A stretch of 64,000 bases of DNA from Clostridiales bacterium. GTDB lineage: Bacteria > Bacillota > Clostridia > Lachnospirales > Lachnospiraceae. A model generated the notes under the pieces. That model saw only the letters and a program-made list of their open reading frames with translations. It was not told where the DNA came from and ran no database searches. Position 1 is the first letter of the stretch. Every line of letters begins with the position of its first letter. The position numbers and the translations under genes were made by a program. Below, piece by piece: positions 1-64,000 of the stretch. The DNA lies in NCBI GenBank assembly GCA_021204045.1, contig JAJQAA010000048.1:1-64000 (forward strand), written 5' to 3'.

Positions 1-241
1 TTGGTTCGTTTTTTGTTCTGAATGTTTCCATCCGCAGCTGTCTACCACGACAGCTATCTCTTTGGAATCTTCAGGGTTTTAAACACTGTTCAATCTTCCA
101 TTTTCAAGGTTCGTCTCGTCGCTGACTTTTTAGCGACAGCTTTTGTATATTACCACTGTGTCAGCTTTTTGTCAACAACTTTTTTTCATCTTTTTTCTTT
201 TTTTCCATTTTTTGTGAAAAAAGAAATCATTTGGAATTGAG

Positions 242-329
242 CGGAGAAAGAGGGATTTGAACCCTCGCGCCGGTTGCCCGACCTACACCCTTAGCAGGGG
301 CGCCTCTTCGGCCTCTTGAGTATTTCTCC
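242..329 (-). tRNA. tRNA-Ser (anticodon GCT)
   Basis: Reverse complement GGAGAAATACTCAAGAGGCCGAAGAGGCGCCCCTGCTAAGGGTG...GGTTCAAATCCCTCTTTCTCCG; 7-bp acceptor GGAGAAA/TTTCTCC, long variable arm, anticodon loop TGCTAAG. Confidence 0.93.
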
Positions 330-435
330 GAACTACAATTTCCAATATGATCATGCCCCAAAAAAACGTCTGTGTTTTTTGGACGCATTAACGATTATAC
401 TGGATAATTTTTTTATTGTCAACCCATAAATTTGC

Positions 436-552
436 TCATTTACAGATTTTCTGCATAAACCATACACAAATTGCAATGATCCCTAACGCGGCAAAGATTC
501 CGCCCATTCCTTTTACCATAATTTCCAGCGCGATATACAGATTTCCTGTCAT
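436..552 (-). CDS. Small OadG-like membrane protein (38 aa), putative gamma subunit/partner of the Na+ pump
   Basis: Reverse-strand ORF MTGNLYIALEIMVKGMGGIFAALGIIAICVWFMQKICK*, immediately downstream of the beta-subunit gene; one TM helix with GMGGIF motif. Absent from ORF track (too short). Confidence 0.65.
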   Translation of the reverse strand: MTGNLYIALEIMVKGMGGIFAALGIIAICVWFMQKICK

Positions 553-571
553 TATTTTCACCCTCCTGCTA

Positions 572-1708
572 TTACAGATATTGTGCACCCAGGCTGATCA
601 GAAGGCCGCCCGCGACTACAGATGCAATCTGGCCGGAAACATTAGCTCCCACTGCATGCATCAGAATAATATTACCTTTTTCCTCCTCGCTCGCCAGCTT
701 TTGTACAACGCGGGCAGACATTGGAAACGCGGATATTCCCGCCGCGCCGATCATTGGATTAATTTTTTCTTTCAAAAACAGATTCAGTATCTTGGCAAAC
801 AATACGCCGCCGATACTGTCAAATACAAACGCCGCCAACCCGATTGCCATGATCATTACGGTATCTACACGCACGAAAGCATCTGCCCGCATGCTGAAAG
901 CAATCGTTATTCCGAGCAGAAGCGTGATCAGATTAACCAGCTGATTCTGCGCTGTATCCGAAAGATTATTCAGAACTCCGCATTCTCTTAAAAGATTTCC
1001 AAACATCAGAAAACCAACCAGTGCCACCGACATCGGTGCAATCATACCTACGATAATTGTTACCACAATAGGAAATGCAATGCGCATGCTTTTCGAAACA
1101 TTTCCCGGCCGGTACTCCATGTGAATGCGCCGTTCCTTCTTTGTCGTCACCAGTTTGATCGCCAGCGGCTGTACGATCGGCACTAACGCCATGTAAGAAT
1201 AGGCAACCACCGCAATCGCACCAACATAATCCGATTTCATAATCTGTGATACAAGTATGGACGTCGGACCATCCGCCGCTCCAATAACGCCAATGGAAAT
1301 CGCGTCCTTCAGGTCAAACCCAAGTGCCGCGGCGATACAGATTGCCACAAAGATGCCAAACTGTGCGGCTGCTCCAAACAGAAACATAATTGGCTGCGAG
1401 AGCAGCGGTCCAAAATCAATCATCGCGCCGATTCCGATAAACAACAGAATCGGCATGACTTCCGCAGCCTCAATTCCAACATCATATAGCCATTCAATAA
1501 TACCGGTGACTTCACCGATTCCAGACATCGTCTGATTCAGAACTCCCGTATCCGGCAGATTTACCAGAATCGCGCCAAATCCCATCGGGAGCAGAAGCGA
1601 CGGTTCGCATCCCTTTTTAACCGCCAGCCAGATTAAAAAAATACCAACCACATACATAAATAGCATCTGCGGTGTAACGGATAAAACCCCATTGATTAAA
1701 AAATTCAT
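572..1708 (-). CDS. Sodium ion-translocating decarboxylase beta subunit (OadB/GcdB family)
   Basis: Protein MNFLINGVLSVTPQMLFMYVVGIFLIWLAVKKGCEPSLLLPMGFGAILVNLP... and DGPTSI motif; start at M9 of the ORF preceded by GGAGG. Confidence 0.9.
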   Translation of the reverse strand: MNFLINGVLSVTPQMLFMYVVGIFLIWLAVKKGCEPSLLLPMGFGAILVNLPDTGVLNQTMSGIGEVTGIIEWLYDVGIEAAEVMPILLFIGIGAMIDFGPLLSQPIMFLFGAAAQFGIFVAICIAAALGFDLKDAISIGVIGAADGPTSILVSQIMKSDYVGAIAVVAYSYMALVPIVQPLAIKLVTTKKERRIHMEYRPGNVSKSMRIAFPIVVTIIVGMIAPMSVALVGFLMFGNLLRECGVLNNLSDTAQNQLVNLITLLLGITIAFSMRADAFVRVDTVMIMAIGLAAFVFDSIGGVLFAKILNLFLKEKINPMIGAAGISAFPMSARVVQKLASEEEKGNIILMHAVGANVSGQIASVVAGGLLISLGAQYL

Positions 1709-1935
1709 CGTTTTCCTCCCGTGTAATTTCATTTTTTAACGCAGGTTCATAAAAACATAAATTTACAAAGTAGCAGCAATTCGGGTTTATTGTTACAAAA
1801 AAACAAGACTTTACTACAGAAATATTTTCCGTAATAAAGTCTTGCCATTTCAAACTTACGCGGATTGTAAATCAATCGTCCTGACGCGCAAGTTACACTT
1901 TCATGCCGGCTACTCCCTCTATCGCATGGAACTGA

Positions 1936-4467
1936 TTATAGCGGATTTTTCTCATTTTGTCCATCAATATTTTCGCCGTTGTTTTCCAGCCCATTGTTTT
2001 CCACTTTGTCTTCTTTGTTCCTGTCTTCACGGACCTTTGCGATGCTGGCGACCCGCACCTGCGATTCCGGATCAATATTCATCAGCTTCACTCCGGAAGT
2101 ATTGCGGCCGATGATGGAAATGTCTTCCGCGGATATCCGGATTACAATTCCCTCCGTTGTGATCATCATAATGTCGTGGTCATCAAACACCAGCTTCGCG
2201 CCGACCAATTCGCCTGTTTTTTCTGTGATCTTATAGCAGAGTACGCCCTTTCCACCTCGATTCTGCGCGGAAAATTCTTCGATCGATGTCCGCTTGCCCA
2301 TACCATTAGCTGAGACAACCAGAAGACAATCTCCCTGCGTATGCATCTGCATACCGATTACTTCATCGCCCTCATTCAGTTTTACGCCGATGACGCCCAT
2401 GGAAACGCGTCCGGTCACGCGCACGTCGCTTTCATGGAAACGGATACACTGGCCGCGTTTGGTCACAAGGAAAATATCCTTCGTATTATCGGTCCCCTTC
2501 ACCTCGATCAGTTCATCACCCTCACGCAGCACAATCGCCTGCAGACCATTTTTACGGACATTTTCATATTCTCTGACCGGAGTGCGTTTTACCATGCCAT
2601 TCTTTGTCGCCATGATAAGGAAATCGGTATCATCGTATTCCTTTACCGGAACAATCGCTGTAATCTTTTCCTCTGCCTGCAGCTGAATCAGATTGACAAT
2701 CGCGGTTCCCCTTGCCGTACGGCTCCCTTCCGGAATCGCGTAAGCTTTCAGACGATATACACGTCCCTTGTCGGTGAAGAACATAATATAATTGTGATTA
2801 CGCGTCAGAATCAGTTCTTCGATGTAATCCTCATCGATTGTCTGCATTCCCTTGATGCCTTTGCCTCCGCGGTTCTGACTCTTGAAATTATCAACGCTCA
2901 TGCGCTTGATATAGCCAAGCTTCGTCATCGCCACAATCGTCGTTTCATTTGGAATCAGATCCTCTGTAGACATATCAAATTCATCGAAACTGATTGATGT
3001 CCGGCGGTCATCACCATATTTATCCGCAATAACCTGGATTTCCTCTTTGATTACGCCAAGTAACTTATTCTCATCTGCAAGGATTGCCTTCAACTCCTCA
3101 ATTTTTACGACCAACTCCTGGTATTCACTTTCTAGCCTGCCACGTTCCAGACCGGTTAATGTACGCAGACGCATATCCACAATTGCCTGTGCCTGTGCGT
3201 CGCTCAGCCCAAAGCGTTCCATCAGCTGCGTTTTTGCAGCCAATACCGTATCTGATCCGCGGATAATCCGGATCACTTCATCAATATGATCAAGCGCGGT
3301 CAACAGACCCTGCAAAATATGTGCGCGTTCTTCCGCTTTGTTCAGATCATACTTTATGCGTCGTGTGACGACCTCTTCTTGATGCTTCAGATAATACTGA
3401 AGCATTTCCAGAATATTCAGCACCTTGGGCTCATTGTTTACCAGAGCCAGCATGATTACGCCAAACGTATCCTGTAGCTGCGTATGCTTTAACAACTGAT
3501 TGAGCACAATATTTGCATTTACATCGCGGCGAAGCTCAATTACAATCCGCATGCCCTGACGGTTGGACTCATCCCTCAGATCCGTAATACCGTCAATCCG
3601 TTTTTCTTTGACCAGATCCGCGATTTTTTCAATCAGCCTGGCCTTATTGACCAGGAACGGAAGCTCCGTGACAACAATACGGTTTTTGCCGTTTTGCATC
3701 GGCTCGATATCCGTCACGGCACGCACCTTTATTTTGCCGCGGCCTGTCCGATATGCTTCCTCAATGCCAGCTTTACCAAGAATCTCCGCACCTGTCGGAA
3801 AATCAGGACCCTTGATCAGATCAAGGACTTCTTCCATCGAAGTTTCTCTGCCTTCATTGACGCGGTTATCAATGATCCGCACGATGGCCTGGACGACCTC
3901 CCGCAGATTGTGCGGCGGAATATTGGTCGCCATACCGACCGCGATACCGGAGGTACCGTTTACCAACAGATTGGGATAGCGGGACGGCAGTACCGTCGGT
4001 TCCTTTTCCGTCTCATCAAAGTTCGGCATGAAATCAACGGTATTTTTATTAATATCTGCAAGCATTTCCATGGAAATCTTGCTCAGGCGCGCTTCCGTAT
4101 AACGCATGGCCGCGGCGCCGTCGCCATCGACGGAACCAAAGTTACCATGGCCATCCACCAGCGGATAACGGGTGGACCACTCCTGAGCCATATTGACTAG
4201 CGCTCCATAGATTGAACTATCACCGTGCGGATGATATTTACCCATTGTATCACCGACGATACGCGCGCATTTTCTGTGCGGTTTGTCCGGACCGTTGTTC
4301 AGCTCGATCATCGCGTAAAGAATCCGGCGCTGTACCGGTTTTAAACCATCCCGCACATCCGGGAGCGCGCGGGAGGCAATGACACTCATGGCATAATCGA
4401 TATAAGATTTTTCCATGGTTGATTTCAAATCAATTTCATGTACCTTATCGAATACATTCGGTTCCAT
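1936..4467 (-). CDS. gyrA: DNA gyrase subunit A
   Basis: [47 protein letters not shown]-terminal GyrA-box repeats (QNRGGKG). Confidence 0.98.
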
Positions 4468-4490
4468 ATGTTATCTCCTTTAGTAATGCC

Positions 4491-6404
<1,914 letters not shown>

Positions 6405-7499
6405 TTAGTGTCCTCCTCTTTCATCAATAACTGTGCCTTCTACTACCTTAAAAATCTGATCAATCGGAAAACGATGACTGACAAAATCCTCCAGCCCGGT
6501 ACAGGTGATCATTGTCTGGATATGACGGATTGCTTCCAGTAAATGGTTTTGCCGCTCCGAATCCAGCTCCGATAATACATCATCCAGCAAAAGTACCGGG
6601 TAATCGTTTACTATCTTTTTTACAATCTCAATTTCCGCCAGCTTCAAAGATAGTGCCGCGGTCCGCTGCTGACCCTGCGAACCAAAACGGCGTATATCGA
6701 CTTCTCCAATATAAAATCCGACATCATCCCGATGAGGACCGGTCAAAGTTGTCTTTTGTCTGATATCCTGTTCCCGGCTGCGCGCAAATTCCGTTTCCAG
6801 AAATTCCGGAGCCGTATCCGGATCATAGACCATCTTGAGATGTTCCTTTTCTCCGGAAAGCTTCCAATGAATCTCATCAATCATTTCATTAAGCTGTGAA
6901 ATAAAATTTCCCCGGTATTGAATCAGTTCCTTTCCGTACTGAATCAGCTGCATATCCCATACATCCAGCGTTTCCTCATATTCCGGATGGAAAACAAGCT
7001 CTTTTAACAGTTTATTTCTCTGCATCAGTGCCCGATTATAAGAAACCAGAGAATGCACATACAGCTTGTTGAGCTGGCAAAGCTCCATATCAACAAATTT
7101 TCTTCGCTCTGCCGGGCCATTTTTAATCAGGTTCAGATCCTCAGGAGAAAAAAATACGACATTTACGATGCCAAACAGTTCGCTTGCCCTTCGAATCGGA
7201 ATCCCGTTGACCGCGACGCCCTTTGCCTTATTTTTTTTCAGATGCATATCAATACGGTAAGGGACGTCCTTCTTATGTATCTTCAGTTTTATGTGAGATT
7301 CATCCTCACCAAAACGGATCATTTCTCTGTCTTTACTGCCGCGGTGTGATTTTGTTGTACAACAGACATACACTGCTTCAAGAATGTTTGTCTTTCCCTG
7401 CGCGTTGTTGCCGTACAGAATGTTTGTTCCGGGACTGAAATCCATATGTAATTCGTTATAGTTGCGGTAATTTTTTAATTCGACAGAATCAATAATCAT
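6405..7499 (-). CDS. recF: DNA replication and repair protein RecF
   Basis: NILYGNNAQGKTNILEAVY Walker [23 protein letters not shown]; between gyrB and S4 gene. Confidence 0.97.
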   Translation of the reverse strand: MIIDSVELKNYRNYNELHMDFSPGTNILYGNNAQGKTNILEAVYVCCTTKSHRGSKDREMIRFGEDESHIKLKIHKKDVPYRIDMHLKKNKAKGVAVNGIPIRRASELFGIVNVVFFSPEDLNLIKNGPAERRKFVDMELCQLNKLYVHSLVSYNRALMQRNKLLKELVFHPEYEETLDVWDMQLIQYGKELIQYRGNFISQLNEMIDEIHWKLSGEKEHLKMVYDPDTAPEFLETEFARSREQDIRQKTTLTGPHRDDVGFYIGEVDIRRFGSQGQQRTAALSLKLAEIEIVKKIVNDYPVLLLDDVLSELDSERQNHLLEAIRHIQTMITCTGLEDFVSHRFPIDQIFKVVEGTVIDERGGH

Positions 7500-7705
7500 T
7501 TTTCAATCCGAATCGTCTCTCCACGATAATTCACAAGATCGCCCGCGTGCAGTTTCTTGCCACGCTGATATTCTACTTCTCCATTTACCTGAACAAGTCC
7601 GTCACCGATTGCATATTTTGCGTCAACACCGGATTCACATAAACCGGCCGCTTTCAGCGCCTGGCCAAGTTTAATATAATCGTCATGCAGCTTTATTATT
7701 TCCAT
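7496..7705 (-). CDS. yaaA: S4-domain RNA-binding protein (YaaA-like)
   Basis: 69 aa with S4 signature IKLGQALKAAGLCESGVDAKYAIGDGLVQVNGEVEYQRGKKL; 4-nt overlap with recF. Confidence 0.88.
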   Translation of the reverse strand: MEIIKLHDDYIKLGQALKAAGLCESGVDAKYAIGDGLVQVNGEVEYQRGKKLHAGDLVNYRGETIRIEK

Positions 7706-7729
7706 ATTTCTCCTTTTTCAAACATCCTG

Positions 7730-8845
7730 TCAGTTTTCAACGATGAAGTTTACCGGAAGAACCAGATAAATGTAGCTCCCCGCTTCATCCCGGATAAAAC
7801 AGGGGGACTTTGGATTCATCATATACAGATCCACCTCTTCATCATCAATTACGCGCAATGCATCCAGAAGAAATTTTGGATTGAAAGCAATCATAATATC
7901 CCTGCCCGTTTTCTGAGCGGACACGTCCGCATTCATCATACCAAATGACGATTTGACTCTCATATTTACATTACTGTCTTCGATTGTAAGAATAATCGGT
8001 TTGCGGTCCGTATCGCGGATCAATATCATCGCACGGTCAATATTGTCCATAAACTCCCGCTTATTGACTTTCACACGCGTCTCATAATCGTTGGAAAGCA
8101 TATGATCAATTCTGAAATATTCTCCTTCAATCAGACGGGAGATTACAACCGTATCGTCAAACTCAAACAGAATGTGATTTTTGCTGAAGAAAATTAACAC
8201 ATCCTTTTCATTATCACCCGTCAGTATCTTACTGATTTCCGATAAAGTTTTTCCCGGAACAATAACCTTCTGGTCCTCATAACGGTCTCTCAGCAGAATA
8301 TTATGGATAGAAATACGATGACCGTCCAGGGAAACAATTTTGAGAATATTATCGTGGACTTCCAATAGTTCTCCGCTCATCATCTTGTTACTGTCGTTTG
8401 GAGCGATAGAGAAAATTGTCTGTCGGATCGCTTCCCGCAGCGTAAGCTGCGAAAGACAGATATAATGGTCTCTTTCTATGTACGGGAGGTAGGAAAATTC
8501 TTCGCCATCCAATCCCTGAATCGTAAATAACGCGTTTTCACATTCAATTCTAGTGTTGAACAGATTGTCGGAAACAATGATTACGCTGGATTCTGAATCC
8601 GGCAGTTTACGGATAATCTCAAAAAGCAATTTTGCGTCCAGGGCTATTTTTCCATGTTCGAGAATCAGGCCTTCGATTTTTGTTTCGATCCCGAGATCCA
8701 TATCTGTCGCCGTTAATTTTATTTCGGAGGTACTGGCATCTATCAGAATGCATTTCAGAATCGGCATGGAGGTATTGGATGCAATCGCTTTGAACACAAT
8801 ATTGATTCCGTTTAATAAAGATTCTTTCTGAAATTGAAGTTTCAT
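7730..8845 (-). CDS. dnaN: DNA polymerase III beta subunit (sliding clamp)
   Basis: MKLQFQKESLLNGINIVFKAIASNTSMPILKCILI...; C-term VLPVNF(I). Confidence 0.97.
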   Translation of the reverse strand: MKLQFQKESLLNGINIVFKAIASNTSMPILKCILIDASTSEIKLTATDMDLGIETKIEGLILEHGKIALDAKLLFEIIRKLPDSESSVIIVSDNLFNTRIECENALFTIQGLDGEEFSYLPYIERDHYICLSQLTLREAIRQTIFSIAPNDSNKMMSGELLEVHDNILKIVSLDGHRISIHNILLRDRYEDQKVIVPGKTLSEISKILTGDNEKDVLIFFSKNHILFEFDDTVVISRLIEGEYFRIDHMLSNDYETRVKVNKREFMDNIDRAMILIRDTDRKPIILTIEDSNVNMRVKSSFGMMNADVSAQKTGRDIMIAFNPKFLLDALRVIDDEEVDLYMMNPKSPCFIRDEAGSYIYLVLPVNFIVEN

Positions 8846-9134
8846 GTGGATAAATTCCTTTCTGATGCTGATTTTGCGATATCTATAAATAATATAATTT
8901 AAATTTCGTCGTATTCGTAGTAGTCGTTGTGAGTTTGTGTAAAACCAGGTTTTTTCCTTTATCTGTAAATAGTTCTTCTGTTAAAAACAATGTTGAAAAG
9001 CAGAATCGTACCTGTGAAAAAAAGGAGGTTTTTCCACAAGATAACGATGTCAGTAAATTATAAATTTAAAATTTGAAAAGTTACCCACAAAAATAAACAA
9101 TATTTCCACAAAAAATGTGGATAACATAACGGGC
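8846..9134. other. Origin-type intergenic region, dnaN-dnaA side
   Basis: Several DnaA-box-like sequences (tttccaca, ttacccaca, tgtggataac) around the AT-rich tract aaattataaatttaaaatttgaaaag. Confidence 0.75.
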
Positions 9135-10508
9135 TTATTGTGGATTTATTTTTTTCATCAGAATGTCGATTGTATTTTGCAGAGTCGGGTTTTGCTGCAG
9201 ATCTAAGGTTATTTTATCAATTCCGTGAATGATTGTCGTGTGGTCGCGCCCACCCAGTACCCGGCCGATTTCCTGGAGAGGAACATTGGTCATATGACGG
9301 CAGAGATACATGGCAATTTGTCTGGGGTAAACAATTTCCTTTGTACGCTTCTGAGAGAGAATATCGAGTGGTGTCAGGTTAAAATGATCACTGACTACCT
9401 GAATAATTTTCTCCGGCGTAACTTCGTGCGAACCGCCCGGCGAGATAATGTCTTTGAGCGCTTCTTCGGCCAGGGCAATATTGATTTCTTTATTATTGTC
9501 AAGTTTTGACAGGGCGACAATTTTGGTGAGAGCGCCTTCCAGTTCACGGATATTTGATTTGATATTGGTGGCAATGTATTTGATTACTTCGTTGTCGATA
9601 TTATAGCCTTCCAGTTCCTCCTTCTTTCTCAGAATTGCCATGCGGGTTTCATAGTCGGGAGACTGGATATCGACGGTGAGGCCCCATTCAAACCGGGAAC
9701 GGAGACGCTCTTCAAGGGTTTCAATTTCTTTCGGCGGCTTATCGGAGGAGATGATAATCTGCTTTTTTGCTTCATACATTGCGTTGAAGGTATGGAAAAA
9801 TTCTTCCTGGGTGCTTTCCTTGCCGATAATAAACTGAATATCATCAATTAAAAGCACATCGTTGTTTCGGTATTTTTCGCGAAATTCCGTCGTGGAAAAA
9901 TTATTTTTATTGCGGATTGCGTCTATCAGCTCGTTTGTAAATTTTTCCGAAGTGACATAAAGAATCTTGGCTTTCGGATTGTTTTTGAGAATAAAATTGG
10001 CGATCGAGTGCATCAGGTGTGTTTTTCCCAGCCCCACGCCGCCATAAATAAAGAGAGGGTTATAAATCTCTCCGGGAGATTCGGCGACAGCGAGGGAAGC
10101 GGCATGGGCAAGATTGTTGTTTGCGCCAACCACAAACGTATCAAACGTATATTTTGGATTCAGATTGGCGTTTTGAAGAGCGCTCTGGCTGACAGCGTTG
10201 CGCTGGCGCCGGATCAGTTGTCCGTTGGAATCCGCTTCATTTTTTATCTGATCTGCGACGACAAAATCAAGTTCGCATTTCAGGCCGGTAATTTCTTCAA
10301 TCGCGATTTTAAGAAGAAAGCCATATTTCTTTTTGATATAACCGGAAAAATTGGCGTCCGGAACAATAATCTGCACGGTTCCGTCCGTATTGGTATTGTA
10401 TACTTTCAGAGGAAGAAGCCAGGTTTTATAAGAAACATCGGAAATTTCATGTTCCTCTTTTAAATATAGCAGAATATCGTTCCATTTTTCTTTGAGTGTT
10501 TCCAACAT
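9135..10508 (-). CDS. dnaA: Chromosomal replication initiator protein DnaA
   Basis: MLETLKEKWNDILLYLKEE..., GGVGLGKTHLMHSIAN, GGRDHTTIIHG. Start moved to MLETLKE from ORF start 10628. Confidence 0.97.
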   Translation of the reverse strand: MLETLKEKWNDILLYLKEEHEISDVSYKTWLLPLKVYNTNTDGTVQIIVPDANFSGYIKKKYGFLLKIAIEEITGLKCELDFVVADQIKNEADSNGQLIRRQRNAVSQSALQNANLNPKYTFDTFVVGANNNLAHAASLAVAESPGEIYNPLFIYGGVGLGKTHLMHSIANFILKNNPKAKILYVTSEKFTNELIDAIRNKNNFSTTEFREKYRNNDVLLIDDIQFIIGKESTQEEFFHTFNAMYEAKKQIIISSDKPPKEIETLEERLRSRFEWGLTVDIQSPDYETRMAILRKKEELEGYNIDNEVIKYIATNIKSNIRELEGALTKIVALSKLDNNKEINIALAEEALKDIISPGGSHEVTPEKIIQVVSDHFNLTPLDILSQKRTKEIVYPRQIAMYLCRHMTNVPLQEIGRVLGGRDHTTIIHGIDKITLDLQQNPTLQNTIDILMKKINPQ

Positions 10509-10747
10509 AACGAAGCGTCTCCTATCAAAATGTGTATAAGATTGCTGACTCAGCCTGTCCTCTATTGTATAACAAAATACTGATTTTTTCAATTGTTTTT
10601 CATGAATTATCAACAGAGTTATCCACATCGTGTGGATAACTTATTCACATACGTTTTTATTGACATTTTTAAGGACGATGGGTACAATCATTTTACAGCA
10701 TGCATTGTATCTTTCAAATAAGAACAGTAGCAGGAGGAAAATAGAAT
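10509..10747. other. Origin-type intergenic region, dnaA upstream side
   Basis: DnaA boxes: ttatccaca 10619-10627, tgtggataa 10631-10639, ttattcaca 10641-10649. Confidence 0.8.
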
Positions 10748-11359
10748 ATGGGTAAGAAAGATCTGCGATGGATGACAAGTGTCGCACTGATGGCAGCAAT
10801 TGTGATTTTACTGGCGAATACTCCGCTGGGGATGATCCAGCTACCGATTATCAAGGCGACAACCGTACACATTCCGGTTATTCTCGGGGCAATCTGGTTT
10901 GGACCGTTGGCCGGCGCAATTCTGGGCGTAGTTTTTGGGTTTTGTTCTATGATCAGCAATACGATGGCGCCAACACTTCTCTCGTTTGCGTTTTCACCGT
11001 TTATGAGTATGAGCGGACTTGCGGGAGCGTTAAAAGCCATATGGATTTCGGTTGGCTGCAGGATGATGATTGGAGTCATTTCCGGCTGGTTCTGGATTAT
11101 TGCGAAAAAACTGAGAATAAATACGACAATATCTCTCCCAATCGCCGGATTTCTGGGATCCATGGTCAACACGGCTTTCGTCATGGGCAGCATTTATGTA
11201 TTATTGGCGTCTGAGTACGCGGCTATGAGAAGCGTGGCAATTGATGCAGTCTGGGGACTGATCATGGGGACGGTGATTGCATCCGGTATTCCGGAGGCGG
11301 TCGCGGCGGCAGTTCTGGTTGGCATTATCGGTAAAATCGTGATGAAAGTATTAAAATAA
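10748..11359 (+). CDS. ECF transporter S component (substrate unknown)
   Basis: ~200 aa, 5-6 TM; MTSVALMAAIVILLANTPLGMIQLPIIKATTVHIPVILGAIWFGPLAGAILG, typical ECF S-component pattern. Confidence 0.8.
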   Translation: MGKKDLRWMTSVALMAAIVILLANTPLGMIQLPIIKATTVHIPVILGAIWFGPLAGAILGVVFGFCSMISNTMAPTLLSFAFSPFMSMSGLAGALKAIWISVGCRMMIGVISGWFWIIAKKLRINTTISLPIAGFLGSMVNTAFVMGSIYVLLASEYAAMRSVAIDAVWGLIMGTVIASGIPEAVAAAVLVGIIGKIVMKVLK

Positions 11360-11512
11360 GGATGAAAACGAACAGTTAAAGTGCGGTTAAAATAATTGAA
11401 AATATTGCTTGACGAAGGCGCAGCTTTTCTATATAATTGAGAAGATGCTCCACAAAAACGGTCGTAATGTATCGATTGATTGGATAAGTAATTGCAGAGG
11501 AGGTGCCGCGAT

Positions 11513-11647
11513 ATGAAAATGACATTTCAGCCGAAAAAAAGACAAAGGTCGAAGGTCCATGGCTTCCGTGCCAGGATGAGTACTCCGGGCGGAAGGAAAG
11601 TATTGGCAGCAAGACGAGCTAAAGGCAGAGCAAAATTAACTGCCTGA
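11513..11647 (+). CDS. rpmH: 50S ribosomal protein L34
   Basis: 44-aa [47 protein letters not shown] with RBS gaggagg; absent from ORF track. Confidence 0.97.
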
Positions 11648-11697
11648 TAAACGAAGGTCACAAGAAATTGTGGCCTTTCCTTTAACTCAAAATTAAT

Positions 11698-12045
11698 ATG
11701 AAACGATTTCCAAGTATCAAAAAAAACGCGGATTTTCAGACGGTATATAAAAAAGGAAAATCGGTGGCAAACCGCCGCCTGGTCATGTATGTGATGAAAC
11801 GGGGGGCAGGGGAGAGCCGGATTGGAATTTCCGTAAGTAAAAAGGTTGGAAACAGTGTAGTCAGACATCGATGTGTGAGACTGATTCGGGAGTGTTTTCG
11901 CCTGAACAGGGATATATTACAGACTGGTTTGGACATTGTGATTGTTGTAAGACCCGCAGCGGCGGGCGATGAATATCATGCGATGGAGCGTGCGTTTTTG
12001 CATCTTTGCGGAACACAGGGTATCTTAATGAAAGAATTGAAGTGA
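11698..12045 (+). CDS. rnpA: Ribonuclease P protein component
   Basis: [32 protein letters not shown]...[25 protein letters not shown]. Confidence 0.96.
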
Positions 12046-12050
12046 GAAAA

Positions 12051-12266
12051 ATGATCAAAAAGGGATTGATTCTCATAATTCGGGGATATCAGATTTTTCT
12101 TTCCCCGTTAAAGCTCAGAACTCACTGTATATACACACCGACGTGCTCTCAATATGCCGTGGAAGCACTGGAAAAATATGGTGTTGTGAAAGGATTATGG
12201 TTGTCTGTGAAGCGCATCCTGCGATGCCATCCATGGGCAGAAGGCGGCTATGACCCGGTTCCGTAA
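12051..12266 (+). CDS. yidD: Membrane protein insertion efficiency factor YidD
   Basis: [48 protein letters not shown]...RCHPW. Confidence 0.95.
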
Positions 12267-12285
12267 CATAAGAGGAGGTAACAGA

Positions 12286-13593
12286 TTGGATTATTTAGTA
12301 TTGACAAAGACGAGCAGCTTTATATTGGGGCCGATTTCATCCATTCTTGGTGTAATCATGGATATGCTGTTCCGTTTTACCAGCACCTTTGGAATTTTGA
12401 ATATCGGCCTGTGCATTATTTTATTTACAATTGCGGTAAAACTGATATTGCTTCCGTTTACGATTTCTCAGCAGAAATCATCCAAACTGATGGCAATTAT
12501 GCAGCCGGAGCTGCAGGCCATTCAGAACAAATACAAAAATAAAAAAGATAACGATTCCATGATGAAGATGAACGTGGAGACGAGAGCAGTCTATGAAAAG
12601 TACGGTTATTCAATGACCGGAGGCTGCCTGCAGCTGATTATTCAACTGCCGATCCTGTTTGCTCTTTATCGTGTGATTTACAACATTCCGGCGTATGTGG
12701 TTTCCGTAAAAGAGTATTTTATGAACGTGGTTTACGCGATCACAAACGTAGCTGACGCAAATGCGCTTACCGAAGGCGCAGGCGCGGCTTTGCTGCAGTT
12801 TGCCACAGATCATGGAGTAAATTTAAGCGGCGTGAGTGCGATTGGCGATCTGACCGGGGTTACCGGTGAAGCACTGGGCAATAAGATGGTTGACATTCTT
12901 TATAAACTCAACCCGTCTCAGTGGGCGGATCTGAGTACTGCTTTTCCGGAGGCTGCCAGCGTGATTACGGAAAACGCCGCAGCAATTGAAAAAATGAACT
13001 CATTTCTCGGTATTAACCTCGCGACCAATCCTTGGCAGGGATTTATGCCGAATCCTGCCTGGATTATCCCGATTCTGGCCGGTTTAAGCCAATGGTACAG
13101 CGCGAAGCTGATGACGGCAAATCAGTCGGCGTCGCAGCAGGATGAGAATAATACCAGTGCGCAGATGATGAAGCAGATGAATATCACAATGCCGCTGATT
13201 TCTTTGTTTTTCTGCTTTACGTTCCCGGCGGCAATTGGTATTTACTGGGTAGCCAGCAGTGTGCTTCAGATTGTCCAGCAGCTGCTGATCAATCAGTATC
13301 TGAATAAGATTGATCTGGATGAAATGATTAAAAAGAATATTGAAAAGGCAAATAAGAAGCGCGAGAAAAAAGGTCTTCCACCGCAGAGAATTAATCAGAA
13401 TGCAAGCGCCAGTCTGAAAAATATCCAGGCCGCCGCGGAGCGTGAGGAGCAGATCATTGCGGAGAAAAAAGAAAAAACCAGTGAACAGATAAAAGAATCG
13501 ACGGATTACTATAATAAAAACGCGAAACCCGGAAGTCTCGCGGCAAAGGCAAATATGGTCGCAAGGTACAATGAAAAACAAAACAACAAGTAA
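12286..13593 (+). CDS. yidC: Membrane protein insertase YidC/OxaA
   Basis: 60KD_IMP-type domain; TTG start 12286 preceded by AGGAGGT fits better than ATG 12250, which lies inside yidD. Confidence 0.93.
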   Translation: MDYLVLTKTSSFILGPISSILGVIMDMLFRFTSTFGILNIGLCIILFTIAVKLILLPFTISQQKSSKLMAIMQPELQAIQNKYKNKKDNDSMMKMNVETRAVYEKYGYSMTGGCLQLIIQLPILFALYRVIYNIPAYVVSVKEYFMNVVYAITNVADANALTEGAGAALLQFATDHGVNLSGVSAIGDLTGVTGEALGNKMVDILYKLNPSQWADLSTAFPEAASVITENAAAIEKMNSFLGINLATNPWQGFMPNPAWIIPILAGLSQWYSAKLMTANQSASQQDENNTSAQMMKQMNITMPLISLFFCFTFPAAIGIYWVASSVLQIVQQLLINQYLNKIDLDEMIKKNIEKANKKREKKGLPPQRINQNASASLKNIQAAAEREEQIIAEKKEKTSEQIKESTDYYNKNAKPGSLAAKANMVARYNEKQNNK

Positions 13594-13607
13594 GGAGGAA
13601 TTGGATC

Positions 13608-14801
13608 ATGGATGTGATTACCGTTTCCGCAAAGACGCTGGACGAAGCGATTACCAAGGCTTTGATCGAGCTACAGACGACCAGCGAACATTTGCATTAT
13701 GATATCATTCAGAAAGAAAGTTCCGGGTTTTTTGGTTTTATTGGCGGAAAGCCCTGCGTAATCCGTGCAAAGATCATGACGGAAGAGGAAGAAAAAGCAG
13801 CGAAGAAGCTTGCGGCTGAAAAAGAAAAGGCAGAAAAAGAGACAGCGAAGGCAGCGGAAAAGGCCGCAGCGGAGAAAATCGCAGCAGAAAAAGCAGCTGC
13901 AGAAAAAATTGCACAGGAAAAGGCCGCTGTGCAGGAAAAAGTAAATGCTGAAAATAGTTTGATACAAAAATCATCAGTGGCATTGGCAGAAGAAAAGCCG
14001 GAAGAGTCAGGACAGGAACGGTTTTCGTCCGAGCACCAGGAGAAAAAGCGGAGAGAAAACCGTGAAGGCAGGGAAGGAAAGAAAAATAAAGAAGGCAGAG
14101 AATACGGCCGCCGAGAGCGCGCAGAAAAGCGGGTGATCGAGCAGCCCAAGCCGGTTCGGGAAGAAAAACCGAAACAGCCGGTAAAAGCGGATCCGGAAGT
14201 GGTACAGAAAGCAGCAAAAGAATTTCTTGGACAGGTTTTTTCCGCAATGGGCATGAATGTGGACGTGGAAACATCTCTCAAGCTGGACGAGGGTGAGATG
14301 CAGATCATGATGAATGGCGAGGACATGGGTTTACTGATTGGTAAGCGCGGACAAACCCTGGATTCGTTGCAATATCTGGTCAGTTTGGTAGTAAACCGGG
14401 AAACAGAAGGATATCTGAGAGTTAAGCTGGATACGGAAAATTATCGTGAGAGAAGAAAAGAAACTCTGGAAACGCTTGCAAAAAATATTTCCTATAAAGT
14501 AAAGCGAACAAAACATCCGGTATCTCTCGAGCCGATGAACCCGTATGAACGTCGCATCATTCATTCGGCGCTGCAAAATGATCGCTATGTGGTGACAAAA
14601 AGCGAGGGTGAGGATCCCTATCGTCATGTGGTTATCCTGCCAAAGAGGGAAAGCTATGGAGGTTCCCGCGGCGGACGCTATGGATCACGCAGAGATCGCT
14701 TCGCGGACCGGGAGCGCCGCGCGGAGCGTCAGGAAAGAGCTGCGGATCCGGTAGAAACGGTTGTGGAAACATCCGTGGAAAATCAAACGGAACAGGAATA
14801 A
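13608..14801 (+). CDS. jag: RNA-binding protein Jag/KhpB (Jag-N, KH, R3H)
   Basis: N-term VSAKTLDEAITKALIELQTT...GFFGFIGGKPCVIRAK; KH LLIGKRGQTLDSLQYLVSLVVN; R3H; long Ala/Glu/Lys linker. Confidence 0.93.
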   Translation: MDVITVSAKTLDEAITKALIELQTTSEHLHYDIIQKESSGFFGFIGGKPCVIRAKIMTEEEEKAAKKLAAEKEKAEKETAKAAEKAAAEKIAAEKAAAEKIAQEKAAVQEKVNAENSLIQKSSVALAEEKPEESGQERFSSEHQEKKRRENREGREGKKNKEGREYGRRERAEKRVIEQPKPVREEKPKQPVKADPEVVQKAAKEFLGQVFSAMGMNVDVETSLKLDEGEMQIMMNGEDMGLLIGKRGQTLDSLQYLVSLVVNRETEGYLRVKLDTENYRERRKETLETLAKNISYKVKRTKHPVSLEPMNPYERRIIHSALQNDRYVVTKSEGEDPYRHVVILPKRESYGGSRGGRYGSRRDRFADRERRAERQERAADPVETVVETSVENQTEQE

Positions 14802-14878
14802 AACAGGAAATTGTTGGGCGTCTGGTAGTGGTGTGGCCACCGCCAGGCGCTTTCTTTTTGAAAGAGAAATAGAGCGTT

Positions 14879-16267
14879 ATGAGAGAAAATAGAAAGTCGG
14901 ATACAATTGCTGCTGTGGCGACTGCAATGAATAATGCCGGAATCGGAATTATCCGGGTCAGCGGAGACAGGGCAATTTCGGTTGTTGATGAAATTTTTCG
15001 GAGCGCGAAAACAGGAAAAACACTGTCGAATGTACCGACGCACACTATTCATTACGGGACGATCTGGGATGAGGATCGATTGATCGATGAAGTTCTGGTA
15101 ATGGTAATGCACGCGCCGCACAGCTATACCGCGGAAGACACAGTGGAAATCGACAGTCACGGTGGAATTCTGGTGATGCAGAAAATCCTGGAAGCGGTGG
15201 TTCACCATGGGGCGCGAATTGCCGAGCCGGGAGAATTTACAAAACGGGCTTTTTTGAATGGACGCATTGATCTGGCGCAGGCGGAAGCAGTCATGGATAC
15301 CGTTCAGGCGGGAAATGAATACGCGCTGCAAAGCTCCGTCAGTCAGCTGCGCGGTTCGGTCTCCAGACGGGTACGGGCGCTGAGGGAAGCATTGATCTAT
15401 CAGATCGCTTATATTGAATCGGCGTTGGACGATCCGGAGCATATTTCTCTGGAAGGATACACGACCGTGCTGGAAGAAAAACTGGCGCCGATGCTGAAAG
15501 AGCTGGAAGAAATGGTAAATTCGGCGGACGATGGCCGGATTATGTCAGAAGGGGTACGCACGGTGATTCTCGGAAAACCGAACGCAGGTAAATCATCCCT
15601 GATGAATGCGCTGCTTGGTGAGGATCGCGCGATTGTCACCGATATTGCGGGGACGACGAGGGACACTCTGGAAGAAGAAATCCGCCTTAGGGATGTCAAT
15701 CTGCATATTATTGATACCGCGGGAATCCGTGCAACGGATGATATCATTGAGCAGATGGGTGTGGAACGGGCCAGACAGATGGCGGACCGCGCGGATCTGA
15801 TTATATACGTGGCGGACGGTTCCCGGCCGTTAGACACCAATGATGCGATGATCATGGAACTGATACAGGAAAGAAAGGCAATTGTACTTCTGAACAAAAA
15901 TGATCTTGAACTTACGGTTTCCAGGGAAGAACTTGAGGAAAAAACCGGCCGGCCGGTAATTGCGGTTTCCGCGAAAGAAGAAACCGGGATAGATGAGCTT
16001 GGAAAAGCGGTGGAAGCGTTATTTTACAGTGGAAAACTGGATTTTAATAATCAGGTTGTGATCACAAATATGCGTCATAAAGAAGCATTGTCCTGCGCAT
16101 TGGAAAGTTTACGTCTCGTGGTACAGGGCATCCACGAGGGGATGCCGGAGGATGTGTTGACGATCGATATGATGGATGCGTACAGTCAGCTTGGCAGCAT
16201 TATCGGAGAATCGGTTGGCGATGACCTGGTCAATGAAATTTTTGGCCGGTTTTGTATGGGAAAGTAG
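14879..16267 (+). CDS. mnmE: tRNA modification GTPase MnmE
   Basis: DTIAAVATAMNNAGIGIIRVSG..., GKPNAGKSSLMNALL, C-term FGRFCMGK. Confidence 0.97.
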   Translation: MRENRKSDTIAAVATAMNNAGIGIIRVSGDRAISVVDEIFRSAKTGKTLSNVPTHTIHYGTIWDEDRLIDEVLVMVMHAPHSYTAEDTVEIDSHGGILVMQKILEAVVHHGARIAEPGEFTKRAFLNGRIDLAQAEAVMDTVQAGNEYALQSSVSQLRGSVSRRVRALREALIYQIAYIESALDDPEHISLEGYTTVLEEKLAPMLKELEEMVNSADDGRIMSEGVRTVILGKPNAGKSSLMNALLGEDRAIVTDIAGTTRDTLEEEIRLRDVNLHIIDTAGIRATDDIIEQMGVERARQMADRADLIIYVADGSRPLDTNDAMIMELIQERKAIVLLNKNDLELTVSREELEEKTGRPVIAVSAKEETGIDELGKAVEALFYSGKLDFNNQVVITNMRHKEALSCALESLRLVVQGIHEGMPEDVLTIDMMDAYSQLGSIIGESVGDDLVNEIFGRFCMGK

Positions 16268-16276
16268 GAATGGAAC

Positions 16277-18181
16277 ATGCCATATCTGGAGGAATATTAT
16301 GATATTGTCGTTGTCGGGGCCGGTCATGCAGGCTGCGAGGCGGCATTGGCCTGTGCGCGGCTGGGACTGGAAACGATTGTATTTACGATCAGTGTCGACA
16401 GTATTGCACTGATGCCGTGCAATCCCAATGTGGGGGGAAGCTCCAAGGGACATCTGGTGCGGGAACTGGACGCGCTCGGCGGCGAAATGGGAAAAAATAT
16501 TGATAAAACCTTTATTCAATCAAAAATGCTTAATTCTTCAAAGGGACCGGCGGTTCATTCTCTGAGGGCGCAGGCGGATAAACAGGCTTACAGCCGCGCG
16601 ATGCGCCGAACGCTGGAGGAAACGGAGCATCTGACAATCCGACAGGCCGAGGTGTCGGAAATTATTGTGGAAGATCAGGCAATTGTCGGAGTAAAGACTT
16701 TTTCGGGCGCAGTTTATCACGCGAAGGCGGTTGTTCTGGCGACGGGAACCTATCTGCGTGCCCGCTGTATTTTCGGTGACGTCAGCAATGAAACGGGTCC
16801 AAACGGATTGCAATCAGCCAAGCATTTGACAGAGTCGCTGATTGCGAACGGAATTGAAATGTTTCGTTTTAAAACCGGTACGCCGGCGCGTGTGGATGGG
16901 CGCACCATCGATTTTTCTAAAATGACGGAGCAGTTTGGCGATGAACCGATCGTACCGTTTTCATTTTCAACGAATCCGGAATCCATCCAGAAACCTCAGG
17001 TTTCCTGCTGGCTGACTTACACAAACGAGCAAACGCATCAGATTATCCGTGATAATCTGGATCGTTCGCCTTTGTTTTCCGGTGCGATTGAGGGGACGGG
17101 ACCGCGGTATTGTCCTTCGATTGAGGATAAAGTAGTCAAATTTCCGGACAAGGAGCGCCACCAGGTTTTTGTCGAGCCGGAGGGATTGTATACGCACGAA
17201 ATGTATCTTGGCGGAATGTCCAGTTCATTGCCTGAGGATGTTCAGCACGCGATGTATCACACTGTGCCCGGCCTGGAGCACGTAGCGATTGTACGCAACG
17301 CCTACGCAATTGAATACGACTGCATCAATTCCCTGCAGCTGCGCCCAAGTCTGGAATTCAAAAAAATCCATGGCCTGTTCAGCGGCGGACAGTTTAACGG
17401 CAGCTCCGGTTATGAAGAGGCGGCGGTCCAGGGTTTTATGGCCGGTGTGAACGCAGCCATGCAGGTGCTTGGGCGGAAACCGTATGTGCTCGATCGTTCG
17501 CAGGCCTATATTGGCGTGCTGATTGATGATTTGGTGACGAAGGAGAATCATGAACCGTACCGCATGATGACCTCGCGGGCGGAATACCGGCTGCTTTTGC
17601 GGCAGGACAATGCGGATCTGCGATTATCCGCGATCGGGCATGAGATCGGTCTGGTGCCGGACGCAATGTATGAGAAGGTAGTAAAAAAACAGGAAGCGAT
17701 TGACGCAGAACTGGATCGTGTGAAAAAGACGGTTGTCGGTGTGACGCCGTGTGTGCAGGAATTTTTACGCAGCCATGGGAGTACGGAATTAAAGACCGGA
17801 ATGCCGCTGGTGGAGCTGATGCGCCGGCCGGAGCTGGGATATTTTCTGACAGCGGAAATCGATCCGGATCGCCCGCAGCTTTCACGCGATACAGCAGAAC
17901 AGGTTGACATAAACATCAAGTACGAAGGTTATCTGAAACGTCAGCAGGCGCAGGTGGAGCACTTTAAGAAACTGGAAAGCAAGAAATTAAGCACAAATTT
18001 TGACTACAGCACGGTAAAAAGCCTGCGAATCGAGGCCGTACAGAAACTGAACAAATATCAGCCGGCCTCTATTGGGCAGGCGTCGCGGATTTCCGGCGTT
18101 TCACCGGCGGACATTTCGGTGCTGCTTATCCACCTGGAACAGCATCGACGCGGCAGGTTATCAACAGGAGAGGACGAATGA
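16277..18181 (+). CDS. mnmG: tRNA uridine-5-carboxymethylaminomethyl modification enzyme MnmG/GidA
   Basis: [44 protein letters not shown]. Confidence 0.97.
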
Positions 18182-18906
18182 ACCAGGAATTTGTGGATAA
18201 GTTCCGTGCAGGATTGAAAAATCTGGGAATAGTGCTGACCGATTGGCAGATGGAGCAGTTTCATCAGTATTATGAGTTGCTGATAGATTGGAACCGTGTC
18301 ATGAATCTGACGGCGATCACAGAAATGGATGAGGTGATCCGCAAGCATTTTATTGATAGTCTTTCCCTGGTATGGGCGGTTGACGATCTGGCAGAGCGAA
18401 GCGCGGATGTTATTGATGTCGGTACGGGAGCCGGTTTTCCGGGAATTCCTTTGAAAATTGCCTTTCCGCAGCTGCGGATAACTCTCCTGGATTCTTTGAA
18501 CAAGCGGATTCGTTTTCTGGACGAAGTAATTTCCTGCCTCAGATTAAAACAGATCGTCGCGATTCACGGGCGGGCAGAAGATTACGGCCGGGATACCGCG
18601 CACCGGGAACAATATGACCTGTGTGTCTCACGTGCGGTAGCCAATACAGCTACACTGTCGGAATACTGTCTTCCCTTTGTTCGTGTCGGAGGATATTTCC
18701 TTCCTTATAAATCCGGTCAGATTGATGATGAGCTGATTGCAGCAAAGAACGCGGTGAAGATTCTGGGAGGAGATCTGGAAAAGGTTGTGCGTTTTTGCCT
18801 GGCAGATACCGATGTGGAGCGGGCAATTGTACAGGTGCGCAAGGTTCGACCGACGAGCAAAAAATATCCGCGCAAGGCAGGATTGCCGGGAAAAGAACCG
18901 CTATAA
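18178..18906 (+). CDS. rsmG: 16S rRNA (guanine527-N7)-methyltransferase RsmG
   Basis: [34 protein letters not shown]; canonical position. Confidence 0.95.
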
Positions 18907-18911
18907 TTTGT

Positions 18912-19274
18912 TTATGCGGGAATAATTTCAATCCAGTATCCATCCGGATCTATGATAAAATAAATACCCATTGCTTCGTTTTCAAAACAGATAATTCCTA
19001 AATCCTTGTGCTTTTGATGGAGAGCATCGAAATCGTCCATTGCGAATGCAAGATGAAATTCACATTCGCCGAGATTGTACGGTTCTGTGCGGTCACGCAG
19101 CCAGGTAAGTTCCAGACGAAAGTCCGTTTTCCCATCTCCAAGATAGACAAGTTTAAAAGAACCATCTGCAGCAGGTTTTTCACGCACTGGAGTCAAATCC
19201 AGTGCTTCTTTATAGAATGCAATACTTTTCTCCAGATTGAGCACATTGAAGTTAAAATGGTTAAATGTTATCAT
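18912..19274 (-). CDS. VOC-family (glyoxalase/bleomycin resistance-like) protein
   Basis: MITFNHFNFNVLNLEKSIAFYKEALDLTPVREK...IIDPDGYWIEII. Confidence 0.88.
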   Translation of the reverse strand: MITFNHFNFNVLNLEKSIAFYKEALDLTPVREKPAADGSFKLVYLGDGKTDFRLELTWLRDRTEPYNLGECEFHLAFAMDDFDALHQKHKDLGIICFENEAMGIYFIIDPDGYWIEIIPA

Positions 19275-19359
19275 AAGTCAATTCCTCCTTTTATATTTGT
19301 GAGTAGCAATTCATGACTGCAAGTAATGATGGGGTACCTAGCAATTTTGTTTTTGCCAA

Positions 19360-19427
19360 TGTTTCACGTGAAACACTGGCAAAATTATTTTACGTGGAAC
19401 ATCACTAAAAATGTTTCACGTGAAACA
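19360..19427. promoter_or_regulatory. parS cluster (two perfect sites plus one degenerate)
   Basis: TGTTTCACGTGAAACA at 19360-19375 and 19412-19427; TATTTTACGTGGAACA at 19386-19401 (3 mismatches); about 1.1 kb upstream of parAB. Confidence 0.93.
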
Positions 19428-19447
19428 TTGGAAGAAGGATTTACCCG

Positions 19448-20407
19448 TCAGAGGTAGGTTTGGATCAATTCGCATACCTGCCCTGGCGCTTCCATTTGCG
19501 GCAATTCACGAGTGTTTGGGATCAGAAAAGTTTCAATAGAGGAATTATATTTTTTGTATTCCTCAAGTTGCTCGGAAATCGCGCCCAGCTTTGCTCCCCC
19601 TACCAGATAAATGCTATTGTCTATCTTTTTAAGAGCATTGACCAGGTTGCACTTTGTATAATTGCAGAAACAACTGGTAAAAACGGCTTTTGGGTAGGCG
19701 CCGAGATGAGCCGCTTCATAATAGCGATCTGTATAATAAGGAGTTACGGAAACCGGGTTACAGAAAAACTCTTCTGTAAAGAGTGTTTCTATAGACTTTC
19801 GACTGCTTGCCATATGGTAGATCATGGTACCGATAACCGGGAGGTCAAGAATAAATTTGAAGAATCGTGCGCTTCGTCCCGGAATCTGGCTATAATCAAG
19901 CAGAGAAAGCGGATTGATCAGCATGATCTGGTCAAACAGGCTTGGAGTACTGTAGCAGGCCATAATCGGAATCGAAGCGGCTTCTCCGGTAGCGATAACA
20001 TTTGTACGGCGGCCGATTACCGAATGGATAAAATCTGTGATCAGCTGTACATACAGGTAATTGGTATAAGTCATATTTATTTTTTCGGAGCGGCCGCAGC
20101 CCAGAAGATCAATCGTATATATGGTATACTGTTCCTGGAGCAAAGGAATCAGACGGCTCCACTCAAAACCGCAGGAAAACGAGCTGAGATCATGAATCAG
20201 CAATAAGGGTTTACCAGAGCCTGTCTTGGTGTAATAAATGTCACCGAGACGCCATTTGTAACATTGGTGTTCCGGCTCCGAAAGAAGATTGCGGGAGACT
20301 GCGGACATTTTGATCAGTTTATTAACAGCGGCAATGCCGGCACCACTGACGACAACGCTGCCCGCGGAAAGAATGAGCAAAGTAAGTAATTTCTTTTTCG
20401 CTTTCAT
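19448..20407 (-). CDS. Alpha/beta-fold hydrolase, membrane-anchored
   Basis: N-terminal TM segment then GSGKPLLLIHDLSSFSCGFEWSRLIPLLQEQYTIYTIDLLGCGRSEK. Confidence 0.82.
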   Translation of the reverse strand: MKAKKKLLTLLILSAGSVVVSGAGIAAVNKLIKMSAVSRNLLSEPEHQCYKWRLGDIYYTKTGSGKPLLLIHDLSSFSCGFEWSRLIPLLQEQYTIYTIDLLGCGRSEKINMTYTNYLYVQLITDFIHSVIGRRTNVIATGEAASIPIMACYSTPSLFDQIMLINPLSLLDYSQIPGRSARFFKFILDLPVIGTMIYHMASSRKSIETLFTEEFFCNPVSVTPYYTDRYYEAAHLGAYPKAVFTSCFCNYTKCNLVNALKKIDNSIYLVGGAKLGAISEQLEEYKKYNSSIETFLIPNTRELPQMEAPGQVCELIQTYL

Positions 20408-20567
20408 AGCGCCTCCTGTTTGAATTGAAACGAACCGCTATTAGTATAATACAATTTTTCATCATAAACAACAAAATCTAATTATTTTTTGATTCAACAT
20501 AGGAAAAGCGTGAAAAATATGTTATACTGAAAAACAGACTGCGATGTTTTACGAAAAGGATGGAGCT

Positions 20568-21335
20568 ATGGGAAGAATTATTGCGATAGCAAATCAGAAG
20601 GGCGGAGTCGGGAAGACAACCACGGCAATTAATCTTTCTGCCTGTTTGGCCGAAGCCGGACAGAAGGTGCTGACGGTTGATTTTGACCCACAGGGCAACG
20701 CGACCAGCGGCCTTGGTTTTGAAAAGGGCTATATGGATAAAACCGTATACGAGCTGTTGATCGGGGAATGTTCGGTGGGAGAGTGTATTATCCGTGATGT
20801 TCAGGAAAACCTTGATGTGCTTCCATCGGATGTTGACCTGGCGGCGGTGGAAATAGAATTGCTGGACGTAGAAGACAAGGAAAAACTGCTGGGCCGGGAG
20901 CTTCAGAAAGTGGAAGCGGAATATGATTTTATCATTATCGACTGTCCTCCGTCGTTGAATCTTCTGACAATCAATGCATTGGTGGCTGCAGATACGGTTC
21001 TGGTGCCGATTCAGTGCGAATATTACGCGCTGGAAGGTCTGAGTCAGATCCTGCAGACGGTGGACCTGGTCAGAAAAAAACTCAATCCAAGGCTGGAGCT
21101 GGAGGGCGTGGTGTTTACCATGTATGACGCCCGCACAAATCTTTCCCTGGAGGTAGTGGAAAATGTGAAAAGCCATCTGAACCGTACGATTTACAAAACG
21201 ATAATTCCGCGGAATGTGCGGCTGGCGGAAGCGCCAAGCCATGGAATGCCGATAAATTTGTATGACAGCCGTTCTTCGGGAGCGGAAAGCTATCGGATGC
21301 TGGCAGCGGAAGTGATAAGCAGAGGGGTGGAATGA
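20568..21335 (+). CDS. parA: Chromosome partitioning ATPase ParA/Soj
   Basis: MGRIIAIANQKGGVGKTTTAINLSACLAEAGQKVLTVDFDPQGNATSGLG. Confidence 0.96.
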   Translation: MGRIIAIANQKGGVGKTTTAINLSACLAEAGQKVLTVDFDPQGNATSGLGFEKGYMDKTVYELLIGECSVGECIIRDVQENLDVLPSDVDLAAVEIELLDVEDKEKLLGRELQKVEAEYDFIIIDCPPSLNLLTINALVAADTVLVPIQCEYYALEGLSQILQTVDLVRKKLNPRLELEGVVFTMYDARTNLSLEVVENVKSHLNRTIYKTIIPRNVRLAEAPSHGMPINLYDSRSSGAESYRMLAAEVISRGVE

Positions 21336-22273
21336 TGGCAAAGGTAAAACGAGGACTGGGGAAAGGCCTGGGCGCATTTTTTGGTGAGGAAGTTGTTCAG
21401 GAAGTGGCCAGAGAGAAAGATAACGGGCAGAAGACGGCAGATAGTACCGGGATAGGGGCACAGGAATCAAAAGAACAGACGACGGCACAGATCACGGTGC
21501 GCCTTTCTAAAATCGAACCGAATCCGGAGCAGCCGCGTAAAGATTTTCCGGAGGAGCAATTGCAGGAGCTGGCGGATTCGATCCGGCAGTATGGGATATT
21601 GCAGCCGCTTTTGGTGCAGCCGAAGGGGGAGCGCTATGAGATTATTGCCGGCGAACGCCGCTGGCGGGCGGCAAAGCTGGCTGGAATAAAGGAAGTGCCG
21701 GTTGTTATTCGGGAATATAGTCGCGGACAGGCAATGGAGATCGCCCTGATCGAGAATGTACAGCGGGAGGATCTGAATCCGCTGGAGGAGGCAAAGGCAT
21801 ATCAGTGTCTGATGCAGGAATTTCATCTGAAGCAGGAGGAAATCGCCATCCGGGTTTCCAAGAACCGTACAACTATCACAAACAGCCTGCGGCTCTTAAA
21901 GCTTGATCCCGAAGTGCAGCAGATGCTTGCGGAGAATCAGCTGAGCAATGGGCACGCACGGGCGCTTCTGGCGGTCGAAGATCCGCAGAAGCAGCGGGAG
22001 CTGGCGGTCCGGATCGTCGATGAGGGTATGAGTGTGCGGAGTGTCGAAAAGGCGGTAAAGCAACTGACCAGACCTGTCAGGGAGAAAAAAAAGACAGAAA
22101 CAGACACCGCTACTGAGCTGATTTTTCAAAATATCGAGCATCGCCTGAAAGAAGTTATGGGCACGAAAGTAACCATTGCCCGCAGGGATTCAAACAAAGG
22201 GAAAATAGAGATCGAGTATTATTCAAAGGAAGATCTGGAACGGATTATTGAGATGATGGAATCCATGCATTGA
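21332..22273 (+). CDS. parB: Chromosome partitioning protein ParB/Spo0J
   Basis: PNPEQPRKDFPEEQLQELADSIRQYGILQPLLV...GERRWRAAKLAG; overlaps parA stop. Confidence 0.96.
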   Translation: MMAKVKRGLGKGLGAFFGEEVVQEVAREKDNGQKTADSTGIGAQESKEQTTAQITVRLSKIEPNPEQPRKDFPEEQLQELADSIRQYGILQPLLVQPKGERYEIIAGERRWRAAKLAGIKEVPVVIREYSRGQAMEIALIENVQREDLNPLEEAKAYQCLMQEFHLKQEEIAIRVSKNRTTITNSLRLLKLDPEVQQMLAENQLSNGHARALLAVEDPQKQRELAVRIVDEGMSVRSVEKAVKQLTRPVREKKKTETDTATELIFQNIEHRLKEVMGTKVTIARRDSNKGKIEIEYYSKEDLERIIEMMESMH

Positions 22274-22310
22274 ACATTCGGTTTTGTGCTGAATCAGAGG
22301 AGACATCCAG

Positions 22311-22829
22311 ATGGAAGGAACATTAGGTAGTGGAATTGATCTTGCCGGACTGGTTATAGCAATGGCCGTTCTGGTGGGAATTTTGCTGATTATAGTGATC
22401 GTATGCATTATACAAATGAGAAAGCTGTATCGGCGATACGATTATTTCATGAGGGGCAGGGACGCGGAATCACTGGAAGCAATGATGATCCGTCTTTCGG
22501 AGGATATTCAGGAGCTCAAATCACAGGATCGGGCGAACAAAGATCTGATCCGCACGGTAAACAAAAATATGCGCGCATCCTTTCAGAAGTTTGGAATGGT
22601 AAAATACAACGCATTCAAAGGGATGGGCGGCAATTTAAGCTTTGCATTTGCGCTTCTGGATTATACGAATTCCGGGCTGGTGATGAATGCGGTACACAGC
22701 CGAGAAGGGTGTTATTTATATCTGAAAGAAGTTGATCGCGGCCGGACAGACGTTCTGCTTGGCAATGAAGAAAAGGAGGCGCTGGAAATGGCGCTCGGCT
22801 ATAAGGAAAAGCAGGATGGACGGCAATAG
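22311..22829 (+). CDS. DUF4446-family protein
   Basis: N-terminal TM, coiled coil, KYNAFKGMGGNLSFAFALLDYTNSGLVMNAVHSREGCYLYLKEV; downstream of parB. Confidence 0.8.
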   Translation: MEGTLGSGIDLAGLVIAMAVLVGILLIIVIVCIIQMRKLYRRYDYFMRGRDAESLEAMMIRLSEDIQELKSQDRANKDLIRTVNKNMRASFQKFGMVKYNAFKGMGGNLSFAFALLDYTNSGLVMNAVHSREGCYLYLKEVDRGRTDVLLGNEEKEALEMALGYKEKQDGRQ

Positions 22830-23045
22830 AAGAATCGGTCATCGGGAAATAAGATTGGCAGACAATCGCTGGCATGCGGTTGCCTGCTATTTTTGTCTGC
22901 AGGATTTTTGGAAAACGGTCTGTACAAACATATTTATAGTTAATGGCGGTTTAATAAGAAAAAGAATAATATAGCGCAGGACGATATATCGCCCTAGTAT
23001 CCGAAAAATTTCGTCTACACTTAGTGACAAAAAAGGAGGATAACT

Positions 23046-23285
23046 ATGACGATATGTGAAGCAACGAGTTACCGGATTGCTGAATTGTGCAGGAAGAAAA
23101 ACCTCACCGGTTATTTCGTCAGTTACCGTGCTGGAATGCCGCCCTCTACATATAAAAGTATTATGAATGGTAAGAGCAAAAATCCAGGGATTGTTAATAT
23201 CAACAAAATTGCGGATGGGCTGGGCGTTACAATCCGGGAGTTCTATGATTCGGAGATTTTTGATAATCTGGATCCGGATGAGTAG
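23046..23285 (+). CDS. Small XRE-type helix-turn-helix regulator
   Basis: 79 aa; RIAELCRKKNLTGYFVSYRAGMPPSTYKSIMNGKSKNPGIVNINKIADGLGVTIREFYDS. Confidence 0.82.
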   Translation: MTICEATSYRIAELCRKKNLTGYFVSYRAGMPPSTYKSIMNGKSKNPGIVNINKIADGLGVTIREFYDSEIFDNLDPDE

Positions 23286-23374
23286 AAAATGTCATGATAA
23301 AAATGAATGGACATCCCCTCGTTTGCGTGCTAATATGAAGTCGTATCTGGTGTGCAAAAAAAGGAGGAAATGTC

Positions 23375-23638
23375 ATGAGATATACAGCAAAAACACAGAT
23401 GGTCTGCGCGACACAGATCGCGTTTGATCTGGACGGCGATGTGGTGAGAAATGTTGTGTTTACCAATGGATGCAACGGTAATCTGAAAGCGATCGGCAAA
23501 CTGGTCGAGGGGATGACGGTGGAGCAGATTGAAGGGTATCTGAGTGGAAATACCTGCGGCAACAAGCCCACGTCATGCGCGGATCAGCTGGCGCGGGCTG
23601 TGCGGGCAAAGTATAATGAAAGTCAGGCCGCTAAATAA
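23375..23638 (+). CDS. TSCPD domain-containing protein (TIGR03905-like)
   Basis: VVFTNGCNGNLKAIGKLVEGMTVEQIEGYLSGNTCGNKPTSCADQLARAV. Confidence 0.85.
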   Translation: MRYTAKTQMVCATQIAFDLDGDVVRNVVFTNGCNGNLKAIGKLVEGMTVEQIEGYLSGNTCGNKPTSCADQLARAVRAKYNESQAAK

Positions 23639-23659
23639 TACGGATGTCCGACACGACTA

Positions 23660-24613
23660 TCAGTAATTTGCTTCCATTTCTTTAATTCGTGTGTAAAGCC
23701 AGTCATTGACCGGTGTGGGAAGGCCGTATTTTGCGGAACGTTTGCGCACGGTGCCGGAGAACAGTTCTACTTCCGACGGCCGATGGGCGACGCCGTCCTG
23801 ACGCATGGAGGGCATCCCTTCCGGGGAAAGCGTCTCCATGAGCGCGATATAATCAGCAATTTCTTTTTCGCCGAGGGCAATCCCCTCGGCGTTTGCGAGT
23901 GCGATGACTTCACGCATGGCGGCGATCATGGTATCGCGGGGTTTTCCGGGCGCGACCGCGCCGCCGTAGGTGGTTTCAAAAACCATACAAATCTGATTGA
24001 TGCCGACATTCAGCATGAATTTGCCCCAGAGACGGTAGCGGATATCGGGTTCCACCGTATAAGCAATACCGACACGATCCAGATAGCGGACAAGCGCGGC
24101 AAGACGATCCGGAGCGGTGGACATAGCTTCGTTCGGTTCGGAAGAGTTTTGTTCTGCTTTTTCGAGAATCCCGATTCGTAATTCCCCTGGTTTGATATAA
24201 GTGAGATCGCCGCCGAATTTGACAGCGTCCATACCCTGCGCGACGCAGTAAATTATGTGTTCCATGCCATAGCGGGCGCCGATGATTTCTTCGCTGGTAA
24301 TGCCGTTGATCACGGAGATGATGATTGTGTCCGGGCCGACGCAGCCCGCCATGGTATCAAGAGCGTCTGTAAGCGCGGTGGATTTGACTGCAACAATGAC
24401 AAGGTCGGCGGGGATGGCATTCCTGCTGTCAATCACGGGGAAATGGCATTCTTTGTGGTTGACGGTAAAACGCATCTGCTGATATTTTGCGACGCGGTCG
24501 GATTCCGCGACGAAGCAGACGGCATCCGGGCCGAGCGCAGCAGTGATCTGGCTGGCAAAAAGCATGCCGAGTGCGCCCATGCCGACAATAGCGGCCGAAT
24601 GGATTTCTTTCAT
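23660..24613 (-). CDS. Ketopantoate reductase family (2-dehydropantoate 2-reductase)
   Basis: AAIVGMGALGMLFASQI Rossmann motif; VAHRPSEVELFSGTV C-terminal motif. Confidence 0.87.
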   Translation of the reverse strand: MKEIHSAAIVGMGALGMLFASQITAALGPDAVCFVAESDRVAKYQQMRFTVNHKECHFPVIDSRNAIPADLVIVAVKSTALTDALDTMAGCVGPDTIIISVINGITSEEIIGARYGMEHIIYCVAQGMDAVKFGGDLTYIKPGELRIGILEKAEQNSSEPNEAMSTAPDRLAALVRYLDRVGIAYTVEPDIRYRLWGKFMLNVGINQICMVFETTYGGAVAPGKPRDTMIAAMREVIALANAEGIALGEKEIADYIALMETLSPEGMPSMRQDGVAHRPSEVELFSGTVRKRSAKYGLPTPVNDWLYTRIKEMEANY

Positions 24614-24811
24614 AATAAATAAATTCTCCTTCGAATGGGTTTTCTTATCCGGCGTCCGCGTTGCGGGCGCATTTGTTTTACTATAGCCTTTTTTGACAGG
24701 AAAATCAAGAAAAGGCTTGCAAAATCACCATTTTCCTGTACAATAAATGTGATGCGGAGGATGAGGACAGAAGTTGCCCTCTTTTTTTACGAGGAAAGGT
24801 GTTATTAATTT

Positions 24812-26449
24812 ATGATTAGTGCAAACGGAGTGACCCTGCGGCTGGGGAAAAAAGCCCTGTTTGAGGATGTGAATATCAAGTTTGTGGAAGGCTGCTGCTA
24901 TGGTTTGATTGGTGCGAACGGTGCGGGGAAGTCGACGTTTCTGCGCATTCTTTCCGGACAGCTTGAACCGACAAACGGCGATGTGGTGATTACGCCGGGC
25001 CAACGGCTTTCTTTTTTGCAGCAGGATCAGTTTAAATATGACGAATACCAGGTTATGGATGCGGTGATCATGGGAAACCCTCATCTGTATGAGGTAATGA
25101 AGGAAAAGGACGCCATTTATATGAAGGCGGATTTTTCCGACGCGGACGGCATCCGGGCGGCAGAGCTGGAAGGAGAGTTCGCGGAGATGAACGGGTGGGA
25201 AGCGGAATCTGACGCGGCGAACCTGCTGAACGGTCTGGGCGTTGATACGGAATATCATTACAGCACGATGAAAGACCTGACCGGCGCATTGAAGGTGAAA
25301 GTGCTGCTGGCGCAGGCGCTGTTTGGCAATCCGGACATCCTGCTTCTGGACGAGCCGACGAACCATCTGGATCTGGACGCGATCGCCTGGCTGGAGGAAT
25401 TTCTGATCAATTTCCAGAATACGGTGATCGTCGTCTCTCATGACCGCTATTTTCTGAATAAGGTCTGTACCAATATTGCGGATATCGATTACGGCAAAAT
25501 CCAGCTGTACGCCGGAAACTATGATTTCTGGTATGAATCCAGCCAGCTGATGATCAAGCAGATGAAAGAAGCAAACCGTAAGAAGGAAGAGAAGATCAAA
25601 GAACTGCAGGAGTTTATCCAGCGCTTCTCCGCCAATGCCTCCAAGTCCAAACAGGCGACCTCGAGAAAGCGAGCCCTGGAAAAAATTGAACTTGACGATA
25701 TCCGCCCGTCGAGCCGGAAATATCCTTATATTGATTTCCGCCCGGCACGCGAGATTGGCAATGAAGTCCTGAAGGTAGAAAATCTGAGCAAGACCGTCAA
25801 CGGAGTGAAGGTACTGGATGGATTGACCTTTACGTTAAACCATGATGATAAGGTCGCGCTGGTGGGGCCAAACGAGCAGGCGAAAACAATCCTGTTCCAG
25901 ATCCTGGCCGGAGAGATGGAGCCGGACGAGGGCACTTATAAGTGGGGGCTGACAACCTCGCAGTCTTATTTTCCGAAGGACAACAGCCATGAGTTTGACA
26001 GCGATGATACGATCGTGGATTGGCTGACCCAGTATTCACCGGTGAAGGACGTGACCTATGTGCGCGGCTTCCTCGGGCGCATGCTGTTTGCCGGGGAGGA
26101 CGGTGTCAAGAAGGTGCGGGTGCTGTCCGGCGGTGAGAAGGTGCGCTGCATGCTTTCCAAACTGATGATTTCCGGTGCGAATGTGCTTCTGCTGGACGAG
26201 CCGACGGATCATTTGGACATGGAGGCGATTACGGCGCTGAATACCGGTCTGGTAAAATTCCCGGGCGTGCTGATTTTCTCGTCCCGCGATCATCAGATTG
26301 TGCAGACGACCGCGAACCGGATCATGGAAATTGTGAACGGGCAGCTGATTGACAAGATTACGACTTACGACGAGTATCTGGAGAATGACGAGATGGCGAG
26401 AAAGCGTTTTGTCTTCTCAGTATCGGAAAAACAGGCGGAAGATAACTAA
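24812..26449 (+). CDS. ABC-F family ATPase (duplicated ATP-binding cassette)
   Basis: GANGAGKSTFLRILSG; DEPTNHLDLDAIAWLEEFL; second NBD VGPNEQAKTILFQIL...LSGGEKVRCML...DEPTDHLD. Confidence 0.92.
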   Translation: MISANGVTLRLGKKALFEDVNIKFVEGCCYGLIGANGAGKSTFLRILSGQLEPTNGDVVITPGQRLSFLQQDQFKYDEYQVMDAVIMGNPHLYEVMKEKDAIYMKADFSDADGIRAAELEGEFAEMNGWEAESDAANLLNGLGVDTEYHYSTMKDLTGALKVKVLLAQALFGNPDILLLDEPTNHLDLDAIAWLEEFLINFQNTVIVVSHDRYFLNKVCTNIADIDYGKIQLYAGNYDFWYESSQLMIKQMKEANRKKEEKIKELQEFIQRFSANASKSKQATSRKRALEKIELDDIRPSSRKYPYIDFRPAREIGNEVLKVENLSKTVNGVKVLDGLTFTLNHDDKVALVGPNEQAKTILFQILAGEMEPDEGTYKWGLTTSQSYFPKDNSHEFDSDDTIVDWLTQYSPVKDVTYVRGFLGRMLFAGEDGVKKVRVLSGGEKVRCMLSKLMISGANVLLLDEPTDHLDMEAITALNTGLVKFPGVLIFSSRDHQIVQTTANRIMEIVNGQLIDKITTYDEYLENDEMARKRFVFSVSEKQAEDN

Positions 26450-26537
26450 AACGTTAATATCGCAGAGGTAATTTCCAAGGCGTAAGTCTAGGGGCGGATC
26501 TAAAGCATCTAATCTAAGGCGATCATGCACGGGATAC

Positions 26538-26566
26538 TTGACTTTATCACATTGAATTGCTATAAT
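26538..26566 (+). promoter_or_regulatory. Sigma-A-type promoter upstream of gdhA
   Basis: TTGACT - 17 nt - TATAAT. Confidence 0.7.
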
Positions 26567-26600
26567 CTCCAGTAATTGTGCAGGCAGATGTAATGTCTAA

Positions 26601-27953
<1,353 letters not shown>

Positions 27954-28050
27954 GACGATTGTGCTCATACAAATAATGCGCAGGAAAAAGGTTTTTTCAG
28001 GTAATGTAGTGTTTGGGTATTGCGCGTAATGTGTAAGGGGAAAGTTTCCC

Positions 28051-28078
28051 TTGACATATCATAGAGGCATGCTATACT
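28051..28078 (+). promoter_or_regulatory. Promoter of riboflavin operon leader
   Basis: TTGACA - 16 nt - TATACT. Confidence 0.65.
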
Positions 28079-28097
28079 GGTGTTGTTAATTGAATAA

Positions 28098-28210
28098 TTC
28101 CTTCAGGGCGGGGTGCAATTCCCGACCGGTGGTAAAGCCCACGAGCCGCAAGGCATGATTCGGTGAAACTCCGAGGCCGACAGTAAAGTCTGGATAGAAG
28201 AAGGTTATGC
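28098..28210 (+). ncRNA. FMN riboswitch (RFN element)
   Basis: ttcagggcggggtgcaattcccgaccggtggtaaagcccacgagccgc...gattcggtgaaactccgaggccgacagtaaagtctggatagaagaag matches the RFN consensus; upstream of ribD-E-BA-H. Confidence 0.96.
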
Positions 28211-28243
28211 GGATTTGTTTGCCATACGCAAAATAAGAAAATC

Positions 28244-28282
28244 GCTCTGGAGTGTTTCCTGAAACATTCCGGAGCTTTTTCT
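28244..28282 (+). terminator. Intrinsic terminator downstream of RFN aptamer
   Basis: GCTCTGGAGTGTTTC-CT-GAAACATTCCGGAGC followed by TTTTTCTT. Confidence 0.88.
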
Positions 28283-28451
28283 TACTTTGAAAGTCCCGGA
28301 TGGTGGCGGTATGGACTGCGCGCCTGCGACGCGTAAGTCGGTCCTTTCGGATACGCAAGGACATATTGGCATCGGATGGATTTTTATGTACGGTAAAACG
28401 CGGTTTTCCGATGGTGAAGGAACCGCAGCAAATTGGCAGATAATGAAAGAA

Positions 28452-28483
28452 GCGCCCTGAATCGAGGTATTCGGGGCGTTTTT
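28452..28483 (+). terminator. Second terminator-like hairpin in the rib leader
   Basis: GCGCCCTGAAT-cgaggt-ATTCGGGGCG-TTTTT. Confidence 0.7.
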
Positions 28484-28576
28484 GTCGTCCGGGAAACGAA
28501 TCTCTCAGGACGATTTCTGACACCCGGAAAACGAAGCGGCCAAAGAAATTTTGATGTAAAGGAGATGGTTGTTTGC

Positions 28577-29683
28577 ATGAGTGATGAGGAATACATGCAC
28601 CTGGCGCTGGAACTTGCGAAGAAAGGGTGCGGCTGGACGTCGCCGAATCCGATGGTGGGCGCGGTGATTGTGAAGGATGGGCGGATCATTGGTCAGGGTT
28701 ATCATCAGAAATATGGTGAGAAGCATGCGGAGCGCAACGCGCTGGCGACCTGCACGGAAGATCCGGCGGGGGCGGAGCTGTACGTGACGCTGGAGCCCTG
28801 CTGTCATTTCGGGAAGCAGCCGCCGTGTACGGATGCGATTCTGGAGGCGGGAATCCGCCGGGTTGTCATAGGTTCGGGAGATCCGAATCCGCGGGTGGCG
28901 GGAAAAGGCATTCAGATTCTGCGGGAGCATGGCATTGAGGTAAAGGAAGATGTCCTGCGGGAAGAATGCGACCGGCTGAATGATATTTTCCTTTACTATA
29001 TCCGGACATGCCAGCCTTATGTGATCCTGAAATACGCGATGACGATGGACGGGAAAATTGCTTCCTGTACCGGAGAGTCGAAATGGATTACCGGAGAGGC
29101 CGCGCGAAACCACGCGCATGAACTGCGCGGCCGCTGCCGGGCGATTATGGTGGGTGTAGGCACGGTGCTGGCGGATGATCCCATGCTGACCTGTCGTATG
29201 GAAAGCGGCAGGGATCCGGTGCGAATAGTCTGCGATTCTCATCTGCGCACGCCGCTCACGGCGCAGGTGGTGAAAACAGCGTGGCAGGTACCGACGATTC
29301 TGGCGACCTGCTGCACGGATGAGGAGCGGCAGCGCGCTTACCTGGAAGCAGGGTGCCGTATCATAAGGATTCCTCCAAAGGACGGGCGTGTGGATCTGCG
29401 GCTTCTGGCAAAGCAGCTGGGGCAGGAAACGATTGACAGTATCCTGATCGAGGGCGGCGCGGCGCTGAACTGGTCAGCGCTGGAGAGCGGCATTGTGAAA
29501 CGGGTGGAGACTTATATCGCGCCGAAACTGCTGGGTGGAGCGCAGGCGCCGGGGCCGGTTGCCGGAGAAGGAATCCCGTCGCTATCGCGGGCAGTACGGT
29601 TGAAAAACAGCCGGATCCAGCGTTTCGGGGAGGACATTCTGATTGAAAGCGAGGTGGAGCAGGATGTTTACGGGAATTGTTGA
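28577..29683 (+). CDS. ribD: Bifunctional diaminohydroxyphosphoribosylaminopyrimidine deaminase / uracil reductase
   Basis: MSDEEYMHLALELAKKGCGWTSPNPMVGAVIVKDG...HAERNAL...PCCHFGKQPPCTDAI; start at ATG 28577 after GGAG. Confidence 0.95.
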   Translation: MSDEEYMHLALELAKKGCGWTSPNPMVGAVIVKDGRIIGQGYHQKYGEKHAERNALATCTEDPAGAELYVTLEPCCHFGKQPPCTDAILEAGIRRVVIGSGDPNPRVAGKGIQILREHGIEVKEDVLREECDRLNDIFLYYIRTCQPYVILKYAMTMDGKIASCTGESKWITGEAARNHAHELRGRCRAIMVGVGTVLADDPMLTCRMESGRDPVRIVCDSHLRTPLTAQVVKTAWQVPTILATCCTDEERQRAYLEAGCRIIRIPPKDGRVDLRLLAKQLGQETIDSILIEGGAALNWSALESGIVKRVETYIAPKLLGGAQAPGPVAGEGIPSLSRAVRLKNSRIQRFGEDILIESEVEQDVYGNC

Positions 29684-30320
29684 GGAGATTGGCACGGTCG
29701 CCCATATCCGGCGAGGCCGCAGCTCGGCGATTCTGACAATCCGCGCAAAAACAATTATGGATGATGTTCACATTGGGGACAGTATTGCGGTAAACGGCGT
29801 CTGCCTGACGGTCACAGAACTGCAAACAGATGGTTTTTCGGCGGATGTAATGCATGAGACGCTGGATCGTTCCTCGCTTGCGGGAATACAGACCGGCAGC
29901 CATGTCAATCTGGAGCGTGCGATGGCGGCAAACGGACGTTTTGGCGGTCATATCGTGGCAGGGCATGTGGACGGCACCGGGCGGATTGTGGATATCCGCC
30001 GAGACGACACGGCGATCTGGTATACCATCCAGGCATCACCGGAAATTTTGCGCTATATCGTGGAAAAGGGATCGATTGCCATTGATGGCATCAGCCTGAC
30101 GGTGGCCCGGGTATCTACGGACCGTTTTTCCATTTCGGCGATTCCCCACACGGTGCGGGAGACGGTGCTGCAGGAGCGGCGGAAGGGAGATGTTGTCAAT
30201 CTGGAGAATGATATGATCGGGAAGTATGTGGAACGGCTGATATGGGCAGATTCGGGAAATGGAAAACGTGCTGCGGATGGCGGAGTAACAAAGGATTTCC
30301 TGACCCGATGCGGATTTTAA
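29664..30320 (+). CDS. ribE: Riboflavin synthase alpha chain
   Basis: [15 protein letters not shown]..., duplicated lumazine-binding domains ([21 protein letters not shown]). Confidence 0.95.
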
Positions 30321-30333
30321 GGAGGTGGCGAAC

Positions 30334-31530
30334 ATGGAATTTAACACGATTGAAGAGGCGTTGGAAGAGCTGAAAGCCGGACGGATTATCATGGTTACGG
30401 ATGACCCGGAGCGTGAGAATGAGGGAGATTTTATCTGCGCGGCGGAGTTTGCGACGACGGAGAATATCAACTTTATGGCGACATATGGCAAGGGACTTAT
30501 CTGCATGCCGATGTCCGAAGCATTTGTACAGAAGCTGCAGATTCCGCAGATGGTCACACAGAATACCGACAATCATGAGACGGCGTTTACGGTATCCATC
30601 GACCATGTGTCGACGACAACAGGAATTTCGGCGGCGGAGCGGTCGGTCACGGCGATGAAATGCGTTGAGGAGAACGCAAAACCGGAGGATTTTCGTCGTC
30701 CGGGACATATGTTTCCGCTTCTGGCGAAAAGAAACGGCGTGCTGGAGCGAAACGGCCATACGGAAGCTACCGTCGATCTCTGCCGGCTGGCGGGATTGAA
30801 GGAATGCGGCCTCTGTTGTGAGATCATGCGTGAGGACGGTACAATGATGCGCACGCCGGAGCTGATGGAACTGGCAAAGCGATGGGGAATCAAATTCATT
30901 ACGATTCAGGCGTTGCAGAGCTACCGCAAGTGTCATGAAAAACTGGTCGACCGCGTCACGGTCACAAAGATGCCGACAAAGTATGGAGAATTTGTTGCAT
31001 ATGGTTATGTAAACCGATTGAATGGAGAACATCATGTCGCGCTCGTGAAGGGCGAGATCGGCGACGGCAGGGATGTGCTGTGCCGGGTTCATTCGGAGTG
31101 TCTGACCGGGGATACCTTCGGTTCTCTGCGCTGCGATTGCGGGCAGCAGTTTGCGGCGGCGATGACGCAGATTGAGAAGGAAGGCCGGGGAATTCTGCTT
31201 TATATGCGGCAGGAGGGTCGGGGAATCGGCCTGATCAACAAGCTGCGGGCCTATGAGCTGCAGGAGAGAGGCATGGACACGCTGGAAGCAAATCTGGCGC
31301 TGGGTTTTGCTGCCGATCAGCGGGAGTATTATATCGGCGCGCAGATTCTGCGGGATCTCGGGGTACACAGTCTGCGGCTGCTGACAAACAATCCGGATAA
31401 GGTCTATCAGCTGGCGGAATTTGGCATGGAGATTGCGGAGCGTGTGCCGATCCAGATGAACGCGACGGCGCATGATCTGTTTTATCTGAGAACGAAGCAG
31501 CAGCGGATGGGGCATATCTTACGGTATTGA
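30334..31530 (+). CDS. ribBA: DHBP synthase / GTP cyclohydrolase II
   Basis: [58 protein letters not shown]. Confidence 0.96.
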
Positions 31531-31591
31531 ACGCTGGAAATAGGTTGATAGAGATATTAGCAGAAAATGATGAAAAAAAGGAGAATGCAAA

Positions 31592-32059
31592 ATGAGAACA
31601 TTAGAGGGAAATCTGGTTGCGCAGGAGATGAGGATCGGCATTGTTGCCGCTCGTTTTAATGAATTTATCACTTCAAAATTAGTTGACGGGGCAATCGACG
31701 GCCTTACCCGCCACGGAGTGGCGGAGGACGATATTGAGGTGGCGTGGGTGCCCGGGGCGTTTGAGATTCCGCTGATTGCCTCAAAAATGGAAAAAAGCGG
31801 CCGCTACGACGCGGTAATCGCACTCGGCGCGGTTATCCGCGGCAGCACCAGCCATTACGACTATGTGTGCAATGAGGTGTCCAAGGGAATCGCGACGGTC
31901 TCATTAAACAGCGGGATTCCGGTGTTGTTCGGGGTGCTGACAACAGAAAATATCGAGCAGGCGATCGAGCGCGCGGGAACCAAGGCGGGCAACAAGGGCT
32001 ATGATTGCGCGCTGAGCGCAATTGAGATGGTGAACCTGATCCGGGAGATTGAGCGGTAG
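31592..32059 (+). CDS. ribH: 6,7-dimethyl-8-ribityllumazine synthase
   Basis: [25 protein letters not shown]...[10 protein letters not shown]...[22 protein letters not shown]. Confidence 0.96.
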
Positions 32060-32133
32060 AGTAATTAAGCGACGGAACCAGAAATAATTGAATGGCAGAG
32101 GAATAAAACAGACAATATGTAGATGATGTGCGG

Positions 32134-32162
32134 TTGACAAGAATAATTTTCTTTGGTATTGT
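32134..32162 (+). promoter_or_regulatory. Promoter for the ABC importer genes
   Basis: TTGACA - 17 nt - TATTGT between ribH and the permease gene. Confidence 0.55.
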
Positions 32163-32214
32163 GATGATGTTTGGCTGTAAAAGCAGACGTAATTCACAAA
32201 ATCAGGAACCGGGG

Positions 32215-32997
32215 ATGAGGTGGTGCGCGGTGAGCCGATGGAAACGGTTTGGGATCCCCATGCTGGGAATTCTGGCGGTGCTTTTGATCTGGGAACTGGT
32301 GTGCCGTTTTGGCGCGCTGAACGCTTATGTGCTGCCGCCGCCATCGAAGGTCTGGAGCAGTTTTGTTAAAATGCTTGTGAGCGGTGAGCTGTGGAAGGAT
32401 ATCGTTATCAGTTTCCTGCGCGTGATGAAGGGCTTCCTGATCGCGTTTGTTCTGGCATTTGTGCTGGGGATGGCGCGGATATTGTTCCCGGGGAGCGCGT
32501 CCTGGTATGAATATCTGGTACAGTTTTTCCGTCACGTACCGCCGTTGAGCATGATTCCGCTGCTGATTTTGTGGTGCGGGATCGGGGAAACCACAAAGAT
32601 CGTGATTATCGTGCTGGCGTCCTTTTTTCCGATGTATTTAAATATTGTAAAGGGGTTTACCGGATGTGATCAGAAACTGATCGAAGTGGGGGATATGTTC
32701 GGCTACTCGAAAGGAAAGAAGTTTTTCAGGATTATTCTGCCGTATGCTTCGGCGGATATCCTGGTCGGGATGCGGATCGGGCTGGGTTATAGCTGGCGGG
32801 CGATTATCGGCGCCGAGATGGTGGCAGCTTCCACCGGTCTGGGACATCTGATTTTGTTTGCGCAGCAGATGTCGCGGACAGACAAGGTGATCGTGGGAAT
32901 TCTGGTGATCGGTCTGGTCGGATACGCGACGGACTGGCTTTTTGGGCTGCTGATTGCGTGGCTGCTGAGAGGATCCGGAGAAAATGGCTGGAATTGA
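32215..32997 (+). CDS. ABC transporter permease (SsuC/TauC/ThiX-like)
   Basis: FRHVPPLSMIPLLILWCGIGETTKIVIIVLASFFPMYLNIVKGF; EAA-loop. Start set downstream of promoter. Confidence 0.88.
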   Translation: MRWCAVSRWKRFGIPMLGILAVLLIWELVCRFGALNAYVLPPPSKVWSSFVKMLVSGELWKDIVISFLRVMKGFLIAFVLAFVLGMARILFPGSASWYEYLVQFFRHVPPLSMIPLLILWCGIGETTKIVIIVLASFFPMYLNIVKGFTGCDQKLIEVGDMFGYSKGKKFFRIILPYASADILVGMRIGLGYSWRAIIGAEMVAASTGLGHLILFAQQMSRTDKVIVGILVIGLVGYATDWLFGLLIAWLLRGSGENGWN

Positions 32998-33700
32998 ACT
33001 GATCGACGTTCACAAATATTATCAGGTGGACGGGCGGGAGCTGAAAGTCCTGGATGGCCTCTGCCTGAAGGTGCCGGAAAGGCAGATTACAGTGGTGCTG
33101 GGGCAGAGCGGCTGCGGCAAGACTACGCTTTTGCGCCTGGTCGGTGGTCTGGAAAACGCGGACAGCGGCGAGATCCGCTGGGAGGGCGGACGTAAGGCTG
33201 CTTTCGTGTTTCAGGAGCCGCGGCTTATGCCATGGCTGAACGTCTGGAGTAATGTGGTATTCGGCCTGCGCTGCAGAGAAATTGTGCAGACGAGAATACA
33301 GGATATCATCCATACGGTGGGGCTCGAGGGCTTTGAGCGGGCCTACCCGTCCCAGCTTTCAGGAGGAATGCAGCAGCGGGTGGCGTTGGCCCGGGCGCTT
33401 GCCTGCGAACCGTCGTTTATCATGATGGATGAACCGTTCGCCGCGCTGGATCATTTTACGCGGGAGCAGATGCAGAGGGAACTTTTGCGAGTGCGGGAAA
33501 CGCAGGGGAGCAGCATCCTGTTTGTGACCCATTCGGTTGATGAGGCGCTTGTTCTCGGGGATAAGATTGTCGTGATTGAAAAGGGACGGGTGAAGGCAGA
33601 GTACCCGGTGCCGCTGTCGGCAAAGGATCGAAATCTGCTGGATGAGGAAATGATTGCCTTGAAAAAGGAAATTATCAATGATTTGAATTTTGCAAAATGA
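32984..33700 (+). CDS. ABC transporter ATP-binding protein (nitrate/sulfonate/taurine type)
   Basis: LGQSGCGKTTLLRLVGGLE; LSGGMQQRVALARALACEPSFIMMDEPFAALDHFTREQMQ. Confidence 0.94.
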   Translation: MAGIELIDVHKYYQVDGRELKVLDGLCLKVPERQITVVLGQSGCGKTTLLRLVGGLENADSGEIRWEGGRKAAFVFQEPRLMPWLNVWSNVVFGLRCREIVQTRIQDIIHTVGLEGFERAYPSQLSGGMQQRVALARALACEPSFIMMDEPFAALDHFTREQMQRELLRVRETQGSSILFVTHSVDEALVLGDKIVVIEKGRVKAEYPVPLSAKDRNLLDEEMIALKKEIINDLNFAK

Positions 33701-34827
33701 GGAGGATCTGCATTATGAAAAAAAGACTGACTGCGCTGAGCCTGGCAGTATGCCTGGCGACGGTGGCATTTTCCGGCTGTTCCGGGAGCCGTAACGGTGC
33801 GGCTGCGGGGGGCGCGGCTGAGACGACAGCAGCAGTAGAGCCAACAACTGCCGCGGAGGCCAAAGATGAGACCACGGCGGCCGCAGCAGCGGAAACCGCG
33901 GCGGAAGTGGATAATAAAAATCAGGATGGCGCGGAGGGCGCCAAGGTAGAAACGGCGCAGTCCGGCATTGATAAGCTGGTGTTTACTTATGTGACGTCCC
34001 CGTTGAATGTGCCGACGATCATTGAGAAGGATCAGGAGATTTTTGCGAAGGCGCTGGAGCCGATGGGTATTTCCGTGGAATACGCGGAGATTACCTCCGG
34101 CGCAGATCAGACCCAGGCACTCGCTTCCGGCGACGTGCAGGTGCTGTACGCGGTGGGCGCGACGTCGGTCATTTTGTCCGCGGCAAACGGAGCGGATATC
34201 AAGGTACTGAATATGTACAGCCGTTCTCCGAAGGCCTTCTGCATGTATTCTACGGATGATACGCTGACGACGCCGGAAAGCCTGCGCGGAAAAACGATCG
34301 CGGGACCGACCGGGACGAACCTGCATGAGCTTCTGGTGGCTTATCTGGCGACGGGAGGTATGACGCTGGATGATGTAAACTATCTGAACATGTCGATTCC
34401 GGACGCCAAGGCCGCTCTGGACGGCGGAAGTTTGGACGTCGCGCTGATTGCCGGAGCGACGGCCTATCAGGCGCAGCGGCAGGGATATCATCTTGTGGCG
34501 GACGGCGACGGTCTGATTAAAGCCATTATTGCGGTGGCAGTGACGCAGAAATTCTACGATGAAAATCCGGATGTGATCGAAAAGCTGGCCGAGGCGCAGG
34601 CGCAGATCGCCGCGTATATGGAGGAAAATCCGGATGAGACGATCGGCGCGGTCGCGGCGGCTCTTGACCTGGATGAGGAAGCTGTGCGGGAGATGTATCC
34701 GTATTATGATTTTTCGCTGGAGCTTAGCGAGGATGATATTGATGGCTTCCAGAAGACGGCGGATTTCATGCTGGAGTCCGGTATGATCGAGGGCGCGCTG
34801 GATGTGGAGACGCTGTTTATCCGTTAA
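33697..34827 (+). CDS. ABC transporter substrate-binding lipoprotein (NMT1/SsuA-like)
   Basis: Lipobox FSGCSG; low-complexity linker; periplasmic-binding fold GKTIAGPTGTNLHELLVAYL. Confidence 0.87.
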   Translation: MRRICIMKKRLTALSLAVCLATVAFSGCSGSRNGAAAGGAAETTAAVEPTTAAEAKDETTAAAAAETAAEVDNKNQDGAEGAKVETAQSGIDKLVFTYVTSPLNVPTIIEKDQEIFAKALEPMGISVEYAEITSGADQTQALASGDVQVLYAVGATSVILSAANGADIKVLNMYSRSPKAFCMYSTDDTLTTPESLRGKTIAGPTGTNLHELLVAYLATGGMTLDDVNYLNMSIPDAKAALDGGSLDVALIAGATAYQAQRQGYHLVADGDGLIKAIIAVAVTQKFYDENPDVIEKLAEAQAQIAAYMEENPDETIGAVAAALDLDEEAVREMYPYYDFSLELSEDDIDGFQKTADFMLESGMIEGALDVETLFIR

Positions 34828-34978
34828 AATTGGTGTGAGATTTGCGCTGGATTCGCGAGAAAAACACGAGAAAACGTGAGAATGCGTGAGAAAATGCCGC
34901 CTGGCGATAAATTTTTCCGGCGGCATTTTTTTCATCGGCAGTTTTTACCTGTGAAAGAGAGGAGAATAGGAGGCATCC

Positions 34979-35803
34979 ATGAAAATCCATCGTATTATTG
35001 CAGTTTATTACAGTGCGACCGGCAATACAAAACGGGTTGTGACGGCGATCGCCGGACAGATCGCCAAAGTACTGGCGGCGTCGGTGTCAGAATTTGATTT
35101 TACATTGCCGGCGGCGAGAACCAGTTCGGTGGCGTATGCCCCGGACGATCTTGTTGTATTTGGAACGCCGGTTTACGCGGGCAGGGTACCCAACAAAATG
35201 CTGCCTGTAGTGCAGACGTTGTTTTGTGGGAACGGGGCGTTGGCGATTCCGGTTGTGACGTTCGGGAACCGGAGCTACGACAATGCGTTAATTGAGCTTC
35301 GGAATGAGCTGGAAACGGATGGTTTTCACACAATTGCGGGAGCGGCTTTCGCGGCGAGCCATGTGTTTTCGGATAAAATTGCCCCGGGACGACCGGATGC
35401 TGAGGATCTGGCGGTGCTGGAACAGTTTTCCGCAGCAGCCGCGCGGAAAATCCTTGCGATGACGGAAATTCCCGCGCCGATTGCTGTGCGTGGGGATGAC
35501 CCGGTGGGGCCGTATTATACACCGCTGGGGACGGATGGAAAACCGGCGGTATTTTTGAAAGCGAAACCGCTGACGAGAGCGGAAGCCTGCAATCAGTGCG
35601 GATTGTGTGTGAAGGTCTGTCCCATGGGATCGATTGATATGTCGGATCCAGCACTGGTGTCCGGTATCTGTATCAAATGCCAGGCCTGCGTGAAGTGTTG
35701 TCCGACAAAGGCAAAGTATTTTGCCGATCCGGCGTTTTTATCGCATGTTAAGATGCTGGAACAGAATTATATCCGACGGGCCGAGACGGAGGTGTTTGTA
35801 TAG
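34979..35803 (+). CDS. EFR1-type flavodoxin/ferredoxin fusion protein
   Basis: YYSATGNTKRVV flavodoxin-like N-term; two 4Fe-4S motifs CNQCGLCVKVCP and CIKCQACVKCCP. Confidence 0.88.
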   Translation: MKIHRIIAVYYSATGNTKRVVTAIAGQIAKVLAASVSEFDFTLPAARTSSVAYAPDDLVVFGTPVYAGRVPNKMLPVVQTLFCGNGALAIPVVTFGNRSYDNALIELRNELETDGFHTIAGAAFAASHVFSDKIAPGRPDAEDLAVLEQFSAAAARKILAMTEIPAPIAVRGDDPVGPYYTPLGTDGKPAVFLKAKPLTRAEACNQCGLCVKVCPMGSIDMSDPALVSGICIKCQACVKCCPTKAKYFADPAFLSHVKMLEQNYIRRAETEVFV

Positions 35804-36014
35804 ACATTCGGATAATTTTTTACAAAGCACTTGATTTTTGAGGACGGCAAGAGTAAAATGTTCGTGAAATATGTGTTAAGTTTTTGTAAAATTAATATAA
35901 AATCAAAATTAACACATATATCCCGACAGCCGAGCCGTTTATTTTTGCCGAGCAGGAATAAAAATGTGGGATATGGTAGGTGCGCCGGGAAATAAAAAAG
36001 CGGAGGACGCGAAT

Positions 36015-37382
36015 ATGTTTAAACGATTTACAAACGCCTGTGTTAAACTGGTGGAACGCTACCTGCCGGATCCATTCCTGTTTGCTATTGTGCTGACGAT
36101 GGTTGTTTTTGCGGCATCAGCCATATTCACAGGCAACACCGTGATGGATGTTCTGGCTGCCTGGGGTAATTTCAGCAGTGGTATCTGGAATCTTCTGAAA
36201 TTCTCCATGCAGACATCTATGATCGTGGTGTTTGGTTCCGCGCTGGCCAAGACGCCGGCATTTACAAAGCTGATCAACAAGGTTGCCAGCTATGCGAAGG
36301 ACAATGTGTCCGCAATTATTCTGACTACGGTTGTATCCGCAATTTTCAGCTGGTTGAACTACGGACTGGGCCTGATTGTGGGAGCCCTGCTGGGCAAGGC
36401 GATCGCGAAGCGTCTGCGCGGCGTGGATTACCGTGTATTGATTGCCGCTGCTTATTCCGGCTTTGTCATCTGGCATCAGGGACTTTCCGGATCGATTCCG
36501 CTGACGATTTCGACCGGATTTGATGTCGCGGGGAAAACCATTCAGGCGGACATTACATCAACGCTGTTTCATCCGATGAACCTGATTATCGTTGTGGTAT
36601 GTGTTCTTGTTCTTTGTGTCGTGAACGTAGCCATGCATCCGGATGCGGAGCACACGATCTCGGTTGATCCCAGCCTGCTGGAAGATGAGAAGGTTGTGGA
36701 ATATGAGATCAACACGCCGGCGGATAAGATGGAGCACAGTAAGATCCTCTGGGCGCTGACCTGCCTCCTGGGCTGGGCTTATATTATTTATTATTTTGCT
36801 TCCTATGCGGCCAGCGGCAAGGGTATTCTGAATGGACTCGGCCGTGACTCCGTGAACCTGGTGCTGCTGTTTGCCGGTATTCTGCTTCACGGTGATCTGC
36901 GCCGCTATGTGGATGTGATCAAGGATTCCGTTTCTTCTGTGGCCGGTGTTATCCTGCAGTATCCATTCTACGCAGGTATCATGGCGATCATGGTGGTAAC
37001 CGATGCGCAGGGACTGAGCCTCGCAGTGCTCATTTCCAATTTCTTCGTGAGCGTTTCCAACCAGATTACCTTCCCGCTGCTTTCCTTCCTGTCCGCGGGT
37101 ATTGTAAACTTCCTGGTGCCGTCCGGCGGTGGCCAGTGGACGGTACAGGCGCCGATCGTTATGACGGCTGCGGAGCAGCTGGGCGTGCCGACAAACCTGG
37201 CGGCGATGGCGATCGCGCTGGGCGATCAGTGGACCAACATGATTCAGCCGTTCTGGGCGCTGCCGGCATTGGCAGTAGCCGGCCTGAAGGCAAAGGATAT
37301 CATGGGCTACATGGTCGTAGTTACGATTGCGACCGGTATCGTGTTTGCGGTAGGTATGCTTGGCTGGGCGATGCTGTTCTAA
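36015..37382 (+). CDS. Short-chain fatty acid transporter (AtoE family)
   Basis: LVERYLPDPFLFAIVLTMVVF; SGGGQWTVQAPIVMTAAEQLGV; GDQWTNMIQPFWALPALAVAGL. Confidence 0.92.
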   Translation: MFKRFTNACVKLVERYLPDPFLFAIVLTMVVFAASAIFTGNTVMDVLAAWGNFSSGIWNLLKFSMQTSMIVVFGSALAKTPAFTKLINKVASYAKDNVSAIILTTVVSAIFSWLNYGLGLIVGALLGKAIAKRLRGVDYRVLIAAAYSGFVIWHQGLSGSIPLTISTGFDVAGKTIQADITSTLFHPMNLIIVVVCVLVLCVVNVAMHPDAEHTISVDPSLLEDEKVVEYEINTPADKMEHSKILWALTCLLGWAYIIYYFASYAASGKGILNGLGRDSVNLVLLFAGILLHGDLRRYVDVIKDSVSSVAGVILQYPFYAGIMAIMVVTDAQGLSLAVLISNFFVSVSNQITFPLLSFLSAGIVNFLVPSGGGQWTVQAPIVMTAAEQLGVPTNLAAMAIALGDQWTNMIQPFWALPALAVAGLKAKDIMGYMVVVTIATGIVFAVGMLGWAMLF

Positions 37383-37620
37383 GCGAAAGCGACGAATTGT
37401 GACTGCATTCCCGGGAAAGTACATTTTGGCGAATGTTGTCAATCGTTTTGGATTTCGTAAAAAAATGTTATGAATAATGGGGCGACGTTTTTGTAAAAGA
37501 AGACGCCGCCTTGTTTTTGTCCTTTATTTCCGGTGTGAAACAGGGTATAATGAATCATTGACGAAAACGCATCGGTATGATATAGTGTGGACACTTGACA
37601 TAGAGCTGAGGGGTGACGGC

Positions 37621-38499
37621 ATGCATCGATTTTTGCGGAGCATCGGTTTTGGAAAATATCAGGGGAAAAAGGAAATTGCAAGACTTCTTGACGAGCTTGC
37701 GCAGACCGGATTGCAGCAGCGGATTCAGATAGAACCGGACGCGAATCTGTGCGAGATTCGCGCGGAAGTCGCGGAAGGGATGGGACTTGCCATCGTGGGA
37801 GAGACGGATGAAAAAGGGAACTTCCACCGGGAATATTATTATCCTTATTTGATTGGGAGAGATATGTCCTCGCAGGCGGATTGTTCCATTCAGAGACACA
37901 CGGAAAAAGAAACCTACGGCGGTCTCCTGGATGAGAGCCGGGTGGGAATTTCGCTGATTTTTTATCTGGATAATGCGTTGGAATATCGGGAGCGTGGGCT
38001 GGATCATTTATCACAGCAGGTGACATCGGTGAACCTGACCGGACTGGCGGCGGAGGGGAAAATCCTTTTACCGCTACATCGGACGAAGAAACAGCTGGAG
38101 CGAGCCAAAGTGGCGGCAAAGGACCGCAACAGTCTGGTCGAGGCGGCGCGCAACGGCGATGAGGAAGCGATGGAGACATTGACGATGGAGGATATTGATC
38201 TGTATTCCCAGATTTCACGGCGGGTAATGAAGGAAGATATTTATTCGATTGTCGACTCCAGCTTCATGCCAAATGGGATCGAATGTGATCAGTATTCGAT
38301 CGTCGGCGAGATCACGAAAGTAGAATTGCTGACGAACCGCGTGACGGAGGAGCAGGTTTATAATCTTACATTGAACTGCAATGATATCATTTTTCATGTC
38401 GGTATCTCCCGCGCGGATCTGATCGGCGAACCTATGCCGGGGCGGCGTTTTAAAGGGCAGATCTGGATGCAGGGAGTAGTGAAGTTTTCGGAAGAATGA
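37621..38499 (+). CDS. DUF3881-family protein
   Basis: MHRFLRSIGFGKYQGKKEIARLLDELAQTGLQQRIQIEPDANLCEIRAEV. Confidence 0.75.
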   Translation: MHRFLRSIGFGKYQGKKEIARLLDELAQTGLQQRIQIEPDANLCEIRAEVAEGMGLAIVGETDEKGNFHREYYYPYLIGRDMSSQADCSIQRHTEKETYGGLLDESRVGISLIFYLDNALEYRERGLDHLSQQVTSVNLTGLAAEGKILLPLHRTKKQLERAKVAAKDRNSLVEAARNGDEEAMETLTMEDIDLYSQISRRVMKEDIYSIVDSSFMPNGIECDQYSIVGEITKVELLTNRVTEEQVYNLTLNCNDIIFHVGISRADLIGEPMPGRRFKGQIWMQGVVKFSEE

Positions 38500-38540
38500 C
38501 GTTTTCCCTGACGATTTTTTGTTCCCTGAAAACGGTTGTT

Positions 38541-39881
38541 TCAGGAGTCAGCGTTGGTTTGGCACCAGTATCCGCGGCGGTAAAAACAGAGAGAAATCAA
38601 GGTGGCAATGGACCAGCCGATCGGCCACGCGCACCAGATGCCGGTCGAGCCCAAGGCGGTTTTTGACAATATTGTCGAGAGGACGACGCGAAGGATCAGG
38701 TCGGTAAAGGTGGAGAACATAAATGGATTCATCATACCGGCGCCGCGCAGGATCGCGTCGGAGACCAGCTTGGACGCGACGACAAAATAAAACGGGGCGA
38801 GGATGCGCAGATGAATAGTACCCGTGTCAATCGCGGAGCCGACGGCAGAGTCCATAAACAGAAAGAGCAGCTGTCGACCGGCAAGGAAATAGAGCAGAGC
38901 CAGCGGTACGCACAGCATCCAGACAAGCCGGATGCCGGCCCGGAAGCCATCTCTGACCCGGGGAAGTTTTCCGGCTCCGATATTTTGCGCAGTATAATTG
39001 GAAATGCCGTTGGCCAGGGTTGTCAGGGAAGTGATAACCAGATTATTTAATTTGACGGCGGCGGCATACCCGGCGATGACGCTGGCTCCAAAACCGTTGA
39101 TGGTACTCTGAATGATGATATTGCCAACCGAGACGAAACTTTGCTGAAGCGTGCTGGGGATGGCAACGGCCGCGATTTGACGAAAGAGCCGCCAGGAAAA
39201 TAAGGCTGTGCGCTTGTTTACGTGGATCTGGCGCAGCCGTCGCAAAACCACAAAAATTGCCAGCACGCAGCTGACGCCCTGACAGAGGAACGTCGCCCAG
39301 GCCACGCCGGATATCCCCATGTGGAATTGCGTGACGAACAGGATATCGACGAGAATGTTCGAGGTGGAAGACGCGGCGAGAAAGATAAACGGCGTTCGTG
39401 AATCACCCAGAGCGGAAAAGATTCCATTGGCGATATTATAAAAGAACATGAAGGGCAGACCGAGCATGTAAATGTCCAGATACAGAGCGGAGTCATTCAT
39501 AAGCTCCGATGGTGTGTGAATGAGCGAAAGTAGTTTTCTGCTGCCCAAAAAGCCAAACAGCATCAGCAGGGCACAGAGGATGGCGCTACTAATCATCGAG
39601 GTATATACGGCGGTTTTCATCTGGCCGTAATCTTTTGCGCCAAAAAGCCGTGAGGTGACGACAGAGCAGCCGATATTGCAGCCAAAAGCAAACGCGATGA
39701 AAATCAATGTGATCTCATAGCTGTTGCCTACGGCCGCGAGGGCATTCTCGCCGATAAATTTGCCGGCGACAAGGCTGTCCGCGATATTATAGAGCTGCTG
39801 GAAAATAACGCTACCAAACAGCGGAAGACAGAATTGCCAGAGTACCTGCTCCGGTTTGCCGACGGTTAAATCTTTGTTCAT
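38541..39881 (-). CDS. MATE family efflux transporter
   Basis: QVLWQFCLPLFGSVIFQQLYNIADSLVAGKFIGENALAAVGNS. Confidence 0.95.
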   Translation of the reverse strand: MNKDLTVGKPEQVLWQFCLPLFGSVIFQQLYNIADSLVAGKFIGENALAAVGNSYEITLIFIAFAFGCNIGCSVVTSRLFGAKDYGQMKTAVYTSMISSAILCALLMLFGFLGSRKLLSLIHTPSELMNDSALYLDIYMLGLPFMFFYNIANGIFSALGDSRTPFIFLAASSTSNILVDILFVTQFHMGISGVAWATFLCQGVSCVLAIFVVLRRLRQIHVNKRTALFSWRLFRQIAAVAIPSTLQQSFVSVGNIIIQSTINGFGASVIAGYAAAVKLNNLVITSLTTLANGISNYTAQNIGAGKLPRVRDGFRAGIRLVWMLCVPLALLYFLAGRQLLFLFMDSAVGSAIDTGTIHLRILAPFYFVVASKLVSDAILRGAGMMNPFMFSTFTDLILRVVLSTILSKTALGSTGIWCAWPIGWSIATLISLCFYRRGYWCQTNADS

Positions 39882-40059
39882 GTTGCGATTCTCCTTTTGT
39901 TGTCTTGTGTATTCCGGCCTGACAAACTTCCGGGCAGAGTGTTGAAAAATCTCTGCCCCTCGGATATTATACTTAGGACGGAGCCAGGTGTAAAAATCGA
40001 AATTGATATAGTAGCCATATCAATTTGATATGGTTGTTGCTTTCGTGAGGGATATGACG

Positions 40060-41022
40060 ATGGCGGTTACTTACGATTATTATCGGATTTTTTATTATGT
40101 GGCGAAATATCAGAGCTTTACCCAGGCAGCAAAGGTGCTGTTGAACAGTCAGCCCAATATTACCCGGGCAATGAATAATCTGGAGCAGGAGCTGGGCTGC
40201 CGTCTGTTTTTGCGTTCTCATCGCGGTGTGACGCTCACACCGGAGGGTGAATTGCTCTTTGCCCGCGTTAACGTGGCGCAGGAGCAATTGCAGCTGGGCG
40301 AAGAGGAACTGATGAGTGCCAAATCTCTGCGAAGCGGTTCTATTTCGATCGGATGCAGTGAAATTGCCCTGCATGGGCTGCTGCTGCAGGTGTTGCAGCG
40401 GTTTCAGAAAAAATATCCGGGTGTGCGGCTCCATATTTCCAATCAGTCTACAAGCCAGGCGCTGGCGGCGCTTAAGAACAGTCTGGTGGAGCTTGCTGTT
40501 GTGGCGATGCCACTGCAGACGGAAGTGAAGCCTCCGCTGCGAGTGACAAAGCTGCGCCGATTTCAGGAAATTCTGGTGGGCGGACCGCGTTTTGCCGCCC
40601 TTGCCGCTCAGAAAATGAACTTTGACGAAATCGCAAATTATCCGCTGATTTTACATGATAAGGATACCTGGTCTTATGATTTCTATAACCGCCTGTTTGC
40701 GGAGCACGGTCTGGCGCTGCGGCCGGACATAGAGGTGGCGACGACCGATCAGATCCTGCTTATGGTTGAGCATGATCTTGGGATTGGTTTTCTTCCCGCT
40801 TTTTTCGTGCAGGAAGCGATTGCCAGGGGCGCGGTGTATGAAATCCCCCTGAAAGAGCCGGTTCCGGAACGCTGCATCTGTCTGGTACAAGACCACAGCC
40901 GACCGAGGGGAAGCGTGGTCATGAAAATGGAGGAGATGCTGATGGAAGGTACGGCAGCAGACGTAGTAGAAGTCACGGAAGAAGCCGCAGTAAGAAGCTG
41001 CAACAGGGGATTTTTCGCTTGA
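40060..41022 (+). CDS. LysR-family transcriptional regulator
   Basis: YDYYRIFYYVAKYQSFTQAAKVLLNSQPNITRAMNNLEQELGCRLFLRSHRGVTLTPEG; divergent from MATE gene. Confidence 0.94.
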   Translation: MAVTYDYYRIFYYVAKYQSFTQAAKVLLNSQPNITRAMNNLEQELGCRLFLRSHRGVTLTPEGELLFARVNVAQEQLQLGEEELMSAKSLRSGSISIGCSEIALHGLLLQVLQRFQKKYPGVRLHISNQSTSQALAALKNSLVELAVVAMPLQTEVKPPLRVTKLRRFQEILVGGPRFAALAAQKMNFDEIANYPLILHDKDTWSYDFYNRLFAEHGLALRPDIEVATTDQILLMVEHDLGIGFLPAFFVQEAIARGAVYEIPLKEPVPERCICLVQDHSRPRGSVVMKMEEMLMEGTAADVVEVTEEAAVRSCNRGFFA

Positions 41023-41059
41023 CGGGGGGAGTGTTTGCTAATATAATAAGTGCGTGCAA

Positions 41060-41133
41060 GTCTCCGTAGCTCAGCAGGATAGAGCGTTCGCCTCCTAAGC
41101 GAAAGGCCGGGTGTTCGAATCACCTCGGGGACG
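41060..41133 (+). tRNA. tRNA-Arg (anticodon CCT)
   Basis: GTCTCCGTAGCTCAGCAGGATAGAGCGTTCGCCTCCTAAGCGAAAGGCCGGGTGTTCGAATCACCTCGGGGACG; acceptor GTCTCCG/CGGGGAC. Confidence 0.95.
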
Positions 41134-41141
41134 GCCCGGAA

Positions 41142-41175
41142 AGGTTGAAAGCTCAAGGTTTTCAGCCTTTTCTTC
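41142..41175 (+). terminator. Terminator after tRNA-Arg
   Basis: gGTTGAAAgctcaaggTTTTCAGCCttttctt. Confidence 0.55.
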
Positions 41176-41285
41176 TTTCTCAGAACAGAATGTTTTCAGT
41201 TCATTATTTTTCAAATCTACAACAGTTTTCATACCTTATCAGATTTGGACTCGTGTTAAAAAAACGCAAATTAGCCAGCTAATGT

Positions 41286-41681
41286 CACAAGCCGGAAGTG
41301 ATTGGCATCACACTGGACGAGCATGGATGGGCAAATGTGGACGAGTTGATTGCGGGAATCAACCAGACGCGCCCATTGACAATGGAGACCCTGGAGCAGG
41401 TAACGCCGCCGGAAATCCTGTATCATGGAACCGGAGAAAAATCGGTTGCTTTGATAGATGTACAGGGATTACTCCCAATGTCGCGATTGTATGTGCATCT
41501 GTCCGGAGACAGTGATACTGCCAGGAAAGTTGGACAGCGCCATAGAAGACCGGTAATTTACCGGGTGTTTAGCGGCAAAATGTATGAGGACGGGATCTCC
41601 TTTTACCGGAGTGTCAACGGCGTGTGGCTGACAAAGGTGGTTCCGGTGAAATATTTTGAAAAAATGAGTACAGAGGAGTAG
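41286..41681 (+). pseudogene. RNA 2'-phosphotransferase (KptA/Tpt1) remnant
   Basis: Frame reads stop-C-HKPEVIGITLDEHGWANVDELIAGINQTRPLTMETLEQ|VTPPEILYHGTGEKSVALIDVQGLLPMSRLYVHLSGD...; N-terminus absent and internal segment missing relative to my recollection of the family. Confidence 0.75.
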
Positions 41682-41946
41682 TGATGGTTATGCTGTCAGA
41701 ACCAATTATTACAATCGATGTGCATGGCATGACGGTAGAAAAGGCACTGGAAGTCATTCAGAAAAAGGTGAATGCCGCAGGAAGCGCGGTGTATGAGGTT
41801 CGGGTGATCCATGGCTTTCACGGTGGCACGAGAATACGATCTGCGGTTAAAGAGGAGTTTGGCTATGGAAGGGAACCGAAGGTAAAGCGGTGCAGCCAGG
41901 GGATAACGAAGGAATTACCCGGCTGATTCTGAAAGAATTATATTAA
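41681..41946 (+). pseudogene. Smr-domain protein with C-terminal frameshift
   Basis: IDVHGMTVEKALEVIQKKV...VIHGFHGGTRIRSAVKEEFGYGREPKVKR, then +1 frame continues VQPGDNEGITRLILKELY* from 41890. Confidence 0.75.
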
Positions 41947-41992
41947 GCAGCACCGACACAATCAAAGAATAGAATGATGATACATAGCTCAC

Positions 41993-42184
41993 ATGACCGC
42001 GTACCGGAAATCCGGATACAGCAAAAAGAAAGCCTATGCGGACTACCGCAGCGCCCGGAAAGAAATGCAGGATTATCTTATTGCACGGAAGAATATCAAA
42101 GTGATCCTGGGAATGGATCAGGATCAGATTCACGAGGCAAAGCAGGAAAACTGTATCAGGTTGCCGATCTGTTTTCCTATATGA
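41993..42184 (+). pseudogene. Short Lys/Arg-rich ORF, possible mobile-element protein C-terminal fragment
   Basis: MTAYRKSGYSKKKAYADYRSARKEMQDYLIARKNIKVILGMDQDQIHEAKQEN; protein-like composition, overlaps the GNAT ORF in another frame. Confidence 0.35.
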
Positions 42185-42276
42185 AGGAGCGGCAGGAGAC
42201 CTTTGAGGTTCGGTTTGACTGGGTGTTCCTGCACTGCACGAATGTAATTTTCGTCTGCGATTTTCAGAAATGTCGG

Positions 42277-42750
42277 ATGAATGAGATCCCGCTGACCGAC
42301 GGAGCGGGCGCGTTTCTGGCCTCGGAGTCGGAGCGCCTGCGTCATGACAGCGCCTGGGCGCGGGGAACTTCTCTCGAGGGATATGCGATTCAGGTGCTGC
42401 GCGCGACGAAGCTCTGGCAGCAGGCAGGTGCGTACTATGTCCGCATCCACGGCATGAAGCGTCAGCACCGAATTCCACTGGAGCGGGAGTTTGACGAAAA
42501 CGACTGCCCGGATACCCGTTACCTGGTTCTCCTCGATCAGAACTATCCCATGGGGACCTGCCGCCTGTTTCCCGTGGCAGCGGACGCTATGGAGATCGGC
42601 CGTGTGGTTGTGCTGGAGGCTTACCGCGGACGGGGTCTGGGGAAGCTTCTGATCCGAGAGGCTGAGAAGTGGATCGCCGAGTTGGGATATTCGCGGGCGA
42701 TTCTGGAGAGCCGCGACGTGGCGGTGTCGTTTTATGAAAAGCTGAGTTAG
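42277..42750 (+). CDS. GNAT-family N-acetyltransferase (probably truncated at C-terminus)
   Basis: GAYYVRIHGMKRQHRIPLEREFDENDCPDTRYLVLLDQNYPMGTCRLFPV...IGRVVVLEAYRGRGLGKLLIREAEKWIAELGYSRAILESRDVAVSFYEKLS*. N-terminal part of the 41974 ORF is doubtful. Confidence 0.7.
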   Translation: MNEIPLTDGAGAFLASESERLRHDSAWARGTSLEGYAIQVLRATKLWQQAGAYYVRIHGMKRQHRIPLEREFDENDCPDTRYLVLLDQNYPMGTCRLFPVAADAMEIGRVVVLEAYRGRGLGKLLIREAEKWIAELGYSRAILESRDVAVSFYEKLS

Positions 42751-42765
42751 CATTAAACCAGGTCC

Positions 42766-43473
42766 TTAGCCAGACGTCCGTGAACCATCACAGACCGGAT
42801 CGGATTCGCATATCTCCAGGCAATACCCAAGGCCGCGGAATGTCATGATTTTTACATTGGAACCGATCGAGCTTAGATTTTTCCGCAACAGAAATATATT
42901 ATCCCCCACGCAGCCTTCCGCGGCCCCGGAATCGTACTCTCTGATCTGCTCGAGAAGCCGCTCCTTTGAGATAATGTCATTTTTATCCCGCATCAAAGAT
43001 CGCATAATCAGAAATCTTTTCTGGGAAAGGTGGACGCTGCGTCTGCCGCAAAGCATTGTGCCCGTCGGCAGATCCAGCGAAATATTCCCCATCATCAGCT
43101 GGCCGACCCGCTTTTCCTGACGGCAAATCAGAGAATAAACGCAGGACAGCAGCTCGTCTCTATCAAATTCTTTTGCCAGATGGTAATCCGCCCCGACCGT
43201 CAGCCCATAGATCCGTTCCTTTGGCCCGCATTCCGCGCTGAGCATGACAATCGGCATATTATAATTTTTCTGCCGCAGCCTGCGCGTCAGTTCATAACCA
43301 TCCAATCCTGGCAGATCGGCATCCAGGATTACCAGATCATAGATACCGGACAAGGCGTAGTTTAACCCCTTTTCTCCGTCCCTTATGATTTTTACGGCAA
43401 ATCTCTTTTCTTCAAGCTGCACCTTCAGCTGGCCGGCGACCGCCGTTTCTTTCTCAATAATCAGTATTTTCAT
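42766..43473 (-). CDS. OmpR/PhoB-type response regulator
   Basis: MKILIIEKETAVAGQLKVQLEEKRF...YDLVILDADLPGLDGYELTRRLR; winged-helix C-term VGDNIFLLRKNL. Confidence 0.9.
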   Translation of the reverse strand: MKILIIEKETAVAGQLKVQLEEKRFAVKIIRDGEKGLNYALSGIYDLVILDADLPGLDGYELTRRLRQKNYNMPIVMLSAECGPKERIYGLTVGADYHLAKEFDRDELLSCVYSLICRQEKRVGQLMMGNISLDLPTGTMLCGRRSVHLSQKRFLIMRSLMRDKNDIISKERLLEQIREYDSGAAEGCVGDNIFLLRKNLSSIGSNVKIMTFRGLGYCLEICESDPVCDGSRTSG

Positions 43474-43487
43474 ACGCAACCCCATGT

Positions 43488-44786
43488 TTAATCCAGATTC
43501 ATAATCCCCCGCATGGCCCAGTCGTACGTCTCCATCGCCTGCAGCAGGTTTAGCTGTGATGACTGGTACGCAGCTTCCTTCTGGAGGTATTTTACTTCCT
43601 CTTCCAGGTATTCTGACTGCGACAGCATTCCCATCCGATATTTGTTCTGCGCGTTATTCCAGCCAATCGACGCGCTCTGGTAGCCGTTTTTTGCTGCCTC
43701 GTAAGCCGTTTTTGCACTCTGGACATTCTCGTAAAGATCGCTCATCCCAATGCGGATCTTATTTTCATACTCCGCCTCCGTGCGTGCCTTTTTATTCTTC
43801 GAAGCGATACTGTCGGTGGAACTGCTCCTTTCGCTGATCAAGTCCTCGTTATTGCTCATTGCCTGCACCGTATCCGTTTCCAGATTATAGCTGTTAAGAG
43901 CGTTCTCATCGATCTCCGGGACCGCTCCGATCGACATGCTCCCCTGCTCGTCCACCCCCAGGAGCAGGCACAGGCTCTTGTAGGCGCTGTCCGCACTCTC
44001 GGATGCCGATTCGGCGGAAGCGCTCATAGACAGCCAGTTATTGTAAGCCGTCAGCACATCCTGCTCGGTCGCAAGACCCGCGGACTGTTTTGCGACGGTA
44101 TCCTGGTAAATACTCTGGTACAACGCTTCCGACCGGTCCGCGTATTCCGCCTGCGCCGCCGCGGCCCAATAGGAAATCATCAGGCTCTGAGCGGTACCTG
44201 TCAGCTGCTTTTCCTGTGACAGCCGTGACTTATTGGACGAATAACCGTCCAGCCGGTATAGCATCTTTTCATAGCTTTCCACCGCCGTGGAATACACCGA
44301 CTGGTATCCGGAATATTCCGCGTAATCCTCCATCTCATCGTCATCCTGCGCGTCCAGTTTTTTTCTTCTTGCGCTGTCCCGCTCCTCTTTCAGGGTTTCC
44401 CATATCCATGTATAATCGGCCCGTGTACGCTCCGTGCTGTCCGTCAGCTCCTGGATCGACGTATTGTAATAATGAACCAGGCTTCCCAGCTCATCATAAT
44501 CAATAATGGAGTCATTCAGGCGCTCTGCCGGTATCTGATTGCCGTCTACAGCCTGATAGCTGCCGGAAACGACGATTTCGCGGTTATCCTCGTCCTCTGT
44601 CTCTGGAAGGTTATCTTCTGCGGTCTCCATACTGCCATCTTCCGCGGTCTCCTTGTTTCCGGTTTCCATGCCGTCTTCCTCCGCCCAGGTGACCATTCCT
44701 GCCGGAGCCATCGGTAAAAGGACGGATACGGAAAACGACACGAGCAGCGCAGCCGATATCGTTCCCCATCGGAACAAGCTTTTCAT
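43488..44786 (-). CDS. TolC-family-like exported coiled-coil protein (1)
   Basis: Signal peptide; NNWLSMSASAESASESADSAYKSLCLLLGV; C-term NAQNKYRMGMLSQSEYLEEEVKYLQKEAAYQSSQLNLLQAMETYDWAM. Confidence 0.82.
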   Translation of the reverse strand: MKSLFRWGTISAALLVSFSVSVLLPMAPAGMVTWAEEDGMETGNKETAEDGSMETAEDNLPETEDEDNREIVVSGSYQAVDGNQIPAERLNDSIIDYDELGSLVHYYNTSIQELTDSTERTRADYTWIWETLKEERDSARRKKLDAQDDDEMEDYAEYSGYQSVYSTAVESYEKMLYRLDGYSSNKSRLSQEKQLTGTAQSLMISYWAAAAQAEYADRSEALYQSIYQDTVAKQSAGLATEQDVLTAYNNWLSMSASAESASESADSAYKSLCLLLGVDEQGSMSIGAVPEIDENALNSYNLETDTVQAMSNNEDLISERSSSTDSIASKNKKARTEAEYENKIRIGMSDLYENVQSAKTAYEAAKNGYQSASIGWNNAQNKYRMGMLSQSEYLEEEVKYLQKEAAYQSSQLNLLQAMETYDWAMRGIMNLD

Positions 44787-44804
44787 ATCCTCGCCTCCGT
44801 TTCT

Positions 44805-46064
44805 TTATTCTGCGGACGCCATCCCATTCACATACCAGCGGTAGGTTTCATATGCCTGCAGAAAATCCAGTTCCGCCCTGGTGACGGCCAAGTCTTTGGC
44901 CTCGGCGTTCACGCTGTACTCGTTAAACTCATACTGGGTAATCATTCCGGCATTCCGCCTCTGTTCGGCCAGCTCCACATCACGGGCAGCCGCGGTCTGG
45001 TCGGACAATGCCTGTTCATAGGTCAGCTTCGCGGTCTGCAACGACTGGTACGCGCTGGCTACCGACACGCGCACTGCCTTTTTATTTGCCTCGATTGTCT
45101 TTAACAGGTTCTCTTTTCTGGAATCGGTCTGTGAATTGTCATATTTGCGCTGGTTGATCTGCACAGTATAATTGTTTTCCACCGCAGTTGCCTGGTCCGC
45201 TTCCAGATCAATCGCCTCCACCGCGCTCATATTCACGGAGGGGAGCGCACAGATTTCCGGATCGTCGCTGCCGCTCCAGCCCAGCATCACGATCAGGGAC
45301 TGCCGCGTGCTTTCCACCTGCTGGCGCAGCGTCGCTTCCGTGTTTTCCTGGTTTTGCACGGCTTCCAGCGCGTCGAGAACCTCCGCTTCGGTCGCCATCC
45401 CTGCCTGGTTTTTTATCAGTGTCAGGTTATAGGTGTCCTCCAATGTCTCCCCGGAGGCCTCCGCCTCGGCAAGCTGCAGCTGATAATCATAGTACGCGAT
45501 AAATTTGGACTGGGCGGACATCACCAGATTATCCTCCGCCTGGCTGTAGGTCAGATAATACGTATGGCTGTCTTCTATATTGTCGTCCGCCTGTTCGCGC
45601 AGGCTCTTCGCCTGCAGCTCCAGTTGCAGGTCGCTGACCCGCTCCGACGCGGTGCTGCCGTCGCTTTTGCTGTTTTCAAGGTCATTTGCCAGCGTCAGGT
45701 ACTGGTTGGAAATATCCTTTCTCGTCGTCCCATAGTCCTGGACAAAGGTCCGGTATTCGTACTGGTTGTTCTGCACCGTCACATTATATTCATGGATCAG
45801 ATCCGCGATCTCGTCATACTCCAGCACGTTGTCCTGCAGCCTGCTCCATTCCTCATCCGTCCGGGAAAATTCCGGGCTGGCGGCCAGGGCGGTCAAGGGG
45901 ACCGTGGTCCCCGCAACGCTTACCAGCAGCACCCACGCACAGATCCATCCGCGAATCCGTTTTCTGAATTGGGAAAGTCCGGTGCCGGACAGACGCTGTG
46001 CATATTTGTGTCTCCGCACGTTTATCTGCCGCATTTCTATTTGCCGCATTTTCATCTGCCTCAC
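44805..46064 (-). CDS. TolC-family-like exported coiled-coil protein (2)
   Basis: Signal peptide; LTLIKNQAGMATEAEVLDALEAVQNQENTEATLRQQVESTRQSLIVMLG; AEQRRNAGMITQYEFNEYSVNAEAKDLAVTRAELDFLQAYETYRW. Confidence 0.82.
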   Translation of the reverse strand: MRQMKMRQIEMRQINVRRHKYAQRLSGTGLSQFRKRIRGWICAWVLLVSVAGTTVPLTALAASPEFSRTDEEWSRLQDNVLEYDEIADLIHEYNVTVQNNQYEYRTFVQDYGTTRKDISNQYLTLANDLENSKSDGSTASERVSDLQLELQAKSLREQADDNIEDSHTYYLTYSQAEDNLVMSAQSKFIAYYDYQLQLAEAEASGETLEDTYNLTLIKNQAGMATEAEVLDALEAVQNQENTEATLRQQVESTRQSLIVMLGWSGSDDPEICALPSVNMSAVEAIDLEADQATAVENNYTVQINQRKYDNSQTDSRKENLLKTIEANKKAVRVSVASAYQSLQTAKLTYEQALSDQTAAARDVELAEQRRNAGMITQYEFNEYSVNAEAKDLAVTRAELDFLQAYETYRWYVNGMASAE

Positions 46065-49000
46065 TCTCCTTTTTTTCTGCTCTCACGTTTTGCCTGCCGT
46101 TCTTCTCTCCTTCTGGCCTGTTCCTGCGCTTTCTTAAGCTTCTTCTCCTGGTAGTTCTTCTCATCCTCCGAGCTTCGGCTCAGGAAACTGTAGAACGATG
46201 GCAGCAGCAGCAGACTCAGGATGGTCGACGCGGTAAGGCCGCCGATGTTTACGAGCGCCACGCCCCTCGTCGTGCTTCCGGAGCTCCCCAGTCCGATTGC
46301 CGTCGGAATCATGGAAAGCACCGTGGTCAGCGTTGTCATCAGGATGGGGCGCATACGGGTCGCGCCCGCCTCGATCAGCGCCGTATCCCGGTCCATGGTG
46401 ACCCGGTACTGGTTGACCGTATCGACGTAAAGAATTCCGGAGTTAACCACGGTACCGATCAGCATCAGGAAACCGACCAGAGAAATCATGCTGATCGCGC
46501 TGTCTGCCAGCCACAGCATTCCGAATGCGCCAATCAGGGAGAATGGGATCGTCACCATGACCATCAGGGAGAACTTCGGCGACTCAAACTGCATCGCCAT
46601 CACAACGAATACCAGGAAAACCGCCAGTGCGATCGCGCCTCCCAGCGCTGCGAATTCTTCATTCATTGACTGGTCCATGGAATTGATGCCGGTGGTGACC
46701 GTCGCGGTCAGGTTGGGTGTTACGACCTCCTGGTTGAGCAGCATCTGGGTCTGTTCGTTCGCAATATCCGTAAAGTCCGCGGAGATCGTGATCTTATATT
46801 GTTTATCCTCGCGGGCAATTGATGCCGGGCTGTCCACAAATTCTACCGTCGCGACGTCCGTAAGGAGCACAGAGCTCCCGCTCGAGGTCGGGATCGTCAC
46901 GCCTGTGATCTGATCCAGCGAATCGTAGCTTCCTTCCGGATACTCCACGTTTACCGTGACGCTGTCGCCGTCAATATCCAGCTCCGTCGCCTCGGTGCCG
47001 CCCACGATGCCGCTCATATAGCTGCCGATTTCTGAAGCCGTCAGCCCATAAGCTTTCGCTTTTACCGCGTCCACGGTAATCTCCACAACCGGGCTCGAGT
47101 TCTCCGCATCCGAATGAACCTTGGCAACCTCCGGGCGTTCTTTCAGTTCCTCGACAATTTTGTCCGTGACCTCTTTCACTTCATCATAGTCCGCTCCCAT
47201 CAGGATCGTCTCAAAGCTCTCTCCGAAGGAGGACATGCCGCTCATGGAACCGCTGACGTCAACCGTAATATTACAGTCCGCAATGTCCTGCATCTCCTGC
47301 TTCCACTGGGTCGCGACCTCCGTCGTAGCCATCTTGCGGTCATCCTTCAGATAAGCAGTGATTGACACGTCATCGCCGCCCATTACTCCTCCGCCTCCGC
47401 CGGAGGTCATGTAGCTGTCCAGATCCTCATGCTGGATGATAATGTCTTCCACCTGCTTTGCGATCGCGTCTACCTTCTCTGTTTCCAGGCCCGGACGCGT
47501 CTCGATGCTGATGGAGACCTCCCCGGTATCGTCCGATGCCATCAACTCTGTATCCAGCTGTCCCGCCAGTTTGAAAGATGCAATCAGAAGCAGTACGGAT
47601 ATGATAACGACCATCTTTCGTTTTGGAAGAATTACCCGCATAGCCTTTCGGTAGGCATTCTGCAGATCCGCGATCGGGGTGGACAGCGGCGCCTTTTCTT
47701 TTTCCTCCGGGCGGTACAGCATATAGCACAGCGGAACCACCGCGATTGCTGACAGCAGCGAAGCGACCATACAGAATACGATTGTGTAACCCAGCGGGCC
47801 AAGCATTTGCCCGGTCATACCGGTCAGCATCGCCAGCGGCAGGAATACCACGCATGTCGTTATCGTGGACGCCATAACCGAGGAACCTACAATATTGGTG
47901 CCTTCCAGCGCGTCCTTCGCGTACTCGATCACCCCGCCTTTGCGGCTGTCCGTCACACGGAAACAGCTCTCCAGCACAACGATGGAGTTATCCACCATCA
48001 TGCCGACGCCCAGCGTCATCGCAACCAGAGTGATGACGTTCATCGTCATTCCGTTCAGGCCCATACAGATGAGGGCGGCCAGGATGGACACCGGGATTGA
48101 ACTGCCGACGATCAGGGACGCCTTGATATCGCCAAAGAAGAGCCAGATCACCACCATGGAAATCACCATGGCTAACAGCATGGTAAATGCTACCGCCTGC
48201 AATGACGACTGGATCGAATCCGCGCTGTCATCAATAATGGTAATCCTCAGATCCGGGTCCTCCCGCATCAGGGTCTCGATCGTCTGTTTTACCTGATTCG
48301 ACAGCGAGATCGCGGTAGAACTCTGCTGCTTGGAAATCGAAATGGAAATGGTATCCTCGCCATTGTAGCGCGCGATGCTGTCCGCATCATCCGAAGCACG
48401 GTAAATATTGGCGACGTCCTGCAGATAGACGATGCCGCTTCCCGAGGTGGAAAGCGGAATTTCGGCGAGCAGCTCCTCCGTGTCATAATTCATCTTCGTC
48501 GAAACGGAAAGCTCCTGGCTTCCTACCTTTGTCGTACCCGCCGGATAGGACAGATCTGCCGCCGCGATATCGCTCGCGATTGACGACATCGTCACCCCGT
48601 ACTGGTCCATCTTTTCCTCAATCAGCTCGACGCGTATGTATTCCTCCGAACCGCCGCGGATCGTCGCCTCCGCGACGTCGGAAAGCTTTTCAAATTCCGG
48701 GAGGATATCGTTGTCCACGTAGTTGTACAGGCTGTCCTGGGAGGCATTATCGATGACCAGCACCATATCCGCGCCGGAATTGGAATTCATCTCAATGATG
48801 GTCGGCGTATCGCAGTCATCCGGCAGCTCCATATTGGATACCTGGTCTACCTTTTTCTTCAGGTCATCATAGGCCTCATCCATGTCCGTGCCATACTCAT
48901 ATTCCAGCATGATCATGGAAGATTCCTCGCTGGACGTGGAAGAAATGGTATCCAGGCCGGATAACGTGCTGACCGCGTCTTCAATCGGCTTCGTGACCAG

Positions 49001-49183
49001 CTCACTGACATCCTCCGGGCTCGCGCCGTCGTAGGTCGTCATGATAATCATCATTGACATGTCCATATCCGGCATCAGCTCCATGGACATGCCCGTGACT
49101 GACTGAAAACCGAAAACAATCAGGCAGAGAATACTTAAGACTGCCGTAACCGGCCGTTTGAGAACAAATTTTGTAATTCCCAT
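46061..49183 (-). CDS. RND-family efflux permease (AcrB/HAE1-like, 1040 aa)
   Basis: LKRPVTAVLSILCLIVFGFQSV...MELMPDMDMSMMIIMTTYDGASPEDVSELVTKPIEDAV; FFGDIKASLIVGSSIPVSI; GATRMRPILMTTLTTVLSMIPTAIG. Confidence 0.95.
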   Translation of the reverse strand: MGITKFVLKRPVTAVLSILCLIVFGFQSVTGMSMELMPDMDMSMMIIMTTYDGASPEDVSELVTKPIEDAVSTLSGLDTISSTSSEESSMIMLEYEYGTDMDEAYDDLKKKVDQVSNMELPDDCDTPTIIEMNSNSGADMVLVIDNASQDSLYNYVDNDILPEFEKLSDVAEATIRGGSEEYIRVELIEEKMDQYGVTMSSIASDIAAADLSYPAGTTKVGSQELSVSTKMNYDTEELLAEIPLSTSGSGIVYLQDVANIYRASDDADSIARYNGEDTISISISKQQSSTAISLSNQVKQTIETLMREDPDLRITIIDDSADSIQSSLQAVAFTMLLAMVISMVVIWLFFGDIKASLIVGSSIPVSILAALICMGLNGMTMNVITLVAMTLGVGMMVDNSIVVLESCFRVTDSRKGGVIEYAKDALEGTNIVGSSVMASTITTCVVFLPLAMLTGMTGQMLGPLGYTIVFCMVASLLSAIAVVPLCYMLYRPEEKEKAPLSTPIADLQNAYRKAMRVILPKRKMVVIISVLLLIASFKLAGQLDTELMASDDTGEVSISIETRPGLETEKVDAIAKQVEDIIIQHEDLDSYMTSGGGGGVMGGDDVSITAYLKDDRKMATTEVATQWKQEMQDIADCNITVDVSGSMSGMSSFGESFETILMGADYDEVKEVTDKIVEELKERPEVAKVHSDAENSSPVVEITVDAVKAKAYGLTASEIGSYMSGIVGGTEATELDIDGDSVTVNVEYPEGSYDSLDQITGVTIPTSSGSSVLLTDVATVEFVDSPASIAREDKQYKITISADFTDIANEQTQMLLNQEVVTPNLTATVTTGINSMDQSMNEEFAALGGAIALAVFLVFVVMAMQFESPKFSLMVMVTIPFSLIGAFGMLWLADSAISMISLVGFLMLIGTVVNSGILYVDTVNQYRVTMDRDTALIEAGATRMRPILMTTLTTVLSMIPTAIGLGSSGSTTRGVALVNIGGLTASTILSLLLLPSFYSFLSRSSEDEKNYQEKKLKKAQEQARRREERQAKRESRKKGE

Positions 49184-49200
49184 TTATGCTCAAGCCTCCT

Positions 49201-50337
49201 TTACTCCGCGGTGTCCGCTGTCTCAGAAACGGCTTCTTTTGTCACTTCCGGGCCGTTCTCCGCCGACGCGTTTGTCTCTTTCAGACGGACGGAGGTTCCC
49301 TCGCCCAGCTCCGAACTCCACGTCGTCAGCACCATGTCATCATAGCTGAGCCCGGATTTGATCTCGATCCAGTCCGAATCATACAGACCGGTCTCCACCT
49401 GGATCTTGTGCAGGATACTGCCGTCTGCGTCATAGGTATACACATAAGAAAGGCCGCCGTCATAATAGACCGAGTCCACCGGGATTGCCATGACATTGTG
49501 CACGCTCTGCGATGTCACATACAGTTTTACCGACGATCCGGTCGGAAGCACGTACTCGTCCATACTTTCGTCCATGCGCGCCTTGATTTTGAAAAGCCCG
49601 GTATCGGAATCCGCCATCACACTGACTTCCTGGATGGTTCCCTCGTAGTCTTCACCGTCCTTTTCCACCGTGATGAGGTCTCCCTCCCGGATCTGGTTTC
49701 TCACGCGTTCCGTCACGTAAAACGAGACCACCCGCGCCCCCTGCCCGGAAATAACGCAGAGCAGGTCGCTCGTATTCACCTGGTCAAATTTTTCAATGTT
49801 GCATACCTCCACCAGCCCGGTGATCGGAGCCACGAACTGGCTGTAGGAAATCTGATTGTCGTAGTTTACTTTCGCGTCATTATAGGAAATCTGTGCCGAG
49901 GTAAGCGCGTCCTGGTACTGCTTGTAAGCCTGTTCGGAGATTCCGCCGCCCGCATAGAGAACCGACTGGCGCGCCAGATCATCCTCCGCCTGGCTGAGCG
50001 CAAGTTCCGCGGCGTCCAGCGAATTCTTCGCGTTTTCTACCTGCTTTGTATCGACTTCGCAGAGGGCGTCCCCCGCCCGGACCACCTCGCCCGCCTTGAC
50101 ATAGACCTCGCGCACTTCCCCGGAAACCTTCGGATAAATATAAACCACATCTTCCGGTTCCACACTGCCCACAAGGCCGGTAATCAGGCTGATATCTCTT
50201 GTTTCCGGCGTAGTGACCTCCACCACCGGGTCAGAAACTGCGTCCGCAAACGGGCTGGTATTCAACAGGCGCGACGCCACAGCAAATCCCAGGATCACGA
50301 CAATCGCGCCCCCGGTGATCACAGATTTTTTATTCAT
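49201..50337 (-). CDS. RND/HlyD-type membrane fusion (adaptor) protein
   Basis: MNKKSVITGGAIVVILGFAVASRLL...VYIYPKVSGEVREVYVKAGEVVRAGDALCEVDT; start at MNKKS. Confidence 0.92.
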   Translation of the reverse strand: MNKKSVITGGAIVVILGFAVASRLLNTSPFADAVSDPVVEVTTPETRDISLITGLVGSVEPEDVVYIYPKVSGEVREVYVKAGEVVRAGDALCEVDTKQVENAKNSLDAAELALSQAEDDLARQSVLYAGGGISEQAYKQYQDALTSAQISYNDAKVNYDNQISYSQFVAPITGLVEVCNIEKFDQVNTSDLLCVISGQGARVVSFYVTERVRNQIREGDLITVEKDGEDYEGTIQEVSVMADSDTGLFKIKARMDESMDEYVLPTGSSVKLYVTSQSVHNVMAIPVDSVYYDGGLSYVYTYDADGSILHKIQVETGLYDSDWIEIKSGLSYDDMVLTTWSSELGEGTSVRLKETNASAENGPEVTKEAVSETADTAE

Positions 50338-50631
50338 AAAGTCTCCTTTCTCTGCCTTTTCCCCTATGTGACAGTTCCCATCCAGGCAGGATGGCAAAGA
50401 TTTCAATTCCGTGCTATCTTATCATTTCATCATGAACCTGAATTAAATCGAAGATGAACCCAACATGAAATCACAAAAAAATCACAAATCCCCAAAATAA
50501 GAATTCATTCCCTGTTCATGGAAACGTGGTACAATGTCCGGGAAAGGACTGAGAAAAACCGCAGGTTTTTCGAGGCTCTGCCCAGACGAGACGAGTATTT
50601 CAGAAAACGGAACTTAGAGGAGACCACTGCT

Positions 50632-51312
50632 ATGAAAATGATCCACATCCTGATTGCGGAGGATGACGAATCCCTGCTGAATCTTTACAGCATTTATTTG
50701 AAAAAAGAAGGATATGAAGTCTTTCCCGTCCGAAACGGGCTGGAAGCCTTCGATATCCTTGAAAATAAACATGTTGACCTGATTATAACCGACATTATGA
50801 TGCCGGAGATGGACGGTTACGAATTTGTCCGCCTGCTGCGCAGCCAGAATCCGTCGATCCCCATCCTGATGATCACGGCAAAAGAGGATTTTGCCTCCAA
50901 GCACCACGGCTTTAAGCTCGGGACCGATGACTACATGGTAAAACCCATCAATTTAAACGAACTTCTTCTCCGGGTACAGGCGCTTCTGCGCCGCGCCAAC
51001 ATTACCTCACAAAAGCGTTTGCAGATCGGCACTACCACTCTGGATTACGATTCCCTGACGATTGTTCGCGCGGGAAAATCCATGACCCCTCCGCAGAAGG
51101 AATTTTTCCTTCTTTTTAAACTGCTTTCCTATCCGGATAAAATTTTTACCCGCACACAGCTGATGGATGACATCTGGGGGCCGGGCAGCGATTCGGATTT
51201 ACAGACCATCGACGTACATATCAACCGTCTGCGCAGAAAAATCCAGGACAATCCGGATTTCGAGATTGTGACTGTCCGCGGACTCGGGTATAAGGCGGTG
51301 AGCAAAGCATGA
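50632..51312 (+). CDS. OmpR/PhoB-type response regulator
   Basis: MKMIHILIAEDDESLLNLYSIYLKKEGYEVFPVRNGLEAFDILENKHVDLIITDIMMPEMDGYEFVRLLR. Confidence 0.95.
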   Translation: MKMIHILIAEDDESLLNLYSIYLKKEGYEVFPVRNGLEAFDILENKHVDLIITDIMMPEMDGYEFVRLLRSQNPSIPILMITAKEDFASKHHGFKLGTDDYMVKPINLNELLLRVQALLRRANITSQKRLQIGTTTLDYDSLTIVRAGKSMTPPQKEFFLLFKLLSYPDKIFTRTQLMDDIWGPGSDSDLQTIDVHINRLRRKIQDNPDFEIVTVRGLGYKAVSKA

Positions 51313-52364
51313 AAACATTTAAGCTGCTGACTGCGCTGGTCGTCACGATGCTGGTAACCCTTCATATCGGGCTGTTTGCCTCCAGCGGCGCTGTTTATCT
51401 CCTGGATCGCCTTGGGATTATCCATTTCAACCCATCGATCGCGTGGATCCCTTTCTTTGAACTCAGCACCACTGCCTGCTGCATCTCCATCGCCCTGACC
51501 GCCATCGTCACACGCAAGCTCCTGGCGCCCCTGCATCTGCTTGCGGATTCCATGGAACAGGTCGCCACCGGTGATTTTTCGGTGCGTCTCTCCGAAGCCA
51601 ATCCCGGTCTCTGGATGCATGACGTGAACGTCAATTTCAATAAAATGGTCACAGAACTCAATTCCACGGAACTTTTACAGTCCGATTTCATCCAGAATGT
51701 CTCCCACGAGATCAAAACCCCTCTCGCGGCCATGGACGGGTACGCCACCCTTCTTCTATCCACCAATTTGAATCCGGAGCAGGCACAGTACGCTGAACGC
51801 ATCGCCGCCAGCTGTCACAAGCTTTCTTCCCTCACCGGCAATATCCTGCTGCTCTCCAAACTGGAAAATCAACAGATCATCTCGGAAAAAACTACTTTTT
51901 CTCTGGATGAACAGATCCGCCAGGTCATTCTCACCGCGCAGCCTCTCTGGAGCGCCCGCTCACAGAATATTGATCTGGAGCTTCCCGAGATCAGCTACTA
52001 TGGGAGAGAAGACCTGCTCTGGCAGATCTGGGGGAATCTGTTGTCCAACGCCATCAAATTCACCCCGCAGGGCGGTATGATATCAATCCGGATCGTCGAA
52101 GGGAACGAAAACATCCGCGTAATGATCCGCGACACCGGCATCGGAATGACTGAAGATGTGCAGGCGCATATTTTTGATAAATTCTATCAGGCGGAGGGCA
52201 GCCGCAGCACACATGGGAACGGGCTTGGGCTTGCTCTCGTCAAAAAAATAGTGGCTCTCTGCGATGGGAAAATTTCTGTAGAGAGCCAGCCGGATGTGGG
52301 ATCTGTGTTTACGGTAATTCTGCCGCGGGCAACCCGCAGCCAGCCGGATATGGCCGGCCTGTGA
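51309..52364 (+). CDS. Sensor histidine kinase
   Basis: HAMP; H-box FIQNVSHEIKTPLAAMDGYA; DTGIGMTEDVQAHIFDKFYQAEGSRSTHGNGLGLALVKKI. Confidence 0.95.
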   Translation: MKTFKLLTALVVTMLVTLHIGLFASSGAVYLLDRLGIIHFNPSIAWIPFFELSTTACCISIALTAIVTRKLLAPLHLLADSMEQVATGDFSVRLSEANPGLWMHDVNVNFNKMVTELNSTELLQSDFIQNVSHEIKTPLAAMDGYATLLLSTNLNPEQAQYAERIAASCHKLSSLTGNILLLSKLENQQIISEKTTFSLDEQIRQVILTAQPLWSARSQNIDLELPEISYYGREDLLWQIWGNLLSNAIKFTPQGGMISIRIVEGNENIRVMIRDTGIGMTEDVQAHIFDKFYQAEGSRSTHGNGLGLALVKKIVALCDGKISVESQPDVGSVFTVILPRATRSQPDMAGL

Positions 52365-52660
52365 AGCCATTTTCCATGCAAAAACCGTCCTTTACGAATA
52401 CAACAGCATGACCTTCTACTGCGCCACGCCAGGTTTTCCGGGAATTTTCCAGGATTCTTGTCCTTTGGGATGCGCCATCAGATCGGTTCAAAACCATATC
52501 CAGGGGAAATGTCCGGTTAAGGGCGATTGACTCTGTCTCAATGAATCCGGACAAAAAAATGTATCAGCTGTATGCGGTGTGTTTCTATTCTTAGCGGAAT
52601 CTCGTCATAGGATTTGCGTTCTACAATGGTAAAAAAACAGATGCGATGATCACCCGGTAG

Positions 52661-52865
52661 TTACAGAACTTTCTTGTTATCCGCTCCCGGAGTAATCAGC
52701 AGCGCACCCTTGGCAGTGGCGGCTCCATTAAACATCTTTTCAACCATTGCCTTGAATGCGGAAACAATATCGCCCTCTGTCAGGTACTCGGCGGTTCCCT
52801 TGATCTGGTAGCCCTCCAGAGACCTGGCATCATACAGGGAAATAGCGATTTTTCCATCCGCTTCA
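52661..52865 (-). pseudogene. C-terminal fragment of pyridoxamine 5'-phosphate oxidase family protein
   Basis: ADGKIAISLYDARSLEGYQIKGTAEYLTEGDIVSAFKAMVEKMFNGAATAKGALLITPGADNKKVL*; upstream half replaced by antisense of a MATE gene. Confidence 0.65.
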
Positions 52866-53269
52866 CGGTTGTCACAGGCACCCTGTTCATGGCTCTGGCA
52901 ATCGTTGTTTTCAAGCTTTGCCCTATGGCTGTGGTGTCTCTGTTTGGCTCGGAATCTGAACTTTATAATGAATTTGCCGTTATGTGTATGCGCATCTTCC
53001 TGATGCTTGTTGTAGCAAACGGACTGCAATATTGCACCAGCATTTTCTTTCAGTCTGTCGGGAAGCCGGTGTTGGCATCTGTCAACACTTTCTCGAAACA
53101 GATTTTTCTCGTGCCGCTGGCAATGATGTTGTTATCCCATTTCATGGGTGTGACAGATGTCCTTTGGGCAGGGCCACTGACTGATGGATTGGCATGTCTC
53201 ATCTCCATCGTGTTACTGAGGGGGAATTGGAACACGATTTTCCCTGTGGAAACAGCAAAGAACTCCTGA
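52865..53269 (+). pseudogene. C-terminal fragment of a MATE transporter
   Basis: TVVTGTLFMALAIVVFKLCPMAVVSLFGSESELYNEFAVMCMRIFLMLVVANGLQYCTSIFFQSVGKPVLASVNTFSKQIFLVPLAMMLLSHFMGV. Confidence 0.75.
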
Positions 53270-53327
53270 ATAAAGCAAGACCGAAAGGTTTATGAACAAT
53301 GGTTGTCTTGACATTTTTTCCTGTCTT

Positions 53328-54062
53328 TTATTTTGTGGCTTTGAAATTGATATTTGCTTTGGCGGCCTGAGATATCTGATCTTTGCGTTCGATGTTATAG
53401 ATTCGTCCACTATGCTGAAACATTGCCCCAGTTTGTTTAAAGCGGAAATCAACATTGTATTCGACGCATTGCATCATGGTATTCAGTACCCAGGCATAGT
53501 CACAGACTCTTGCGTCCGGACCGGATTCTCCGCCGCAGGTCACGCATTCGATCGCGTTATGATACAGTTCGAGATATGGACGCAGGTTGATGGATTCAAG
53601 CATTGGCTCGTGTATGATTGACTTATGGAGGATGGGCAGATTCAGGAAAACGGGAAGCCGTTTATTTGTCTGATACTGATTTTCACAGGTGCAGCAGATA
53701 TGTATATTCTCATATCCATTGCCCCAGTCATCCGGGAGACCGACATAGAAGCGTTCAGGTCGCTTGGTGACAAAGTAAAAACCAAGGTCTGATCGTTCTT
53801 TCATCATGGCCCAGGCTTCTGGCCGCCACTCGTCCGCAGCAGGATGAAAGAAATCTGATGTAAAGCAGGTGTAGACATAGTCGCCGTCTGGCTGAAGCTT
53901 ATATTCTTTCTCCCGGTTCTTCCTGATCGGCAGGTTGAAAGAAGATGTTTTTGTAACAACGGAAGAATCCTTGCCAAATTCAGCATCACGGCGATAAACA
54001 TAACAATGGTAGCAGCCGGGACTTATTTTCGTGCAGCCATGCCATGGGTTCCATGTCGCCAT
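53328..54062 (-). CDS. DUF5131-family (phage Gp37/Gp68-like) protein
   Basis: MATWNPWHGCTKISPGCYHCYVYRRDAEFGKDSSVV...VTKRPERF...CVTCGGESGPDARVCDYAWVL. Confidence 0.82.
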   Translation of the reverse strand: MATWNPWHGCTKISPGCYHCYVYRRDAEFGKDSSVVTKTSSFNLPIRKNREKEYKLQPDGDYVYTCFTSDFFHPAADEWRPEAWAMMKERSDLGFYFVTKRPERFYVGLPDDWGNGYENIHICCTCENQYQTNKRLPVFLNLPILHKSIIHEPMLESINLRPYLELYHNAIECVTCGGESGPDARVCDYAWVLNTMMQCVEYNVDFRFKQTGAMFQHSGRIYNIERKDQISQAAKANINFKATK

Positions 54063-54100
54063 AAGGCACCTCCGATCTTTTACATATCAATAGTCTTTTG

Positions 54101-54670
54101 TTACGGACAATCCTGTCCATCTGTAAATATCTTATCTGCGTCTCTTTCCAGGTTTTTCAGAAAATCTCCATTTGATATGACAGGGGACTCTATTTTATAT
54201 CCGCGCCGCTTCAATATGCGGAACTTGAAGTCCAGCAGTTCAAAGGGAACATATAGTGTGCTTGCCGCCTGGAAAAAGAACATGTCGTCATTCAATACCG
54301 ACAGGACGGCATCGTCACTCAACAGTAATTCTGATGCGAATACATTTGCTTCATATTCCTGCGCATCGGTCTCGTCAAACAAAGTGACTTCGTGAAAAGT
54401 AGCTCCGGATGCTTTGGAGGTATGCAGGACACAATGCCCGATTTCATGAGCAAGGACAACTTTCTGCAGAATATCTGGCAGGTCACAGTTAATGGTGATA
54501 TGTTTTTTTCGCCGGTGTGTGATGAAAAAGCCTTTGCAGCAGCCATCATAGGTTCCCATCGGTTCAAGTGACAGAATAATCTTCATGTCACGGGCAAGCT
54601 GGAAGGGATCGCTTTCGCCATATTTTTTCTTTAAATTATTGGCTGCTTTTGCAATCATCTCAATGGTCAA
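54101..54670 (-). CDS. ImmA/IrrE-family metallopeptidase
   Basis: HExxH motif KVVLAHEIGHCVLHT; DAQEYEANVFASELLL. Confidence 0.88.
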   Translation of the reverse strand: MTIEMIAKAANNLKKKYGESDPFQLARDMKIILSLEPMGTYDGCCKGFFITHRRKKHITINCDLPDILQKVVLAHEIGHCVLHTSKASGATFHEVTLFDETDAQEYEANVFASELLLSDDAVLSVLNDDMFFFQAASTLYVPFELLDFKFRILKRRGYKIESPVISNGDFLKNLERDADKIFTDGQDCP

Positions 54671-54753
54671 TCAAATTACTTTCTCCCTGTGTTGGATTAG
54701 CTGAGATTCCATTCCGTTATCGTTCTATCGCAAATGGTGTCCCATAAAACGGA

Positions 54754-55206
54754 TTACTGGTCAGAAGTGGCTGATTTTTTCCGTCCGAAAGTCTGCCGGG
54801 CACTTTCCTTACACTCTAAATAAGCTTTCATTAGTGCCTGAAAATAGGCGTCTTTTGCTTCTTCGCTGACGGAACCTCCGGCGAAAAGCGCTTGATTTTG
54901 CTGAAGCATTTTCTCCAGATCGAGGGATTCCTTGCGTCCCTCTCTTTTCCTCATTTCTTCCACATATTCCATACGGTCAAGGCCATAGGCCGGATCATCA
55001 ATGTTGTCATCCTTCAGATATTCTGTGGAAACGCCGAGCGCTTTGGCAAGTTTGTAGAGCTGGGCTGCCTGCGGGAAACGTTCGCCGGATTCATAGGTAA
55101 CAATCGTACGGAAACCGATGCCGGCTTTCTCTGCTAGCTGCTTTTGGTTCAGTCCCAGCTGACCTCGGTGGTCCCTCACTTTGTCTTTAAAGGCTTTCAT
55201 GTTCAT
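54754..55206 (-). CDS. XRE-family transcriptional regulator
   Basis: KDKVRDHRGQLGLNQKQLAEKAGIGFRTIVTYESGERFPQAAQLYKLAKALGVSTEYL. Confidence 0.9.
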   Translation of the reverse strand: MNMKAFKDKVRDHRGQLGLNQKQLAEKAGIGFRTIVTYESGERFPQAAQLYKLAKALGVSTEYLKDDNIDDPAYGLDRMEYVEEMRKREGRKESLDLEKMLQQNQALFAGGSVSEEAKDAYFQALMKAYLECKESARQTFGRKKSATSDQ

Positions 55207-55251
55207 TCCCTCCGCTTTGAAAAATGATTTGCGATTTCTTGCAAATTTGTC

Positions 55252-55280
55252 TTGACACATTTGCCAAGAGTTGCTATAAT
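55252..55280 (+). promoter_or_regulatory. Strong promoter toward the dinB-like gene
   Basis: TTGACA - 17 nt - TATAAT. Confidence 0.7.
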
Positions 55281-55394
55281 CCGGCTTAACACAAACAAGC
55301 AAGTATTTGTGACTATATGCAAATTATAAGTTGCGAAATTGAAAATGTCAAGTAAAAACATGCTAAAAATTGCCAAATATGGAGCGAAAATAGG

Positions 55395-56541
55395 ATGGAG
55401 AGAGTGGTTTTACATTCGGATATGAATAACTGTTATGCGAGTATTGAGCTTTTGCACCATCCGGAACTGCGTGGAAGACCGCTGGTGGTCGGAGGAGATC
55501 CGGAGGCGCGGCATGGCATCGTTTTGGCAAAGGACCAGTTTGCAAAGAAAGCAGGCGTGAAGACCGGCATGGCGCTGTGGCAGGCCAAACAGATTTGTCC
55601 GGAAGTTGTCTTCGTGCCGCCGCGTATGGGTCTGTATCTTCGGTTTTCACGGCTGGTGCGGGAGATCTACGCCGATTATACGGATATGCAGGAGCCGTTT
55701 GGGTTGGATGAGTGCTGGCTGGACGTTTCGCAGAGCGGAAGTTATAAGGGCGACGGTATGACGATCGCGAAAGAGATCCGCAACCGGATTAAGTTTGAGC
55801 TGGGTATCACGGTTAGTATCGGCGTTTCGTGGAATAAGATTTTTGCGAAGCTGGGGAGCGACTATAAGAAGCCAGATGCCATCACAGAGATCAGCAGGGA
55901 GAATTACCGGCAGATCGTCTGGCCGCTGCAGGTGGAGGATCTTCTGTATGTGGGCCGTGCGACACAGAAAAAGCTGAACCTCTACGGTATCCATATGATT
56001 GGGGAACTGGCGCGGACCGATCCTGAGCTGCTTCACCGTTGGTTTGGTAAGATGGGATATGTGCTTTCTGTGTTTGCAAATGGAGAAGATCAGACGCCGG
56101 TCTCCATGGAAGATTACCATGCGCCGATTAAGAGTATCGGGAACAGCACGACCACGCCGCGCGATCTGACGACAGATATGGATGTGAAGATCATTGTTTA
56201 TGCTCTGGCGGAGAGTGTGTCGGCAAGGCTGTGTGAAAACAATTTTAAATGTCAGGTGGCGGAGACCGATCAGGAGTGTCGGCGTCCGTGCCTGCGATCT
56301 GGTGCAGGCAGACTGCCCGGTTCAGCTGGATTTGTTCATGAATGAAGAAAAGAGGGAACGTCTTCATCGGATGGATATGACGGTGGATGTGATCCGCAGG
56401 CGCTTTGGATATACGAGTATCCAGCGGGGATTGATGTATCAGGACCGGTTGCTTTCCAGTTTGAATGCGAAGGAAGATCATACGGTCCATCCTCGCGGAT
56501 ATTTCGTGGATGGTAATAAAACGGGCGCATATGCTGGATAG
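55395..56541 (+). pseudogene. Y-family DNA polymerase (DinB/UmuC-like), disrupted by an out-of-frame internal deletion
   Basis: Frame 1: HSDMNNCYASIELLHHPELRGRPLVVGGD...GLDECWLDVS...SARLCENNFKCQV; continues in another frame as RRPIRSVGVRACDLVQADCPVQLDLFMNEEKRERLHRMDMTVDVIRRRFGYTSIQRG. Confidence 0.82.
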
Positions 56542-56584
56542 CGCATAACGGGTAAATGATAAAGAGTCGGAAGGATATGAGAAA

Positions 56585-56842
56585 ATGGGAGAAGTAAAGA
56601 ACTGTAAGGTATATGTGGACGTAGATGTGGAATTCAGTTCGGAAGGGAGAATGCGACCGAAGTGGATTCGGTGGAGGGATGGGCGTATTTTCGAGATTGA
56701 CCGTGTGAAGCAGTGTGTCAGAGCTGCCAGCCGTAAGGCTGGCGGCGCGGGTATTCGGTACACGGTTGTCATTGGCGGTCAGGAATCGCAGCTATATTAC
56801 GAGGAAAATTACAGATGGTTTGTGGAAGCAAAAAATCCGTAA
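56585..56842 (+). CDS. Hypothetical protein of dinB-associated cassette
   Basis: 85-aa ORF with RBS, MGEVKNCKVYVDVDVEFSSEGRMRPKWIRWRDGRIFEIDRVKQ. Confidence 0.6.
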   Translation: MGEVKNCKVYVDVDVEFSSEGRMRPKWIRWRDGRIFEIDRVKQCVRAASRKAGGAGIRYTVVIGGQESQLYYEENYRWFVEAKNP

Positions 56843-56867
56843 CCGTGTCAGGAAGGAGGAGCGTAAA

Positions 56868-57074
56868 GTGGTAAAAACAAATGTGAGGTGCCCTGTCTGC
56901 GGTACTGTCAATTACAACCTGTATCTGGAAGAAACAGGTGGATTCATGGAATGCGAGTGCTGTAAAGCGGTTACTTGTAGCGAACAGGATTTTGAAAAGT
57001 TATTACCCAGAATACCGGTTTTAAAGACAGGGCGGCTTTTGGAACGCACCAGAATCGAGGTGGTGCAATTATGA
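56868..57074 (+). CDS. Small zinc-ribbon protein
   Basis: VVKTNVRCPVCGTVNYNLYLEETGGFMECECCKAVTC (CPVC/CECC); GTG start after AGGAGGAGCG. Confidence 0.6.
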   Translation: MVKTNVRCPVCGTVNYNLYLEETGGFMECECCKAVTCSEQDFEKLLPRIPVLKTGRLLERTRIEVVQL

Positions 57075-57805
57075 TTCTTTCACATAAGGATATTGAGGAG
57101 ATCGCCGCTGCTGTCACAATGGATTTTGACAGGTTCTTTTTTGGAGAAAAAGCCGGGAGGGAGCGAAGCGTCACTCTTGCTATGCCGATTGATCAGCTGG
57201 CCGGTGACTATCTTGGCCTTCAGGTGATATTTTCAGAACTGTCAGCGGACGGGAGCATTATGGGAGTGACTACTTATACGGATACAGAATATGAAACCAT
57301 GGAAGAAGACTGTAACCGGATTCTGACGTTAAAACGCAATCAGGTTGTGTTGGATTTGAGATTTATACAACAGGGGAACATCCGCAGGCTTTGCCCACAG
57401 CGAAGGTTTACACTAGCTCATGAGTGTGCACATCAGATTTTATTTCAACTGGAAGAGGATGAAAAGAAATCATTGCTTCAGAAAGCCTATTCTGAGCGGA
57501 AGGTGCATACACCGCGGACGCTGAAAACGCACGAGGATTGGAATGAATGGCAGGCCAACGCGCTCGGAGCGTCAATCCTGATGCCGCAGACAAAAGCGGA
57601 TTGCGCCATGCGTCTTCTTAACGGTGGGGAAACATTGAAGAGTTATGCAGACCGACTGCACGGCAAAGACAAGGCCTGCGTTGAAGCGTTTTGTTCTGTA
57701 TTCGCAGTTTCCAGAACGGCTGCCTGCATTCGATTGGAGCAACTTGGGTATCTGGGAAAGCATTCCGCCAATGAATATCGGCATTTCGTTGAAGTAGAGG
57801 TGTAG
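57071..57805 (+). CDS. ImmA/IrrE-family metallopeptidase
   Basis: RRFTLAHECAHQILFQLE (HExxH); DWNEWQANALGASILMP. Confidence 0.87.
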   Translation: MILSHKDIEEIAAAVTMDFDRFFFGEKAGRERSVTLAMPIDQLAGDYLGLQVIFSELSADGSIMGVTTYTDTEYETMEEDCNRILTLKRNQVVLDLRFIQQGNIRRLCPQRRFTLAHECAHQILFQLEEDEKKSLLQKAYSERKVHTPRTLKTHEDWNEWQANALGASILMPQTKADCAMRLLNGGETLKSYADRLHGKDKACVEAFCSVFAVSRTAACIRLEQLGYLGKHSANEYRHFVEVEV

Positions 57806-57807
57806 CC

Positions 57808-58032
57808 ATGAGCCGGAATGTCAGAGTTTCCGAGCCACCTCCTGAGGTTCAGAGGAAGATTATAAGGGCAAGGCAGGCAATCGCGGAGCAGGAACCGCGG
57901 ATTATCAAATGCCCATACTGCCGTCATAGCTCCATTGTGGTTTTTGGCGATACGAAAGGCCATGTACAGGAAACGGATTTGATTTATATCATCGCTTGCC
58001 AACGAGATATACAGATTTTTTGTTTTTGGTGA
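57808..58032 (+). pseudogene. Zinc-ribbon protein, probably truncated at C-terminus
   Basis: MSRNVRVSEPPPEVQRKIIRARQAIAEQEPRIIKCPYCRHSSIVVFGDTKGHVQ then ETDLIYIIACQRDIQIFCFW; only one CxxC present. Confidence 0.5.
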
Positions 58033-58327
58033 AAAACTGGGAGACATTTTATAACTTATATATCTTTGATTGATTTGTTTGGAAAGACTTTGTTATTGAA
58101 CAAACCGGCAATGAAAGAATAAAGTTTGTAGAATTAAAGGAAGCTAGGGATGAAAATAATCTTTAGTAGTAACTCATCTCATTTTACTACCAATTTTACT
58201 ACTAAGCGGTAGTAATAACTTGCTAAATCTTGCTCTGGTATGCCATAATCTGTATTTTTAGAGCATTTCACAAAACACTCAAGGAACCTTGCGAAGCAGG
58301 GTATTTCTTGGCATTAGGAGGTATATT

Positions 58328-58453
58328 ATGACACCAATTCGTGTATTAATGGTCTGCCACGGCAATATCCCTAAAAGGCTTAAAGATGCAAGGAAAATCA
58401 AGGGTTCCGGGCGGCTGGAGGGCGCTTACCACACCACAACTACACCAATTTAA
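58328..58453 (+). pseudogene. Stub of low-molecular-weight protein tyrosine phosphatase (P-loop cut)
   Basis: AGGAGGT RBS, then MTPIRVLMVCHGNI|PKRLKDARKIKGSGRLEGAYHTTTTPI*; LMW-PTP N-terminus normally continues CHGNICRSP. Confidence 0.6.
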
Positions 58454-58629
58454 TTTGGGCTAGAGCCTCGATATGACGAAAATAAAAAAGTCTCCGTTGG
58501 AAATCGATCTGCCAGCGGAGGCTTTCACTATATCATGAACTTCGTCCATGATCGACATTCACTGCTCGTCAGAAACATGCGAGCATGTTCCGTCCTCGCT
58601 TGCGCTCATTATATTCAAGGGTTACAAGG

Positions 58630-59964
58630 TTAGCGTTGCTCTAAAGCCAGACCAATCAGCCGATCGGTCTGGTCAGCCATGAACAGCGGAATATTCAGCA
58701 CATCATCATCCAGTTTCAGATTATCCAGAGAGAAACGAATGCGGAGTTTGACCTTATCCGGGAACAGCTCCTTGAATTTCTTCAGGCTCTTGCTGGCCGT
58801 GTTGGCTTCGGATTTAACCTCCACAGGGAAAATATCATTTTCCCGCTGGATGAGGAAATCTACTTCATAAGGAGGATTTGCTTGTGTCCAGTACCTGGGA
58901 ACGACTTCAAACTGTGTGATCAAAGTCTGAAGGACAAAATTTTCCGTTAATGCACCCTTAAATTCTGTAAACAGGCGGTTGCCCTCGCCAAAGGCAGTCG
59001 GTGCCAGCTGCGCCAGACGGCGGAGCAGCCCCACATCTACCAGATAAATCTTAAAGGCAGAGAGATCGTCGTGTGCGGACACAGGAAGGCCGGGCGCAGC
59101 GCTGCGGTAAATCTTGTGTACCAGACGGGCGTCTACCAGCCATTGCAGGGCATCCTCATATTCACGGGCTCTGGCTCCTTCCTTGATAACTTTATAGATG
59201 AACTTTTTGTTCTCTTTTGCCAGCTGGGACGGTATGGATTTCCAGACCAGCGAAATCTTCGGAAATTCATTGACATTGGGGTGCTTCGCAAAATCACGTT
59301 CATAGGCGCCAAGAATTCCAGACAGGGCTTCCTGCATGGCGGAAACATCCCGTGCCTCTGTCCACATCTTTACCGATTCCGGCATGCCGCCGGTCACATA
59401 GTACATTTTCAGTTTTTCATATAGTGGATTAAAAAAAGCATCGGGTATCGGTTCAATCGTTTTTACCGTTTCCAGATATTTCGCCAGGTTTTCATCGCCG
59501 TTTGCCAACAGGAATTCTGTAAAGGTCATCGGATCAATCTGCATGAAGTTGACCTTGCCCACGGGGAAGGAGGAAGGTTTTGCCAGAGCAATGCCCAGCA
59601 GAGAACCGGCGCAGGCAATGTGATACTGCGGCGCGTTTTCGCAGAAATACTTCATGGAGTTGATAACCTTGGGGCAGTCCTGTACCTCGTCAAAAATAAT
59701 AAGAGTTTTTTCCGGCACAATCCTCTGGCCGCTGGCCAGCATCAGATTTTGCAGGATTCGGTCTACGTCCTTGGTCGTTTCAAAAAACTGTTTGTATTCT
59801 TCGTTCTCGTCGAAGTTAAAATATGCGGTGTTTTCATAATAACGGCTGCCGAACTCTTTCAGAATCCAGGTCTTGCCCACCTGTCTGACACCTTTTAAGA
59901 TCAAGGGCTTGCGATAGGGAGAACTCTTCCAGGCCAGCAGTTTGTTTATAATAAATCGCTCCAT
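58630..59964 (-). CDS. AAA ATPase with DUF4143
   Basis: PLILKGVRQVGKTWILKEFGSRYYENTAYFNFDEN; LIIFDEVQDCPKVINSMKYF; VDFLIQRENDIFPVEVKSE (PD-(D/E)xK-like C-term). Confidence 0.9.
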   Translation of the reverse strand: MERFIINKLLAWKSSPYRKPLILKGVRQVGKTWILKEFGSRYYENTAYFNFDENEEYKQFFETTKDVDRILQNLMLASGQRIVPEKTLIIFDEVQDCPKVINSMKYFCENAPQYHIACAGSLLGIALAKPSSFPVGKVNFMQIDPMTFTEFLLANGDENLAKYLETVKTIEPIPDAFFNPLYEKLKMYYVTGGMPESVKMWTEARDVSAMQEALSGILGAYERDFAKHPNVNEFPKISLVWKSIPSQLAKENKKFIYKVIKEGARAREYEDALQWLVDARLVHKIYRSAAPGLPVSAHDDLSAFKIYLVDVGLLRRLAQLAPTAFGEGNRLFTEFKGALTENFVLQTLITQFEVVPRYWTQANPPYEVDFLIQRENDIFPVEVKSEANTASKSLKKFKELFPDKVKLRIRFSLDNLKLDDDVLNIPLFMADQTDRLIGLALEQR

Positions 59965-59975
59965 ATATACGCTCC

Positions 59976-60020
59976 ATCACATTTTTATTTGGGTTTTGGT
60001 GTTCTGTAATCACATTTTTA
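59976..60020. repeat. 45-bp repeat copy A upstream of DUF4143 gene
   Basis: atcacatttttatttgggttttggtgttctgtaatcacattttta. Confidence 0.85.
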
Positions 60021-60053
60021 TTATACGCGGCGACTTGGAAAAATACAACAGAA

Positions 60054-60098
60054 ATCACATGATTATTTGGATTTTGGTGGAATGCAATCACATTTTTA
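60054..60098. repeat. 45-bp repeat copy B upstream of DUF4143 gene
   Basis: atcacatgattatttggattttggtggaatgcaatcacattttta. Confidence 0.85.
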
Positions 60099-60383
60099 TA
60101 AAAAAACGAAGTGCTAATGATAACGGGAAGGGATTGCTATGTCATTAGAAAGAGGGTTATGGTAGAGCGGTTTGGTTATTGCAGGAACAACTATTTGAAT
60201 GATTAAAAACAGTCGTAAAATCAATTGTAAAAATTTGCGATTGATTTTACGGTTACAAAGCAGCAACAATAGGATTATTATTTACAACTTCTACATTGAT
60301 TAAAACATGAAATAGGTTATAATACAAAGAAAAGTTGAGAAAGAGAAATTTTAACACATATAATTCAGGGGAGGAATGCTGTT

Positions 60384-60596
60384 ATGGCACATGCGATGAT
60401 AAAATCAATCTTAGTATCGGAAGTAGTCCGGATGATTGCAGAAAAGTTTCAACTTTCCGAAGAAGAGGCAATGGATCAGTTTTATACATCTGGAACAGCA
60501 GAAGCATTATCTGATGATGAAACTGGTTTATATGGGCAGTCCGCATTGTTTATTTTTGGATTGTTCTGTCAGGAAAAAGCCAGAGCGTTTGAGTAA
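60384..60596 (+). CDS. DUF3791-like small protein
   Basis: MAHAMIKSILVSEVVRMIAEKFQLSEEEAMDQFYTSGTAEALSDDETGLYGQSALFIFGLFCQEK; GGGGA RBS. Confidence 0.65.
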   Translation: MAHAMIKSILVSEVVRMIAEKFQLSEEEAMDQFYTSGTAEALSDDETGLYGQSALFIFGLFCQEKARAFE

Positions 60597-60670
60597 TTAT
60601 TATGCTTTTGGCTGGAAGGGACACAGGATGGTATACTGCTACGTTGTATCTTAAAAGCGTATTGTATGGT

Positions 60671-60711
60671 ATGTGCCACAAATTCAGAAATTTTTTGAAT
60701 TTGTGGCACAT
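60671..60711. terminator. Long perfect hairpin (16-bp arms), possible bidirectional terminator
   Basis: ATGTGCCACAAATTCA-gaaattttt-TGAATTTGTGGCACAT. Confidence 0.6.
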
Positions 60712-60997
60712 GTTTTATGAGAGCATTTCCTGAAGAAAATTGTATGAGGCCTTTCCAAAGCGGAACACACTGTGTTCCGTTTTGAGAAGGTTTCACTACG
60801 GGCTGTTGATGTATGTAAATGAATAATTGAATTGCAAAAACATTTTACACAGATGAAGTCGTTAAGGCGAGCAGGAGTGTTTCAACTCCAGTGATAGATC
60901 AACACCATGTAATACAAACGAATCCTTATGAGCAAAGATAAGTAGTCCGGATGATTCCAGAGCTGCGGTGTAACTGGAATTCTTAATTGATATGTGT

Positions 60998-61375
60998 TTA
61001 ATGATTGCCATATTCTTCCACCACTGCTTTGTTGATTTTGATACAGCTTCCTGTCAGGAGCCGAATCGCTTCCCGCAGTTCATCTGCTATTCCGTCCGTT
61101 ATGGTTCCGCCCTGATTTAAAAATCGGGCAATCTGATTCATATTGTTTCCCAGTTTGTTGATGTCTCTCAGTTCGTCAACGATAGCGCTGTCATTGTGAA
61201 TGATCGGCGCTTGGTAATTGATCTTTTTCCCTGCGATCAATCTCCGGCAGTATTCTGATATAGAGAGATTGGCACTTGCAGTATCGCGGGCAAGCGTTTC
61301 ATAAAGGTCTTCCGTCACGCGGAAACCTATGAATTTTTCTCTCACAGGTGGAAATTGTTTCTTTGGTCTTGCCAT
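60998..61375 (-). CDS. MobC-family mobilization (relaxosome) protein
   Basis: MARPKKQFPPVREKFIGFRVTEDLYETLARDTASANLSISEYCRRLIAGKKINYQ...LRDINKLGNNMNQIARFLNQGG. Confidence 0.88.
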   Translation of the reverse strand: MARPKKQFPPVREKFIGFRVTEDLYETLARDTASANLSISEYCRRLIAGKKINYQAPIIHNDSAIVDELRDINKLGNNMNQIARFLNQGGTITDGIADELREAIRLLTGSCIKINKAVVEEYGNH

Positions 61376-61390
61376 AAAATTTGTACCTCC

Positions 61391-61498
61391 TTTGATAAGC
61401 TCCGGCTTTATCAAAACTGTGACTGCCAGCGGCAGGAACCAATAAGAGAACGCTTGCTGCGAGGTTGCCGCGAGGGTTTGGGGAACCGCAATCCCCAA
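61391..61498 (-). other. oriT-like leader upstream of mobC
   Basis: Inverted repeats TTGGGGA-accgcaa-TCCCCAA (61478-61498) and TTTGATAA-n9-TTATCAAA (61391-61415) in the mobC 5' region. Confidence 0.5.
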
Positions 61499-61761
61499 CA
61501 AGTTGCCTCGGTAACATAACCATGAAAATGAGTTAATGTTAAAAGAGGCGATACTTGCTCTCGATTTGTATGAAAAAGTGTAAGAACGATATATAATCTA
61601 CAACGCACAGTCGCTTCAATTTCATGGCAACAAATAGAATATCCAAGAAATCGAATAAATTTCCAAATAAATATGATTGATGGTTGAATTGCTGACCCTA
61701 GCCCTGTTATAATTATATAAAATGGTGTCTGTAAATATCTATAGCGCGAGGTGTACGCATC

Positions 61762-61971
61762 ATGAAGATAAGTTATAAAAAACTGTGGATTATGTTGATT
61801 GAACGGGATATATCGAAAGCAAAGTTGAGAGAAGAAACAAAAATAGCCGCAGGAACAATGAGTAAGATCAATAAAGGAGAAGAAGTGGCGTTGTCGGTAC
61901 TGCTGCGCATTTGCGATTACTTGGACTGCGATATAGGTGATATCTGTCAGGCGGTACGTGAAGAGAAATAG
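61762..61971 (+). CDS. Small XRE-type HTH regulator (YozG-like)
   Basis: MKISYKKLWIMLIERDISKAKLREETKIAAGTMSKINKGEEVALSVLLRICDYLDCDIGDICQ. Confidence 0.88.
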   Translation: MKISYKKLWIMLIERDISKAKLREETKIAAGTMSKINKGEEVALSVLLRICDYLDCDIGDICQAVREEK

Positions 61972-61998
61972 GATAAAGCAGTGGAAAGGTGAAAAACA

Positions 61999-64000
61999 AT
62001 GCAATCGAATTTTGAATTTCTTAATGAATGTTTTCCTGTGCTGGGAAATTTTGGAGAGCTTGCAGAAAAATACTGTTATAGTGATTCCAATTCATGCCTG
62101 ATGAAACTTGGTATGATTGGAGAAACAATTGTTAATCTGATGTTCACCTATGACAGGATACCTCTGCCCTATGATAATACCGCCGTAACAAGGATTAATA
62201 CACTTCAAAGAGAGGGGTTGCTTACAAGTGATCTGGCGACAATTCTGCATGGCTTGCGAAAGATTCGTAATAAGGCTGTACATGAAAATTATTCTTCTGT
62301 AGCAGAGGGCAAGGCTTTTCTTCAAATGGCTCATAGTTTGTGTGAATGGTTCATGCAGACATATGGTGATTGGGATTACCAGCATCATGAATTTGTTATG
62401 CCAGAAGAATTGCCTGAAGCACAGCCATCGGATAAAGAACAGGAAAAAGCTAAGGAAGAAAAACTTACAGAAGAAGCTCAGACAGCCGCCGCAGCTGCTC
62501 CTGCTGTTTCGTATTCAGAACGTAAGAAGCAAGCGGGAAAAGCAGCAACGCAAAGGCCAAAAACGGAAGCAGAGACCCGTTTCCTTATCGATGAGCAGCT
62601 ACGAATGGTCGGTTGGGAGGCAGATACGGAAAACATACGCTACTCAAAGGGAACGCGCCCCGCGAAAGGACGCAATTTAGCGATCGCTGAATATCCGACA
62701 GATTCTACCGTTGCAACAAAAGGGTATGTCGACTATGCACTTTTTATTGGCCTCCGGCTTGTGGCGACGGTTGAAGCTAAAAGATACCATACGGATATTC
62801 CATCTGTTATCGATTATCAGTGCAAAGATTATTCCAGATGCATCCGGGATGAGGATGCCAAGTATCAGGTCGGCACATGGGGTGAATACAAAGTGCCATT
62901 TACCTTTGCGACAAATGGAAGACCATATTTGGAGCAATATCGTCTGAAATCAGGGATATGGTTTCTCGATTTAAGAAAACCGGATAATTCCCCTTGCGCA
63001 CTGCGTGGATGGATGAGTCCGGACGGTATCGAAGAACTGCTGGTGACCGATACAGAAAGTAAAAACACAGACCTCTCTGCTATGCCGTATGACATCTTAA
63101 CAGACAAGGACGGCTTAAATCTGCGCCCTTACCAGTTGAATGCCATAAAAGCTGCGGAAAAAGCCATTATAGACGGCCAGAGAACTGTTCTTCTGGCAAT
63201 GGCAACCGGTACGGGCAAGACCAGAACAATTCTCGGTATGATTTACCGCTTTTTGAAAACCGGCCGTTTCCGCAGGGTGCTTTTCCTTGTAGACAGAAAT
63301 GCCCTCGGTGACCAGGCTTTGGACGTGTTTAAAGAAGTAAAAATGGAAGACCTTTTGACGCTGGATGACATTTATACCATCAAGGGGCTAGAGGACAAAT
63401 CCATCGATAAGGAGACGCGAATTCATGTATCAACTGTTCAAGGCATGATTAAGCGTATCCTCTACAACGATGGAGAAACAATGCCTGCGGTATCAGACTA
63501 TGATCTGGTTATCGTTGATGAGGCGCACAGGGGATACATCCTCGACAAGGAAATGAGTGATGATGAAATCCTCTACCGTGACCAGCGCGATTATCAAAGC
63601 AAGTACCGTAGTGTAATCGAATACTTCAATGCGGTGAAAGTCGCTCTTACCGCAACCCCAGCATTACAGACGACTGATATATTCGGACAACCGGTGTTCA
63701 AATACACCTACCGCGAGGCCGTCATCGAAGGCTATCTGGTGGATCACGATGCTCCGCACTCGCTGAAAACCAAACTCAGTACGGAAGGTATTCATTATCG
63801 TTCTGGGGACACTGTAACCATTTACGATCCGGTTACGGGAGAAATCACAAACAGTGAGCTTTTGGATGATGAACTTGATTTTGATGTGGAAAATTTCAAC
63901 CGTCAGGTGATAACCGAGCCATTCAACCGAGCTGTTCTTGAGGAGATTGCCCGCAATATTGACCCTGAGAGTCCAAAAGAAACCGGAAAAGCCCTTATTT
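61999..64000 (+). CDS. Type I restriction endonuclease R subunit (HsdR), 5' part; runs off window
   Basis: Read directly (open frame, no stop before window end): MQSNFEFLNECFPVLGNFGELAEKYCYSD..., YVDYALFIGLRLVATVEAKR nuclease motif, VLLAMATGTGKTRTILGMIYRF Walker A, LVIVDEAHRG. Confidence 0.88.
   Translation, partial: MQSNFEFLNECFPVLGNFGELAEKYCYSDSNSCLMKLGMIGETIVNLMFTYDRIPLPYDNTAVTRINTLQREGLLTSDLATILHGLRKIRNKAVHENYSSVAEGKAFLQMAHSLCEWFMQTYGDWDYQHHEFVMPEELPEAQPSDKEQEKAKEEKLTEEAQTAAAAAPAVSYSERKKQAGKAATQRPKTEAETRFLIDEQLRMVGWEADTENIRYSKGTRPAKGRNLAIAEYPTDSTVATKGYVDYALFIGLRLVATVEAKRYHTDIPSVIDYQCKDYSRCIRDEDAKYQVGTWGEYKVPFTFATNGRPYLEQYRLKSGIWFLDLRKPDNSPCALRGWMSPDGIEELLVTDTESKNTDLSAMPYDILTDKDGLNLRPYQLNAIKAAEKAIIDGQRTVLLAMATGTGKTRTILGMIYRFLKTGRFRRVLFLVDRNALGDQALDVFKEVKMEDLLTLDDIYTIKGLEDKSIDKETRIHVSTVQGMIKRILYNDGETMPAVSDYDLVIVDEAHRGYILDKEMSDDEILYRDQRDYQSKYRSVIEYFNAVKVALTATPALQTTDIFGQPVFKYTYREAVIEGYLVDHDAPHSLKTKLSTEGIHYRSGDTVTIYDPVTGEITNSELLDDELDFDVENFNRQVITEPFNRAVLEEIARNIDPESPKETGKALI

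Follow-up and report, generated by a model that had tools for sequence, protein, structure and literature searches.

Results

A DUF4143 ATPase gene with four half-sites around its promoter

The window, by which we mean the whole 64,000-nucleotide stretch of DNA analyzed here, carries on its minus strand a gene for a 444-aa ATPase (58630..59964, with the ATG at 59964; start codons are predicted throughout). Pfam assigns AAA_14 and DUF4143 domains to this protein (E 9.3e-38 and 2.6e-28, both above cut-off), and the PADLOC PDC-S01 profile matches it over its full length (E 7.6e-184). The AlphaFold model (pLDDT 89.7, pTM 0.89) is organized into an AAA+ region (~1-200), an apparent winged helix (~231-308) and a PD-(D/E)XK region (~335-426). 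The order of modeled secondary structure after the AAA+ core (helices 231-248, 257-260 and 266-278; strands 282-288 and 299-308) appears to fit a winged helix, an assignment for which distant fold matches were also used. Residues G25, G30, K31, D92 and E93, together with E341, E367, D369, E382 and K384, are invariant in 37 aligned rows, and the Walker A/B and PD-(D/E)XK residues are intact in the window ATPase. The best solved fold matches are the archaeal AAA+ ATPases 2qen and 2fna, followed by ORC/Cdc6 proteins, including 2qby on origin DNA. A PDB sequence search returned at its top only a weak match to 2fna, and a fold search of viral proteins returned generic AAA+ ATPases only.

Upstream of the gene lies a pair of direct repeats, 59976-60021 and 60054-60099, each 46 nt long, 85% identical and 78 nt apart start to start (shuffle test p=0.005, the lowest value that 200 shuffles allow). 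The sequence-only reading of this DNA had described two 45-bp repeats here, with ATCACAT half-sites 33 nt apart inside each unit and a minus-strand TATAAT between the copies, next to the gene-proximal one; these features hold up, at a repeat length of 46 nt. The proximal copy (59976-60021) ends 11 bp from the ATG. That reading had overlooked the -35 hexamer, a GGAG that abuts the last half-site, and the half-sites themselves as the conserved elements. The minus-strand promoter is a good one of the sigma-70 type, TTGTAT-N17-TATAAT, with its -35 at 60043..60048 (the most frequent -35 hexamer among the orthologues described below) and its -10 at 60020..60025 (plus-strand ATTATA). Around it stand four half-sites, AATAAAAATGTGAT and one variant, arranged as two pairs, each with 33-bp spacing. 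Read along the minus strand, the most distal half-site 1 (ATAAAAATGTGAT, 60087..60099) is followed after 33 bp by half-site 2 (ATAATCATGTGAT, 60054..60066), which sits just upstream of TTGTAT; 17 bp beyond that hexamer comes TATAAT. Half-site 3 (AATAAAAATGTGAT, 60009..60022) overlaps the end of the -10 and the expected transcription start, and 33 bp further on half-site 4 (AATAAAAATGTGAT, 59976..59989; 33-bp pair p=0.005), in the promoter-proximal unit, abuts the GGAG Shine-Dalgarno sequence (59972..59975), 7 nt before the ATG.

Neither repeat unit occurs elsewhere in the 2.75-Mb source genome when its 26-nt core is sought with up to three mismatches. A regulon site of the CRP/FNR type was rejected on this basis, the 26-nt pattern being confined to the two window copies.

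Promoter, half-sites and reading frame travel together

We fetched 80 relatives of the window gene at 83-95% identity, 78 of them with a usable upstream region. Their titles name mostly Lachnospiraceae or related Clostridia, but also Treponema, Synergistaceae, Thermoguttaceae and Succinivibrionaceae; many of these records are MAGs, and individual organism labels may be wrong. With few exceptions, half-sites surround the same promoter in the 78 orthologues. Two orthologues (L012 and L018) have lost the promoter and the distal half-sites, with a breakpoint that falls within the first proximal half-site or at its edge.

In 79 promoters, 68 of them anchored on a -10, half-sites start at +6 relative to TATAAT (59 of the 68 anchored), +39/+38, -39 and -72/-71, the positions of half-sites 3, 4, 2 and 1 of the window. 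Neighboring half-sites are spaced by 33 (64 cases), 32 (31) or, across the promoter, 45 (15), and 59 of the 68 have a 17-bp spacer between -35 and -10. The operator-like reading of the repeats is strongly favored, with the functional unit being the half-site at 33-bp spacing rather than the 45-bp repeat. The repeat interior, TTTGGrTTTTGGTG, which had been counted as part of the conserved element, varies among orthologues; it is the four half-sites that are conserved.

Similarity between orthologue loci starts ~20-200 bp upstream of the gene and, in nearly all close pairs, stops at the stop codon. The upstream limit differs from pair to pair, and longer upstream flanks are common to one trio only (L071/L072/L075). 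Because similarity is limited to promoter and ORF, we conclude that promoter, array and ORF travel together and that no other gene is shared. Specifically, no separate small repressor gene is linked to the ATPase across these loci within the shared segment, which runs from ~200 bp upstream to the stop codon, and autoregulation of the RptR or toxin-antitoxin type was rejected for want of such a gene.

A unit of operator plus ORF that spreads between phyla and ends at the stop codon could also be a single-gene mobile element, the array serving as a recombination or mobility site at its end, or as a substrate of the nuclease, and not as an operator. The intact nuclease motif and the breakpoints of L012 and L018 would be in keeping with such roles. 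However, the half-sites keep fixed positions relative to the promoter, similarity begins at different points upstream in different pairs, the 3' ends of the orthologues hold no partner array and no empty insertion site was found in 299 genomes of the family, so that we regard this explanation as distinctly unlikely. As to self-exclusion, no genome carries two copies at 79% identity or above, against a background of orthologues in only ~16 of 250 genomes.

Promoter repeats recur across the DUF4143 family

The source genome holds 21 DUF4143 genes in its 2.75 Mb, and several of these paralogues have their own, differing promoter repeats, with a period of 33 (L091, L095, L099) or 32 (L086, L092). 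In the sample from this order, every second genome contains no DUF4143 gene, and the single sampled genome of the same genus is without an orthologue of the window gene.

For a wider comparison, genes were drawn from the order and the phylum of the source genome and from six genomes reached through the loci, and were clustered at 60% identity. The 200 bp upstream of each was scored against dinucleotide shuffles (200 shuffles, p floor 0.005), with p<=0.01 taken as significant. Significant promoter direct repeats were found in 33 of 89 AAA_14/DUF4143 clusters compared with 12 of 209 control ORFs taken from the same loci (Fisher 5.7e-11), where the clusters are not fully independent; the sampling as a whole covered a few bacterial lineages plus viral contigs and plasmids. 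A repeat score of at least 15 was reached by 32 family clusters and 5 controls, and among low-GC controls the proportion with significant repeats was 5/85. Within family genes the signal lies upstream (35/86) more than downstream (12/85), and the coding regions gave none (0/86). Inverted repeats show a weaker contrast than direct ones (24/89 clusters versus 18/209 controls). More than half of the 89 clusters have no significant direct repeat in this test, chiefly outside the window's clade, though some of them carry inverted repeats. Promoter repeats are the rule, across several phyla, for many AAA_14/DUF4143 genes.

Spacing follows the protein clade and sequence is private

A tree of 86 representatives resolves three main groups, each with its own spacing. 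In the clade of the window (A, 27 rows) the pooled spacing is 33 (z 24.8), with 66, 32 and 99; in the second (B, 21 rows) it is 23 (z 14.9), with 46, 45, 67 and 90, giving a 22-23/45-46 class; in the third (C, 33 rows) it is 39 (z 10.4), with weaker peaks at 73-74 and 86, giving a class of 39-40 and 72-87. Controls have no comparable peak (best z 4.2). When each representative is labeled by its best spacing (cut-off p<=0.05, tightened to p<=0.01 for the 'far' class), the window being labeled by its 33-bp half-site spacing, the labels change 6 times on the tree; in 2000 shuffles they changed 18 times on average and never fewer than 13.

The 33-bp geometry recurs in independent samples of viral contigs and plasmids. 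A spacing of 33 is the best in 14 of 20 non-redundant IMG/VR relatives, most at p<=0.015, and spacings of 32, 33 or 66 occur in all six plasmid relatives, five of them at p=0.005; these come from Fusobacteriota, Bacteroidota (three), Pseudomonadota and Actinomycetota, four further phyla. Among the examples, L254 repeats the 33-bp unit CACATTTTCCGATGGAAAAACGTGGCTGTCTCG as an array, and L218 has one 33-bp unit present twice and identical. The clade-A repeats overlap the best promoter-like site in 12 of 20 cases and otherwise lie elsewhere, mostly upstream. In the second clade, L152 carries an array of at least five copies with a 22-bp period (AAAAGATCACTGAAGTTTGAGT) downstream of its DUF4143 gene, no more than 200 bp past the stop codon; this is perhaps the promoter of another member.

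These positions also bear on whether the repeats might act in RNA, with the protein or a 5'-leader hairpin blocking translation at the Shine-Dalgarno sequence. Half-sites 3 and 4 do fall within the expected leader or at its start, the last of them against GGAG, and some orthologues (L035, L037, L044, L045, L060) have three leader copies. Half-sites 1 and 2, however, precede the promoter, and many relatives have their entire array upstream of or over the -35, so that it is not transcribed from that promoter; we consider an action in RNA highly improbable.

While geometry follows the clade, the sequence of the repeats is common to close relatives only. The operator of one gene scores 11.2 in the promoter of another when the two proteins are at least 80% identical, versus 6.5 in shuffles. 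At 60-80% identity the scores are 9.0 versus 6.8 (nine pairs only), and below 60% they are near chance: 7.2 versus 6.9 at 45-60%, 7.4 versus 6.9 at 30-45%, and 6.8 versus 6.6 below that. The ATCACAT...TTTTGGTG pattern, which the sequence-only reading had proposed to look for upstream of other DUF4143 ATPases, is private to one orthologue group, and a universal motif was rejected since paralogues carry other sequences, with the window clade keeping the spacing. A shared A-tract plus TG core in clade A, seen by eye, is not enriched over shuffles (11 observed versus 8 expected).

Evidence of this kind can be set against control by the host. The repeats might be bound by a host transcription factor, for instance of the CRP/FNR type with its TGTGA-N6-TCACA site, or by a single dedicated regulator, and full palindromes of this form do occur in some orthologues (L063, L076 and L078). 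Either is hard to reconcile with a motif found at one promoter only in the genome, with same-genome paralogues that carry unrelated sequences, with a layout retained in other phyla and with orthologue loci that have no neighbor gene in common. We judge both versions very unlikely.

Discussion

We consider it likely that each ATPase represses itself by binding an iteron-like array of its own, the sequence being private and the geometry set by subfamily. No gene other than the ATPase is always found with the array, and array sequence changes with the protein while array geometry changes with the clade; binding by the ATPase itself is the simplest account of both. The sequence-only reading had held that the repeats control the DUF4143 ATPase and had raised autoregulation; an operator role and autoregulation are now strongly favored by promoter phasing, co-transfer and the family-wide rule. 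More generally, each protein of this family probably recognizes its own gene and switches it off.

We infer that the ATPase binds directly, that it represses and does not activate, that it uses the winged helix and that entry lifts the repression. The ATPase would bind its own half-sites, apparently through the winged-helix region, and the bound half-sites, 33 bp or about three turns apart, would lie on roughly one face of the DNA. Protein bound in this way would cover the -35, the -10 and the transcription start, so that its own promoter is repressed and the predicted ATP-driven nuclease is kept low in the window. A burst of ATPase might then follow entry into a new host, or occur when the protein is engaged elsewhere. 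The overlap of half-sites with the transcription start, together with their placement on either side of the -35 and -10, suggests repression; it is also possible that some arrays activate, since several in clade A lie upstream of the -35 and not over it.

Periods of 33 and 22.5 bp are near 11 bp per turn, so neighboring units would share almost one face of the helix, each turned slightly against the last, and in two clades this slight turn per unit may be equal (33 = 3 x 11 bp, 22.5 = 2 x 11.25 bp). A filament of ATPase on the array is a speculation. The fold matches bring ORC/Cdc6 (2qby), SSO1545 (2fna) and PABY2304 (2qen) to mind; like these, the window ATPase has an AAA+ region followed by what appears to be a DNA-binding-type domain, at low TM-scores of about 0.3-0.5. 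ORC/Cdc6 binds replication origins and is without a PD-(D/E)XK domain. It is conceivable, if unlikely, that an ORC-like AAA+ assembly of the ATPase is nucleated on the array, in which case a single element would serve as operator, as self-recognition mark and as exclusion group. If so, a single-gene, transferable ATPase-nuclease would recognize its own copy and shut out newcomers of the same specificity.

Self-binding and self-repression would have a close precedent. Iteron-bound plasmid replication initiators autoregulate their rep genes, and the ATPase arrays share with them private tandem direct repeats, spaced by helical turns, over the protein's own promoter. Whereas regularly spaced private promoter repeats are present here, a plasmid Rep fold is absent from the Pfam matches and the listed fold matches of the window ATPase. 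Unlike iteron-Rep systems, these arrays go with an AAA+ plus nuclease fold and are found on chromosomes as well as on plasmids and viral contigs; they are not known to act as origins. Autoregulation through repeated operators is a known kind of control, and the private DUF4143 arrays would be a variant of it.

A second comparison is with RptR, a 79-aa repressor of defence islands that uses one conserved site (PMC12255303). In an RptR-controlled defence promoter, several direct repeats overlap the -10 and two are needed for full repression (PMC12255303). The window likewise has a defence-linked promoter with direct repeats overlapping the -10, but no separate regulator is linked to the ATPase, and each ATPase has its own sites. 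The link to defence comes from the PDC-S01 candidate defence ATPase-nucleases, the protein family to which the window ATPase belongs. In PMC12988326, PDC-S01 is ranked fourth by frequency among prokaryotic defences, PDCs are described as mostly unvalidated and the anti-phage role of PDC-S01 has candidate status only; we found there no mention of promoter repeats or regulation of PDC-S01. Nor did a search of the open-licence literature find published promoter repeats for DUF4143, COG1373, PF13635/PF13173, AAA_14 or PDC-S01.

The arrays predict a DNA sequence and a spacing for each of many individual ATPases, which provides a direct assay, through binding, footprinting and derepression, for an uncharacterized family and a route to predicting specificity from sequence. 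Private arrays may also account for the coexistence, in a single genome, of 21 members that share no control.

Other features of the window

Several further features surround the gene. Between its stop codon and the next gene, the intergenic segment 58525-58614 matches more than 10 genomes of the family at about 71-83% and is some kind of conserved repeated element, and 58330-58490 likewise recurs in family genomes at about 70%. At 55395-56541 lies a UmuC/ImpB-like polymerase frame of 316 aa with a shortened C-terminal domain, which appears to go on in another frame (56194-56541); this is either a frameshifted gene or an assembly error. On the other side of the ATPase gene, a MobC/NikA-like mobilization gene and a type I restriction HsdR-like gene adjoin the array (60998-63999); this region probably represents cargo carried by a mobile element. 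Closer to the array, a 38-nt palindrome at 60214-60251 (arms CGTAAAATCAATTGTAAA / TTTGCGATTGATTTTACG) matches more than 10 other family genomes, often on both strands, and could represent either a palindromic repeat of the dispersed kind or a terminator that recurs.
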